Origin: Arctopsyche grandis | Taxonomy: Eukaryota; Arthropoda; Insecta; Trichoptera; Hydropsychidae | Reading direction: 5' to 3' | Assembly (NCBI RefSeq): GCF_051622035.1 | Contig: NC_135367.1 | Coordinates: forward strand, 26,614,001-26,678,000 | Length of the DNA: 64,000 nt | Part shown: piece after piece, positions 1 through 64,000 of the stretch | Position numbering within the stretch: position 1 is the stretch's first letter | Layout of the letters: every line of letters begins with the position of its first letter | Program-made: the position numbers and the translations under genes | The notes under the pieces: model-generated | What the model saw: only the letters and a program-made list of their open reading frames with translations | What the model was told of the DNA's origin: nothing | The model's database searches: none

Positions 1-225
1 AATTTAATTTTGTTAGTAGTCAAAGTATAATATTATTTTAATGTTAATTTACAGCATAATAGCAAAAACAGCCTTAAAACCTATTAACCATTCTTATAAA
101 CGTACCATAATGCATCTAATAAATAATATTAATTAAAGACTCTCTAAAGTCAACGATTTAAATCAGATTGTGTTTAGGTAATCTGTGTTTATACCTGAAG
201 GGTATAGACATTTTGTTCTAATCAC
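1..225. repeat. Dispersed repeat, copy 1 (hAT-associated)
   Basis: This stretch closely matches 56863-57035, sharing blocks such as aattttgttagta, acagcataata and the run into gattgtgtt.aggtaatctg. The second copy lies inside a hAT element with clear ends, so this is probably part of another copy of that element cut by the window edge. No coding potential is seen. Confidence 0.6.
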
Positions 226-1017
226 CGAGGTCCATCTTCATTTACATTTTCTCTAAAATTATTCAAATTAACAATGTTAAGTTGTACTTGTATACAAAAT
301 TTCATATTACATATGTATTATACATCTTTACTTTGACAAATCATTATCATGCCTTATTCAACGGTAGAAGTATCGAGAGATAATCTTAGATCTATTTATA
401 TTTTAAATCTAAAATGAGGCATATGTATAAATGTATGTGCATGTATATACGTAGAACTATGTATAAATGATTTAAATAAAATATTTACGAGGTGATCGTC
501 AGACAGATAAAATCATTCGATACGACCGACACAATGTGACATTTACGCGTTTCGCCTCTCCACACCACATACGATATTTATTGGACGTGTTTCACACAAA
601 GTGAACCGTCTGCTTACGACTTCGGCCCAACGGATTATACGACTTCAATGGGGTAAAAACGACCCCAAAATCGTTACAACGTGTGCGCGCGAGCGGACAA
701 AAGTATTTTCACGTTCGTAGGTAACACAACGTTTACGGTTTTCGAGAGGACGTTTCGGTTTCAATGGTCCGAAAGAGAACATATTCATGCCCAGTGGATT
801 GCGAGCCGATTATTTCCTAAATGTACATATGTATATAAACATACAAACATAAATACGTATATGTTCATACATATATACAAAAACATGTTCCGGGGATTTC
901 GTTAGTTGCCGTAAACGTTCGCCGGCTTAATGAAGAAGAAAATGAAGCTCGTCTAGTGAATTCCGTGACCGAAACTGAAATCCGTTTCGTTGGATTTCGA
1001 AAAGGGAAAAATAAAAT

Positions 1018-1021
<4 letters not shown>
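226..1021. other. Anonymous AT-rich sequence, no gene seen
   Basis: There is no convincing coding region. The short open frame at 681-905 has no recognisable motif and no splice context. A GC-richer patch lies around 590-730. Confidence 0.5.

Positions 1022-1096
<75 letters not shown>
1022..1096. repeat. (TA)n microsatellite
   Basis: Uninterrupted alternating TA of about 75 bp. Open frames crossing it, with Tyr-Ile repeats, are artefacts. Confidence 0.97.
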
Positions 1097-1100
<4 letters not shown>

Positions 1101-1121
1101 TAAAACGAAAATGAAACGTAT

Positions 1122-1501
1122 TGTTGCGTAGGGGTAGGTGGAGGATCCGAGTAAAAGGCCAAAGTCGTTTCACAGCATTTATTGATGATTATGGAGATAC
1201 ACGCACTGGCAGTGCTCAGTCCAGAATGACCTGATATCGCCTACGTACCGCCTTATAAGGGGTAGATCTCTCAGGACGTCTAATCTGTTTACCTATTGTC
1301 TATTCACGTATTCGGATATGTATTCCCACGACATTCGGTCTCACGGTACCGGTTCTGAGAAGTGCAATCATTGTTTAGCTTACTTGCACTTAGTTTGCAG
1401 CTAATCCTCAAAACCAATTATCACGGTCGCACGGCCTCGGGATGCTACCTGGCCTAATCCGTTTGCAATTACTCGGCGGCTCTTTTTTAGTATACGTAAC
1501 A
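1122..1501 (-). mobile_element. Solo LTR, family B, copy 1
   Basis: Starts TGTTGCGTAGG and ends CGTAACA on the plus strand, flanked by a perfect 4-bp GTAC-type duplication of sequence GTAT (1118-1121 and 1502-1505). It is about 380 bp and matches the copy at 40464-40847. On the minus strand a TATAAGG box precedes an AATAAA polyadenylation signal, so the LTR reads on the minus strand. No internal sequence follows, so it is a solo LTR left by recombination. The 4-bp duplication fits Ty3/gypsy-type elements. Confidence 0.85.
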
Positions 1502-1539
1502 GTATGATATAATTTTTTTTAATGTAAATATTTCGACTA

Positions 1540-1701
1540 GTAGAAACTGTCAAAGCAGAAATCGCCAAAAGAACCTCTCAGTACATGGAAGGGCTAATTA
1601 AACACCCGAATAGGCTGGCGATTGACCTACTAGGCGAACAGATGGATGGCTCCAGACTAAAAAGGATCAGAATATCAAAAATACCAAAAAGATTCAACTA
1701 G
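1540..1701 (+). pseudogene. LINE (Jockey-like) ORF2 C-terminal fragment
   Basis: An open stretch of 53 codons ends in a stop at 1699-1701. It contains HPNRLAIDLL followed by a basic SRLKRIRISKIPKRF tail. That HPN-LA-LL plus RRLKR pattern is typical of the extreme C-terminus of Jockey-clade LINE polymerases in insects. The rest of the element is missing, so this is a dead fragment. It starts 38 bp after the solo LTR. The clade is inferred from the motif only. Confidence 0.6.
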
Positions 1702-2235
1702 TATATAAAATAATAAAAAAAATGATAACTGAAAAAAAACCGAAATTGGACATTGCCACTGGTTAATTGATCCAAATCAAAACGAAAAAGAAAAAATCAA
1801 AAAAATTTCTGAATGTTTACAAATAACAGATTGTAAAAATAAAAAAATATATTTCGACAATTTTTTAAGTTTTTTATATGAAAACTTATATATGCAAGGT
1901 AGAATATCCAACTTCTCTGCTTTGGCCAAGAGCATCATCTCATAAACCTTACACATTTCTTACATTATTTATTTATTGACATATTTACGTATTTTTTACC
2001 ACAGTGACATAACAGAATACTCTAACGCGTCACTATTACCAGACATATAAGCATAATATAATACAAATATTTATGAGTTTTTCATCACTTCGTATTTACG
2101 TACATATGTATTATACAAGGTGTAAACAAATAAGTATATACATGAGAGAATGTTGTTTTATTCTTCAAAAAACAATTTCACAGACTAGTGAGTAAAATTT
2201 TAATCATAATAAGTAATGAGTAATTTTGATACAAT
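1702..2235. other. Anonymous AT-rich sequence
   Basis: No recognisable gene. A frame open from 1733 to about 1940 lacks an ATG at its start and any known motif. The rest is very AT-rich with stop codons in all frames. Confidence 0.4.
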
Positions 2236-3232
2236 TTATTCATTTATATTTTTGGATCATTGTGGCATTACAGGAAGTACCTAATGCGCCAAAATGGCCT
2301 ACATTTTGATAACGAAGAAAAAATAAAATAAGTAAAAAAAATAATACATAATACAATAATACAATGAACAAAGGTGTAAAAATCAAAAATAAAATCCTCA
2401 AATCCTATTCTTAGTTTTACATTGAACAAAAGAAAAATAGTACATAATAATGTAGGATATTAATATAAAATGATTATAATTATGTATAATGAGGTGGCTC
2501 ATGCCGAACAGTTGGTATTATGCACTGTATGTATTAATGTTAAGGTTGGTACTACTGAACCTTGTCCGGTAGTGACAGTAAGCGTCGCGCTGTGACGCGC
2601 CGGATGCGTATGCGCATCGAGTACCTATTGTTCTCAAATAAACGTATAAGATTGAATTGAGATCGCTTTTACTTGTCTCTCTCTCCTGCAATCCTCCCTA
2701 CTACCCAGCGGACTTCCTATAAAAATGTACATAAGGAGAAAGAAAAAGAAAAAGTAAAATTAAATAAAACAAAATAAAATCACAGTGAGGCCCAAAAGGA
2801 AGATATTAAATTAAGATTCCACTCATACATCACATTGAAATTAAGAAAATAATGATGAGCGCAGCTTACCAGATAAATATTTTTAAATAATATATGATAA
2901 TCTACGCTCACCTAGGTGGAAATTATCGCATTCAGGCACGGCAGCAACGATTTCATTGAGAAGTCGAATAGCTCTTGGAATAGGAGCCATTCGAAAAAGA
3001 ACTGTGCGAGCAGGAGGTACAACCATCAATTGATGATGTCTACCACGCACATAGTTATTAGGGACATTAAGTCCCAACTGTTTCAGCAACAACTTGCATG
3101 ACGTATTACCACAAAGTATCTGGAAAACGAAACGAATTAATGAGAAGTTTCTCCGAAGTTCAAGTGAATTATATCCAAGCATGCCCAAAAGGAAAAGAAA
3201 ATGGTAGAGATATGGGTAATACCATAATACAA
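2236..3232 (-). mobile_element. LINE-J copy 1, 5'-truncated, split by a solo LTR
   Basis: The minus strand encodes the C-terminus of a Jockey/CR1-like LINE polymerase from about 3228 to 2883. It has LGMLGYNSLELRRNFSLIRF, VPNNYVRGRHHQ, the conserved FRMAPIPRAIRLLNEI and a final ECDNFHLGE. It continues through a 3' UTR to the tail hairpin near 2255-2300. A solo LTR (2490-2718) interrupts the UTR. The same C-terminus and tail recur at 13596, 17189, 18752 and 30296. It is truncated at the 5' end and non-functional. The hairpin stem carries mismatches, so the copy is old. Confidence 0.8.
2490..2718 (+). mobile_element. Solo LTR, family C, copy 1
   Basis: Begins TGAGGTGGC and ends near GGACTTCCT, flanked by ATAA on both sides (2486-2489 and 2719-2722). 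It shares the AATAAACGTATAAG polyadenylation region and the TTGTCTCTCTC...CCTGCAA...TACCCAG end with 21821-22074. The final CA is apparently lost. It sits inside the LINE-J 3' UTR. Confidence 0.7.
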
Positions 3233-4238
3233 TACAATAATTTATGCCATAAACATTTTGACGGATACAACGAAAATATTTACCGACCAATTTGAATATA
3301 CATACATACATACAAAGTTACTCATCATTTAATCAAAAAACTACTCATAAACTGTACGAAAATAATCGAAGCAAATGGACTACGATTCAATTTACCAAAC
3401 CCTAGCCCATAAAGGTGTATAAAAAATAGTCTTCTGAACTACTGCGAGCATTTATTTAAAAGCGGATTAAACCTGCAGGAAGTAGAGAGAGCTGTTCACC
3501 CTTCAGTATACATATGTACACACATATGTGCCTTTACTTAACGTTGAAAGTACACTTGAAACACACTCGACGACACTTGACCATCGATCCGATGAACATC
3601 GAGAGGAACCGTGAGCCGAACTCAAATATAAATCACTATTGTTGAGGGGGTTGATTTAATTAAAATAGAGTATTTTTAGAGATCGATTTCTTCCCATTCC
3701 GTCCCCTCCCCCCCCCCAGCCCCCTCATTCTATTGAATAACTATTGGTATACACGAAAGGGAGTGGAAGGGAGAGGGGGGAGGGGGTGGGAGGTGAGGCC
3801 GATTTAATTAACTCGGACAAAAGCCTGAAAAAGGACAACCGCGGCGGCTATCTTGCCGGGGGACCCTTTTTGCTTTGGAAAATTTTCAATTTGCAGTTAC
3901 CGACCGACTCGATAAAAAAATAATCACATCTTCAAATTGAAATTTTCCGACACTAGAAAAACTTTCCGCCAAATCAAAGGCTCCCAAACTCCCCCCCCCC
4001 CCCCCACGTGCCCATCGAACAAAGTCGACATTGCCAAAGTGTACACTTTGTGTATATTCCTCGTCGTTGTTCAATTATTTTTCCGCTGAGTGAATAATTG
4101 TGCGAAAAAAGAAAAATAATTGAGGTAGTTGGTTCTAGGCTCTTATTCCTTTTATATAAATATATAAAGCCAAGCACAAAACTTCGTGTCAATTTAATAC
4201 GAAAATGTGACGTTTTGTCAATATTTATTTAAAACTTA
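3233..4238. other. Anonymous sequence with C/G homopolymer tracts
   Basis: No gene is recognised. The region holds a C tract near 3709-3718, a G-rich stretch at 3760-3800 and a C run of about 17 near 3989-4005. Open frames at 3886-4192 on the minus strand cross these tracts and have no motif. Confidence 0.5.
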
Positions 4239-4301
4239 CAAATACCCCCATTCAATTCTAAATACATCATCTTTTATTAAGGATCTTGGTATAATACTTA
4301 A

Positions 4302-4938
<637 letters not shown>

Positions 4939-5274
4939 TTAATAATAAACTCTTTTTCTATGAACATATTTCCTTCATTACTAAAAATCTCTTGGATTCC
5001 TACTCCGCTCAACAAAACCGCTACATGATCCTTATGTACTTAAATTACTTTATTTTTCCTTTGTAAGGTCTCACCTTGAATTTGCCTCAATTATCTGATC
5101 ACCTTTTTATTTATCCCATATTAATTGTATTGAAAAGGTCCGACTAAAATGAATTCAAAATTACGCTACCGTTTTCCTACCTACGCCCATACTACATATG
5201 TACTGTTTGCGATATTTTAAAAATCCTATCCTTTAACAATCAATATTTACTATTTGATTCGCCATTTTTAATCT

Positions 5275-5730
5275 GTTTATATTACAAATACTAAGCAAAG
5301 CTGGGTAAAATAACAAGTTTAAAATAAAATCGAAAGATCTGCACAAATTCAAAAGTACACCTTTAAAATAAATAAACGATTCCTATTTTATCGTTACTGT
5401 GTTCTGTCGGATTTTTCTGACACATTTTCTTACCTATTTTTAATATTTATATTACTTGTTTTTGTATTTATTTATATTTTTTTATACATATATGCGCTCC
5501 ACGATTATATAGCTGCGGGTTTCAACCAAAGAATTTTGTTCCCACGATTTTGTCCCTTGTGATTTTGTCGAGATACCAACTAATAAATACATGTTCCTGT
5601 TTAAAACAAACACTGTTAATATGTATATGTGACCATCCATTAAGAATATGATCAGGAATCGATACTGAATACAAATCTCACAAATTTCAAGGTCATATTT
5701 TCTCATTGTCGCAATACTTGACCTACACAT
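5275..5730. other. LINE-K remnant edge and anonymous sequence
   Basis: A degenerate aagcaaagctgggtaaaa block near 5295 resembles the reverse complement of the CCCGGCTTCGCTCGG end at 13285 and the block at 58460. The remainder up to 5730 shows no gene. Confidence 0.35.
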
Positions 5731-6196
5731 TGTTATATACCTCGCTTATCAATGTAGTTCCCACAATAATCAAATTCACTTTCTCACATTCATATACGTG
5801 AGTAACAAGTCCATTAAAATTCCTGTAAAGGGATAGTCAGATAAGACAGGAGCGCCGGACTTTGCTCAACCCAAAAAATAAAAATCATTTATATAGATCA
5901 CGATTCGATCACATAATTGAGTCATCACCATCGAGACTCCGAGAGTGGTCGTCATTAACATCGACTCCACAAGTGACGGTCGGCACAGCAGCAGAACAAA
6001 TTGAACCAAAGTTAATGAGTGAAACAAAGTTTTACGTATCTCATTTTAAATTCATCATCGTTTCATAATTAAATCAGTATTTTTCGAATATATCTACCAA
6101 TAACATAAATGTAACGTTTTTATGATAATAATTAAATCTTCGTTTGTTAATCAAGTAATTTAAAAAAATATATAAACTGCGTTTTGGAACATAACA
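5731..6196 (+). mobile_element. Diverged solo LTR of the gag-PR-Env element family
   Basis: This 466-bp block begins TGTTATATACC and ends GGAACATAACA. It aligns over its whole length with the minus-strand sequence of the 466-bp LTRs at 6209-6674 and 10432-10897, for example around tttatatagatcacgattcg and cagcacagcagcagaa. Its divergence from them is obvious by eye. It runs in the opposite orientation and ends 12 bp before the complete element. No clean target duplication is visible. Confidence 0.85.
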
Positions 6197-6208
6197 ATAC
6201 ATATGTAC

Positions 6209-6674
6209 TGTCACGTTCCAGGGAGATATTTATTTAAAATCTTATTTACTACTTGGTTAACCAACCAAGTTTCTTTATTGTTATTAAAATGTTACAGTTA
6301 TCTTATATTCTAGATATATTCGAAAAACCGATAGATAATGGAACTATGATTTTTATAATAGGAGACACGTAGAACTATTTCACTATAACTTTCGTTCACT
6401 TTATTCTGCTGCTGTGCTGATCGTTAATTGAGGACGCGTTCTCGGAGTATTTACGATGACGACTGTCACTTTCTGAGTCGATGATGATGACTGACTAATG
6501 CGGTCGAATCGTGATCTATATAAATGATTTGTTATCTTATGGGCTGAGCACATTCCTGTGTTATCTGAATATCCTATTACAGGAATTTTTATGGTTTTGT
6601 TATTCACGTATATGAGCGTGTGAAAAGTACATTTGATATTGTGGGAACTCAAGTGATAAGCGGGGTACATAACA
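6209..6674 (-). repeat. 3' LTR of the gag-PR-Env element
   Basis: Reads TGTTATGTACC...GTGACA on the minus strand. It contains a TATATAGA box (plus 6515-6523 area), an initiator-like TCAGT about 30 nt further on, and an AATAAA signal near plus 6271. It is the same length and apparently the same sequence as 10432-10897. A short AATGGGGG polypurine tract abuts it at 6675-6682. Confidence 0.95.
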
Positions 6675-6717
6675 CCCCCATTGTTAAGAAACTTATTAAT
6701 ACATAAAAATTAAGAAG

Positions 6718-8865
6718 TTAGCCGCTTATGGCATTTAATATTTCTTCTCTAGATCTAATTTCTGGTTCGATTTGAACTATTTCTACTTCGTTTTCTACGT
6801 TATCTCGTGGTTTTCGATTATACTTTACATTAAATCTTTTCTTATCTCTAAAACATTTATAAAGATGAAAACTTATTTTAACTAGCATAAGTATAACAAT
6901 AGTAATTATTATTCCATAAATTAGCTTTACAAAAAATGAGGACTGCTTTACAATGGCTGGCTGATTTTGATAGTTTTCTAATTTATCGTTAAATTTTTCA
7001 AATGTCTCTAGGACTTTCTGAGTGTTTGTGTTATCTACATTTATTAATTTTATAGGATCTAGTTGATGTAAACTATAATTTGTTTTTCCTATAACACAAC
7101 ATTTATCATTTATTATATTTATATTTGACATTGGATTTTCATATTCAGTAAAAATGTTATTATCAGCATTTAAACTTATTAAGCCATTATTCGTTTTACA
7201 TCCTTTATCTAACTTTATGATTCCTGTTTGGAATAATTCAACATATTCATTCTTTTTATTCTTACAATTAATTGTTAATTTCTTACTTTCCGACAAGGTA
7301 TATAGCCATCTGTTGTTAGTTAATTTTTGCCATAGGTCTATTTTACCTTTAACATTTCTTGTGTTACAATATTCAGGTATATTCTTAGTAACATCTTTTA
7401 GCAATTTTGTTTCACAATGTATTTCACTTAGTGTGGAAAGTATATTTAATTTATTACATATAAAAATTTGATTAATAATATTCTTACAATTATTTTCTAA
7501 ATTATCAAAAATAGTATAACTCATATCGTCGACTGATACTCCAATGTATTTATATGTTGGTATTATGAGTGAGTATATGTCTGTATCTGTATGAGGTATA
7601 GGTAAAGGGTAAATTTTATATAATTTATATTTATTTTGTTTTAATTTAATTTTTACTGTTGGTTTACACCACAATATTTTATTTGTTATTCGAAATTTAG
7701 GTTTATTACCACGTTCAATTATTTTCCTTTTCGTATTTATTTCCGCATTAGTAGCGTTATTTATTTTTATAATCAATTTATCTATGAAAATATCTTTTAA
7801 CATTTTAACGAATCCATTTTTAATATTACGGTTAATTCCGTTTATTTTCCCTTTAACTTTTATTTTCACCTTTTTATTTTTAATTAATAGATTGCACAGG
7901 AAATCATCTTCTGGCAATTTCATATCAATAGATTTTATTTTAATATCGCAATTAACAATTTTTTCATTGTATACGAATAAATTACATTCCTGCGGCTCAG
8001 GAATTTTAGGAAAACATTCCAATGACTTTTCAATTTCGTCATTACATAATTTTAATTCAGGTGATTTAATTTCGATTTCAAAGTTCTCATTATTTATTTC
8101 GGGAATAGAAATATTATTTTTATTTTCAAAATTGTCTTTATCTTCTTCATTTATAGGATCGTTTGTTTTATTTTCAAAATTTTCATCATTCATTTCGGAA
8201 ATAGGAATATTACTTTCATTTTCAAAATTATTTATTTCCGTAGATATTGATATTGGTTTTAATTCGACTTTCAAATTATCAATTCTCAATTGTTGATCGG
8301 TAGTATTGAGAGTAGTACAAAGAGTTTCATTATTTTCATTTGCGTTGACTAAATAAACGCCTTCTTGATTAAGTTCGTCATCGATAATTTCGCTTTTTAT
8401 TATCTCCGGATTTGTTATTTCAACTTTTGTAATCGTTTCCGTTCGAGGTTTTACAATATAATTATTTAGAATTTCGTCATCCTCATTATCTTTGTTATTA
8501 TTAAGAAGATCAATTTTTATCGTTTCGTTGATAATAAGTTTGTTTATTTTATAACAAATTTTAGCCTGATTAATTTCAAAGAAGTCAGCGCCAATTATAC
8601 CGTCATATGTGGTATCGATTTCATCGTCTTTCATAATGTATACTTTGTGATGAGCAAACTCTAAATTTAGATGTATGCTTCCTATTGATTCGGATATTGA
8701 ACCTTGGTTAATACCGTTAATTGTAATTTTATCATTTTTATTGTAAATAGTTTTTTCATCTAAGCACGATTCTTTTATTATGGAGATCCCTGCTCCTGTA
8801 TCAACTAGAAAATCTCTAGGAATAAATTTGTTATTATTTTTAATATCAATTTTAATATGTTTCAT
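6718..8865 (-). CDS. Protease fused to envelope-like C-terminal half (pol/env remnant)
   Basis: 715 codons from an internal ATG. The frame is open 29 codons further upstream to the slippery site in gag, so it is probably made as a Gag extension by -1 frameshifting. Residues 20-35 hold the aspartic protease signature VDTGAG and residues 90-95 the matching IIGADF. Residues 140-205 resemble the linker that precedes RT in gypsy polyproteins. Residues about 212-280 carry four degenerate NFEN-type repeats. After about 400 the sequence looks like a gypsy/F-type envelope: Cys-rich blocks, a W-x(n)-C-x-TGII-L-GC stalk pattern, a membrane span near 644-672 and a 43-residue basic/acidic tail. RT, RNase H, integrase, signal peptide and fusion peptide are missing. 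The envelope assignment rests on pattern, not on a search. Confidence 0.8.
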   Translation of the reverse strand: MKHIKIDIKNNNKFIPRDFLVDTGAGISIIKESCLDEKTIYNKNDKITINGINQGSISESIGSIHLNLEFAHHKVYIMKDDEIDTTYDGIIGADFFEINQAKICYKINKLIINETIKIDLLNNNKDNEDDEILNNYIVKPRTETITKVEITNPEIIKSEIIDDELNQEGVYLVNANENNETLCTTLNTTDQQLRIDNLKVELKPISISTEINNFENESNIPISEMNDENFENKTNDPINEEDKDNFENKNNISIPEINNENFEIEIKSPELKLCNDEIEKSLECFPKIPEPQECNLFVYNEKIVNCDIKIKSIDMKLPEDDFLCNLLIKNKKVKIKVKGKINGINRNIKNGFVKMLKDIFIDKLIIKINNATNAEINTKRKIIERGNKPKFRITNKILWCKPTVKIKLKQNKYKLYKIYPLPIPHTDTDIYSLIIPTYKYIGVSVDDMSYTIFDNLENNCKNIINQIFICNKLNILSTLSEIHCETKLLKDVTKNIPEYCNTRNVKGKIDLWQKLTNNRWLYTLSESKKLTINCKNKKNEYVELFQTGIIKLDKGCKTNNGLISLNADNNIFTEYENPMSNINIINDKCCVIGKTNYSLHQLDPIKLINVDNTNTQKVLETFEKFNDKLENYQNQPAIVKQSSFFVKLIYGIIITIVILMLVKISFHLYKCFRDKKRFNVKYNRKPRDNVENEVEIVQIEPEIRSREEILNAISG

Positions 8866-8909
8866 GGGGTTATCGCTCGGGTTTAATTTAAAACAATAAG
8901 AGTCATTAA

Positions 8910-9944
8910 CTAGTCTGTTCGATTGACTCGGGCTTCGACAGACGGAATTAAGTTTAAATGATTGACCTTATTTTTATCTCTTTGTTCTTTATTTTGCCGT
9001 TTGTAGCAATTCTCAAATGTGTGTCCTTTTAAATTACAATAAGTACATGACTTTGGTTGGTCATAACTTCTGTTATATTTATCGATTTTATTATAACCGT
9101 TTTTATTTTGATCAGTTTTACTGTACTGACGATTTGGTTTAAAACCCGCATTGTTTTTATTATTATATCCATTTTTATAATTATTATTATTGTTGCTAAA
9201 ATTTTTATGTTCATCATTATTTCTATTATTTTCCCATGTCTTGGGGCGCGTCTCAACAGAGTGGACTTGTCGATTTCTACTGTCTTTATTCTTGAAACAT
9301 GCATTGCTTGAATGTCCTTCTCGACCACAAATGTTGCAATTTTTGTTTCTTGCAGTATCAGTCTCTATTTCTAGAGCTGTTTTATACGCATCTAAGAGAG
9401 TTTTTGGGTGAGTAGAATAAAATACTATCCGCGTTTGTTGACATTTATTTCCGTGAATCATCCTTTGAAGACTAAGTTCGTCAATTAATTTTATTTGTCC
9501 GTTAAATTCGTCTGCTTTGGACTTGATGTTACAATTTTGTATGCTTTTAATAAGGGAATTTGTCGCGGTTTGAATACGATTCATAAATTTAGTTACGTCT
9601 TCGTCATGTCGTTGCTTCAATTGTTGAAGTTCCAATAATAATGTAGAGTAATTTTTATGGGGACTATAATTTCTAACAAGCGCTTCTTTTATACTATTGA
9701 AATCTCTAGTATTTATATTCGATATAATTATTCTTGCAGATCCCGTAATTTGAGATACAATGTAATTTAATAATATTTTACGTTGGGATTCCGATGCTAA
9801 TATGAGAGCATTCTCACAGTCATCGATGAATTCGTACAATGGTATTGAACTACCATCATACCTTTTTATGAATTTAGTGAGTGTGTTGAAGTCTATTACT
9901 TCCTGAATCACAACTTCACCTTCACTATCCTTTTTAGGAGGCAT
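8910..9944 (-). CDS. gag: Gag polyprotein (retrotransposon)
   Basis: 344 codons, ATG at 9944, stop at 8912-8910. Residues about 15-200 form an all-helical capsid-like region of the gypsy Gag type, with the conserved YIVSQITGSAR and LELQQLKQRHDEDVTKFMNRIQ stretches. Two CCHC zinc knuckles follow at residues 203-216 (C-x2-C-x4-H-x4-C) and 300-313. They are separated by an Asn/Lys-rich low-complexity linker, as expected for a nucleocapsid. The frame is intact. It would assemble particles and package RNA. A T TTA AAC slippery site lies at codons 328-331, 14 codons before the stop. Confidence 0.92.
   Translation of the reverse strand: MPPKKDSEGEVVIQEVIDFNTLTKFIKRYDGSSIPLYEFIDDCENALILASESQRKILLNYIVSQITGSARIIISNINTRDFNSIKEALVRNYSPHKNYSTLLLELQQLKQRHDEDVTKFMNRIQTATNSLIKSIQNCNIKSKADEFNGQIKLIDELSLQRMIHGNKCQQTRIVFYSTHPKTLLDAYKTALEIETDTARNKNCNICGREGHSSNACFKNKDSRNRQVHSVETRPKTWENNRNNDEHKNFSNNNNNYKNGYNNKNNAGFKPNRQYSKTDQNKNGYNKIDKYNRSYDQPKSCTYCNLKGHTFENCYKRQNKEQRDKNKVNHLNLIPSVEARVNRTD
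8952..8958 (-). promoter_or_regulatory. -1 ribosomal frameshift slippery site
   Basis: The minus strand reads TTTAAAC, phased in the gag frame as T TTA AAC (His329-Leu330-Asn331), the canonical X XXY YYZ arrangement. After slipping, the next codon begins at 8952 and runs 29 codons without a stop into the ATG of the protease-envelope frame. The -1 frame has a stop just upstream of the site, so slippage must occur in this short overlap. I saw no strong downstream stem by eye. Confidence 0.8.
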
Positions 9945-10404
9945 TCTTAGAATTTAAATATCAGCAACTAAGTTTGTATTGTGTGTTTGTGTAATGTGTG
10001 AAGTATCAGAAGACTTACACTAATACAATTTCCATATTGATGTTGGTTGTTCTTGGTCTCGAAAATCTGGGAAGGTCCTTGCGAGGTTGTAGGATGTAGA
10101 ATCCGCCGTAACTGCTACGTTTTTTCGCCGTTGGTTTAAAATTATTATTTTTTTATTTTTATTAAAACTGAACTGTACTTCCGAACGTCACTAATTCACT
10201 CAAGAGCAATAAATGCTGATTCCCTCGGGAATGATAGATACTAAGATCTAATCTGAATAGCTACGTTTTTTGGAATGTTTAAGTTCACGAAATTTATTAA
10301 GATTTAATATCTTATTTAGCACTTTCACTTTTTGGGAATTTTTCCTCTTTTTAAAACTTTCACTTATCCTTGCACGGATATTTTTAATTTAAACCAATTG
10401 ACTC
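9945..10404 (-). other. Untranslated leader of the retrotransposon
   Basis: AT-rich sequence between the primer binding site and the gag ATG, with no open frame of note. It probably holds the packaging signal, which the sequence alone does not show. Confidence 0.5.
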
Positions 10405-10422
10405 ATCCCACCGCTGCCACCA
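10405..10422 (-). promoter_or_regulatory. Primer binding site, tRNA-Leu type
   Basis: The minus strand reads TGGTGGCAGCGGTGGGAT, 9 nt inside the 5' LTR. It is the complement of an ATCCCACCGCTGCCA end plus CCA, which is the 3' end of eukaryotic tRNA-Leu as I know it. The exact host tRNA should be confirmed. Confidence 0.8.
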
Positions 10423-10431
10423 AAATTATCA

Positions 10432-10897
10432 TGTCACGTTCCAGGGAGATATTTATTTAAAATCTTATTTACTACTTGGTTAACCAACCAAGTTTCTTTA
10501 TTGTTATTAAAATGTTACAGTTATCTTATATTCTAGATATATTCGAAAAACCGATAGATAATGGAACTATGATTTTTATAATAGGAGACACGTAGAACTA
10601 TTTCACTATAACTTTCGTTCACTTTATTCTGCTGCTGTGCTGATCGTTAATTGAGGACGCGTTCTCGGAGTATTTACGATGACGACTGTCACTTTCTGAG
10701 TCGATGATGATGACTGACTAATGCGGTCGAATCGTGATCTATATAAATGATTTGTTATCTTATGGGCTGAGCACATTCCTGTGTTATCTGAATATCCTAT
10801 TACAGGAATTTTTATGGTTTTGTTATTCACGTATATGAGCGTGTGAAAAGTACATTTGATATTGTGGGAACTCAAGTGATAAGCGGGGTACATAACA
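10432..10897 (-). repeat. 5' LTR of the gag-PR-Env element
   Basis: 466 bp, apparently identical to 6209-6674. It carries the same TATA box, initiator and AATAAA signal. Transcription would start here and run leftwards. Confidence 0.95.
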
Positions 10898-10997
10898 GTA
10901 CATATATGCATGTACAAAAATATTTTTTGAGTTAAATATCTTTATTTATTATCTACTTATTTATAGGTGTATACCCATTTATTTTATTATACATGAT

Positions 10998-11454
10998 ATC
11001 TACTCATCTAGCCAGCAGTATGGCTCGGTGGTTGCGTTTATGTTTAGCACCCAGATGTTACTGGATTTGATCCCGTGCTAATCTTTAATACTGCTGGTCA
11101 GACTTGTATATTTGTGATCCAAGTCGATTGTTTCTTATCAAATTTTGCCAATTTATCTGATTTCAATGTTGAAACGGTTCCTCCATCAAATTGGCAAAAT
11201 CCATCCTTCCCGTTATGTCACAAATATCTGAATTTGATTTTTGTACAATATGTAAAAATTTATGTACAAATCTAAATCCATAGATGAATCTATGGATTAA
11301 TTAATTATTTAATTATTTATTTGTTAATTTAATTATTTATTTTGAAATAAAAAAAACCGTTGCAATGCTTGTGATTAAATGTATAGGAAAGCGCACTGTG
11401 GTATACCTGTTAGGACTTTCTGGTGTATATCTATGTAAAAATAAATAAATAAAT
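10998..11454 (+). mobile_element. tRNA-headed SINE, family 1
   Basis: Begins with a tRNA-like head: gccagcagtatggctcggtgg as A box and gatttgatccc as a B box. The shared body follows (ttgccaatttatctgattt...gttgaaacggttcc). It ends with a degenerate hairpin and an AAATAAATAAAT tail. The same head-body-tail order is seen at 52860-53337. Confidence 0.8.
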
Positions 11455-11537
11455 CTACGATCAAACATTTTACATATGTATATTATACACTGTAAATTGC
11501 ACATAACTAGCAGCGTGGACTAGTGGTGGTTAGCATA

Positions 11538-11600
11538 GAAATCTTGTTTTGTTAACCAAGTATTTTAAAAAATATATAAACTGCGTTTTGGAACATGACA
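11538..11600 (+). mobile_element. LTR 3'-end fragment, gag-PR-Env family
   Basis: Matches the last 63 bp of the solo LTR at 5731-6196, including aatatataaactgcgttttg. It abuts a SINE-like piece (cagcgtggactagtggt) on the left, so the LTR is cut. Confidence 0.7.
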
Positions 11601-13258
11601 ACATCACGCTACATATAATGAAATAAGGACAGATTAAACCAATTCCAAAAAAAAGTACCTTTTTAAATTGAAACAATTTGTCGACGGCTAATTTAAACGA
11701 CAGTGCTGTTTTCATTAATTACAAAATTTGAATGCAACCCTATTTTCATTTAATTTATCTTATTAAGCCAGCCAAGAAACTCAATATTTCGATCTCATTG
11801 TCGCGGCCCATTGTCGCTCGCAGCGGTCGTAAACATTTTCTCATTTCTCGTCCGTCATTGTACCGAATTTTGTTTCGCTTTCCTTTTCTTCCGCGCTGAC
11901 CATTGTAAAAATTGTTCAAAAAAAAAAAGAAGAAAACTACAGTTAAATTTTCACGTGGGAAGGAAATCACTTACACTAATGGAAAAGGTACAAACAAGTC
12001 ACGTGATCAATCAAACGACCCGAAAGGGTCGCGCTTTAATGGGGAAAGGGAATAGTGGGGGGAGGTGAGGAAACAAGAGGAGGGGGGGTCATAGGGTCGA
12101 GTGTGTGCCCATTTGAGAACCACAGGCCATGTAACCGTATTATCGATCGTGCACAATGATTCGTTCATTATACGCAAATACAAAAGAATTCAATTTGAAA
12201 GCTCGCATTCCATTATATCGTATCCAATGGCCGACGACTAACTAACCGAATCTAAAGGTTGAGCCTCGGAATGGTCATTGTTCGTATTCACACTTTGTTT
12301 CTGATCCTATCGTAACGATAATGGAGTTATTTGTATGTACGTTCAAATATGTGGTTCAAAAATAGCATCGAGTGATTTCATGCGAGTTCCGTCTCTGGAA
12401 GTGGATCTCAGATCCAAATCATTTTTTTACAAACCTCTTTTATGTTTCACTTACGATTACAATTCTGAAAAAAGTTTGCCTCTTATCCGAACGTTTTCAT
12501 ACTTTGCCATATTGCTCATTTTTCAAACTTTTATTAATAGCTTCACTTTGTTAGTTCATTTACATTCCTGCCAGTCAAAAAATTGTGATCCGATTTTGAA
12601 CTTGATGTGATTTGAACTGATCTTGAACCATTTGAACACTTTAGATCGCTTTGATATTTTGCCGAGATACTTAATTTATAATTTATAATTTTTCATTATT
12701 TTTACATACCTCCTTTATTCTTTTTGTATTGTTATTTTATTTTTATTTTTGATTGGCTAATCCTTCATAGCAAGTTCCATTTTTCATGCTATCTGAAAAA
12801 ATTTTTAATTGGCTTATGTTTAACTATTTATTTTATTATCTTTATTTTAGCTGTAAGTTTCTCTCTGTATATTAAATAAAATAAATTAGGCTAACAAAAA
12901 AAAAAAAAAAACGGGAGTTAGCTAACATTGAAGTAAGCCATTGTCTCCAACATGAAACTAGAGAAGGTTAATCATTAAAAATTTCATTAAAATTTACATC
13001 AGTTTGGAGCGATGACAGCTTGCTATCTATACGCCTCTTTCTACGTCCCCTTTGAAATTAATTAAAACAGTGGCAAATCTACTTTTTTCACTCTTATTTA
13101 CTGTCATGTCATATAAACTTAATATTAGAAGCTTTTATACATTCTCATGTTCCTTTTTTAATTCAATAATTAAATATCAGTGTGTAGTTTTAGAAGCTCT
13201 ATTTCGTCAGGCTTCCACCATTTCAACATTGGTTTTGTTTTACTTTATTTTTTACTAA
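11601..13258. other. Anonymous sequence with a dispersed repeat
   Basis: No gene is recognised. About 12420-12525 matches 16490-16595 (inverted) and 44970-45036, sharing cttacgattacaattc and gcctcttatccga. A GC-richer patch with G runs lies at 11990-12130, and an A17 run near 12896. The short frames here lack motifs. Confidence 0.5.
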
Positions 13259-13330
13259 GTCTGTATATAAATAGCTAGTGCTTTTACCCGGCTTCGCTCG
13301 GTATTTGTAATATAAACCGCTTACACATGG
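13259..13330. repeat. Terminal repeat with CCCGGCTTCGCTCGG motif
   Basis: agctagtgcttttacccgg followed by cttcgctcggtatttgtaa is matched in reverse at about 58445-58490 (gagcgaagccgggtaaaaccactagta) and, decayed, near 5290. It is probably the end of an unidentified non-autonomous element. Confidence 0.5.
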
Positions 13331-13595
13331 CTAATCTAATAGTAATCATTTTATTAAATATATTTGAATAGTTTTATTTTATTTAAATTTATTCAAATAG
13401 TTTTATTTTATTTAAATTTATTTGAATATTCATTTGTTTTTTTATTAAATTGAACGTCACAGAATCTAAGACCCAAACAAACATACACAAAAAGTCTCTT
13501 TCGAAATTATATATAGATACGAATATTTCAAAAATTTCTCAACATACATATATACAAAGTCTCTTTCGAATTTATATATTGGATCATTTATAATA

Positions 13596-14342
13596 ATTGA
13601 GAAAGTGCAAAAAAAGCATCTCTTCGTTTCCTGTATAGGAAAGGGTATGGGTATTACCCATATATTACTTCTCCTTTCCTTTTGGGCATGCTTGAGTATA
13701 ATTCCCTTGAACTTTGGAGAAACATCTCATTAATTCGCTTTGTTCCCCAGCTTTTACGTGGTAATTCGTCATGTCCAACAGTTGGGACTTTATGTCCCTA
13801 ATAATCATGTGCGTGGTAGACATCATCATTTGATGATTGTACCTACTGCCCGCACATAACTTTATCGGATGGCTCTTATTCCAAGAGCTATCCAACATTT
13901 CAATGAAATCGTCGTGAGCCTTAATGTGATAATTTCCATCTCAGTGAGCGTAGGCTATCTGAGATTATTTTAGCCTATTTGTCTGGTAGGCTGCACTCAT
14001 AATTATTTAAATAATTGAATGTGATGTATGAGTGTAATTTTGACATTTTCTCCTCCATTTGGATCTCGCAGGGATATTATGTATTTGCGGCTTGTTCTCA
14101 TGTTTATGTATATCGGTTATGGCTATAGGTGCAATACATTCCCTACTTTGTATTTTATTATTTGATTTTTTACTTTATTTGCTATTGTTTTATATTGCTA
14201 TTGTTTTTTATGTATAAATGTATTTTTGTCTGTATATATTTTTATTTTTCTCGTCTATCTGTATTTGTTCGACCATTGTGGCGTATTAGCGACTCCTGTA
14301 ATGCCACAATGGTCCAAATTGAAATTAAATAAATAAATAAAA
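13596..14342 (+). mobile_element. LINE-J copy 2, 5'-truncated
   Basis: A plus-strand polymerase C-terminus with several frameshifts (GMLEYNSLELWRN, RGRHHHL, PIPRAIQ), followed by the 3' UTR and the tail hairpin at about 14274-14316 (CCATTGTGGC ... GCCACAATGG). It ends in AAATAAATAAATAAA. Non-functional. Confidence 0.82.
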
Positions 14343-15638
14343 TGATTGAGTCAGTTTTGCAATCACTCATCTCCATATTTTTCATGTATTTATATTATAA
14401 ACACATTGAAATCACATTCCACGCTGTTTATAAATATATGTACATACGTATACACATAATTTATATTGTGTAATAAAATTTCGTATATTAAAAAATTTCA
14501 TATCCACATTCCGACGTTGAATAACATTTTTCGTATTTTAAGAATGTTATTTTTGTATTTAGTATTGTTATTCATATTGGAGTGATGCAATGAAAACAGC
14601 TATACACACAAATACCCTCAAATAGAAGTATGTTTTCCAATAATTATAGGATGATATTGTTTTATATCAGTATTTACATAGTATCGCTTTTTTGCGAAAT
14701 ATGGGTACACGTTTAAACAGAAAGACTCGTTAGATATTCTCGGAAATGTGATATATTTCCAATTGAACATGATCACAACAGCCGGAAAAACAGACGACGA
14801 GAGAAAATAATAATAAAAAAATAAAAAAAAAAAACACGAGACGTAATTACGAGATGCTTTTTTTCTTTCCATTCCGTTCCCCGCCCACTCTGGAGATAAA
14901 TATTTTTTGCTCGAGCGCAAAAGGAACGGGGAACGAGTGGAATCCCCTCCACGGTTTTTCATCGGAAAATCTCACAAAAGGTAAAAGTCTGCGGTCGACC
15001 GTTTGAAGGAACGAAACCTCCCTCGGGAGATCAGAAACAAAACATTTCGATTACGGCAGCAGATGATGGGAGCATATTCGGCAAATAAATGTGAAACATT
15101 ATGTCGCGTCGATGTTAGTCCTCGAAACGGACAGATTCGCACACACAAATTATAAACGCAAAACAGTACGCGTTTCTAATTTAAATTTTCCTTTGAGCGA
15201 AACGCAAGCTTAGCCGGAGGAAATAAATCGTTTGATCAATTTGCCGTTACGGATTCTGTCCGGGAAATTAATTCGCAACCCTTGTCCGTTGTGTTGACCC
15301 GTGTCCGACTTAACGGTTTACTTTTCTCGCTGCCTTTAAACATAAAACGAACATATTTAGTCAATAATTCAATCCCCGTCGACGGCCCATTAATTTCCAC
15401 GAATTAAAAAAATAAATAAAAAAAAATCCTCACCAAACAAATACACATACTAATGTGTTCATAAACTTTCATACAAACATTGAATAGCAATGATTTTCTA
15501 TTACAAAAAAAAAAAAAAAACAGTTGTAGCAATGATGAAATATTTGACATAAGTACTTCTTCCTTATAACCAAGCTACAAAAATTCAAACATGATATTTG
15601 TATTTAATATACGGGTCTACGTGACGAGACACGTTAAT
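14343..15638. other. Anonymous sequence, no gene seen
   Basis: AT-rich to about 14600, then a GC-richer section (about 14870-15380) that could be unique host DNA, since I found no second copy in the window. The 14618-14962 minus frame crosses an A-rich tract and has no motif. Confidence 0.5.
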
Positions 15639-15646
15639 ATACATAT

Positions 15647-15939
15647 CATCATCATTTACAGCTATTCGCCATCCACTGCTGGATGAAGGCCTCTCCAACA
15701 CGCTTCCACCCGTCTCTGTTTTGCGCAACATTCATCCATCTCACTCCGCACATTTTCCTAATTTCGTTCACCCATCTTCCTTGCGGTCTTCCTTTTACCC
15801 TTTTGCATTCTCTCGGGTACCATTCAAGCACTTCTTTTGTCCACCTTTCGTCCATCCTCCTAGCTACATGACCCGCCCATTGCCATTTCCATCTCTTCAC
15901 TCTATCCACTATGTCCACTACTCTTGTCATACTTCTCAC
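15647..15939 (-). mobile_element. RTE LINE 3' fragment
   Basis: The minus strand encodes 90-odd residues of the RTE polymerase C-terminus: MTRVVDIVDRVKR, WQWAGHVARRMDE, CKRVKGRPQGRWVNEIRK, ending NRDGWKRVGEAFIQQWM. A short (ATG)n tail follows. The flanks share ATACATAT (15639-15646 and 15940-15947), a plausible target duplication. It is strongly 5'-truncated. Unlike the 19-kb copy, its last frame is intact. Confidence 0.88.
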
Positions 15940-15947
15940 ATACATAT

Positions 15948-17188
15948 ATGTGTATATGAGCCTTTACATTTGAAAGTCCAATTTTCAATTCCAAAAACAA
16001 TATTTCTGTTTATCTAAATTCACAAACTGCTATCACTTATTTTATTTCGATGTGTCCAGACTCTCGGAAAAGCAGAATAAACTTATTACAGGCCACTGGT
16101 ATTTTTAATAATTTCTAAACGCAAAACATTAAATATAATGCTTTGATTTATATTTCTCGAAATTAAGAAAAGTGGACTTTTGTCACTTTCAAATTTGTAA
16201 CTGAAAATAACAATTTATTCACGATACTATTTACTAATACGAATTTTAATGGTATGTTTCGGTACTTGATTAGTGTTATTCAAGAAATATGAATAATTTG
16301 TATATAAAATTATTATTTCGAATAAAAATACCAATAATTTTATTTTACTACCGCCATCTACATACATATGTTAAAAACTCAAAACTGGATAGACGTCAGT
16401 TAATTTTCAGAAATTCAAATTTCAAACGCGTCTTACACGATATTTTTGCACCATCGTAATAGCAGAGGATCCATTTACTTATATTGATGACCAAAATGAG
16501 CAAAGTATGAAAACGATCGGATAAGAGGCAAACTTTTTCCTGAATTGTAATCGTAAGTGAAACGTAAAGGAGGTATGTAAAAATGAGTGTTAAATGAGAT
16601 CATGAAAAGAAAGTATTTATTTATATAAAGTCTCATATTGTGTTTTAAGTAAACAATATAATACCTTGCAATAAATGTATTTTTGTAAATTAAAGATTCC
16701 ATAACTAGTTTTTTAAGGGGGTGCCGGAACATATTTTCAGATTCAAAGAGGTGCGGCTCAATGAAAAGGTTAAGAACCACTGCACTTGTGGATGGTGAAT
16801 GGCTGTAGATGACGACGATGATGATGATGATGCATGCACTATTATTAGCAAGAAAATACTTATGAAACCGACTGCATTTCATTCCCATATCATTGAAAAC
16901 CTGCACACCATCACAGTATTACAAAAAAATAATTATAAACATATTAATTTTTATTTTGTATTTTTACAAAGCTGTTTAAGTACGTCTGTATAATATACAT
17001 ACAAACATATATACTAATGTACATGCACAGGGCTCAAAGTGCGTCGGCCAGGCTTCGCATCCAAAAACGAAACAATGGCTTGAATTACCAATAAACATAT
17101 GTACATACATACATATGTAGGTAAATTAAAGCACCGGAACAACATATCGACCACACGTCACATTCTACATACATACATTCTACATACA
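15948..17188. other. Anonymous sequence with a dispersed repeat
   Basis: The block at 16490-16595 is an inverted copy of 12420-12525. A short GATGAT run with a tggatggtgaatggctgtag lead-in near 16790-16830 resembles the 3' end of the RTE element, so a tiny RTE tail is likely. The rest shows no gene. Confidence 0.5.
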
Positions 17189-17737
17189 TAGTTCTTTTTC
17201 GAATGGCTCCTATCCCAAGAGCTATTCGACTTCTTAATGAAATCGTTGCTGCCGAGACTGAATGTGATATTTTCCACCTTAGTGAGCGTAAATTGTCGGA
17301 AATTACTCTAACCCATTTATCTGGTAGTCTGCGCTCATCATTGTTTTCATGATTGATTGTGATTTATGAGTGAAATTTTAATTAACTCTCTTCCATTTGG
17401 GCCTTACAGGGATGTTTTGTATTTCTAGTTGTTTCTTACATATTTATTGAAACTGGCTGTAGGTGCAAGGCATTCCTTACGCTATATTTATTTGATATTT
17501 TTACTTTATCTGTTATTATTAAATGCTATTTTTTATGTTTGTGTATGGATGTATTTATGTTTATGTTCAAATGTATTTTTTTTATGTATAATTGATGAGT
17601 ATATTATTTTCGTTATGTATTAATTTATGTTTAATTGTTATTTTGTTTTTTTTTGTGTTATATTTTTTGACCATTGTGGCGCTTTAGGAATTCCTGTTAT
17701 GCCACAATGGTCTGTTTAGAATAAAATAAATAAATAA
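17189..17737 (+). mobile_element. LINE-J copy 3, 5'-truncated
   Basis: Starts in the FRMAPIPRAIRLLNEIVAA part of the polymerase. It continues through the shared 3' UTR to the hairpin at 17670-17712 and an AATAAATAAATAAAT tail. A SINE follows at once. Confidence 0.85.
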
Positions 17738-17739
17738 AT

Positions 17740-18215
17740 ATAAAACCAACAGCGTGTTCTCGTGCTTGATGTCACGGGTTCGATTCCCACTAATAGTCTC
17801 GTTGTTGGCCAGACCTTGGTTTGTCGAGATCGATCGTTTCTTATCAGAATTTGCCAATTTTTCTGATTCTCATTGAAACGGTTCCTGTAAAATTGGCTTT
17901 TCCTGCCCAATTTTCTATTGAAAACCTTTAGTTATTGTTACATATATCTCAGGTTTCGCCAGATTTCTCACCATAGATGTCTCTGTGGTTGTTTATCGAA
18001 TGTAAAAATTTGTATTGTTACATGAAAAATGTTGTATTTATACGATATTTGTAATATCTGACCATAGATGTCAGGTATTGTTTCGATTTACATATGTATG
18101 TATTTATATGTTTTGTTAATAATGAATTTTCAATGTCTTGTAATTAATTAGCCATAGTGACGATCTGGAGCTAATCTGCAATGCCGCTATGGCGAAATTG
18201 TAAAAAATAAAAAAT
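17740..18215 (+). mobile_element. tRNA-headed SINE, subfamily 2
   Basis: The head has ggttcgattcccac as B box, followed by the family body (ttgccaatttttctgatt, gaaacggttcct) and the paired tracts ccatagatgtctctgtgg. The tail hairpin at 18151-18193 has stem GCCATAG/CTATGGC, different from the CCAGGAAGGC stem of subfamily 1. It ends in an A-rich run. Confidence 0.8.
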
Positions 18216-18751
18216 ATATGTATGTATGTACATATGTACGTACGTATGTGCATACTAATCCGGCCCGTGACGGGCGCGCGCCTCAGTTTGGCGACCGCTG
18301 ACACTCTCCCCCCGTTTAGTTTACGTGTCAAATATAATGAGTTCGATTCGTTTTTCCCGCGAGAGATTAATCAGCGCCGAATCCAATTACCGGCAATGCC
18401 GTTCATTATTCGACGGACGTTTGTTTGCCGCTCGCTCGGATTCGTTTCATTTGCATTACGGTTCGACAAACAGACGCTGACGCGCATACTAAAACGCTTA
18501 TGACTTTGACAATCTGTTCAGGGACCAAGGGTCGACCTGCTTTGACGCCGCAATGCCATCGCGACATCTGCTGCCAAAAACCTGGAGCAGCTCACTGATT
18601 AAGCGATTTTTGACCAGTAGAAAGCTGTGGGTTCAAATCATTTTACAGAGTGGGAGGGAGCGGCAACAGTGTTGGTGATGTCTACAGGGTAGCGTCTTCA
18701 AATTAAAGACGGTTTTTGATATATTCTACGTTACGTTTATTTATAAGTATT
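18216..18751. other. Anonymous, GC-richer patch
   Basis: 18245-18520 is GC-richer than its surroundings and has no second copy that I can see. It may be unique host DNA. The frame at 18222-18503 has no motif. Confidence 0.4.
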
Positions 18752-19429
18752 GTCACGGATATTCCATTGGATCCGTATTGTTGAAGCGTGTGGAATCTAT
18801 GGTCGACTTGGGTATCACTTTTGATCCTCAATTCACCTTTCACAACCACATCAAGACAGTCGCTGACGTTTCCTTTCGTCGACTTGGATTTGTCTTGAGA
18901 TATGCTAGATTATTCTCCAACCCCTTGTCTTCTCGCTTGCTTTTCAACTCGCTTGTTAGAAGTAAGCTAGAGTATAATGCGATTGTGTGGAATCCGCATG
19001 AAGCAAACTACTCTCTTATTATCGAAAAAGTGCAAAAAGCATTTTTCGTTTTCTATATAAGAAAGAGTTTGGGTATTACCCATATCTCTATCCTATTCCT
19101 TTCCTTTTGGGCATGCTTGGGTATAATTCCCTTGAACTTCGGAGAAACTTCTCATTAATTCGTTTCGTTCTCCAGCTACTGCGTGGTAATACGTCATGCC
19201 CGTTGTTGCTGGAACAGTTGGGACTTTATGTACCTAACAATTATGTGCGTGGTAGATATCATCATTTAATGTGTGTACCTCCTGCTCGCACAGTTCTTTT
19301 TCGAATGGCTCCTATACCAAGAGCTATTCGAATTATCAATGAAATCGTTGCTGCCGTCCCTGAATGCGATATTTTCCACCTCGGTGAGCTCGTAGATTAT
19401 CGGATATTATTTTAACATATTTATCTAGT

Positions 19430-21220
19430 GAAATAAGGAAATTAAAAAGAGAATAGTCAGGGATGTCAGGGATTTTAACAGCAAGCTAATAGAAAATACC
19501 ATTAAGAATAACCGTAGCCTGAAAAAGTGCAAACAGGATCTTTTCTTAGGCAAAACCCAATTGATCGCAATCAGATCAGAGGGCGGAGTAATAATTAGGA
19601 ATAGAGAAGAAATCATAGACAGAGTTTACACGTTCTATGCAAAACTATTCGAGAACAACAACGGTCAATTCCCCGCTCTGGAATCGACACACGGCCAAAG
19701 GGTTCCTGCAGTATTGCCTAGCGAAGTAGAGACCGCGCTAAAAACTGCAAAGAACGGTAAAACTCCAGGGGAAGATAATATTCCCATTGACTTACTAAAA
19801 TGTGGCGGCTCCCCCCTAAATAATATCTTAGCTAGGCTTTTCAGCAAATGCATCCAGAACCAAGCTATACCAGAAGGATGGAATAACGCAACTATCATCT
19901 TAATACACAAAAAAGGTGATAATAGCGATATCAAGAACTACCGACCCATTAGTTTACTTTCAGCGGTCTACAAGCTTTTCACGAAGGTTATTACAGAAAG
20001 GCTGAAGAATATCCTCGACGAGAACCAACCTATAGAACAGGCAGGATTTAGGGCAAATTTCAGCACAATGGACCACCTCCAAGTAGTTGGCGAACTAATC
20101 GAACGCGCCAACGAATATCAACGGCCATTGTGCCTAGGGTTCGTCGATTATGAGAAAGCCTTCGATACAGTGAGCCACAATGCAGTACTTAACGCTCTAC
20201 AAAAACAGGGAGTGCCGGAACCCTATGTGGGGCTGTTAGCTGCAATATATAAAAATGCCACAGCTTCGGTTAAAATTTTTTCAGGTACAGATAGATTTAG
20301 CATAGGAAAAGGAGTAAGACAAGGAGATACAATCTCGCCCAAGTTATTCAATGCGGTGCTTGAGGGAGTTTTCAGGAACTTGGAGTGGGACACAGCCGGA
20401 GTAAGCATCAACGGTCGTTTCTTGAGTCACCTTCGGTTCGCAGACGATATAGTTTTAATAGCTCGTGATGCAGCTGAACTACTTAACAGACTAACACAGC
20501 TGGACAGGGAAAGTAGAAAAGTAGGATTAAAAATTAACGTAGATAAGACCAAACTAATGTTCAATAGTTATTGCATGCCTGATAGCATCCCATTAGATGA
20601 TAAACCAGTAGAAGTAGTAAATAATTATTTATATTTAGGTCAAATAATTGACATGTCTGGTAGTAAAGATGAAGAGATAAAGAGATGTATGAAATTAGGA
20701 TGGAGTGCATTTGGACGGATGCATGCTGTTTTTAAATCAAAAATGCCACTCTGCCTGAAGAAAAAGATCTTTGATCAATGCGTTTTGCCAGTGATGACGT
20801 ATGTATGTGAAACTTGGACACTGAACACCAAGATGCTACATAAAATCCAATGCACTCAAAGAAGTATGGAGCGCTGTATGCTTGGCATAACGAGGAAAGA
20901 CAGAGAGCGGAACACGTGGGTGAGAAGTATGACAAGAGTAGTGGACATAGTAGATAGAGTGAAGAGATTGAAATGGCAATGGGCGGGTCACGTAGCTAGG
21001 AGGATGGACGAAAAGTGGACAAAAGAAGTGCTTGAATGGTACCCGAGAGAATGCAAAAGGGTAAAAGGAAGACCGCAAGGAAGATGGGTGAACGAAATTA
21101 GGAAAATGTGCGGGGTGAGATGGATGAGTGTTGCGCAAAACAGAGACGGTGGAAGCGTGTTGGAGAGGCCTTCATCCAGCAGTGGATGGCGAGTGGCTGT
21201 AAATGATGATGATGATGATG
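19430..21220 (+). mobile_element. RTE-clade LINE, 5'-truncated
   Basis: 1791 bp inserted into LINE-J with an 11-bp duplication, ATTTATCTAGT (19419-19429 and 21221-21231). The polymerase frame is open from the truncation point. It ends in a (GATGAT)n tail rather than poly(A), typical of RTE elements. The endonuclease is missing. Confidence 0.92.
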
Positions 21221-21258
21221 ATTTATCTAGTAACCGGCGCTCATCGTTACTTTCTTAA
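19561..21258 (+). CDS. RTE reverse transcriptase (endonuclease lost)
   Basis: 565 codons from the first ATG; the frame is open back to about 19432. RT motifs in order: KTPGEDNIPIDLLK, NYRPISLLSAVYKLF, GFVDYEKAFD (catalytic Asp near 196), GVRQGDTISPKLFN, and FADD at 293-296. A C-terminal WQWAGHVARRMDE...GRPQGRWVNEIRK domain follows. Normally it copies the element's own RNA at a nicked target site. After NRDG (about 21147) one G is missing compared with the 15.65-kb copy, so the last residues are frameshifted and run into the ATG repeat and the flanking LINE. The core looks intact, but without endonuclease and with the C-terminal shift it is unlikely to be mobile. Confidence 0.9.
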   Translation: MIAIRSEGGVIIRNREEIIDRVYTFYAKLFENNNGQFPALESTHGQRVPAVLPSEVETALKTAKNGKTPGEDNIPIDLLKCGGSPLNNILARLFSKCIQNQAIPEGWNNATIILIHKKGDNSDIKNYRPISLLSAVYKLFTKVITERLKNILDENQPIEQAGFRANFSTMDHLQVVGELIERANEYQRPLCLGFVDYEKAFDTVSHNAVLNALQKQGVPEPYVGLLAAIYKNATASVKIFSGTDRFSIGKGVRQGDTISPKLFNAVLEGVFRNLEWDTAGVSINGRFLSHLRFADDIVLIARDAAELLNRLTQLDRESRKVGLKINVDKTKLMFNSYCMPDSIPLDDKPVEVVNNYLYLGQIIDMSGSKDEEIKRCMKLGWSAFGRMHAVFKSKMPLCLKKKIFDQCVLPVMTYVCETWTLNTKMLHKIQCTQRSMERCMLGITRKDRERNTWVRSMTRVVDIVDRVKRLKWQWAGHVARRMDEKWTKEVLEWYPRECKRVKGRPQGRWVNEIRKMCGVRWMSVAQNRDGGSVLERPSSSSGWRVAVNDDDDDDLSSNRRSSLLS

Positions 21259-21820
21259 TTTGAATGTGATTATGAGTGGAATCTTAATCGAATCTCTTCC
21301 ATTTGGGCCTCGCTGTGATTTTATTTTATTTCATTCATATTTTGTTTTATTTTACTTTTTCTTTCTCCTTTGTACATTTTTATGTTCTATTTTAATTTGG
21401 CTCAATGTAAACAAATAATGGGATTTATAGATTTTATTTTTGATTTTTACACTTGTTCATTTTTTTTTCTGATGTATTATTTTCCTTTTGTTACTTTTTT
21501 TTATTATTATTTTATTTTACCATGTTTTCTGCTTTTCACTTTTTCTTCTTTATACTAATTGTACTTGTTTTTATATATTTATCAAATGTAGGCCATTGTG
21601 GCGCATTAGGTTCTTCCTGTAATGCCACAATGGTCCAAAACTATTAATAAATAATTATAAATAATTATAAATAATAATAATAATAAGGAATACGTAAAGA
21701 TACGTACATATTTTGGACATCTATTTTTGTCAATTTTCATTTTGCATTTAGGGCATTACAAATGTTCAATTTTAGCGTCTATTGGGCATCTATTTTTATG
21801 AAGAGTTTAATTTTAAATAA

Positions 21821-22074
21821 TGTGGGATTTTATGTGTGTGGGAATTGATGTGAGTGAATGTAATTAGTGTAATGTTGAAGAGTAATGGCAAACAGTGGTA
21901 CACATGAGTGTTCACTGTTAGGAGTTGGCAGAAGTGTGTGACGCCAACTGACAACAGGTGCGTGCGCGCGAGTGTGTTTATTCTTATATTGAACAATAAA
22001 CGTATAAGGTTGAACTAAGATCGCCTTTAATTGTCTCTCTCCTGCAACTCACCCTATTACCCAGGACTCCTACA
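21821..22074 (+). mobile_element. Solo LTR, family C, copy 2
   Basis: TGTGGGATT...CTCCTACA, 254 bp, with a perfect 4-bp ATAA duplication (21817-21820 and 22075-22078). It contains AATAAACGTATAAGG as polyadenylation region and the TTGTCTCTCTCCTGCAA end shared with 2490-2718. No internal region is present. Confidence 0.85.
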
Positions 22075-22137
22075 ATAATAAAAAATTTCGATGAATTTAA
22101 TAAAATTTATATACATACATATTTATTTTTTACATAC

Positions 22138-22513
22138 ATACATATACCAGGAAGGCCTTACAGGTAACCCCAATGCGCCTTCTTGGCCAATAACAAATAT
22201 TGCATCATTTTTTTTACAGCATTACGATACACTGAAAAACTCGCAAATTAACGAGACGTCTATGAATTGTACATACATTTTATTGTTAATTAATCAATCT
22301 CAAATAGCGGTGACATAGTAGGTAGGATTGTTTTTAGCCAATTTTAAATCGGGAACCGTTTCAACAATGAAATCAGGGAATTTTGGTAAACTCTGATAGG
22401 AAACGATCAACCTGGAGTCACAAAAATTCTTTTCGATCAAGGTCAGCTCATGGGATCGAATTCGGCGCCTCTCGACGATAAGCAGAAGCTAAACGACCGA
22501 GCTATGCTGCTGG
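22138..22513 (-). mobile_element. tRNA-headed SINE, family 1 (minus)
   Basis: The hairpin ccaggaaggc...gccttcttgg near 22148-22188 is the 3' end. The body holds gggaaccgtttcaacaatga. The head reads inversely as gatcgaattc...gagctatgctgctggc at the right. It is close to full length. Confidence 0.85.
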
Positions 22514-22664
22514 CATATATGTACATATACACACTATAAAGACAACACAACAATTAAAAAATAATAGAAAAATTCAAAAATGCTTTTTAATTAAAATTAC
22601 AAAGAAAAAAACATGAATTTAAAAATACAAAGACAAAAAATATGAATATGATACCAATTAAAAT

Positions 22665-23278
22665 TTATTTAAACTCAACATGGAGTATATTTCTACAGAT
22701 TCTTTTTTGAGATTCGTGCGACGATCGGTAACAATTAATTATATTGTATTTACTAAAATACCTTTCAGCATCCACACTATTAACGGGACACCAAATACAT
22801 TTTAGAGCTGCACAACCAAACTCTTCATATTTATTTTTTGTTGCCATCAATAATAGCAATATATTCACTTTTTATATTATCTTTTAATTGTCTAAAAAAA
22901 GTGCAGATATCCTACCAAACATCGAGTATCTGTTAATACATTAAACAATGGCAGGTTTCTATTAGATTTTGTACCTGCCACAGATGGATTATTAAGTCTT
23001 GAATGCGATTCTAGTTTTAAGACGCCTTTTTTTTTAGCAGCCTTTTGGATACACAGCTCCAACTGTCTTCATTTGTTTACAGTAGTAGACAAAAGCAGTT
23101 GCTTGGTTTCGACAGGAAAAACTCCGTCTATGGTAAACTGCAAGCTTTGTTTTATCCACTCAATTTCTTCACATAATAAATGGGCAAAGGAATAGGAATA
23201 CCCTTCTAAATTTTCTACTAATTTTATGAATTTCATGCAATTCTCGCTCTTGTTTGTTATTTTAGCATCTTTTCGCAT
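22665..23278 (-). pseudogene. hAT transposase C-terminal remnant
   Basis: Two minus-strand frames give parts of one protein. 22665-22868 contains ALKCIWCPVNSVDAERYFSKYN, the hAT C-terminal dimerisation motif. 23069-23278 lies upstream in the transposase. The frames are separated by stops and shifts. No intact ends were found, so it is an old immobile fragment. The hAT call rests on the PVNSVDAERYFS pattern. Confidence 0.65.
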
Positions 23279-23559
23279 AATTTAAGAATTTAGCATCGAT
23301 TAGCATCTATTCATAATTTTAGCATATATTAAGCATTTATGGCAAAATGCCCGAAATACGTGTCTCTAGTAATACGTTACGAGGTATGTATGACTGACGT
23401 GGTCGTATGTCGGATGACAATCAGCATCGATTGGTTAGACTTACGGTGGTTTGAAGTGTACGATCGGCATGTTGGTATGATGGTATGTCGATCGACTGGT
23501 ATGAACTGACTCCCTTTCTAAGACAAGTAAGAGTTTTTATTATGTAATTTGTTGGAACT

Positions 23560-23720
23560 TATCCAATGAAAATCAGATAAATTGGCAAAACTCTGATAGG
23601 AAACGATCTACCTGGAGTCACAAATCCAAAGTCTGACCAGCAGAAACCAGTGAGATTTGAACCCATGACCACTTTGTTCAAAGCATTACATGCTAACCAC
23701 TAGTCTGTTCTGCCGGTAAT
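23560..23720 (-). mobile_element. SINE fragment (minus)
   Basis: A body piece (aaaatcagataaattggcaa, aaacgatctacctggagtca) followed by a tRNA-like head in reverse (agatttgaacccatgacc...ctaaccactagtc). The 3' part is missing. Confidence 0.7.
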
Positions 23721-25593
23721 AATAATAACTCAATTCTTCTAAAACCACTTGATAATTTTAAATATTTTGTCAACAAATCAGTAAAGAAAGAATAAGTGAA
23801 ATTAAAAATTTTAGTGCCCAATAGTCACAATACGGTCTACGTGCATAACTTTTTAATTTACAAATGAGTGTTTCAGTTACCCAGAAGTACACACACTAAT
23901 GGATCCTAACTCCTCGAAAAGGAGCTAATTTTCGTATTTATATATTGACCGACGGAAACTATTCGGGTCGAATGGAACAATCACGGAAGTGAAACGGTCC
24001 ACTGTGCGTATCAACTTTGCTTAATTGCCAGAGAGGAAGGGCCGGCCGGACGAGCGCGAATAAGGGACGGAGGAAAGGGCCAACGGGTCAAATTTAATTC
24101 TGTGCACAATCGAGTTGTCAAAGGACAAGCTGAGGGCCAGATTTGACCGTTACTCGAATCAATTATTCAAATGCAAGCGACATTCAAATCAAAACTGGGT
24201 GTTTACGCATTTTAAGACGGTTTAAAACAAACAAACTATGTAAGTACTATTATTAAGCCTTGTGTACATATGTATAATATGTACATATATTTGCTCTTGG
24301 AATGCAGTGAAGTTGCTCCGGAACACTATAAATATATCATATCAAGAATGAGGTTAATTAGAAGTGATCTAGGTACTTCTATTACTTTTAACTCCTTCAA
24401 TCTGTATCATCGTTAGTTACTAGAACCTTCCCTTATTAGAGTCAAGGCCTCAGCCTTATGGCTTTAGCCTTAGCCTTTTGCAGACTAAGCTCTTATGAGT
24501 TCTTCCAAAATTGACTGCTACTGGCACCTGTTCATATTAATATTATGTACATATATATGTATATACTAAATTATTCGCATAAAGAGCACACACATTTAAA
24601 AGGCCGAAAATAATAGAAGACAGACTGAACTGACCTTCACAAAATTTCAGAGCTATGGAGTCGGAGTCAAAATCATAATTGTTGAAAATTCAACCGACTC
24701 GGTTCAGAAGCTCGAAAATAAAAAATAAAAAATGCTGAAAGAATAACGCTTACAAAATGCTTGTTTTTAAAAAGCTATTTTGATCATAATTATTTTATTT
24801 TATGCTTTTTAGAGTTCCAGAATTTTGTGTTTTATCACTTCATTTAGAGCAGTCTAATTCTTCAATGCACAGTACATTTAGTAATTTCACTCTGTTAATG
24901 TTACCATAGACTTGCCAGGCAGCAAAGAGTCTGGATCCCAAATATATTCTTGTCGATATCTTCATTCCAGAGGAAAACGATTTAATTGATTCCAATTAAA
25001 TCCAATTCATACCAATTAAATCCAATTCATTCCAATTAGTAGTGTGGACGCTTCAGAACATCTCTATCCAACAACAACCTATGTACATATGCACAACGTA
25101 GACAGCTACGTATAGGCTATGATTTGACCAAAACAGTTAAATATTTGAGCCACGAATATCACCAATATATTACTTTATTTACGTATGTCAGACAGTTTAA
25201 AGTCAGAGAGTGAAAAAAGTAACTGTTTAACTTTTTTGCCTGTGAGTTGGGAAGGGGTAGTAAAAAGAAGTGTTCAGATAGCTAGCTCTCATCGCTATAA
25301 TCTGATACACGATTAATTTGTTATTTTTCATGAGTTCTTTAATATTTTAACGATATTTGAAAAAAAAGAGGATAGTGCATCGAACACAACCTGTTTCTTT
25401 ATATTATATATAACATAAAACTTTATTTTAATTCGTGTATCAAACCCTTTCCGAAACCACCCGTTGAAATCAACGGGCCCAAAACTAGTATACATATACA
25501 TATATGTACCCAAAACTAGTATAAAGTATACATATATATGTACATATATACGTATATGAGTAAAAATTTCAATTCAACTAACAGAACGTCTTA
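23721..25593. other. Anonymous sequence with diffuse repeats
   Basis: No gene is seen. 25180-25320 resembles 40055-40165 (aagtaact.., gaaggggt.gta, atagctagct.tcatcgct). 24575-24640 resembles 28330-28390 (aaagagcacaca, aataatagaag). A short imperfect repeat of attccaattaaatccaattca occurs at 24985-25040. 23990-24180 is GC-richer and may be unique. Confidence 0.5.
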
Positions 25594-26584
25594 TGCTGCG
25601 TACGGACCAAACAAACGACGATTTTGGGCCAACGTTTTAACCAGCAGGATAAAACCAGTAGTGTACAAAATATCGAAATAAAGATTAAATTTAAAAATTG
25701 AAATTAAATATCAAAATTAAAACTATTATTATTATATTAAAATTAAATTCAAATATCAAAATAAAATTATAATCAATATATTAAAATTAAAATAAAATAT
25801 TGAAAGTTAAAACAGAACATGCCCAATTTAAATAAATTTTCGAGATTGACCTAAAATTAGATCATCAACAATCACACACAGGTAATCCTCGACTTTTGTT
25901 TGTCGAAGATGTTTTGACTTACGAAGATACGCACTAAGATCGAAAAAAAAATCAAAGAACTATTATTTTTACTTCCCCGTAATGCGCAGTTACTGAGAAT
26001 ATCTCATATATTAGTATGGGTGACCGAGCGATGGTCGCAATCCGGTGCGTTGTCGGTATATCAATCGAAATTTTTTTAGTCTTCAATTGTTTCTCTCGTC
26101 GAAATAAATCATTTCAGAGGTAAAATTTATCGGATAATGTCTTCAATTGTTTCTCTCGTCGAAATAAATCAAATAATTAAATCCATCTCAGAGGTAAAAT
26201 TTATCGGATAATGTGTGATTATTAATTTTATTTCGACGAAAGAAAAAAAAACCCTTTAACAAATCACCGACATTTTTTTTGTTAAATATTTCATTCGACG
26301 GCGAAACAGTAGTGTATCGTGACGACTTATAAGAAACAATAACAAGGTTTTTTTCGCTCGTAATTATAATATTTCTCTGGTTGTAATGCGTATCGTCGTA
26401 ATTCAAAACATTGTTGTTATTCAAAACATCAACGATGATCTAATTTTAGCTCAATCTCGCTATTTAGCTTAATTTTGATATTTAATTTCAATTTTTTAAT
26501 TTAATTTTTATTTCGATATTTTGTACGCTACTGGTTTTAAAAGTTGGCCCAAAATCGTCGTTGGTTTGGTGCGTACGGACCATT
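25594..26584. mobile_element. Long-TIR DNA transposon (foldback MITE), copy 1
   Basis: Ends are inverted over more than 100 bp: ttttgggccaacgttttaacc...aaaatatcgaaataa on the left and the complementary ttatttcgatattttgtacg...ggcccaaaatcgtcg on the right. The outermost motif ggt-cgtacg-acc is itself palindromic. A second copy is at 49128-50515. The centre holds an internal duplication (26083-26140 and 26141-26212) around ttgtttctctcgtcgaaata. No transposase. Confidence 0.75.
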
Positions 26585-26845
26585 AAAAGATCCAAACAAA
26601 TATTAAAAAAACGTCTCATTTTAGTTTCGTGCAATGTTTTAGCGTTGCAAAACTTCGTGACCTTCTAAACAATACACTAGTATACATATACTGTGCGCAA
26701 AAAAGTTTCACTTCAAACGTTGCTACGGTGTCTCTCATTCAAAACAACTGTAGATACATATGTATACGGATTTTATACCCACCGCTTTTAAAAATTTATT
26801 TAATAATCAGATAAATCGAATAGAACACTTCACGGCTGCAGCTAT
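26585..26845. repeat. Flanking segment shared with 50030-50277
   Basis: Nearly identical to 50030-50277 (gatccaaacaaatattaaaa ... cacttcacggctgcagc), differing by rare substitutions. The match runs beyond the apparent end of the long-TIR transposon, so either the element is larger than its inverted ends suggest or a segment was duplicated with it. Confidence 0.8.
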
Positions 26846-27417
26846 CACATGTTCGGTTTAGGAGCTCGGTTTGATCACAGCACTCACTTTTTGCCATTTC
26901 GTCGACAAATTCAGAACGTATTCGTGCTTGCCGCTTATGAATAATACATCCAAGTCCATGTGCGAGCGTATCGCCGTCTCTTTCGCACGCGCGCTACATC
27001 CGCATAGCGCTGTCTCGCTCTACACCATTCGCACGCCGTTCGCCGAGGTGTTTGCACGTCTTCTCGCGCTTTATGGATATTGACGCGAACGGCTTTACGA
27101 CCGTCGGCGTTTCCCCTCCCCCACTAAAAATATGAATCAAAGTCATAAAAATATTATGCTCTTGTTCAATTGTTTGAGTTTTTAAACATTGTACGGCCCT
27201 GTTTACTTTTTACAACAAATATTTGGATATACGTACACAATCACGTTCGACTATCTGTGACAAAATTTTATTGAGTTGGTTACAACCAGAGGTGTAACAT
27301 ATTGTTAATTTGTTCACAACATGTCAGTGAAGAAATCACAAAATTCACCTCCTCCCCTTCTTCATCTTACAGAAAAAAAAATTCGGATGTGACCAACCCA
27401 TGACTTCATATGGATGC
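26846..27417. other. GC-richer anonymous sequence
   Basis: 26930-27120 is rich in CG dinucleotides (ttcgcacgcgcgc, cacgccgttcgccgagg). It may be the promoter part of an unrecognised transposon. The frame 26871-27083 has no motif. Confidence 0.4.
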
Positions 27418-27802
27418 GGTCCATCCGCTCTAAAATCGCCAGACAAATTGAAAGACAGATTAACGGACGTCTGCTTTAAATTCAATTCTCGTCTTCTCGA
27501 ATGATAGATTGCACATCAGATGACGGGTAACCTTTCGATGTGCACAGATGCAATTATTAAAATGGTAATTATTAAAATTGAGTTGGATCTATCAGGCGAG
27601 TTTAATAAGGCAAGATTCGATAAGTTCCGAATCTTGCCTTATTAAACTCGCCAGAAAGATCCAACTCAATTTTAATAATTGCATCTGTGCACATCGAAAG
27701 GTTACTCGTCATCTGATGTGCAATCTATCATTCGAGAAAACGATAATTACGTTTAAAGCTGCCGTACGTTCGTTTATCTGGCGATTTTAGAGCGGATGCA
27801 CC
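27418..27802. mobile_element. Near-perfect foldback element (long palindrome)
   Basis: The two halves are inverted copies. ATCCGCTCTAAAATCGCCAGA-type ends at 27423 and 27777 and inner arms gcgagtttaataaggcaaga/tcttgccttattaaactcgc meet at a loop of about 7 nt near 27620. The left arm has one extra 15-bp duplication (taattattaaaa). Total about 385 bp, no coding capacity. Confidence 0.85.
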
Positions 27803-30295
27803 AAACCCCTTTATATATGTATTTGAGGAATATAAGAAGGTCACAAAACAAAATTCGATAATTAAACATACATACACGTTCACACATACCGGCTATGAAA
27901 GCATTTTCGATACAAATTGAGCGCAAATGTAGGGAAACTTACACAAGACAAAAGTTCTACTTCCGGTTGTTGGATTTTGTTCGAAATTTTTTTATTACTT
28001 AAAATCACTATAATTGTATTATACTGATGAAATATTAAGAAAATAAAATAATTTAAAAGGTCAAAATAAAATAATTAAATATTGCTTTAAAAAAACAAAC
28101 CACTTCCTTTGGCTTACGAATTCTGACCAAAACCTTATCAGCTCTAAGTTAGTACATAAAGAATACAAATATAAATTTTCAGCTTGATACGTTCAAGGGT
28201 CTGGACAGAATCGTGGCCACAATATTTGTGACCTTTCTAAGAGGAAAACAATCCCACTTCCAGTTTATTAAATTTAGTGATTTTTTTTTATTTTTATCAC
28301 ATTGATACAATAATTATACTTGAATTTTTTCGTAAAGAGCACACATGTTTAAGGTCTCGAAAAAAATAATGGAAGAAAAATCGAACGAGAGTAAACTGCC
28401 ACTTTCGGCTGACGGATGCTTACCAAATTATATACATAACTTGGTATTAAGCTTAAACTTCTAGATATGAAATCTTAGTTCAATAAACCAAAAGGTTTCT
28501 GAGAAAAACATAAAAACCTCGATTCCCTAAAGTAAAAGTACTACTTCCGATTCAGCTAAAAGTATTCAAAAAATATTAGAATATAAAATTTATAATTTCT
28601 ATTACATGTAAACATTTTCAGTCTGATTTGGTTAGCGTCTTGGGAGATAATTGAATTCAAAAACTTAAAAAAAGAGGACACCTATAAGGGGAGGTACCAT
28701 TTCCGGTCAACTTAAAAAAGTCGTGTCGATAAGAATTTCAGTACCCAATACTAAGTTGCAATTCGATAGGACTAACGGTGTTAAAATCTCCAAAATACAC
28801 AGACACACACACACATTTTTTCTACATCATGAAAACGTGATCAGTGATCGATTCTGTACTCGAATCAGTCAAAATCTCGAGTTCGAATTTTTGTATGATC
28901 ACAAAACTTAATCTATTGTTACTACGTACATAGATAAAGTAAAAATGTACTGTAAAAAAAGCTTTTGTGATCGCAGTGAAAGACACAGTGACTACAGTAT
29001 TGATAAAAGTAGTTTCTTATTTTCATCTCAGACAGTCAGCCCGAATGAATCTACGAAGCGATTCGCTGACCAATTATTCTAAGCGTATACACAATGCAGT
29101 TAGGGCTAGTGGTCAATTAGTGGCGAGATCTCATTGGCTGTTGAGCGCTGTTCGCTCGTAGGCCTGATTGCTGATTGGACGATAAGTTCTGTTCGCCTAT
29201 TGGTCGAGCAGTACTGACTAACCAATATTCACATTAAAATATTCGTATGTACAATATCACAACATTTTATATGAAAACTATAAATGTAAATTTTTTTGTA
29301 CGGTAAATGGAAAAATATCTAATCGAAATACAAGCAGCAGTGTGTATATAAATATATAAAATATGCTTACAGGTGAATTATCTCCGTGAGTTAAATTTTA
29401 ATCTCCTACCTTTATTGCAACCTAAAAAGATAAATAGAATATTTGAAATTAGCTTACAGGTGTTTTAAATTAAAATTGCGAAGTAGTACAAAACAATTTG
29501 AAAATTTACCAGCTGTATTCAGTCTCCATAGCAATAGTTTAAGCACCTTTGCCAATCATCTTCTTCAATACATATTTTGAAAGGTGGCACATAATTTAAC
29601 AAACACTTATATTTATTTTTAATAGCATTCAGAATTATATAAATTATTTTTAAAATTTAAATTCACTTTATTTAAAAAAAAAAAGACAAATGTATTTATA
29701 TTTTCACGTGAAGGAAAATTGTAACACAGCTAAATAATTAAAATTATTATTAAAAAAAACGCACTAAAATCACTTGATATCACAATACGTAGCTGATAGC
29801 TAATAGTAACGAGTGCAAATGATGATTTATCGGAACGCGGATGCTGATTCAAAGTACGGATTTGCAAACGATAATATTGCATAAAACTATGAATAGTCGA
29901 CACTTGAATTGCGATATATTTTCATGAACTTCTCTCGCAAACTATATCATTGTATTGATTGATGATTAATTGAAACGTTATATACTCGCGTACTATTTTT
30001 GCCCAGCGTGGGGTTTGTTCGTTATTCGTTGACTGAAACTGAATAAAAATAAACAAGTGAACTAAATTTTTTCAATTTAAAAAGTTCAAATTAATGTTTG
30101 TGCATATTTGTATTGATTGTCACAAAAAGATATGTTCGATTCTAAAAATTACTTCTTCATTACTCCAACCGTTTCTTGTGCCCACATTTTTGAGATAAAA
30201 TCGTCATTGAGTATCAAAAATAATACGTAAACGACAAATAAGTACAATATGTCTTTGTTATATCTGAAATGCCTACAGAGAATATTATATTTTCA
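27803..30295. other. Anonymous AT-rich sequence
   Basis: No gene is recognised. 29090-29225 contains four ATTGG-type CCAAT boxes in about 100 bp (cattggctgttgag, gattggacg, tattggtcg, aaccaatatt), with a looser parallel at 39660-39730. The frame at 28967-29161 has no motif. Confidence 0.45.
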
Positions 30296-30618
30296 TAATT
30301 GAATGTGATGTATGAGTGGAATTCTGATATTCTTTCTTCCATTTCAGCCTCGCAGGTATGTTTTGTATTTGCGGCTGGTTCTTATATATGAAAGATGGCT
30401 ATAGGTACAAGACATTCCCTACTTTCTATTTCATTATATGATATTTTTACTTTATCTGCTATTATTACAATGCTTTTAATTTTTATGATTATGTATAAAT
30501 GTATTTTTTGTCTGTGTATATTTGTATATTTTTTTTATTTTTCTCATCTCTCTGTATTTTTTCGACAATATTGTGGCGCATTAGAGACTCCTGTAATGCC
30601 ACAATGGTCCAAACTTAA

Positions 30619-31576
30619 CCCTTTGACTGCTACAACAACGATAAATCGTTGTTTTGAAATCGGCGAAGATTGCTACGACGATCGTTGTTGACGTCATTAA
30701 TTGTCGTATTTCAATACTTTCTTTGAGCCACCAGCGCATCAGTGGCACGAAACATTTTTTTTATATACGTATTTATATTTATTTTTCAATCAAGCTTTAT
30801 AAATATTTATCAATTTTTTAAATAAAAGCTCTTCAATTTCGGGTTCATCATCAAAGTAAATTTCGGGTTCGTTGTCAATGTCATATAAGGAGTTATTACT
30901 TGGGAATTGATTATTGTCGATAAATTCATTTTCAGAATCAGTAGAGCTGCTGATTTGTCGAGTTCCTCGGTGAGGAGCTATTATTTCGCTTTCATCACTT
31001 TCACTGTCCGATATCATTTTGCAGAGTTAAAATAAATGGCAAAAAACAATAGAAATCCGCTTTCAATTATATAGGTCACGAGACGTCACGAATTCATGCA
31101 ATCAATCAAATGCAACTGAAATGCATACAAAATGTTTATGATACATGTTGAAAAATTATTTGATTATTAGAAACTTCGCATCCTTGTGTGTCTCGCTCAC
31201 ACGTACACAATTAAAACCAAGAAAGAAAGAGAGAAAGACCGCTACCTGTTTCGAATATATCGCATGTTGTAAGGATACATCGATATCTAAAAATAGATTA
31301 TTGAAAAGAATAAAGCGTCGGAAAAAAATCGTCAAAACTTATTTAGTGTATATATGTAGGTATCTCTTTCGCACGCACGCATGTAAAAGCAAGACAGAAA
31401 GAGAGAGCACGAGTCCACGACTGCTTCTTAAAAATGTATATAAAGTATTATAAAAATTACGAGTGTTCGGCGAAGTAAGTATGTAAAAAAAATATTATAT
31501 TTATTTTTTTTCAAAATAATTACAAATGTTAGCATTTTTCGCTTGGACATTGAAAAACCTCGTAGCAGCCAAAGGG
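30619..31576 (-). mobile_element. Non-autonomous piggyBac element
   Basis: Inverted ends CCCTTTGACTGCTAC and GTAGCAGCCAAAGGG with TTAA on both sides (30615-30618 and 31577-31580), diagnostic of piggyBac. 958 bp, carrying only an N-terminal transposase piece on the minus strand. It is inserted in the LINE-J tail, which is continuous once the insert is removed. tctctttcgcacgcacgcat-like tracts near 31370 may belong to its promoter. Confidence 0.88.
30790..31017 (-). pseudogene. piggyBac transposase N-terminal remnant, 75 aa
   Basis: ATG at 31017, stop at 30790. The protein is strongly acidic and Ser-rich (MISDSESDESEII...SSSTDSENEF...EPEIYFDDEPEIEELL). That fits the disordered acidic N-terminus of piggyBac transposases. 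The catalytic DDD core and the Cys-rich C-terminus are absent. The frame is intact for its length. The assignment depends on the surrounding TTAA and inverted ends more than on the protein. Confidence 0.6.
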
Positions 31577-31616
31577 TTAAACTTAAAATAAAATAAATAA
31601 GCATGTAATTATTTTA

Positions 31617-31915
31617 ATTGTATGGTCACGGATTTAATCCCTGGCTGACCAGAAATTGAATATGGGACTCCAAGGTCTATCGTTTCGTATCAAAATTTGC
31701 CAATTTATGTGATTTCATTGAAAAAGTTCCAAAAAAATTGGCAACCATGTTGTATTCCTCGCAAAATTCAAGCTTATAGCATCTTAAATTCGCTGATTTA
31801 TAAATTGCTGCAAATTTGTCCACAGGTCTGCAAAAATGCAAACTTATCAAAATTTATCCATAGATTTAGGAAGTGCATAATTACGGGAAATATTATAGTC
31901 TGTAGACTGAAATAA
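31617..31915 (+). mobile_element. SINE fragment
   Basis: Starts with a decayed B box (ggatttaatccctgg). Then come gaccagaaattg, tcgtttcgtatcaaaatttg and ttgccaattt...gattt of the shared body. The hairpin tail is missing. Confidence 0.65.
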
Positions 31916-32261
31916 TCTAAAATTCAAATAAATTTACCAATATTGATAAAATTAAGGCAAAATAATTTTAAAAATGTATCAACTTTCGCTTGACAGCGAA
32001 GGAAGCGTTGTGGAAAACTTCGATTTTTCCATAGAATTAAAAATATATTTTTTATTTTTAAAATGGGATATTAAATTTGTTAACTGTTCAAAGACAAAAG
32101 AAAATAAAAACTTAAAAAATAATTAAATTTTAATTGGAAAAATTTGAATTGTTCACACGAGAAGCGCTTGCTTATAAACGCACTAAGTATTCAAATTTTG
32201 TATCGATTTTAAAAAATTGACTATTTTTTAGGCACACTAATTTATTTTATTTTTTACATAC
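31916..32261. other. Anonymous AT-rich sequence
   Basis: Nothing recognisable; stop-rich in all frames. Confidence 0.4.
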
Positions 32262-32725
32262 ATATATACAAATATACCAGGAAGGCTTAACAGGTAAACT
32301 CCAAATGCGTCTTCCTGGTCCACATAATTATTACATAGATACATGTAAATCTAAACAATATCTGACATCTATGGTCAGATATTACAAACATCGTATTAAT
32401 ACGATAAATAACGATGAATAACTTTCATGTAACAATACGATTTTTTTTATATTCGATAAACAACCACAGAGACATCTATGGTGAGCAATATGACGAAACC
32501 TAATATATAACAATAACTAAAGGTTCGCAACAGAAAATTGGAAAGGAAACGCCAATTTTTTAGGAATCGTTTCAATGAAAATCAGAAAAATTGGCAAATT
32601 CTGATAAGAAACGTTCGTCCTTGACAAACCAAGGTCTGGCCAATAGCGAGACTTAGCGGGAATCGAACTCGTAACATCAAGTACAAGATAATTCAACATT
32701 CACCACTAGACTACGCTACTGGTTA
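32262..32725 (-). mobile_element. tRNA-headed SINE, subfamily 2 body with CCAGGAAGGC tail (minus)
   Basis: Left end has the hairpin ccaggaaggc...gtcttcctgg (32277-32317). The middle carries subfamily 2 tracts (gacatctatggtcagatatt, acagagacatctatggtgag). The head is at the right (gggaatcgaactcgtaacat ... ccactagactacgctactgg). The body/tail combination differs from 17740-18215. Confidence 0.85.
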
Positions 32726-34375
<1,650 letters not shown>

Positions 34376-34800
34376 GTATATACCAGGAAGGCTTGACAGG
34401 AAAACCCCAATGCGCCTTCCTGGACAATTAATTAAAAAACATGCAGAATTTTATTATTAAATAAATCACTGTATTTCTAGAAGCTGAAGAACACGAAATA
34501 ACAATTAATTAATTAATTAATTACAGAATTAATCCATTGAGACATCTATGGGTTTGGATTTCGTACATTTTTTTTTACAAATTATACACACAATCAATAC
34601 AGAAGATTTGTGACAACAGGAAAGATGATATTTTGAACCATTTCAACAATGATGAGATAAAATTGGCAAATTCTAATAAGAAACGAAACAAAATTTGGAG
34701 TCACAAATACCCCCAAATCTAACCAGCAGTATGGCGGATCGAACCCACTGATCACTTGGTGCTAAAAATACACGCTACCATTAAGCCATACTGCTGGCTG
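34376..34800 (-). mobile_element. tRNA-headed SINE, full-length (minus)
   Basis: Hairpin ccaggaaggc...gccttcctgg (34383-34423) at the left. The body includes gacatctatgggtttgg and gaaccatttcaacaatga. The tRNA-like head at the right reads inversely with GGGTTCGATCC as B box and GGCTTAATGGTAGCG as A box. The flanks share TATATAC, a plausible target duplication. Confidence 0.88.
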
Positions 34801-34928
34801 TATATACAAATTAAATAGGTACTTTATATTTTTTTTACTATTATATTGAACATTAAGATCATAAATACCAACAAGAAAATAATCTGTAAAATAAATAAAC
34901 ACTGAATCGGTAGCTATTAGTTATAATG

Positions 34929-35510
34929 CGTGGACATTTGGCAGAACTAACATTAGGCCGCTATCGGCCTATATCAGTTTGGTTCAGTTCGCTATGTACA
35001 TATATCGGCAAAAGTCTATACTTTTGACCGAACGGACATTAAACCGATGGACTTTTGGCCAAAAAGACATTTGGCCGAACGGACATCAGGCCGCCAGATG
35101 TTCGACCGAACGGGCATTTGGACGATTAAAATTTCCAGTTGCTTTAATGTATTTATAATCAGCAGTGGATGGTGAATAATGATGTAAACAGTACTGAACT
35201 TTTACTAGGTGCCACCAATCCTATTAATTTTATTATTTACTTAATACAAATATTATTTTCAAACATGTTTGTATTTTAATTGATTTTGAAAAAAAAAGCC
35301 GTTTTTTTATATAAAACGATAAAAGTGAATAATTTTGTATCAAAAATATTCAAAAATCATTAAAAATAGATACATTATTTAAAATCTCATCGACTTATCT
35401 TAAGCATTGATATTTTTGATAAATGTTAACACTTAAAAATTTCATTCGGCCAAATGTCCGTTCGGCCAGGCGTCTGTTGGTCAGGTATCTGTCGGCCAAG
35501 TGGCCAAACG
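34929..35510. mobile_element. Foldback element with reiterated GGCCGAACGGACAT motif
   Basis: The left end carries about six variants of ttggccgaacggacat in tandem (34929-35125). The right end (35448-35510) carries inverted versions (cggccaaatgtccgttcggc, ggccaagtggccaaacg). The AT-rich core has no coding sequence. The ends together form an inverted repeat, so a DNA transposon derivative is likely. Confidence 0.7.
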
Positions 35511-37500
35511 TATGTAATTTAATTTAATTTCTGTGTGTAATTTCATTTATGTATGAAACGTTTGTAATTTTTGAAACAAAGTTGAAAATTAAAAATAAAT
35601 CGAAAAATTTACAAATGAAATTTTAAACAATTGAACACCAGAAAATACATAAATCGTACAACAAGAAAATAAAAATTTATGCTATTCACGTGCATAAAAT
35701 AGTCTAAAAAATAAACATAATTCTAATTATGTTTATGTATATTAAAAAATTGTTTGGCTTCTAAATTACAATTTAAGAAAATTCTTTGAAAAACACTTTA
35801 ATTTAAAAATTCAATTATGGCTTATTGAAGAAACAAAATCGAAAAAGTTTAAATTAATTCATATTATTTAATTAATTAAGCAATCCGTAGACGAAGTCAA
35901 TTTAATAAAATAGTAGACATGACAATAAAACAACTAAAATTATAGACTTATCTCTAATTGGATCTGACTTTCAAGGACTTACTGTAATAAATTAATTTAA
36001 TGCTTAAATATTCCGACACAGCACTAAAAACGTGCGATTGTATTTTCCTTATCAATTAAATATCGGGATTATTTACAAAGGAAAACAATACATTTCGCCC
36101 TCACATAATCCATGTTCAAAACGGCATGTTTATTTTCAAGGCTTAAATTATAAATTCATTGCTTAATCGTTCCCAACAATGGAAACTGTGAAACTTATTA
36201 ATTATTATTAAATCATTTTAAAATTACAACGCTCAACTCAACGTACGTACAATTGCAAATAAAATTCACGATTGCGATTATTCACATTATATTATTAACG
36301 GTGCGATTAATTCCCGCGGATCAAAATATAAACGGAGATCGAAACCGCGATTAGTTCAATAAACAAAAACGATGGAAACGAATTTTTTAATCTCTAAATT
36401 TATATACTATTTTTTTTAACGAGTCAAAATATAAAATTCACACACACATACAAAAGCTTTTTTTATATTATAAGCGGGTAATAAAAGAAAGGAAAAACCG
36501 TTGCGTGCACAATCGAATTTTCTTAATTTTTTTTTTTCACTCATTCCATTTAATACAATTCTTTTTGAAAACGTCGAAAATCTTGAAACGTTTCGTATTT
36601 TGACATTCGTTAGCTTGGATTTCGTTCCTTACATTTGTGCGAACGTCACCCTCGGACAGGTGGCACATTTATTTTAATTTTCGTGAATCGTCAGAAACGG
36701 GTTGATTTTCGAAAGAAAGTGAAAGAATCGGGGGGAGGGGGGGGGTCGGAAAAACCCACCCCATCTCGGATACATAGAGAGACGTTTCGGAATATTCGTC
36801 ACATTTACGAAAATAAATGAAATTGCTATGGGGAAAGTGGGGAGAGATATTGCGCGGCACTTTATTGAGCACGCGTCGCTTAGCTCGATACTCAGACGAG
36901 CGATGAATTTCACCCTCGAATATCAAAATTATTACATTTTCCACTGTGTAATTATTTGAGAGACGTATGAGCGAATGGAAAAAAAATTCAGACGTATGTA
37001 TACTTGTCTAGCAATGGCTAATAACGAGGCTGAAAATTTGCGCGCTCTGCGTAACAATCACAAAGGCATGCTTTCCGAGAAAAGCGCGAGCTCATTATTA
37101 TACATACATATTCTGTATGCGAATATATTAATATATATATATTATGAAAATGTTTTATTGGAAAACATGTGTGTGAGTTAGAATTAGAACGGTCCATTAT
37201 TACTGCGGGCTTAGTTTTTCTTTGACGATTTTTCCAAAGAGACGTCTCACTGTGTGTAGATTTTTGTTTGAAATTCAATTCAGTATAAATATATGAATTT
37301 ATTTTCATATTGTTGTAGACATAAATTTGTTGAATTTGAATTTGTTAAATGTAAACATCTAAAGAAACCGTTAATTCATATAAAATTTTATTTTATTTCT
37401 ACATACATAAATACATATGTATTTATTGCATTTATTGTACAGATTGTTCCAAAGCGGCGAATGTGCTAAGCAGATTAAGAATCGATAAATTATATAATAC
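35511..37500. other. Anonymous sequence; AT-rich then GC-richer
   Basis: No gene is recognised. 36600-36960 is GC-richer, with a G7-9 tract near 36731-36746. Overlapping frames there (36635-36820 +, 36669-36944 -) show no domain. This part may be unique host DNA. Confidence 0.45.
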
Positions 37501-38175
37501 ATATGTTATTAAATACATAATTAAACAAATCGAAACAACACCTGCCATCTATGTTCAGACATTATAAACATCGTAAAAAATACGAATAATAACATTATTT
37601 ATTATGTAACAATACGAAATATTTATATTTCAATAATCATCCATAGAGACATATATGAAGAAAATCTGGCGAAACCATTGATTTATAATACACTAGATGG
37701 GCCCAGACGTGTTATTTTGGTCGGAGATCTTGTCTTCACTAACTGAGGGGTGCGGGGGGTTTAACTACCGGGGAAGTTGGGTTTTTTTCCCTACGACGCA
37801 GCGGTACCTACCTACCTACTAAGAGAAACTGTGCATGCGCCATGTATTTTGCATGCGCTAAAAGGGAGTCAAGTATAACACATGAGGGCGGATCTAGTAT
37901 ATTCTAGATCTATGGGCGAAACCCAAGAGATAATAATAACTCAAAGTTTTCGCAATAAAAAATTGGATAAGAAAGCCAATTTTCAAACAGGAATCGTTTC
38001 AAATCAGAAAACTTGACAAATTCTGATAAGAAAAGACTGACCTCGACAAACCAAGGTCTGGCCAGCAACGATACTCCAGTGGGAAGCGAACTCGTGACCC
38101 CTAGCACGACATAATACAACACTTACCACTAAACCACGCTGCTGGTTAATATACCAGGAAGGCTTGACAGGTGCA
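37501..38175 (-). mobile_element. SINE (minus) with a 220-bp insert, abutting a SINE tail
   Basis: Subfamily 2 tracts (gccatctatgttcagacatt, atagagacatatatgaag) are followed at about 37690-37915 by unrelated GC-richer DNA that ends in a ctagtatattctag palindrome. The SINE then resumes (ggaatcgtttcaaatcagaa, accaaggtctggcc) to its tRNA-like head at 38145. Another SINE tail (ataccaggaaggcttgacag) starts at 38152. Confidence 0.75.
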
Positions 38176-38865
38176 TTAATGCAAATATTATTTCTTACTA
38201 AATCTAAATTTATCACACATTCAAGCTACTTTCTTTTTTTGACGTTTAATTAAGTTTTAATATTACACATGAAAACGGTAGAATATACTTATAAATCGTT
38301 TTTAATGTATTTTAAATACAACAACTAATTATGCGAATACTTTTTAAGTAGAAACTATATGTATAGATACTAATTAAAATATTGGATTATTTTATTCACG
38401 TACTGAAAAATGCTTATTGCAATTTTTTTTTCTTTTTGCATTTACTCTATTCACTTTTCAACAATATTTTCAATGTCACCATTAGTTTTCAAATCATAAA
38501 TCCAGCACGAGTACCAGTGGAGTTATTTTGTGTTACAAATGAAATCAATAACTAAATTTAAAAGCATTTTAACAAGTAAAGCACCATGAATATTCGGAAT
38601 AAAATCTAAAAATTTATATTTATTTAATTAATAATTTATCAACTATAGACTTTGTATTATTGTGCAAGAGAACTCATTATTTAAATATTTATGTTTAATA
38701 ATGAAATTTCAGACATTCACTTTTACACACACGAAGTTACGTTAAACATAAAATGGGTTGACGTGAAATATGGTTAGTTTTTAGAATAAGCATTAAGTGA
38801 CAGTAAAATTTGAAAGCTCTTAATTTTTATACTATGCATTTATTAGATATTATATAATACAAACA
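38176..38865. other. Anonymous AT-rich sequence
   Basis: Nothing recognisable. Confidence 0.4.
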
Positions 38866-39260
38866 ATATGCCCAATGCGCCTACCTGGACAATTAATTAC
38901 AAACAATGCAGCATTTTATTACAATTATTTAATTAATTAATCCATTGAGACATCTATGGATTTAAAATTTCAACATAATTTTTACAAATTGTATATACAA
39001 TAAATACAGAAGATTTATAACAACAGGAAAGATGATTTTTTACCAATTTTGAGGAACCGTTTCAACAATGATAAGATAAAATTGGCAAACTCTGATAAGA
39101 AACGATAGATTTGGGGTCACAAATACCCCCAAATCTAACCAGCAGTATAGCGGATCGAACCCACTGATCACTTGGCTAATGTACATACATAAGTCACGAC
39201 ACTGTAACGCATAAGCTTACTGTACTCACATACTTCCTGGTATATATCTATGTAAAAATA
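38866..39260 (-). mobile_element. SINE, partial (minus)
   Basis: Begins inside the tail hairpin loop (caatgcgcctacctggac). It continues with the body (gagacatctatggatttaaa, gaggaaccgtttcaacaatg) and the head (agcggatcgaacccactgat), close in sequence to 34376-34800. Confidence 0.82.
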
Positions 39261-40463
39261 AAAATAAAAGAAACTAGTGAAACTAATAAAAAAATTTCGT
39301 TCTTTAGTCCTTTCGGCAAAGAGAAGATCACTCTAATTATCATTCTAAGAGAGACCTAACTGCAGTAAGCGTTCATACAATCATGACATCATTGACGAAA
39401 ACTGTCTGTCTCACACATTTGATTTGATTTACACACACTCAACGACAACATTCAGCATAACATACGACCCTCAAACTCAATAACATTGCAAGGCAGCAAT
39501 CTGCAACGATGCATTCGACTGTGCATGTATTAATTTGTCGCACTCACGATCAAATTAACATCCCCTCCAACTTGCTCAGTACTTAATGCACTTATCTGCA
39601 TATGCACATGCAGTAGCTCTCAACATGAGGGCATTTGATCCACTTTTGAAGATGAGCTAAGATCTTCTGGCCAATAGGAATAGCGAATGCTAGAGGTTCA
39701 AAGTATTCGACCAATAGCAGTCAAGACTCTGCCTATCAGTGAAATGGAATATAGACAAAAAAAACACCAATTGAAAAATAGATCGAATTTTTGAATTTGG
39801 ATATAAGCTCGTACACTTTGTAGGACTAAAATTCGTATGTAATATATGTATATAGATTGAGGCAAAGTATCACATGCCAATCGGCCCATGACTCTTTTGC
39901 TACTATTTAACGATATATAATACTAGCATAGAGGCTTAGGCCACGTTAATCTATCAAGTTTCATTTTGTCAAAATACAATAGTTGTTTTGAATGGTAGAT
40001 TTTTCGTTTTTATGTTGCACAATTATTTTCAACCAGATAAAAGCTGCTTATTATCGTTGCGAGTAAAAAAAGTTACTTTGACCGCTGTTTAAGTGAGTTG
40101 TGAAGGGGTGGTAGAAAGCCGTATTTGGATAGCTAGCTGTCATCGCTCCGATCTGACACAAGATTCTGATGTAAATTTTAATGAATTCATTAGTTATTAA
40201 ACTGCTCTAGTTTCATGTCGAAGACATAATCTTACTTTAGTGTTAGCTAACCCCAGCATGTCGGTAAGATATCAAAGCGACCTGAAGAGTGGAAGTGATT
40301 CAAAATTAGATCACAAATTTTTGACGGGCAAGAATGTCTCGGAACTAGCAGAGTGAACCTAATAAGAAGCTAAAAAAAATCAGTGTAAAGTCAGTTGACA
40401 GACTTTTCATGCGCATTGTCACTGTAACGTCTGTACAAAGTGACGAAATATGTCATATAATAC
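39261..40463. other. Anonymous sequence
   Basis: No gene. 40055-40165 is the counterpart of 25180-25320. Two CCAAT-type boxes occur near 39670-39715. Confidence 0.4.
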
Positions 40464-40847
40464 TGTTGCGTAGGGGTGGGTGGAGGATCCAAGTAAAAGG
40501 CCAACAGTCGTTTCACAGCATTTATTGATGATTAAGGAGATACACGCAGTGTCACTGCTAAGTCCAGAATGAATTATATCGCCTACGTACCGCCTTATAA
40601 AGGGTAGATCTCTCAGAACGCCTAATCTGTTTACCTGTTGTATAGTCACGTATTCGGATATGTATTTCCAAGACATTGGGTCTTCCCGTACCGATTCTGA
40701 GAAATAACTAATAACGGTCATTGTTTAGCCTAAATGCACTTAGAGTCCAGATATAATCTTTGGAAGTAAGTGCATGCATTTAGTTAATCCGATAACAGAT
40801 ATCCGTTGGTCTAAGTGCAATTCGCTCAATCCGCGGCGTACGTAACA
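40464..40847 (-). mobile_element. Solo LTR, family B, copy 2
   Basis: TGTTGCGTAGG...CGTACGTAACA, 384 bp, flanked by ATAC (40460-40463 and 40848-40851). Read on the minus strand it has TTTATAAGGCGG as TATA box and AATAAA as polyadenylation signal. It is the same family as 1122-1501. Confidence 0.88.
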
Positions 40848-40899
40848 ATACAATAAAACAATTAATACAAGCATTTTTAATACAATGTGAATTCAAAGA

Positions 40900-41135
40900 A
40901 ACATTATTCACAGTGACATCTATGAAAAAAAATTTGCAACATTTTATTATATAAATTGGCGAACTTCAAGACGTTGAATAATTTGAGATTTGCAAGAGAG
41001 ATTGGAAAGGAAATGCCAATTTACAGGAACGGTTTCAATGAAAATCATAAAAATTGGCCAACAGCTACTTGTGGGAATCGAGCCGTAACCACTCATAATA
41101 TGCTAACCACTAGTCCACGCTGCTAGTTATGTGTT
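40900..41135 (-). mobile_element. SINE fragment (minus)
   Basis: gtgacatctatgaaa, tacaggaacggtttcaatg and a head ending ccactagtccacgctgctag. The tail hairpin is lost. Confidence 0.72.
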
Positions 41136-42808
41136 TTTTATGTACGAAATAAGCATTTATGATGCTAAAATTAAATGAAAACCTTTTATTGTTAGTAGAC
41201 CAAGGAAAAGTGAGTCATGAAGGGGTAAGAGAGGTGGGACCATAGTGTGCCTTCCCCACTGTCTTATTTTAGTTTTATGCAATTTTTCTGCATTGCATCA
41301 ATTCGTAACGCTAACTTTACCGTCCGTAAAGAAGTTTCACTTCAAAAATAAAATTAAATAGTCAGGTATGTGCATAAAGAATAAAATTCTACCCTGGTCA
41401 GTACTGTGGTAGTTTCAGAAATAAATTAAATTCAAAAGTGGACCACACATGCATGTAAAAAAAAGGTGAAGACCACTCCCACACGATCCAACGACTTGCA
41501 CATGTCCCACTTTAAAATTCAGTGTTCATTTTATAATGCACGTGTTACACTCTCCCGGCATGTGGAGCTGTGTCGACAATACGTGGACATAAACCGACGA
41601 GAGGGTTAAAATGTAACACAAAATAAGGGGGGGGGGGGCTCATAAAACGTCCCGTCCCGTACCGGAGACATTTTGTCGATCTGAAGGGTAGGCAGAACCC
41701 CGTCTAGTCTGAAAAATGGCTCAAACACCCCATCAATTTCCAAAATCGGGTATTTATTGCCGTAAAAGCTCACGCATGACCGTATGACAACAACGAAAAA
41801 TATTAATAAAATTGAATAAAAAAAAAATGGAAACGCCATAATGAAAATGGAAATTTGCTCGACAAAGAACGATCAATTTAGTAATAATGTCCCGGCAGCC
41901 GTGGTTACAATTTTTCAGCATTAATCAGGCTTTGTAATGTTCGAGCGATCTGCCCCGCAAAGGCTTGACGTGTTGCCGAACAAAAACACGCAATCTATCA
42001 TGGGGTACGACCCCAACACACAAAATAGAGTGTACACTTGTCTGGGGGGAGATTGGGGGGGGGGGGTGAATATTTACGGTGGGTGGTAGAAGTGGGTGGC
42101 AGGTTGTTCGATATCATTCATCATTTACGGCTAATTAATGTTCTTTCGCGGAAAACGAGAGTGCATTGTGCGCTCCGCAGCACCCGAACAATGGCCGGCT
42201 CAAATCTGGCACGGCACATATTTTAATTAGAGCTACAACACAACGGCCCCGGACCGAACAATAGACCACTCGTGGGGTGGGTGGGTGTTAAGGTCCTTTG
42301 CCACCAGAGACGGCATTAATATTGTTCAGTTGAAACGGCGATCCGCATCGACGAACCCTTTGCAAACGATCGTTCCAAAATGCGGTAAGTTCTCAAAAAA
42401 AAAATGAGATGCAAGTTGTAATGGCGTACCCTGTAATTGCTTCCGGTGTGTTGGCAGCATTTTGTGAGTGGTATTGTCTGTGGGAGAAGTTTTCGAAACG
42501 TTTAAGGGCCGGAACTAACTAGAGGACGTTGTTCGCACATCAATGACCCCCTGTGAGCACACGCATAAAATGAAAAACTTTATAGGCCCAACAAAGTATG
42601 ACTGCACTCTGGCTGCCTTGGAGATTATTGTATAGGCAGGGAAGGTGGTATGTTGACCGTATCCCAGCCTATACGTAGAAACACGTGTGTTTGGAAGAGG
42701 ATATTTATTGCTCAGTTAATACATATGCGTTTGTGTGTACAGTGAAGGAGTAAGATGCTCGACTTTGGAGGAGTGAGCAGGCTGATCTCCTGACACTCAC
42801 TGGCATTA
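41136..42808. other. Anonymous sequence with G tracts
   Basis: No gene is recognised. G runs of about 10-12 occur near 41628-41638 and 42056-42067. 41880-42500 is GC-richer and could be unique host DNA. Open frames at 41606-41839 (-) and 42038-42226 (+) cross the G runs and have no motif. Confidence 0.45.
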
Positions 42809-42983
42809 GGGTCGGGCCGCACCGTGCAACTTTGTCGGCCGACTAGTTGCGCGACACGAAAAAATGTATGGAAATGTGTGCTACAAACAAGTTGACGGGT
42901 GTAGCATGTCCCATTTACCTGCATGCATTGGTCTGGTCGCCCTCAACCAAGTCGCTTGCAAGTCGCACGGTGCGGCCTGGCCC
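42809..42983. mobile_element. Harbinger-type MITE, copy 1
   Basis: 175 bp with inverted ends GGGTCGGGCCGCACCGTGC and GCACGGTGCGGCCTGGCCC, flanked by TTA on both sides (42806-42808 and 42984-42986). A 3-bp TWA target is typical of PIF/Harbinger. The second copy is at 46995-47165. Confidence 0.85.
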
Positions 42984-43039
42984 TTAGGTGCTGGTACGTT
43001 GGTTTGTCTATTTCAGTTGGATACGTATAATACGTAATA

Positions 43040-44182
43040 ATGATCTTTTTATTAATCTAGAAAAATGCTCTATTTTAAATTTCACTAGAAATAAGTCAAT
43101 TATTACTAATCAATATCAATTAAATCATTCAATCCTTAACACGTCATCTTCTATTAAAGATCTTGGTGTAATACTCAATAATAAACTAGATTTCTCTGAA
43201 CATATTTCTTTTATTACCAACAAAGCATTTAAATCTCTCGGATTCCTACTCCGCTCAACAAAACCCTTTAATGATCCTTATGTACTAAAATTACTTTATT
43301 TTTCCTTTGTAAGGTCTCACCTTGAATTTGCCTCAATTATCTGGTCACCTTTTTATTTATTCCATATTAATTGTATTGAGAAAGTTCAACTTAAATTTAT
43401 TAAATCCTTACGCTACCTTTTTCCTACCTATACCCATTCTACTGTTTCCGAAATTTTAAAAATCCTTTCTTTTAACAATCTTTCTGTCAGGCGACGACAT
43501 ACTGATGCTATATTCTTCTTTAAGCTCATAAATGGTTTCCTTGATTGTTCTGATTTACTGAATAAGGTTAATTTCAGAATCCCAGTTCGATACGCTAGAC
43601 GCGTTGCACTCTTTTCACTTGATCCTTTCAATACTAATTCCCAAAAATATTTTTATCTGCAGCGCGTTTATCGTATGTTTAACGGAGAGCTGAATGAGGT
43701 TGATCTGTTTGGTATTTCCCTACATCAATTCAGGTCTAACATCAAGAGAATCTTGACCGATTGATTCATTTTTTCTCCTATTCTATTTTTCCAATATTTC
43801 CATTATTTTTATACTTTAGTTTAGTTATGTAATGTGCTATTTAATCATATTATAGCTTTCATTCTTTTCCTTTTCATTTGTTTATTTTGTATTTACCTTT
43901 TGCATTTGTTTTATATTTGTAAATTTCAATTTCTTCTTATATTCTATCTTATAACCTTTTCCAAATATTTTAATACTATAGTTTAATTATGCAATGTACT
44001 ACATATTTTGTCATGCCTTTATTCTTTACTTTTTAATTTGTTTTCCTTATACTTATCTTTTTCATTTTTGTAAAAATCTATTATTGGACTCGGATGTTAC
44101 ATATATTATTTATTTACTTTTTGTTTTTTTTATACCTATCTCTGTACATCCTGTCTGTTGATTTTTCAATTAATAAAATGTT
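43040..44182 (+). mobile_element. LINE-K, 5'-truncated copy with readable polymerase C-terminus
   Basis: A frame to 43764 encodes the post-RT region of a Jockey/CR1-like polymerase: FINLEKCSILNFTRN, IKDLGVILNNKLDFSEHI, SLGFLLRSTKPF, LLYFSFVRSHLEFASIIWSP, CIEKVQLKFIKSLRYLF, ending GISLHQFRSNIKRILTD. The 3' UTR follows to about 44182, ending ttgatttttcaattaataaa. RT core and endonuclease are absent. The frame upstream of 43040 is flanking DNA next to the MITE. Confidence 0.82.
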
Positions 44183-44416
44183 CCGCTTGAATATAAATGT
44201 ATTCCAGATTGGCGTGGGCATCTGTGTTATGGGGGAGTGTACCAGTTAATTGACCTCGATACGGGATAGTACGCGATGTGCTATATTCTTACAATTAAAA
44301 AAAAATTCGAGCCAAACAGGCAAAAAACAATCGGAATCGGCTTTATAATCCTCATGATGATGGCCGCTCCCCGAATTAGGCCGTCCGCATGCATTGCACA
44401 TTTTGCACATATAGAC
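44183..44416. other. Anonymous sequence
   Basis: Short spacer between LINE-K and the foldback element; no gene. Confidence 0.4.
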
Positions 44417-44655
44417 GATCCGGTCGGTTACCTGACAACTCGTTCACAGATTTTCCGTAAACCGATGATGCGCTCCAGGCATTACGTATACGGCCATCTC
44501 TTTCTCACCCCGTCTGTTCACCATGATCTTGTTTACTATGCCATTACGTATGCGGCCATCTCTTTCACAGACCGTCTGTTATCGGTGAAAAAATGGTTTA
44601 ATCATCGGTTTACGGAAAATCTGTGAACGAGTTGTCGTGTCACCGATCCGGTCCT
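44417..44655. mobile_element. Foldback element with internal direct repeat
   Basis: Inverted arms acaactcgttcacagatttt (left, 44433 onwards) and aaaatctgtgaacgagttgt (right, to about 44635), extended by ccgtaaaccgatga and an outer gatccggt. Inside, cattacgtat.cggccatctc occurs twice in direct orientation (about 44481 and 44539). No coding function. Confidence 0.72.
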
Positions 44656-45548
44656 GTATGAGACGGAGGAAACAATCGACTTTGGTCACAACACATCAAG
44701 ATATGTACATATATACAAAGTTTCTTTCGAAATTATATATTAGATGGATTGTAATACATACATATTTTCAAATGTTTGTATTTATATTGCTTTGGTAGTA
44801 CCTTATATTTATGAAACTTGATATTTGAATTTTGAAGTTTTATTGACCGTTAAAAGGTTAAAGTTGTTCTTTCAATCGGTAAATCTACAATTTTTAATTG
44901 AAAGCCATCAGATTTGATATATGTACATACGTACTATACTCATGATACTCATTTAGACCGTAGAGGGTCTTTTTACATACCTCCTTTATGGTTCACTTAC
45001 GATTACAATTCAGAAGACAATTTGCCTCTTATTTATCAGCTCAAGCTAGGCAACTTGGCTAGTATTTAAATAAAATTATTCAAGAAACTAAATTCCTATT
45101 GGCCAATTTTGTATCGGGTAGATTAAACGCACCAATGACGTCGCACGCGTTAGTACAATAGCGGTCAAAAAAAAAATTTTTTCCGCAGGCATCGTCGTAA
45201 TTTTATTTTTTGGCAGACGGGAGTCGCATGGATGAATAGACAGTGGAACGATTGCAACTGGTCGTTTTGCGGCTGACTAAATGACGTTGGGGGCGCATTG
45301 TTCCCGATTTGCGAAATCATCCATTGGCGTCGGCACACCACCAAGCCGAAAATCACTCCTAATATCGCGAAATTAGTGATTGTCGAAATTTATCGGAGCG
45401 TGTTCAACCACGATGAAAACTCGATATCGCACCGGGGCTACAGCTTCAACTCCCTTCAGCCAAACGCCATTGCCGCCATCGCCTGTCCAATTTAGATGCA
45501 TACATAAATATGTACTAATATATCAATCATTTTCCACCAGGCTACACA
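44656..45548. other. Anonymous sequence
   Basis: 44970-45036 is a copy of the repeat at 12420-12525. ttcgaaattatatatt near 44727 recurs at 13501. 45180-45490 is GC-richer; the frames there (45165-45356 -, 45298-45495 +, 45380-45652 +) have no recognisable domain and no clear splice partners. Confidence 0.45.
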
Positions 45549-45850
45549 GCAAGCGTGGGGTAGGGGTGGATTCGGGATCCAAATTAAATACCAAAATCGC
45601 TTCACAGCATTTATTCAAAGATTCAAGAGGTCCACATGTAACCACCGCTTGACCAGCAGCACTACAGATATACTCAGAAAAATTATTTTCAATCGAGGTC
45701 AGCTCATGGGATCGAACCCGGCGCCTCTCAGTGCTAGGCAGAAGCTTAACATCTGAGTTATGCTGCTGGCTAGTTAATTATGAAAATAATGATGAGCGCA
45801 GGCTACCAGACAAATAGGTTAAAATAATCTCCAATAACCTACACTCACAA
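45549..45850 (-). mobile_element. Stack of fragments: LTR-B piece, SINE head, LINE-J piece
   Basis: 45549-45646 matches the start of LTR family B (gggtaggggtggattcggga, cttcacagcatttattcaa). 45650-45775 is an inverted SINE head (gtcagctcatgggatcgaac ... gttatgctgctggctag). 45776-45850 is a minus LINE-J piece (aatgatgagcgcaggctacc). All are dead fragments joined end to end. Confidence 0.75.
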
Positions 45851-45900
45851 ATACTTAAACCAGGCCACTAGTGCTAATAATACATTACTAGTGGTTATGT

Positions 45901-46267
45901 TGTTGCATAGGGGTGGGTTCAGGAACCAAATGAAAGGCCAAAGTCACTTCACAGCATTTATTCAACGATTCAGTACGTAACCACTGCTCACTCCAGAATA
46001 TTTGATCTACCATGTGCACCTCCTTATAAAGGACAAGTTGCACAGCACAGCTATCCCGATCCGTTAGTGTGTCTTTTTTTTAGGCACGTGAAGGTCTACC
46101 CTGGCGAATATACTGTTTACGCACGAACTCGCCCAGGTCTGTGAGATATCCAGCATATTCTTTATTCGGGCACTTACTGAGTCCCGTTTGCCTAATTCGG
46201 GGTCTCTATTGTTCACTCACGAATCCACTTAAACAGTAGTTATTCTCTCTCATGTTCCCACGTTACA
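45901..46267 (-). mobile_element. Diverged solo LTR, family B, copy 3
   Basis: TGTTGCATAGGGGTGGG...ACGTTACA, sharing ggccaaagtcacttcacagc and the ccttataaagg block with copies 1 and 2. No clear duplication at its ends. Older than the other two. Confidence 0.75.
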
Positions 46268-46994
46268 ATATAATTAAATTGGAATTTAATCCGTTCTATA
46301 AAAATCAATATGATCTTCAACCATTTACGATGTATATAAAAATAATAGTGTACATAATTTGAAAGTTTTATAACTTATGGACTCTTTTCCAATGTGCACC
46401 AAATACTAAAATACAATAATTTTCATGTTTGATACGTTTGCCTGAAGGCCACCCTCAAAATGTTTATAGAAATATAAAAAAAATTAATGATTATCTTTTC
46501 AATCCTATGTAGGGTGAGAATTTCGAGAATTGAGCATGCTGTCATTTTTGTGCAATGTGTTATTACTAGAGGTAGGATAGTCACAGTGCTATCCTTTGTT
46601 CGGCAAACCTTTAACAATGCATTTACAATCTTTGGACAATACACGGCCCCCTCAGACTCCGGTGATTAGTTATTACATACATTGAAAGGACGTACATAAT
46701 CTTTTTTTTTATTATTTCTTATTTAACTATATAATATGTATTATTACAATATATTTCAATACAAGGTATTTAATAATTGTATTACTGTGAGCTTTGCTGT
46801 CCATAACATGACGTTGACTTTTATCGTCTAAAAAATATAAATTTCCATTAAAATAAAATATATACGTATTCTGTGTTATTTATAATGTTGTGTTTCTTGA
46901 CCAAAATGTAATGCGAAACTGAAACGAAATGTAATTGGCCATCGCGGGTCGACTGGGAGGTGAATACGATAGTGTGTATGTACATTTTACGTAA
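46268..46994. other. Anonymous AT-rich sequence
   Basis: No gene seen; frames at 46423-46669 on both strands lack motifs. Confidence 0.4.
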
Positions 46995-47165
46995 GGGCCG
47001 GGCCGCACCGTGCAACTTTGTCGGCCTAGTCGCGTGACATGAAAAAATGTATGGAAATGTGTACGAAAAACAAGTTGACGGGTGTGGCATGTCCATCTAC
47101 CTGCATGCATTGGTCTGGTCGCCCTCAACCAAGTTGTTCGCGAGTTGAGCGGTGCGGCCCGGCCC
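46995..47165. mobile_element. Harbinger-type MITE, copy 2
   Basis: 171 bp, ends GGGCCGGGCCGCACCG and CGGTGCGGCCCGGCCC, flanked by TAA (46992-46994 and 47166-47168). The interior closely matches copy 1 (aaaaaatgtatggaaatgtg, ctgcatgcattggtctggtc). Confidence 0.88.
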
Positions 47166-47487
47166 TAAGTTTAATGCTAGATCGGTTCGACTATAACTGA
47201 ACAAATATATAATATTAAATTTTAGAATGAGGAAAAGTTAAAAAAGTAAAGACCAAAATCATATTTACTTTTTACTACGTTCTTATTCCCCGATACGAGT
47301 AAACACTGAATTTGTTACATTTTGATACTCTAAATTCAAATATTCTTCATTTATATATACATATGTATGTACATAGTTCAAAATATTGATATATTATATT
47401 TATTTTGACTATCTACTGACTACGCCATCTTAATTGATTTTAATTGATAGAAATAGTTCAAAAAAGTTTCTTCGATACCTTTACATG

Positions 47488-47700
47488 AGGAAGTATAAAT
47501 ATTTCCCCTATTTATTTCCCACTGCCATTTTTACAATATGTCCTAGGCTTTGACTCACTATCTACGAGAATTGACAACCTTTCGATTTTTTCTTAAATTT
47601 TGTGTCATCATCGCTTTTTAGAGCTTCGCGTCATCATCGACTTTTCCAACCTATTGTTGCGAAAACGTCTGCTGTCGATAATTCGTCTGTTGTGAAGCCT
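47488..47700 (+). mobile_element. LINE-M fragment
   Basis: Matches the inverse of 52620-52860 and 53338-53360: ccctatttatttcccactgc, tttgactcactatct, gcgaaaacgtctgctgtcga. Frames are broken. Confidence 0.75.
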
Positions 47701-48103
47701 GTCTGCAGGGCCAGCTCAAATGTACAGCATACTAGGCACGTACCTAGGGCGCCATAGGCAAGGGGCGCTGCGAGGTGCCCCCATTTTTCTAAATTTTAAA
47801 AATAATTTGGTTTTCTTTGAACTTGTATAACATTCTATATTCAACTTAATTTTTCTAATCAAAGTAACAATACTGATTGTAAAATATTATAATTTACGAG
47901 GAACGCAGGAAGTTGACTGTCAAATATCAACGACTTACGAATAAAACTTGTAAAACAACAAACTGTCGTCGGTACAAATGGTTATTTGGAATTGTATTTC
48001 ATATAAAATACCGCTGAAACACATGTTTGTATATATGTATACATATATTAGAGATGGATTTGCTTCACGAAATTAAATATCATTTTTTATGTATTTATTT
48101 TAA
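47701..48103. other. Possible hAT-like MITE remnant and anonymous DNA
   Basis: cagggccagctc followed by tagggcgccataggcaagg resembles the GGGCGCC-rich MITE at 61684-61855, but no second end was found. The rest is AT-rich. Confidence 0.4.
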
Positions 48104-49100
48104 TCTATATATATGTATATAAAATTGAATGTCTGTTTATTTGTCTGTCTGTCTCGTATAGGCTCCTAAACCACTCAACCGATTACGATGAAACTTTCAG
48201 GATTTGTTGTATGCATGTCCGGGAAGCTTAATATGAAAAAAAAAACGGGAAAAAGCCTCTTAATAATAATATTCTTAATTACAATTTCACTGACGCCAAA
48301 GTTTGATGCGCCATTGTGTAATCAAGGAAATGTGTTAGTCGGTAGCCACGTTACCAGTTGGTTTATGACGACACGGCTTTGAAGAGACGTTATTTGAGCT
48401 CCAACCATCACTTGAAACGGGAACGGGAATTGCATGCCTTATTCTAGAATTACAACGCATGCTGGGTTCAGTTAGAAAATATATGTAAGGTAATTTATAG
48501 GCACGCGCACTTGTGTAGTCAAGGAAATGTGTTCGTTGGTACACACGTTACCAGTTGGTTTATGACGACACGGCTTTGAAGAGACGTTATTTGAGCTCCA
48601 ACCATCACTTGAAACGGGAACGGGAACGGGAACTGCATGCCTTATTCTAGCATTGCAACGCATGCTGGGTTCAGTTAGTATATATGTGTAAATATAATGT
48701 AAGGTAATTTATAGGCACGCGCACTTGTGTAGTCAAGGAAATGTGTTCGTCGGTAACCACGTTACCAGTTGGCTTATGACGACACGGCTTTGAAGAGACG
48801 TTATTTGAGCTCCAACCATCACTTGAAACGGGAACGGGAATTGCATGCCTTATTCTAGCATTGCAACGCATGCTGGGTTCAGTTAGTATATATATGTAAA
48901 TATAATGTAAGGTAATTTATAGGCACGCGCACTTGTGTAGTCAAGGAAATGTGTTCGTCGGTAACCACGTTACCAGTTGGCTTATGACGACACGGGTTTG
49001 AAGAGACGTTATTTGAGCTCCAACCATCACTTGAAACGGGAACGGGAACGGGAATTGCATGCCTTATTCTGGCATTGCAACGCATGCCGGTTTCAGCTAG
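48104..49100 (+). mobile_element. Non-autonomous Helitron with internal tandem array
   Basis: Starts TCTATATATATG, followed by gtctgtctcgtataggctc and cgattacgatgaaactttc. It ends gcaacgcatgccgg...cagCTAG. The insertion is exactly between A (48103) and T (49101) with no duplication, as for Helitrons. The same ends flank 59569-59947. There is no Rep/helicase gene. The interior is a four-unit array, annotated separately. Confidence 0.85.
48322..49090 (+). repeat. Four-unit tandem repeat, period about 197-214 bp
   Basis: Units start with tcaaggaaatgtgtt at 48322, 48519, 48733 and 48941 (spacings 197, 214, 208). Each contains cacgttaccagttgg, tgacgacacggctttgaag, gagctccaaccatcac and a (cgggaa)n stretch of two to three units, and ends in gcaacgcatgc. 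Each unit therefore carries the Helitron 3'-end region. Confidence 0.92.
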
Positions 49101-49127
49101 TAATAAAATAAATAAATAAATACTGTA

Positions 49128-50515
49128 ATGGTGCGTACGCACCAAGCCAACGAACGGCCCACAGGCCAACTTTTAAAACCAGTAGCGTACAAAATATCGA
49201 AATAAAAATTAAATTTAAAAATTGAAATAAAATATCAAAATTAAAACTATTATTAATATATTAAAATTAAATTCAAGTATCAAAATAAAATTATAATCAT
49301 TATATTAAAATTAAAATTAAATATTGAAAGTTAAAACAGAACATGCACAATTTAAATAAATTTTCGAGAGTGCCCTAAAATTAGATCATCAACAATCACA
49401 TACAGGTAATCCTCGACTTAAGATGTTTTGACTTACGAAGATACGCACTAAGATCGAAAAAAAATCAAAGAATTATTATTTTTACTTCCCCGTAAAGCAC
49501 AGCTACTGAGAATATATCATGTATTAGTATGGGTGATCCAACGATTTTTGCTAACCCGGGGTGTTGTCGGTCACATCAAACGGATTTTTTTATTCTTCAA
49601 TTGTTTCTCTCGTCGAAATAAATCAAGTAATTAAATCATTAATTTTATTTCGACGAAAGAAAAAAAAAACCATTTAACAAATCACCGACAACCGAAACCG
49701 CGTTTTTTTATGAATTGTTTTTTTTTTATCGATCATCCAAGTGGAAATACAGTAACATATCGTGACGACTTAAAAAAATTATATCAAGATTTTTTTTCGC
49801 TCGTAAGCAGAGAAATTATAATATTTCTCTGGTTTTAAATGCGTATCGTCGTAATTGAAAACATCAACGATGATCTAATTTTAGCTCAATCTCGCTCTTT
49901 AGCTTAATTTTGATATTTAATTTCAATTTTTTAATTTAATTTTTATTTCGATATTTTGTACGCTACTGGTTTTAAAAGTTGGCCCAAAATCGTCGTTGGT
50001 TTGGTGCGTACGGACCATTAAAAGATCCAAACAAATATTAAAAAAACGTCTCATTTTAGTTTCGTGCAATGTTTTAGCGTTGCAAAACTTCGTGACCTTC
50101 TAAACAATACACTAGTATACATATACTGTGCGCAAAAAAGTTTCACTTCAAACGTTACTACGGTGTCTCTCATTCAAAACAACTGTAGATACATATGTAT
50201 ACGGATTTTATACCCACCGCTTTTAAAAATTTATTTAATAATCAGATAAATCGAATAGAACACTTCACGGCTGCAGCTTTTTTCGCTCGTAAGCAGAGAA
50301 ATTATAATATTTCTCTGGTTTTAAATGCGTATCGTCGTAATTGAAAACATCAACGATGATCTAATTTTAGCTCAATCTCGCTCTTTAGCTTAATTTTGAT
50401 ATTTAATTTCAATTTTTTAATTTAATTTTTATTTCAATATTTTGTACGCTACTGGTTTTATCCTGCTGATTAAAAACGTTGGCCCAAAATCGTCGTTGGT
50501 TTAGTCCGTAAGCAC
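49128..50515. mobile_element. Long-TIR DNA transposon, copy 2, with partial duplication
   Basis: The left end has ggtgcgtacgcacc, then aaaccagtagcgtacaaaat and aatatcgaaataaaaatta, inverted at 49930-50025. The shared segment 50030-50277 follows. A second right end (50278-50515) repeats 49791-49980, including tcgctcgtaagcagagaaat, and ends ggcccaaaatcgtcgttgg. So one right half occurs twice around the shared segment. Confidence 0.72.
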
Positions 50516-50734
50516 CATAATACAACCCATTGGGAAATTCCGTACATTTTCCATCTAACGTGTCCAAAGGGGTAATGATATTTTCACACAAGTGTCTGAT
50601 CATTTACAAACTACATGCAATGATTTGTAAATTAATTTATTACAAATTTATTTATAACAGGTAATACCAGGCTGAAAAAAGCTGATACATATGCAGGGTA
50701 AGCGCAGAGTGGCAACACTGAAACGCTTCACTCA
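50516..50734. other. BRX1 5' flank
   Basis: 50635-50735 lies directly upstream of BRX1. It includes ggcaacactg near 50711, loosely like the GGTCACACT-type core motif of insect housekeeping promoters. No TATA box is seen. Confidence 0.35.
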
Positions 50735-50760
50735 CACGTGCGTTGACATAACCTCACGTG
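50735..50760 (+). promoter_or_regulatory. Two E-boxes (CACGTG) upstream of BRX1
   Basis: Perfect palindromic CACGTG at 50735-50740 and 50755-50760, exactly 20 bp apart and 54-79 bp upstream of the BRX1 ATG. CACGTG is the Myc/Max (and related bHLH-Zip) site, and Myc is known to drive ribosome-biogenesis genes in insects through such boxes near the start site. Use here is inferred. Confidence 0.7.
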
Positions 50761-50813
50761 AATCGAGACGCGCACACCGGTCGCGCATGTTCTCCTTCAA
50801 ATAAGCCACGAAG

Positions 50814-53800
50814 ATGGGCAAACTCAAAGTGAAGACGAAGGCCAGGAAACGATCAGCTCCGGTAGTCGAAGCAAAGCCAGTTCTTCCTCCAGCCACGCGC
50901 TTCTCCGACGATCCACCTCCAAAACAGGTCAGTTGACATGCGCTGTCAAATCATAACCTATCATATTATATATGTACCACTGCACGTGTATTATATATGC
51001 TGTTTTGTTCCAAACGAATACACCAGCTTTGAAAACGTGCACAGATCAAATCAGAGGGTTCGCTAGCGTTGCCTTATAAACACCTCGGCAAAGTTTGATA
51101 GTAACCTTTGATACATTTACTAACCGTGACACAACTTTGATACAATTCAGTGTCACAGTTCAATTTTTATTTATTTATTTATTTATTTGGAAAATTTACA
51201 GTTTATTAAGTTACATAGATTGATAGCAAAAAAACATAATTATGTTAAGTAAACCATTAATAATTTTCACATATAGGTAAAAAAAAGAAAAGCTCAAACA
51301 TTTAAAATAAGAAACAAAAATTATAATAGAGTAAGATAGTTAGAGAAAACAAAAAGAAAAAAATAGAAATAACAGTATAATAAAAATATCAAAATAATAA
51401 GAATAATAATATGATAAAAATTATGAAATAATAAAAATAATATAATATATAACAAAAAGACAAAATAAATACATCAAAATAAAAATTCATAATCACAATC
51501 GTAAATTTTCAATAAAATTAATCATCGAAAAACAAATTTGCAATAATCACTCTAGCTTGTATAGCATTAATATTAAATAAGTCAAACATAGAAATTGTTA
51601 AAATTAGTGTGTTGACGGTGGAGCTTGCACGCCAGATGAATGAGCTTCTTCCATAATTAGAAAAAGTATTAGGTATGTAAAGGAGCTCATTACATCTAGT
51701 CATTCTATTTGGCACACGCAATGATAGTCTGCTCAATAATTGAGGACAGTCGATCGAGCCGTTAAGGATGTTCGAAATTGTTGAGATGTCAGCTATCTCC
51801 CTTCTTTTGACAAGTGGAAGTAGATGCAGACACCTACAAGCATCTTCATTGGAAGTATAGGATAATCCAAAACGGCTACTGATGTACCTCAAGAATCTCT
51901 TCTGAATGCGCTCCAATCTGTCTCTTGCACCAGAGTACTCTGGGTTCCAAACTTGGGATGCAAACTCAACAATACTTCTTACGTATGCACAATATAGTAT
52001 TTTGTATGATTTTATAGAAGTAAAGCATTTGGAGGACCGGATGACGAACCCGAGGGCCTTCGACGCTCGAGCTACAACATTGTCAATATGTTTACTAAAG
52101 GATAGATCAGAGTTTAAAAAGACTCCCAAATCCCTAATTTCCGATAGCCTTGTGAGTCTATGTCCGTTGATTGAATGAGGAAAGTCAACTGGACATAGTT
52201 TTCTGGTGAAGGTTATGCAGTAGCATTTTGCTACATTAATTTCCAACTTATTTATGCTGCAATAAGCCTCTAGTCTGAACAAATCATCTTGTAGGGCCAA
52301 TTATAATTCAGATTACCGCACTTGTATAACTCAGCGGATGGCGTGTGCTACTACCGACGAAAATTCCTGGTTCAAACTTCAACTAGACCTCCTTTGAATC
52401 ATGTTTATTTATTATTTTTATAACAATAATGTGACCTGACTGGTTGCCCCAAAGTGTCACACCAGTCTTACATAATAAAAAAGAAAAGAACAATCATTCA
52501 TCTCATTCAAATAAACTCGTGTTGAATCTCATGAAATTGGCCAGCTCATCGACATGACAATTGAACAGATCCAAATGTTCATCAATCACATTAAGGAACC
52601 GGAAAGCCTTTACACGGGATGGGTTATTGAAAGCAGACGTTTTCGCAGGAATAGGTTGGAAAAGTAGATGATGATGCAAAGCTCTACCGCATTCAAGCGC
52701 CGAAAATTTAAATTCAAAGAAAATCGAAGGGTTGTCGATTCTTTCCTTTAATACTGCAAAGAAATATTTGGAAATGGCTATAATTCTTCTCGAAGATAGT
52801 GAGTCAAAGCCTAGCATACTTTGTAAAAGGGCAGTGGGAAATAAATAGGGGTAATATTTAGCCAGCAGCGTGGCTCGGTCGTTAAGCTTCTGCTTAACAC
52901 TGAGAGGCGCCGAGTTCGATCCCTTGAGCTGACCTCGATTGAAAAGAATTTTTCTGAGTATATCTGTAATGCTGCTGGTCAGACCAGGATTTGTGACTCC
53001 TGGTTGATCGTTTCCTATCAAAGTTTGCCAATTTTCTCTGATTTCATTGTTGAAACGATTCCCGATTAAAAATTGGCTAAAAATCCTTCCTACCCACTAT
53101 GTCACCACTATTTGAGTATGATTAATGTAAATATTACAATAAAAATGTATGTACAATTCATAGATGTCTCGTTAATTGTCGAGTTTAAGTCAGTGTCTCG
53201 CAATTTAGCGACTTATATAATAAAAAATGCTGTATTGTTTGTAATTTGGCCAGGAAGGCGCATTGGGGTTTACCTGTAATGCCTTCCTGGTATGAAATAA
53301 AATAAAAATAAATAAATAAATAAAAATAAATAAAATATTTCCTCATATAAAGGAGAGACTTTTTTTGAACTCTTTCTATCAAGAGTGATTTAAAGCATTC
53401 ATATGCTGGTCAGATTTGTATATCTGTAACATCAAAATTGATTGTTTCCTTGTAATGAAATTCTTGGCAGGATTTCTTACAATTTACATTGGTAATTAGC
53501 AACTAATTCAGAATAGAAAAAACTCTTTCTACGGGTACATTAGTACCAGGCAGGCATACAAATTGTTACTGTGGGTTGCTCTCTTTTTGAAAACGGGACA
53601 TTTTGTCGTCGTGAAGTTGTGCTCGGGGACAACGGGATAGGCTATCTAAAAACGGGACAGTCCCGTTCAAAACGGAATGTGTAATCACGTTACTGATACC
53701 TGCAAATTAGTGTCCGGTTTTATTTTAATTTGTATATCATACATAGATTTGGATATAGTGTCGATTTGAGGCAACCTATTATAGCTCTAACTGAATTTTT

Positions 53801-56256
53801 TAACCCTTTGAGTGCTGACCAACGCTGATAGACTAATAATACTACCCGCTAAGACTCCAGGTAGCATTGAAAAGACTGCATTGAACATGGGTCGTGTAAT
53901 CTGTGTCATTCATTTGTCAACGTTTATAAAGACTGGTTTAAACCGGGACTTCTGAATTTATAACCATAGCAGAATCACCCGATGGAAATCCCTAACTGCC
54001 GAATATTTTAGATTGTGGCTTGGCATTTAGATTGTGAGTATTACATTTTAACAACAATGAAGAAGATGCAACTTGTTTTGGAAAATACATTCATTATTAG
54101 ACTTGTTTTGTTTATTTTATGTTGTTGCAAGATATATTAGGGAGTCTAAACACACCTTTACAAAACTCGAAATGCTCGACGGTTTTATATCTAGGGTTTG
54201 TTTAGATTAGCTACAATTTTTATACCTGCTTTCTATTGGATTTCTAAATAATTCTATTTGGAAATTTTCAGCGTGGCGTTCTTTCAATAGAAAATACATC
54301 AGCACTCAAAAGGGTTTTCAAAAATTGCAATGCTGAAAAAACCTATTCAAGGATTGATTCGTTATGATGAATGGTACTTGTCTTACATTTATCAAAAATA
54401 TTTCGAATACAATTATAAATATGTATGTGAACCAGTGTTAAGCATATATGCTTTCGAATATAGTAGTCACAGGTTCAAGTCCCACTGGTTGCTGCTGGCC
54501 AGACCTTGGTTTGTGACTCCAGGTCGATCGTTTCCTATCGGAGTTTGTCAATTTATCTCATTTTCATTGAAGCGGTTCCAACAAATTGACAACCTTTACC
54601 CATTTCTCGCAATTTTCGAGTTTTTAGCATCTCGAATTTCGCTGATTCATAAAAATTTATATAAAAAAATGCTCGGAAAGTGTAAGTTTATCAGAAATTT
54701 ATCCATAGATGTCTCTATGATACTTTGTTTAAATTGTATATCGATGTTTGTTATTGGCCGGGAAGGCGAATTGGGCTTTCCTGGTATATACACATATGTT
54801 TGTAAAATATCTAAATTGTGACTATTGTGATTTTCAGGATAAATGGATAAACCGACAGCGTGTAATGGTGTTTGCAACCAGAGGCATAAGCCATCGTCAC
54901 AGGCACTTGATGGAAGACATTAAAAAGTTGATGCCTCACCACAAACCAGAATCAAAAATGGAAAGAAGCAAAAACCTATTCGTCGTCAATGAAATGTGTG
55001 AAATGAAAAATTGCAACAAAGCGATGATGTTCGAGGGCCGTAAAAAGAAAGATCTGTATATGTGGTTCTCCAACATTCCGAACGGACCGTCGGCTAAATT
55101 CTTAGTAGAAAATAGTATGCTGCGTCGAATTTATATATATATATTATATGATACGAATGTTTCATTTCATAGACTGTTTGTGTTTTCAGTGTACACAATG
55201 GGCGAGTTGAAGTTCACCGGAAATTGCTTGTGTGGGACTCGTCCCATATTATCCTTCGACAAAAGCTTTTCAGAAGTACCGCATCTGATGCTGCTCAAAG
55301 AGCTCCTGTTGCAAATATTCGGCGTGCCGAAACATCATCCGAAGAGTCAACCGTTCATCGATCACGTATATTCGTTCACGGTTCTCGACAATCGGATATG
55401 GTTCAGAAATTATCAGATTTTGACTGAAGACGGAGCTCTTGCCGAAATCGGTCCTAGATTCGTACTAAATCCCGTAAGTTGGCAATTTATAACCGCTCAA
55501 TGTCAATTTGCACACATTACAATTCCGATTGCTATCATTATATAATTGAAGCAGTTTCAGAAATGAGTGCTAGACCGTATATATTGCAAGGAATTCGCTA
55601 GCGTTGCTATCGTTATTAGCAGAGTTTGATAGTAGACCTTGTAACATTCAAAATTGAAATCCAAGGCATATATATACATACATGTAATATTATTTATAAC
55701 ATTTAATCATTGTTCATCAGGTTAAAATTTTCTCAAGTTCATTCGGTGGAACAACTTTGTGGGAAAATGATAGTTATATTAGTCCTTCACGTTATCGGCA
55801 ATCTATAACGAAAAAGGCAGGGTTTAAATACGAGGATAAAATACAGCAAAAGGCAGCTTATGAAGCATCCCGACCGGAGACTGCATATCCTGAAATTGAT
55901 AATCACAACATCTTCCAAAGTGATGATCCTATGGAGTTAGCCAAACAAGAAATTGAAGGTTTACATTTCTTACATTCATATATTATGTTGTTTAATTAGT
56001 AATATTTGATTTTTAATCATTTTTTTTTCGTATTACAGCCGACATAAAGAAAGATCAGATGGTATTGGAACAAAAGACTACTAAGAAACTAGTCAGGAAA
56101 GTGAAGATAAAAACGAAAAAACCCAAACCTGTCGTTTCTGTCGAGGCCAAACCCAAAAAGGAGTTTTCAATCAAACGAAAACACTTTAAAGGGAAACATA
56201 AGTTAGGAAATAAAAATAAGATGAAAGGTTCCAAAAAGCAAAAGCCTAAATCATAG
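50814..56256 (+). CDS. BRX1: BRX1, ribosome biogenesis protein (Brix domain), 5 exons
   Basis: Coding exons: 50814-50927, 54838-55114, 55190-55473, 55721-55958, 56039-56256. They total 1131 nt, 376 aa, with GT-AG introns and phases 0, 1, 0, 1. The product works in the nucleolus on the large (60S) ribosomal subunit precursor, binding pre-rRNA. The Brix domain spans about residues 42-240: INRQRVMVFATRGISHRHRHLM, NEMCEMKNCNKAMMFEGRKKKDLYMW, GPSAKFLVEN, GELKFTGNCL, HPKSQPFIDHVYSFTVLDNRIWFRN, GPRFVLNP-VKIFSSSFGG. The Lys-rich last 55 residues suit a nucleolar protein. The start is the first ATG, followed by a basic KVKTKARKR segment. Length is near that of animal BRX1 (about 350-360 aa). Intron 1 is 3.9 kb of transposons. 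Confidence 0.95.
51164..52300 (-). mobile_element. LINE-L, 5'-truncated (minus)
   Basis: The minus frame 52300-51518 encodes 260 residues of a Jockey/CR1-like post-RT region: YCSINKLEINVAKCYCITFTR, IRDLGVFLNSDLSFSKHI, ALGFVIRSSKCF, ILYCAYVRSIVEFASQVWNP, RIQKRFLRYI, ending ARVIIANLFFDD. The 3' UTR runs to an (ATTT)n stretch at 51164-51189, which is an AAAT-repeat tail on the element strand. The frame is intact, but RT core and endonuclease are gone. Confidence 0.85.
52301..53390 (-). mobile_element. LINE-M, 5'-truncated, split by a SINE (minus)
   Basis: The minus frame from about 52855 to 52503 reads YYPYLFPTALLQSMLGFDSLSSRR, ALHHHLLFQPIP, KAFRFLNVIDEHLDLF: a polymerase C-terminus related to LINE-J but distinct. 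The 3' UTR has a hairpin gactggt...accagtc (plus 52440-52470) and an A-rich tail. A fragment upstream of the SINE continues at 53338-53390. At 52305-52385 a weak tRNA-like A/B box pair (ggttcaaacttc) may mark another SINE head. Confidence 0.75.
52860..53337 (+). mobile_element. Full-length tRNA-headed SINE, family 1 reference copy
   Basis: Head gccagcagcgtggctcggtc with B box gagttcgatccc, body (gatcgtttcctatcaaagtt, ttgttgaaacgattccc), tail hairpin 53250-53290 (stem CCAGGAAGGC/GCCTTCCTGG, 21-nt loop) and an AAATAAATAAATAAA run. It is inserted in LINE-M with AATATTT on both sides. This is the most complete family 1 copy in the window. Confidence 0.92.
53560..53720. other. Possible hAT-type remnant with GGGACAG/CCCGTT repeats
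   Basis: aaaacgggacattttgtcg and aaaacgggacagtcccgttc recall the cccggtttt/gggacagccaaatgtccc sequence in the MITE at 62987-63540. No ends are defined. Confidence 0.4.
53801..54320. mobile_element. piggyBac-like MITE in BRX1 intron 1
   Basis: Left end TTAACCCTTTGAGTGCTGA, right end tcagcactcaaaAGGGTT: inverted CCCTTTgAGTGCTGA. A TTAA is present on the left only; the right has decayed. It contains no transposase. The ends resemble those of 30619-31576. Confidence 0.68.
54430..54795 (+). mobile_element. SINE near the BRX1 exon 2 splice acceptor
   Basis: B box ggttcaagtcccac, body (gaccttggtttgtgactcca, cattgaagcggttccaac, catagatgtctctatg). The tail hairpin is shortened (ggccgggaaggcgaattggg, ctttcctgg). 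It has no A-rich tail. It ends 42 bp from the acceptor. Confidence 0.8.
55115..55189 (+). other. BRX1 intron 2, 75 nt and stop-free
   Basis: Donor a|gtatgc, acceptor ttttcag. Its length is a multiple of three and it holds no stop in the coding frame. Splicing gives the conserved FLVEN-M-YTMGELKF junction. Confidence 0.88.
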
Positions 56257-56720
56257 TGTAACAAAATGAATTAAGTGATTTGATTAATACATTCTGAATA
56301 TTTTATTTTACGTACATTATTTGATAATATTAAAAGAAATAATTGCTTCAATTGTTTTATTTATTTTTTATTATTTGCATATATGTATTTAGTTTTCCAA
56401 ATAAAACTAGCCCATATCAGTTGTATTTTGCTAATTAATAACTTCATAATCATTTTTTATAGAATGAAATAACAAACTAAACGAAAATTGTAAGATCTGA
56501 TCAATTATGGTGAACTGGATTCATTTCTGAAGTTATTACAAGGTTTTTTTGTAATTGCTCTTACAGTTTTTGTAGTTCATTTTGATAACTGTGAGTTCAG
56601 AACCTCTACATAATGCAATATCTTTGCATTTATACTTACTCTTGTCTTTCATATAAGTTACGAAACAAGTATTATTTAAACCTAGCTATTTTTATTTTCA
56701 AGTCATGGCAACATTAAAAG
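56257..56720 (+). other. BRX1 3' UTR and downstream flank
   Basis: Downstream of the stop the sequence is AT-rich. A consensus AATAAA occurs near 56400 (ccaaataaaactag), a plausible polyadenylation signal. The UTR end is not otherwise visible. Confidence 0.45.
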
Positions 56721-57358
56721 CAGGGACCCAAACCGCTATTTTTTCGTTCTGGTTCAGTTCTCCTGTATTTTGATTTTTAAATGCTTTCTATTATTACTAA
56801 ATTATGTTCACAATACATCTTATAGCTATTGATCTACTTTTAATTTTCTATTTTACAATTTTAATCTAATTTTGTTAGTAATCATAGTTTTATATTATTC
56901 TAATGTTAATGTACAGCATAATAGGAAAAGAGCTCAACCTATTTACAATTCTTATAAATGCTCATAACACATCTAATACATAATATTAATTAAAGACTCT
57001 AAAGCAGATTGTGTTCAGGTAATCTGTGTTTATTCTCTTGTATTTAAATATTAGCATGTGAATGTAAATACAACCATACCGTATATACCTCTTTATACGG
57101 CTTTTCACTATAACTTGTGATCATATACAAAATTAAAATGTCAACGGAGAATATTTCCTAGCGTGTGCAGCTTGCCGCTGGTGCACTGGAATAAAAGGTG
57201 GATTCTAATGTATCTAAAATGCAGACTACACTGTTTTTATTCATACTTAATTGACTTTCTGTAGGCTTACCAACTTTTCATCGGGCCCTGCTTTTAGGAA
57301 CAAAAGTGCGACAACAGTTTAGAAAGAATCTAGTACATAGTTTGTTTTATTCCAGAAG

Positions 57359-57749
57359 CTAATTTTTACAGGTATGGGTGTATTTACTCTTGCTTTTCCG
57401 TTCACAGGTGTTTGAATCGTGCACTTTTAATAGCCAATTTACAATGTGTTCGTTGATATCTATGATATATAGTGAGTTAATTGACAATTTGCGAGCTTCA
57501 CATATAATTGTATTTAAATCGGAATCTTTGATTGCTAATTGTAAAGTATGTGCCACATATGAGATGAGGGAAAGAATAGTTCTCAACGGAAGATAGCATA
57601 TTTGCTTCATAACTATTATTAAAGTTGAAAAATTTTATCATATTAGCTCCATTATCTGTTGTAACAGAGTAGATTTGTTTGATATTGATATTGTATTTTT
57701 CTAAAGTTTCAAAAACATTTTTAATATACATTCTTGCATGATTGTCCAT
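57359..57749 (-). pseudogene. hAT transposase fragments
   Basis: 57749-57498 reads IYSVTTDNGANMIKFF, around a catalytic Asp of the hAT DDE core. After a frameshift, 57610-57359 reads AHTLQLAIKDS, the next conserved hAT block, then NSLYIIDINEHIVNWLLKVHDSN. The N-terminal BED finger and the C-terminal dimerisation region are missing or too decayed to see. Inactive. Confidence 0.75.
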
Positions 57750-57768
57750 TTTTTCTATAATTCCTAAA

Positions 57769-57770
<2 letters not shown>

Positions 57771-57822
<52 letters not shown>
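57771..57822. repeat. (TA)n microsatellite
   Basis: About 52 bp of alternating TA within the hAT element. Confidence 0.95.
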
Positions 57823-57825
<3 letters not shown>

Positions 57826-57919
57826 ACCGAACCGAAAAAAATATCGGTTCGGTTTCGTTTTCGTTACGGTAAAAATAACTGTTTTTGGTTTGGTTCCGGT
57901 TCCGGTCCCTGATTAAAAG

Positions 57920-59079
57920 TATCAAATTCGTTGCTATGACCAAAAAATTAATACACACTATTTTTTAATATAATAAGTATAAAGACAAATGTCCAGAAAG
58001 AAGAATAGAAAATAAATCGGTATTCTCTGGATCACAAAGTCTGCCAAAAATACTTTTATAAGTGGAACATTGCAATGCTGTGCATATAATGTTGCTAATA
58101 TATAATTTCGAAAGAGACTGTATGTAAGGTTCAATGTAACTGTATGTATGTAAGGTTTGGTTGGGAGCATCGAAAACAAATCAAAGTTTCTATGATGACG
58201 ATATCAATTCCGTTTCCAGATTCTTTTATCATTTCCGGATCCTGATGCCTTTTTCAATTCCAAATCCCGATTACTATTTCAGTTCCAGATCAGGATTATT
58301 TTTTCAGTTCCGGTTCACTTATATAAAAAAAAACCGTTCATTTCTGATTGGCTGTCATTAATTTCTTTTATTTTTTTCGATTCTAATAAATTTAATAAAA
58401 ATCAAATGAATGTTTACTATAAGGTTAACCATGTTTAAACGGTTTATATTATAAACACTGAGCGAAGCCGGGTAAAACCACTAGTACTACATAAATAATA
58501 CTTTTTATTCCTGCGTTAAAGGTTTGCAAAATGATTCTCCTATTTTCAGTTATCAACAGTTGTGAAAAGGCTAAGAAACACTGGTCTAGATTACAGCAAA
58601 ATAGTCACATAGCCAGAAACGGAACTGAGAAAAACTTTTAAGGAAAAATTGTTCCATGCTGTTGTCAATAAAACAAATAGCCAATATTTGTTTTATCGCC
58701 AACATTCATTGAGCAGATTGACAGCGAATGTGACAAGAAAACACATCCTCAAAAGAGACGTTTACTCCCACTTAATGTACATAGCTTCATTCATGGAGAA
58801 ACTGGTACAAATAATTGTTCTGCAAATAATAAATTTGCCATACTGTTAACATCCTTTCATTTCAAAGCCAAATAATAACGGAACACACATGGCTTGTTTC
58901 GGAGTGTGACTTGGAACAAAACATGGTGACAATGATAATCACACCACATACAAAGAACGCATTCGACACGGTGACTTCCCTGTATTTCAAAACTTATCCA
59001 TTGTTGTGTGTAGGTCAACAAAGCCAAATTGCCCAAAATTTAACCACTTAATTTTTCTAACTGAAATTATTATCATTTT
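57920..59079. other. Anonymous sequence with repeat ends
   Basis: No gene. 58445-58490 is the inverse of the CCCGGCTTCGCTCGG repeat at 13259. 58200-58320 is a degenerate ttccag/ttccgg pyrimidine repeat. Frames at 58161-58361 and 58649-58849 have no motif. Confidence 0.45.
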
Positions 59080-59084
59080 TACAT

Positions 59085-60180
59085 GGATATATAACAGGTA
59101 GACCCCAATGCGCCTTTCTAAACAATTAATTACAAATATTGCAGCATTTTTAATACATACATTAATCCATAGAGACATCTATGGATTTAGACTTATACAT
59201 AAAGCAAATTCAGATATTTGTGACAGCAGGTGATTTTTGCCAATTCGATGAAGAACCGTTTCAACAATGAAATCAGATAAATTGGCAAACGCTGATAAGA
59301 AACGATTGACTTAGAGCACAAATATCCAAGCCTGACCAGCAGTATTTATTTATTTATTGAAAAATCAACAGGCCTCAGATGTAGAAATTCATAAAGAATA
59401 AATGTAACAAAATAATATCTGAGCCCAATTATAGATTTTTACAAAATACATAATATATCTAGTACATATGGACAAACAAATAAAAAGAAAAGAATAAAAA
59501 CTAAAATATGAATAAATAGGAAAATGCATTATTAAACATAAAGTGATTTAATATAATTGGGTAAAGAATCTATATATATAAAAATGAATGTTTGTGTGTG
59601 TGTCTCGAATAGGCTCCTAAACCACCAAACCGATTACAATGAAACTTTCAGGATTTGTTGTATGCATGTCCGGGAAGATTACTGTGGAAAAAACCTCTTA
59701 GTAATAATATTCGTAATTACGATTTTACTGACGCGAAAGTAAAACTATCCTGCCGCGAGTGTGACAATAATCGCGCCACGCCTACCTCGCACTCGAATGT
59801 ACTGACCATTCAGAGCTGTACCACAAGCACACAGCGGATGGCTCACGTCAGTAAATATATCTATACCCATATATAAAATGTCTGTGGAACGGGAACGGGA
59901 AATGTACGCGTTATTGTGGCATTGCAACGCATGCCGGGTTCAGCTAGTATATACAAATAGAAATAGAAATAGAAGTAGATCAATCAATCAAGACTCTCCT
60001 GATGGCAGTCCTGAATTGATGTAAGGAAATACCGAATAGATCAAACTCATTCAGCTCCCTGTTAAGCATACGATAAACACGCTGTAGATTGGAATTGTAT
60101 TTTAGGGAATTGGTTTTGAATGGATTAAGTGAAAAGAGTATTAAATATTAGCAACCACCGACCCATACTGCTGGCTAAAT
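59085..60180 (-). mobile_element. SINE interrupted by LINE-K, itself interrupted by a Helitron
   Basis: An inverted SINE (59085-59343: aatgcgccttt, gagacatctatggatttaga, gaagaaccgtttcaacaatg, ctgaccagcagtat) resumes at about 60155 (caccgacccatactgctggc). Between them is minus LINE-K (59345-59568 and 59948-60152), matching the 3' UTR and C-terminus at 43680-44182. The Helitron sits inside the LINE-K. Three insertion events can be ordered: SINE, then LINE-K, then Helitron. Confidence 0.82.
59569..59947 (+). mobile_element. Short non-autonomous Helitron
   Basis: 379 bp, TCTATATATATAAAA ... gcatgccgggttcagCTAG, inserted between A (59568) and T (59948). It has a single copy of the (cgggaa)n and gcaacgcatgcc region that is multiplied in the 48-kb Helitron. 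Confidence 0.9.
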
Positions 60181-61025
60181 GTATTTTAAATCAAAAATAA
60201 TGCTCTTATGAAGGCTCATATTTATCGTACCAAAAAACCGTGCTACCAAATGGCTGTATTTTCAAATGCAAACTAATGCGCAGTACTAAAATTGCTATTG
60301 CAAAAAATGGGTTTCGAGAAGTCATCTGCATATTCAATTATGTCGATAATTGCAACGACAGGAAACACTACATGTTTATTAGTGTTGTAATCCCGACATG
60401 CATGAACCTATGTTATGATTTTTTTTTTTGTGCTTTATTTCTGCGAATTTCACATGGGTGTAAATAACCTTGTCTTAAATTCAGCTGCAATAACACATTA
60501 AATTTTGATTAAAAATCTATTTAATCTATGTATGTAACCTCTTGTGATCATCGCACAGCGTGCAATGTACCCATAAGATTAATCTTGCGTATATCATATA
60601 CGCTTTGTGCCGTACTGTAGCGTTTTATCTGCATTTATATTAGACCAATCTAAAGCAATGGAGGCTGATTGAGATCAACAGAATGATTATTTGATTGCTG
60701 CTACAGCCCTAACGCACTTTCAAACAAGCCAACCCTTCTAAATATCCGCTTTTCAATATTATCAATTCAACCAGCCGATTAGACTAGTGGTTAGCATGGT
60801 AATTGGATTATTAGTCACATTGCGATTGCCCAAATGACAATTTTTGCCGTGAAAATCGCGTATACGGAATATTTGGCACTCGAGTTCTAGTTAGTATGAT
60901 ATTTATCGCTAGTATGATGGACTTTTCGGCTGCCAAATGTTCCGTTATAGAGATTTTAGTGACTTGGGCACTAAAATTTTTTAGTAATAATCACCGAACC
61001 GGTTAGCATTTTTTTTTTACATATA
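60181..61025. other. Anonymous sequence
   Basis: No gene. 60830-60985 has tttggca/tgccaaat blocks in inverse order (tatttggcactcgag, gctgccaaatgttccg), suggestive of a small foldback element. agactagtggttagcatgg near 60782 is a SINE head scrap. Confidence 0.4.
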
Positions 61026-61447
61026 TACCAGGAAGGCCTTACAGGTAAATCCCAATGCGCCTTCCTGGCCAATTACAATTACAATTACAAATGCAGCATT
61101 TTTATTACAAGTCGTTGAATTACGAGACACTGAAAAACTCGAAAATTAACGAGACATCTATGAATTGTACATAAGTTTTATTGTACATCAATCATACTTC
61201 AAATAGTGGTGACATAGTAGGTAGGAAGGATTTTTAGCCAATTTTTTTCCGGGAACCGTTTCAACAATGAAAGTAGAGAAAATTGGCAAACTCTCATAGG
61301 AAACAATCAACCTGGAGTCACAAATCCAGGTCTGACCAACAGCATACTCTGAAAAATTCATTTTCATTGGAGGCCTGGGCCCAGGGATCGAACCCGGTAC
61401 CTCTCGACGCTAAGTAGAAGCTTAATGACCGAGCTATGCTTCTGGCT
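61026..61447 (-). mobile_element. Full-length tRNA-headed SINE, family 1 (minus)
   Basis: Hairpin ccaggaaggc...gccttcctgg at 61028-61069, body (gggaaccgtttcaacaatga), and at the right the inverse head gggatcgaacccgg ... gagctatgcttctggct. Confidence 0.9.
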
Positions 61448-62041
61448 TTAATGCTTTGAATAAAGTCATGGGTTCAAATCCCACAGGTTTTTACTGGCCA
61501 GACCTTGGATTTGTCACTCCAGGTCGACTTCAGGTCGGTCGATCGGTTGCCAATTTCGGTTCAACAAATTGGCAACCTTACCCATCTTCTCACAAATCTT
61601 AACTTTCGATGAATTGTATAAAATGGTGCAAACCACAAATTACCGTGAATGTGTCTGTGGGTGTTAATTGATATGTATTTACTCAGTGCCGGTTTTAGGA
61701 GGGGGGCTGGGTCGGGCGCCAAATAAGTTAGGGCGCCGAACGATGCGTCAAAGGCGTTTTAAAATTAAAAATTAGAGCGCCAAAGGCGAAAGTTATTTCT
61801 AAGGGTGTTTAGAAAAAATTGCCCGAGGGCGCCATCAGGTGTAAGGCCGGCACTGTATTTACTAAACCTCGCTGAATTGTTTAAAATGCTGCAAATTTAC
61901 AAATTTGACCTTAGTGGATATTAATCGATGTGTATTTATGTACTTTGTATAGATATAATACTAATAATATTTGTAATGTACAATTATTTCTGGTCAGGAA
62001 GGCGCCTTGGGGTTAACTGTTAGGCCTTTCTGGTATAAATT
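61448..62041 (+). mobile_element. SINE (plus), abutting the previous one tail-out and split by a MITE
   Basis: B box gggttcaaatcccac, body (gaccttggatttgtcactcc, ttcaacaaattggcaacc, gaatgtgtctgtggg), tail hairpin at about 61993-62033 (tcaggaaggc...gcctttctgg). A hAT MITE is inserted at 61684-61855. Confidence 0.82.
61684..61855. mobile_element. hAT-type MITE, 172 bp
   Basis: Inverted ends CAGTGCCGG and CCGGCACTG with a perfect 8-bp duplication TATTTACT (61676-61683 and 61856-61863). The interior is rich in GGGCGCC. No coding sequence. The 8-bp duplication marks hAT transposition. Confidence 0.92.
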
Positions 62042-62406
62042 AAAAAGATTGAGTCAACAGTCTATAGTTATCAAGTATACTCAAACTCATAAACCATAGA
62101 CGTTGACTATTGACTATTTGAGCACTTAACAGAGTGATATTGTATAAGTTGTTTAAGCATGTAATGTAAACGGCAAAATTATTGGTTTGTTTATTTAATG
62201 AAATAATATGTATATGTTTTTTATTCAGTGAACAACTCGCCTCGAACAACCAGTCGGGGCACTCTCTTGGGACTGGATTTTCTTTTTATTCTATTTATTT
62301 TTTATATAATGACTGATTTGAATATTGTAAACAGTTTTTTTACCTGCAAACAGTTGTCGATCCAGCTCTGGCTTGTCCGTTGCTAATTTGCAACAATGAC
62401 GACACG
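62042..62406. other. Flank of the 62.5-kb gene
   Basis: No repeat recognised; may be unique upstream sequence of the gene that starts at 62503. Confidence 0.35.
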
Positions 62407-62443
62407 TATATAAGGTCAATTTGAGCGGGGACGATTATCACTG
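62407..62443 (+). promoter_or_regulatory. TATA-box promoter
   Basis: TATATAA at 62407-62413 followed by GG, with an initiator-like TCACTG centred on A 62440, 33 bp from the start of the TATA box. Spacing and a 62-nt leader to the ATG fit an insect core promoter. Confidence 0.65.
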
Positions 62444-62502
62444 TACGGTCAACCGTTGCATCTGTTCGTTCATTCTACTGTCGGTGAATTACTTTACCCA
62501 AA

Positions 62503-62527
62503 ATGAGATTCTTATTCCTTGCGTTTG
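62503..62527 (+). CDS. First coding exon of a probable secreted protein (partial)
   Basis: ATG at 62503, reading MRFLFLAF plus one base, then a perfect GTGAGT donor at 62528. The hydrophobic start after a basic residue looks like the beginning of a signal peptide split by an early phase-1 intron, a common layout for insect cuticle, immune and salivary proteins. A TATA box lies 96 bp upstream. I could not find exon 2 in the remaining 1.4 kb. The product is unknown. Confidence 0.55.
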
Positions 62528-62986
62528 GTGAGTGGAGAGCATTGTTTTTCATTTATTTAAAATTACATATTGCCAGGCTTTTAATTGTGTGACAATGCAG
62601 AGGTTTTTGTATATGACCTCAGTATTTCATTATCAGATTCTACATAACATACATACAATGTCAAATGAATTATTGCATTATAAAACTTGTTCTTTTTGTT
62701 TTCATTTAGTATGTATGTAAATCTATTGAAAATAAAGTATGTAAATATTTTTGCAATACCACTCGATGAATAATAGTATATAAAATGCATTCCCACCGAT
62801 TGAAAATCTTTTTTAACAACATACAATATATTAAACTACCCATTGAGGTATTGATACTCATAAACATTCAAAATGATATACAATATGCTGTTGTTTTACA
62901 TTTGCCCAATAATTCTCAACTTATTTTGTTTGGAAAATAATTATAAAACCTTGATATATATTACATTCATATGTATGTATATTATA
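62528..62986. other. Putative intron, AT-rich
   Basis: Follows the donor at 62528; no repeat or exon recognised. Short frames here are stop-bounded noise. Confidence 0.4.
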
Positions 62987-63540
62987 TAGGGCTGCCAGAA
63001 GTCCCGGTTTTCTTGTACCGGTTACACGCCTCTGATCCCGGCGTCCCGAAAGGACCTTTCGGGACAGCCAAATGTCCCGGTTTTAAATAACTGCTTATTG
63101 ACCTCTCATTGTTCAGAAATACCGAACACTCGCAGTTAAGAAACTAAAAAAAATACATGAATCTCAATCATTTGTTAAAAAGCGAGAAGATTTTCTCTCA
63201 ATCTTCTTTGCCAATATATAATTATTTTAATCTAATATTAAAATAATAATAACTAAATAAACTGAGGAAAAAAGGAAATACTAGTTTATAAAAGGAAGGA
63301 TTTTAAATGTAACTGGTTAAGTTTAAGCTTTTTACAAGGTTTTTTTTGTGCCCATAATTCTTGTTGTATTTTATATTAATTTCATAAGATTTAAAGGCCA
63401 CAGCGCCCAAATCTTTTGTAAAATGTAAAAAAGATTCATACAAGCAAATGAACAAATACGATTTCGAATGGTACATGGTGGAGGTTACAATTATAATGTA
63501 ATCAATTATCAATAAATTATCAATAAATCTGGCAGCCCTA
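62987..63540. mobile_element. MITE with TAGGGCTGCCAGA inverted ends (hAT-like)
   Basis: Perfect 13-bp inverted ends TAGGGCTGCCAGA and TCTGGCAGCCCTA. The flanks are similar over 8 bp (atattata and atatttaa), suggesting a decayed hAT duplication; a TA-target Tc1/mariner origin is the alternative. The left part holds cccggtttt, tcccgaaagg and gggacagccaaatgtcccgg. No transposase. Confidence 0.75.
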
Positions 63541-64000
63541 ATATTTAAAAAAATCAGGAATTTCATGAATCTTCTTGGAACTTTGGTTTTTTTTAAGGTT
63601 ACATTATTGTTTTAAAGATTTCTGAACTCTGCCCTCTTTTTTTTTTGGTTTATTTAGAAGACAAAAAATTCGCCTCGTATTCAAACATATTACAAATTCT
63701 AGAAATATGCATTTTATCGGTACTAATTTAGGGTATCATTACTTTTTAAGGAAAATCGGACTCAATATTACAATAAATTTGCGGCAATGTGCTTTATAAG
63801 TATCGCTTTTGTTTAGGTGCATATCAAACCATTCAAGATTTGTCAGATTAGTTTTATATGTTATAATGTTGGAAACTAAATTGGGAATCCCTGCATTAAC
63901 CAGTTGAGAGACCTCGAACGAACTACATACATACAGTCATTTTCGACACAAAAAATATCTCGTGCTTTCCTTGACCCAAAGATAACATTTCAAATTGTTT
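63541..64000. other. Anonymous sequence to the window end
   Basis: AT-rich, no gene or repeat recognised. It may still lie in the intron of the 62.5-kb gene. Confidence 0.4.

What the first reader, a model, noticed from the sequence alone, without database searches (positions are those of the whole stretch)
6209..10897. LTR retrotransposon with gag, protease and envelope-like parts but no RT, RNase H or integrase, and apparently identical LTRs
Seen: two 466-bp LTRs with no difference found by eye, a GTAC duplication, a 344-codon gag and a 715-codon second frame, both open. The second frame passes from a VDTGAG protease and the pre-RT linker straight to an envelope-like stalk, membrane span and tail. 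Known: gypsy-type elements need RT and integrase. Inference: this is a recent copy of a non-autonomous family that is packaged and integrated in trans while keeping its Gag and a membrane-anchored Gag-protease-Env product. Non-autonomous elements usually lose coding capacity, so open frames of this layout are unusual and may mean selection, for example a particle supplied to or interfering with the autonomous partner.
Basis: partly seen in the sequence, partly recalled or inferred. Interest (0 to 1): 0.88.

Follow-up and report, generated by a model that had tools for sequence, protein, structure and literature searches.

The report
Caddisfly retrovirus-like element lacking its polymerase
A caddisfly genome holds a family of retrovirus-like jumping elements that lost the enzymes needed to copy and insert themselves, yet have spread recently and keep two long genes open, apparently by using and recombining with an intact relative.

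Summary
Window 6209-10897 (minus strand) is an LTR element with identical 466-bp LTRs, a GTAC duplication, a 344-codon gag and a 715-codon second frame (ORF2) without RT, RNase H or integrase. It is not a one-off: I followed 13 copies in the host assembly (matched to the caddisfly Arctopsyche grandis); in 13 of 13 the 4-bp flanks agree, and 18 of 7,062 LTR-pair sites differ. A relative with PR, RT, RNase H, integrase and a baculovirus-F-like env shares leader, primer site, PPT, gag (99% nt) and the C-terminal env (99%). ORF2 does not pass straight to env: codons about 217-411 combine relic Pol-linker repeats with a segment shared with a second RT-less LTR family. Fixed differences from the relative (gag 0, PR 0, linker 39, env 1) indicate exchange in the flanks around an older private core, also seen in decayed copies. 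A slippery TTTAAAC predicts a Gag-PR-chimera-Env product; the Env remnant lacks signal peptide and furin site. Selection on the private core is suggestive only. Best reading: a trans-mobilised element like IAP I-delta-1 and cattle ERVK D-type, with an unusual retained chimeric coding layout.

The parts
10432..10897 (-). 5' LTR, 466 bp, TGTTAT...GTGACA
6209..6674 (-). 3' LTR, identical to the 5' LTR
10898..10901 (.). target-site duplication GTAC (5' side of the element)
6205..6208 (.). target-site duplication GTAC (3' side of the element)
10403..10422 (-). primer-binding-site-like TGGTGGCAGCGGTGGGATGA, 9 nt inside the 5' LTR; same in the relative P1
   Evidence: tRNA not identified here
8910..9944 (-). 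gag, 344 codons plus stop, with two CCHC knuckles (residues 203 and 300)
8952..8958 (-). slippery TTTAAAC in the gag/ORF2 overlap, read T TTA AAC in the gag frame; a possible downstream pseudoknot (GAGTC/GACTC) is seen by eye only
   Evidence: that this heptamer is slippery is recalled
6718..8865 (-). ORF2, 715 codons plus stop (open frame from 8967)
8479..8865 (-). ORF2 codons 1-129: retropepsin with DTG intact
8218..8478 (-). ORF2 codons 130-216: pre-RT linker; 39 fixed differences from the autonomous-type loci, all from about codon 145 on
8044..8217 (-). ORF2 codons 217-274: 48-nt repeats related, in frame, to the linker between RNase H and integrase in P1 Pol
7633..8043 (-). ORF2 codons 275-411: segment shared with a second RT-less LTR family (N2)
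6721..7632 (-). ORF2 codons 412-715: C-terminal part of a baculovirus-F-like Env with membrane span (from residue 644) and tail
6675..6710 (-). polypurine-tract region (AATGGGGG next to the 3' LTR), same as in P1

Best explanation
This is a recently inserted copy of a non-autonomous insect endogenous-retrovirus (errantivirus-like Ty3/Gypsy) family, here called N1. SHOWN: it has the cis sequences of an env-bearing relative (LTR ends, primer site, PPT, leader) and its gag, but no polymerase or integrase; 13 copies share the layout and have agreeing 4-bp flanks; gag, PR and env are hardly distinguishable from the relative's while a linker-and-chimera core is private and much more diverged. INFERRED: its RNA is packaged into particles with the relative's (helped by its own nearly identical Gag), reverse transcribed and integrated by the relative's enzymes, and template switching in mixed particles refreshes gag, PR, env and LTRs. 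INFERRED: -1 frameshifting makes some Gag-PR-chimera-Env protein. [quoted passage not shown] this last step I hold at only about 0.4, and the first two rivals dispute it alone. The Env remnant is a passenger or an assembly tail rather than an entry protein.
For: ORF2 1-715 full length in 9 loci, partial in others; 13 of 13 copies with agreeing 4-bp flanks (c2 by eye, after one extra base in its 5' LTR), LTR pairs with 0-5 differences including gaps, 4 of 13 identical. Relative P1, searched in pieces: RVP, RT, RNase H, H2C2, rve, Baculo_F, LTRs 649/649 identical, same primer site and PPT. c1 vs P1 nt identity: leader 98, gag 99, ORF2 nt 1-615 91, env part 99%. N1 (11 of 13 copies used) vs autonomous-type loci (up to 7 per region): fixed differences gag 0, PR 0, linker 39, env 1; shared polymorphisms 7, 2, 0, 5; 403 of 780 informative site pairs within N1 show all four gametes. 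Trees: linker splits the two kinds once, gag and PR mix them (three changes each). The env part of c1 is nearer to P1 (dS 0.023) than to old N1 copy L041 (0.089). TTTAAAC in 12 of 12 N1 copies and 5 of 5 autonomous-type loci scanned.
Against: No expression, particle or mobilisation data here; gene conversion could also give the mosaic. The AU test does not reject one autonomous clade for gag (p 0.32), though it does for PR (p 0.032); in env the two kinds are apart once, support 36. Copy c10 has no gag or PR codons 1-175 yet near-identical LTRs and agreeing flanks, so coding is not strictly needed unless that deletion came later. Gag is broken or absent in 5 of 13 copies. Silent-change excess is modest: ORF2 among young copies P 0.058, N1 vs N2 middle P 0.06-0.26. 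The heptamer was not found in old loci L042 and L043.
Confidence: 0.72

Rival explanations
1. Pure parasite: N1 moves in trans but its frames have no role. They are open because the copies are young and because recombination with the relative keeps re-supplying intact gag, PR and env pieces. (Disputes only the role of the protein.)
For: LTR pairs differ at 18 of 7,062 sites; gag and env are about as close to the relative as to each other; ORF2 singletons look neutral (N 37 including one stop: S 13); only 7 of the 32 multi-copy ORF2 variants lie in codons 217-411 (N4:S3); N1-N2 middle not significantly constrained; L040 middle P 0.13 and L041 linker P 0.46.
Against: The private core cannot be refreshed by the relative, yet ORF2 is uninterrupted in 9 of 13 copies. 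Multi-copy ORF2 variants are S-rich (N18:S14, binomial P 0.033; Fisher against singletons 0.15). L041 middle P 0.017; codons 130-411 against L040 P 0.0066 and L041 P 0.030. The joins linker-repeat, repeat-middle, middle-env and the later env deletion all keep frame (1/81 by chance, counted after the fact and on an element chosen for its open frame).
Confidence: 0.4
2. Interference element: the Gag-PR-chimera-Env product poisons or redirects the relative's particles, as a selfish or host-tolerated restriction factor. (Disputes only the role of the protein.)
For: A nearly identical Gag could co-assemble, and a Pol-less Gag extension at the same frameshift site would take the place of Gag-Pol (inference).
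Against: N1 depends on the relative, so strong interference would harm N1; no data on expression or effect.
Confidence: 0.12
3. One-off internal deletion or assembly error.
For: None beyond the missing domains.
Against: 13 copies at separate sites with agreeing flanks; same linker-repeat-middle order in old copy L040 and linker-middle order in L041; NCBI model P0001 of 715 aa equals copy c4. All this is from one assembly.
Confidence: 0.02
4. Retrocopy of a spliced env mRNA.
For: Insect ERV env is typically made from spliced RNA (PMC12992720 passages).
Against: The junction holds gag, PR, linker, Pol-linker repeats and a segment of another family, not one splice.
Confidence: 0.02

Closest known systems
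IAP I-delta-1 (mouse)
   Same: Non-autonomous LTR element with an internal deletion that leaves an in-frame fusion ORF; needs gag and pol in trans; fusion protein reported to act in cis (PMC6466679 passages; the primary paper, Saito 2008, is not held).
   Different: IAP lacks env and its deletion joins gag to pol; here gag and PR are whole, RT to integrase are lost, and foreign sequence plus Env is fused.
Cattle ERVK[2-1-LTR] D-type, with ETn/MusD and RecKoRV
   Same: Central segment of a competent ERV swapped for an old piece of retroelement, flanks with portions of gag and env kept; D-type outnumber C-type; C/D recombination in the flanking segments with near-perfect linkage next to the swapped part (PMC10924933 passages).
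   Different: D-type members are described as without intact GAG, PRO, POL and ENV ORFs; here long frames are open. Insect host.
Drosophila insect ERVs (errantiviruses, e.g. ZAM, rover)
   Same: Baculovirus-F-type env in the relative; recombination between rover variants (PMC12992720 passages).
   Different: Most rover insertions are described with a defective env and intact gag and pol; here the env C-terminus is kept and pol is lost.
Rice non-autonomous endogenous pararetroviruses
   Same: Lasting partnership with regulatory sequences homogenised by recombination (PMC5491270 passages).
   Different: Plant pararetroviruses; the homogenised part is noncoding.
TR-GAG, LARD and TRIM elements
   Same: Non-autonomous LTR elements; TR-GAG keeps gag (search listings, and recall).
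   Different: No PR-Env fusion frame that I know of (recall).

Membership tests
Non-autonomous LTR retrotransposon | Two LTRs with target duplication | tested here: met
   13 of 13 copies followed (c2 by eye)
Non-autonomous LTR retrotransposon | No RT, RNase H or integrase | tested here: met
   for the window's copy
Non-autonomous LTR retrotransposon | Relative with full pol and the same cis sequences in the genome | tested here: met
Non-autonomous LTR retrotransposon | Mobilisation in trans | not testable with these tools
   inferred from young multi-copy insertions
Insect ERV / errantivirus-like (for the relative P1) | gag, pol with PR-RT-RH-IN, and baculovirus-F-type env | tested here: met
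   (pieces searched apart)
Insect ERV / errantivirus-like (for the relative P1) | Spliced env mRNA | not tested
   no RNA data
Insect ERV / errantivirus (for N1 itself) | Complete pol and env | tested here: not met
   pol incomplete; env without signal-like stretch, furin-like site or the sequence after it
IAP I-delta-1-like cis-acting fusion element | In-frame fusion ORF kept in most copies | tested here: met
   ORF2 uninterrupted in 9 of 13
IAP I-delta-1-like cis-acting fusion element | Fusion product raises mobilisation in cis | not testable with these tools
Coding element with a selected private core | Silent-change excess over a spectrum-matched neutral model in codons 130-411 | tested here: inconclusive
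   some P below 0.05, others not; overlapping and uncorrected

The most novel reading that the evidence does not exclude
Two separate RT-less LTR families in this genome (N1 and N2) share a lysine/isoleucine-rich coding segment that was not detected in the relative P1 or at the loci of the second env-bearing family F2. It could be a domain of non-autonomous elements that lets their RNA or protein exploit the particles of an insect retrovirus, carried from one 'cheater' family to another and kept in frame inside a Gag-protease-Env polyprotein.
Probability: 0.2. Interest if true: 0.85.

Novelty: new variant of a known kind. Interest (0 to 1): 0.6.

Why it matters
It gives an insect case of the central-segment swap described for cattle, mouse and koala endogenous retroviruses, with the relative, older stages and a family sharing the swapped-in segment in one genome. 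It keeps long open frames across an old private core, so whether such elements need their own protein in cis becomes testable by comparison across caddisflies and by expression data. The pattern of fixed differences (gag 0, PR 0, linker 39, env 1) is strong evidence of exchange with the relative in the flanks only.

Tried and rejected
Two AlphaFold2 models (env part, mean pLDDT 45.0; codons 1-411, mean pLDDT 27.7) were too poor, so no fold search was run. The middle segment is not recognisable as part of P1 Pol or Env (shuffle z -1.3, -0.3, 1.1). A protease-like reading of N2 is weak: z 2.8, 4.0 and 3.0, and in each test the best shuffle scored higher than the real alignment; the same holds for an N2 C-terminus/RNase H-end match (z 3.6). 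The stem after the slippery site is not significant (z -1.41; 16 of 200 shuffles fold as well). NCBI models P0002 and P0003 put introns inside copies (c6-like and c5-like); I have no RNA evidence and do not use them. The protein search with ORF2 gave 3 proteins, all Arctopsyche grandis, with only the 7,997 candidates sharing most words scored, so relatives in other species are untested rather than absent. The tRNA assignment could not be tested. LTR copy number is a lower bound: 40 of 983 candidates were scored. In one search some linker values are outliers (up to 0.579), probably copy c10 out of register; one search leaves out c10 and c13. One search used 8 of 13 copies for ORF2 and 7 for gag (rows with indels left out).

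Full report
Observation. The element at 6209-10897 lies on the minus strand. Its 466-bp LTRs are identical and flanked by GTAC. Gag (344 codons) and ORF2 (715 codons) are open. Pfam finds Retrotrans_gag in Gag (below cut-off), RVP in ORF2 (above cut-off) and no RT, RNase H or integrase; the relative's Pol pieces match nothing in the window except ORF2. Gag carries two CCHC knuckles.

Host. ORF2 is 99% identical to LOC143910291 of Arctopsyche grandis, on a contig whose length equals that of contig C4 here, and copy c4 on C4 encodes that protein exactly; by this match the host is that caddisfly (Trichoptera, Hydropsychidae). The window is C13:26614001-26678000.

Copies. ORF2 is full length in 9 loci and interrupted or partial in others. 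I followed 13 copies (c1 is the window's). In 13 of 13 the 4 bases next to the two LTRs agree (c2 by eye, after one extra base in its 5' LTR), with seven different 4-mers; LTR pairs differ at 18 of 7,062 aligned sites, gaps aside, and 4 of 13 pairs are identical. ORF2 is uninterrupted in 9 of 13 (open frames of 714-749 codons), gag in 8 of 13, both in 6 of 13. So this is a young multi-copy family (N1), not a one-off deletion.

Relative. P1 at C2:32.655-32.665 Mb has gag, a 1492-aa pol frame and a 623-aa env frame, identical 649-bp LTRs and GTAC flanks. Searched in pieces it has RVP, RT, RNase H, H2C2, rve and Baculo_F (E 7.5e-52). Leader, primer site and PPT agree with N1. Among the 120 best of 5,975 Pol relatives the named ones are from moths and butterflies, beetles and an ant, at 39-66% identity over 27-99% of the query; most listed have no name.

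Chimera. c1 and P1 agree at 98% (leader), 99% (gag), 91% (ORF2 nt 1-615) and 99% (env part). Codons about 213-274 hold 48-nt repeats related in frame to the stretch of P1 Pol between RNase H and the integrase zinc-binding domain (z 8.4; domains). Codons 275-411 match neither Pol nor Env of P1, but match the C-terminus of the ~620-aa ORF of another LTR family, N2, at 50-53% aa in four N2 copies and 38% in a gapped match to a fifth, and at 74% nt over 192 bases. The N2 copy in L053 has identical 647-bp LTRs and GAGG flanks. P1 Pol pieces match none of five N2 loci and two N2 ORFs scanned have no Pfam RT. The genome search with N2 gave 51 matches: N2-like loci, N1 middles and some short ones that I did not inspect. 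The direction of transfer between N1 and N2 is unknown.

Older stages. Decayed copy L040 has linker, repeats and middle in the same order and then Env from about residue 184; L041 has linker, middle and Env likewise but lacks most of the repeats. The young family has lost Env residues about 190-320 in frame. L056 has gag, PR and middle fragments in order. So the core arrangement is older than the young burst: c1-L041 and c1-L040 middle dS 0.15 and 0.35.

Recombination. With 11 of 13 N1 copies and up to 7 autonomous-type loci per region, fixed differences are gag 0, PR 0, linker 39, env 1, and shared polymorphisms 7, 2, 0, 5; 403 of 780 informative site pairs within N1 show all four gametes. 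Silent divergence c1-P1 is 0.01 in gag, 0.10 in PR, 0.71 in the linker and 0.02 in env. Trees: one change of kind in the linker, three in gag and three in PR; the AU test rejects one autonomous clade for PR (p 0.032), not for gag (p 0.32); in env the kinds are apart once, support 36. Short and long LTR types occur in both kinds. Template switching between co-packaged RNAs would give this; gene conversion between DNA copies is not excluded.

Expression. Gag and ORF2 overlap in the -1 frame with T TTA AAC, present in 12 of 12 N1 copies and 5 of 5 autonomous-type loci scanned, and in old loci L040 and L071, but not in old loci L042 and L043; in family F2 the heptamer occurs but no matching overlap was found. 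The following stem is not significant and a GAGUC/GACUC pairing is seen by eye only. ORF2 has one strong hydrophobic span (from 644), no other peak and no RxKR/RxRR; P1 Env has an N-terminal hydrophobic stretch and a furin-like site at 119. PDB sequence search links P1 Env 23-492 to a solved 'fusion protein' (9w4d, E 5.9e-26) and ORF2 410-584 only to its later part (E 5.1e-11). I infer that the Env remnant cannot work as an entry protein.

Selection. Among young copies: gag omega 0.40 (P 0.015, 7 copies), ORF2 0.65 (P 0.058, 8 copies) against a spectrum-matched neutral model. ORF2 variants in two or more copies are N18:S14, singletons N37 (one a stop):S13; against the neutral share P 0.033 and 0.63, Fisher between them 0.15; only 7 of those 32 lie in codons 217-411. 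Private parts against old copies: L041 middle P 0.017, L041 linker 0.46, L040 middle 0.13, L040 linker 0.005; codons 130-411 L040 0.0066, L041 0.030; L040 vs L041 0.022. c1 vs P1 linker: N19:S24, none of 5,000 draws as S-rich, but one branch is the relative's. N2 residues 491-622: P 0.008-0.075 in four comparisons sharing one sequence; N2 1-290 and the whole N2 ORF near neutral in N:S, with few stops. N1 against N2 middle: P 0.06-0.26. Tests overlap and are uncorrected. The joins of the core keep frame. I call this suggestive.

Mechanism. Trans-mobilisation by P1-like elements is the best reading (inferred). [quoted passage not shown]

Known context. The closest pattern is cattle ERVK D-type with ETn/MusD and RecKoRV (PMC10924933, passages). 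In the literature searches the rows listed (up to 20 per search, often a small part of the hits) showed no insect family of this layout; of four papers I saw passages (one more id was not held), of the rest listings only, and most subscription journals are not held.

Noticed in passing
window 5731-6157: An older LTR-like stretch (76-77% to the element's LTR, opposite orientation) ends about 50 bases from the element's target duplication.
   Followed up: partly
L053 (C13:9967600-9973600) and L051, L052, L054, L055: N2, a second LTR family with a ~620-aa ORF and tandem 117-nt repeats, no RT found; 13 loci with long N2 matches.
   Followed up: partly
C2:20559090-20566344 and similar loci: F2, another env-bearing family with pol frames of about 1498 aa and env frames of about 627 aa, 43-51% identical to N1 parts.
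   Followed up: no
C4:11.27 Mb (copy c5): NCBI model P0003, named ZMYM1-like, joins gag and PR codons matching copy c5 to other coding sequence: a mis-annotation or a chimeric transcript.
   Followed up: no
flanks of N1 copies: Five of 13 copies sit at GTAC, three of them inside ATATGTAC|GTACATAT, which hints at a palindromic target preference.
   Followed up: no
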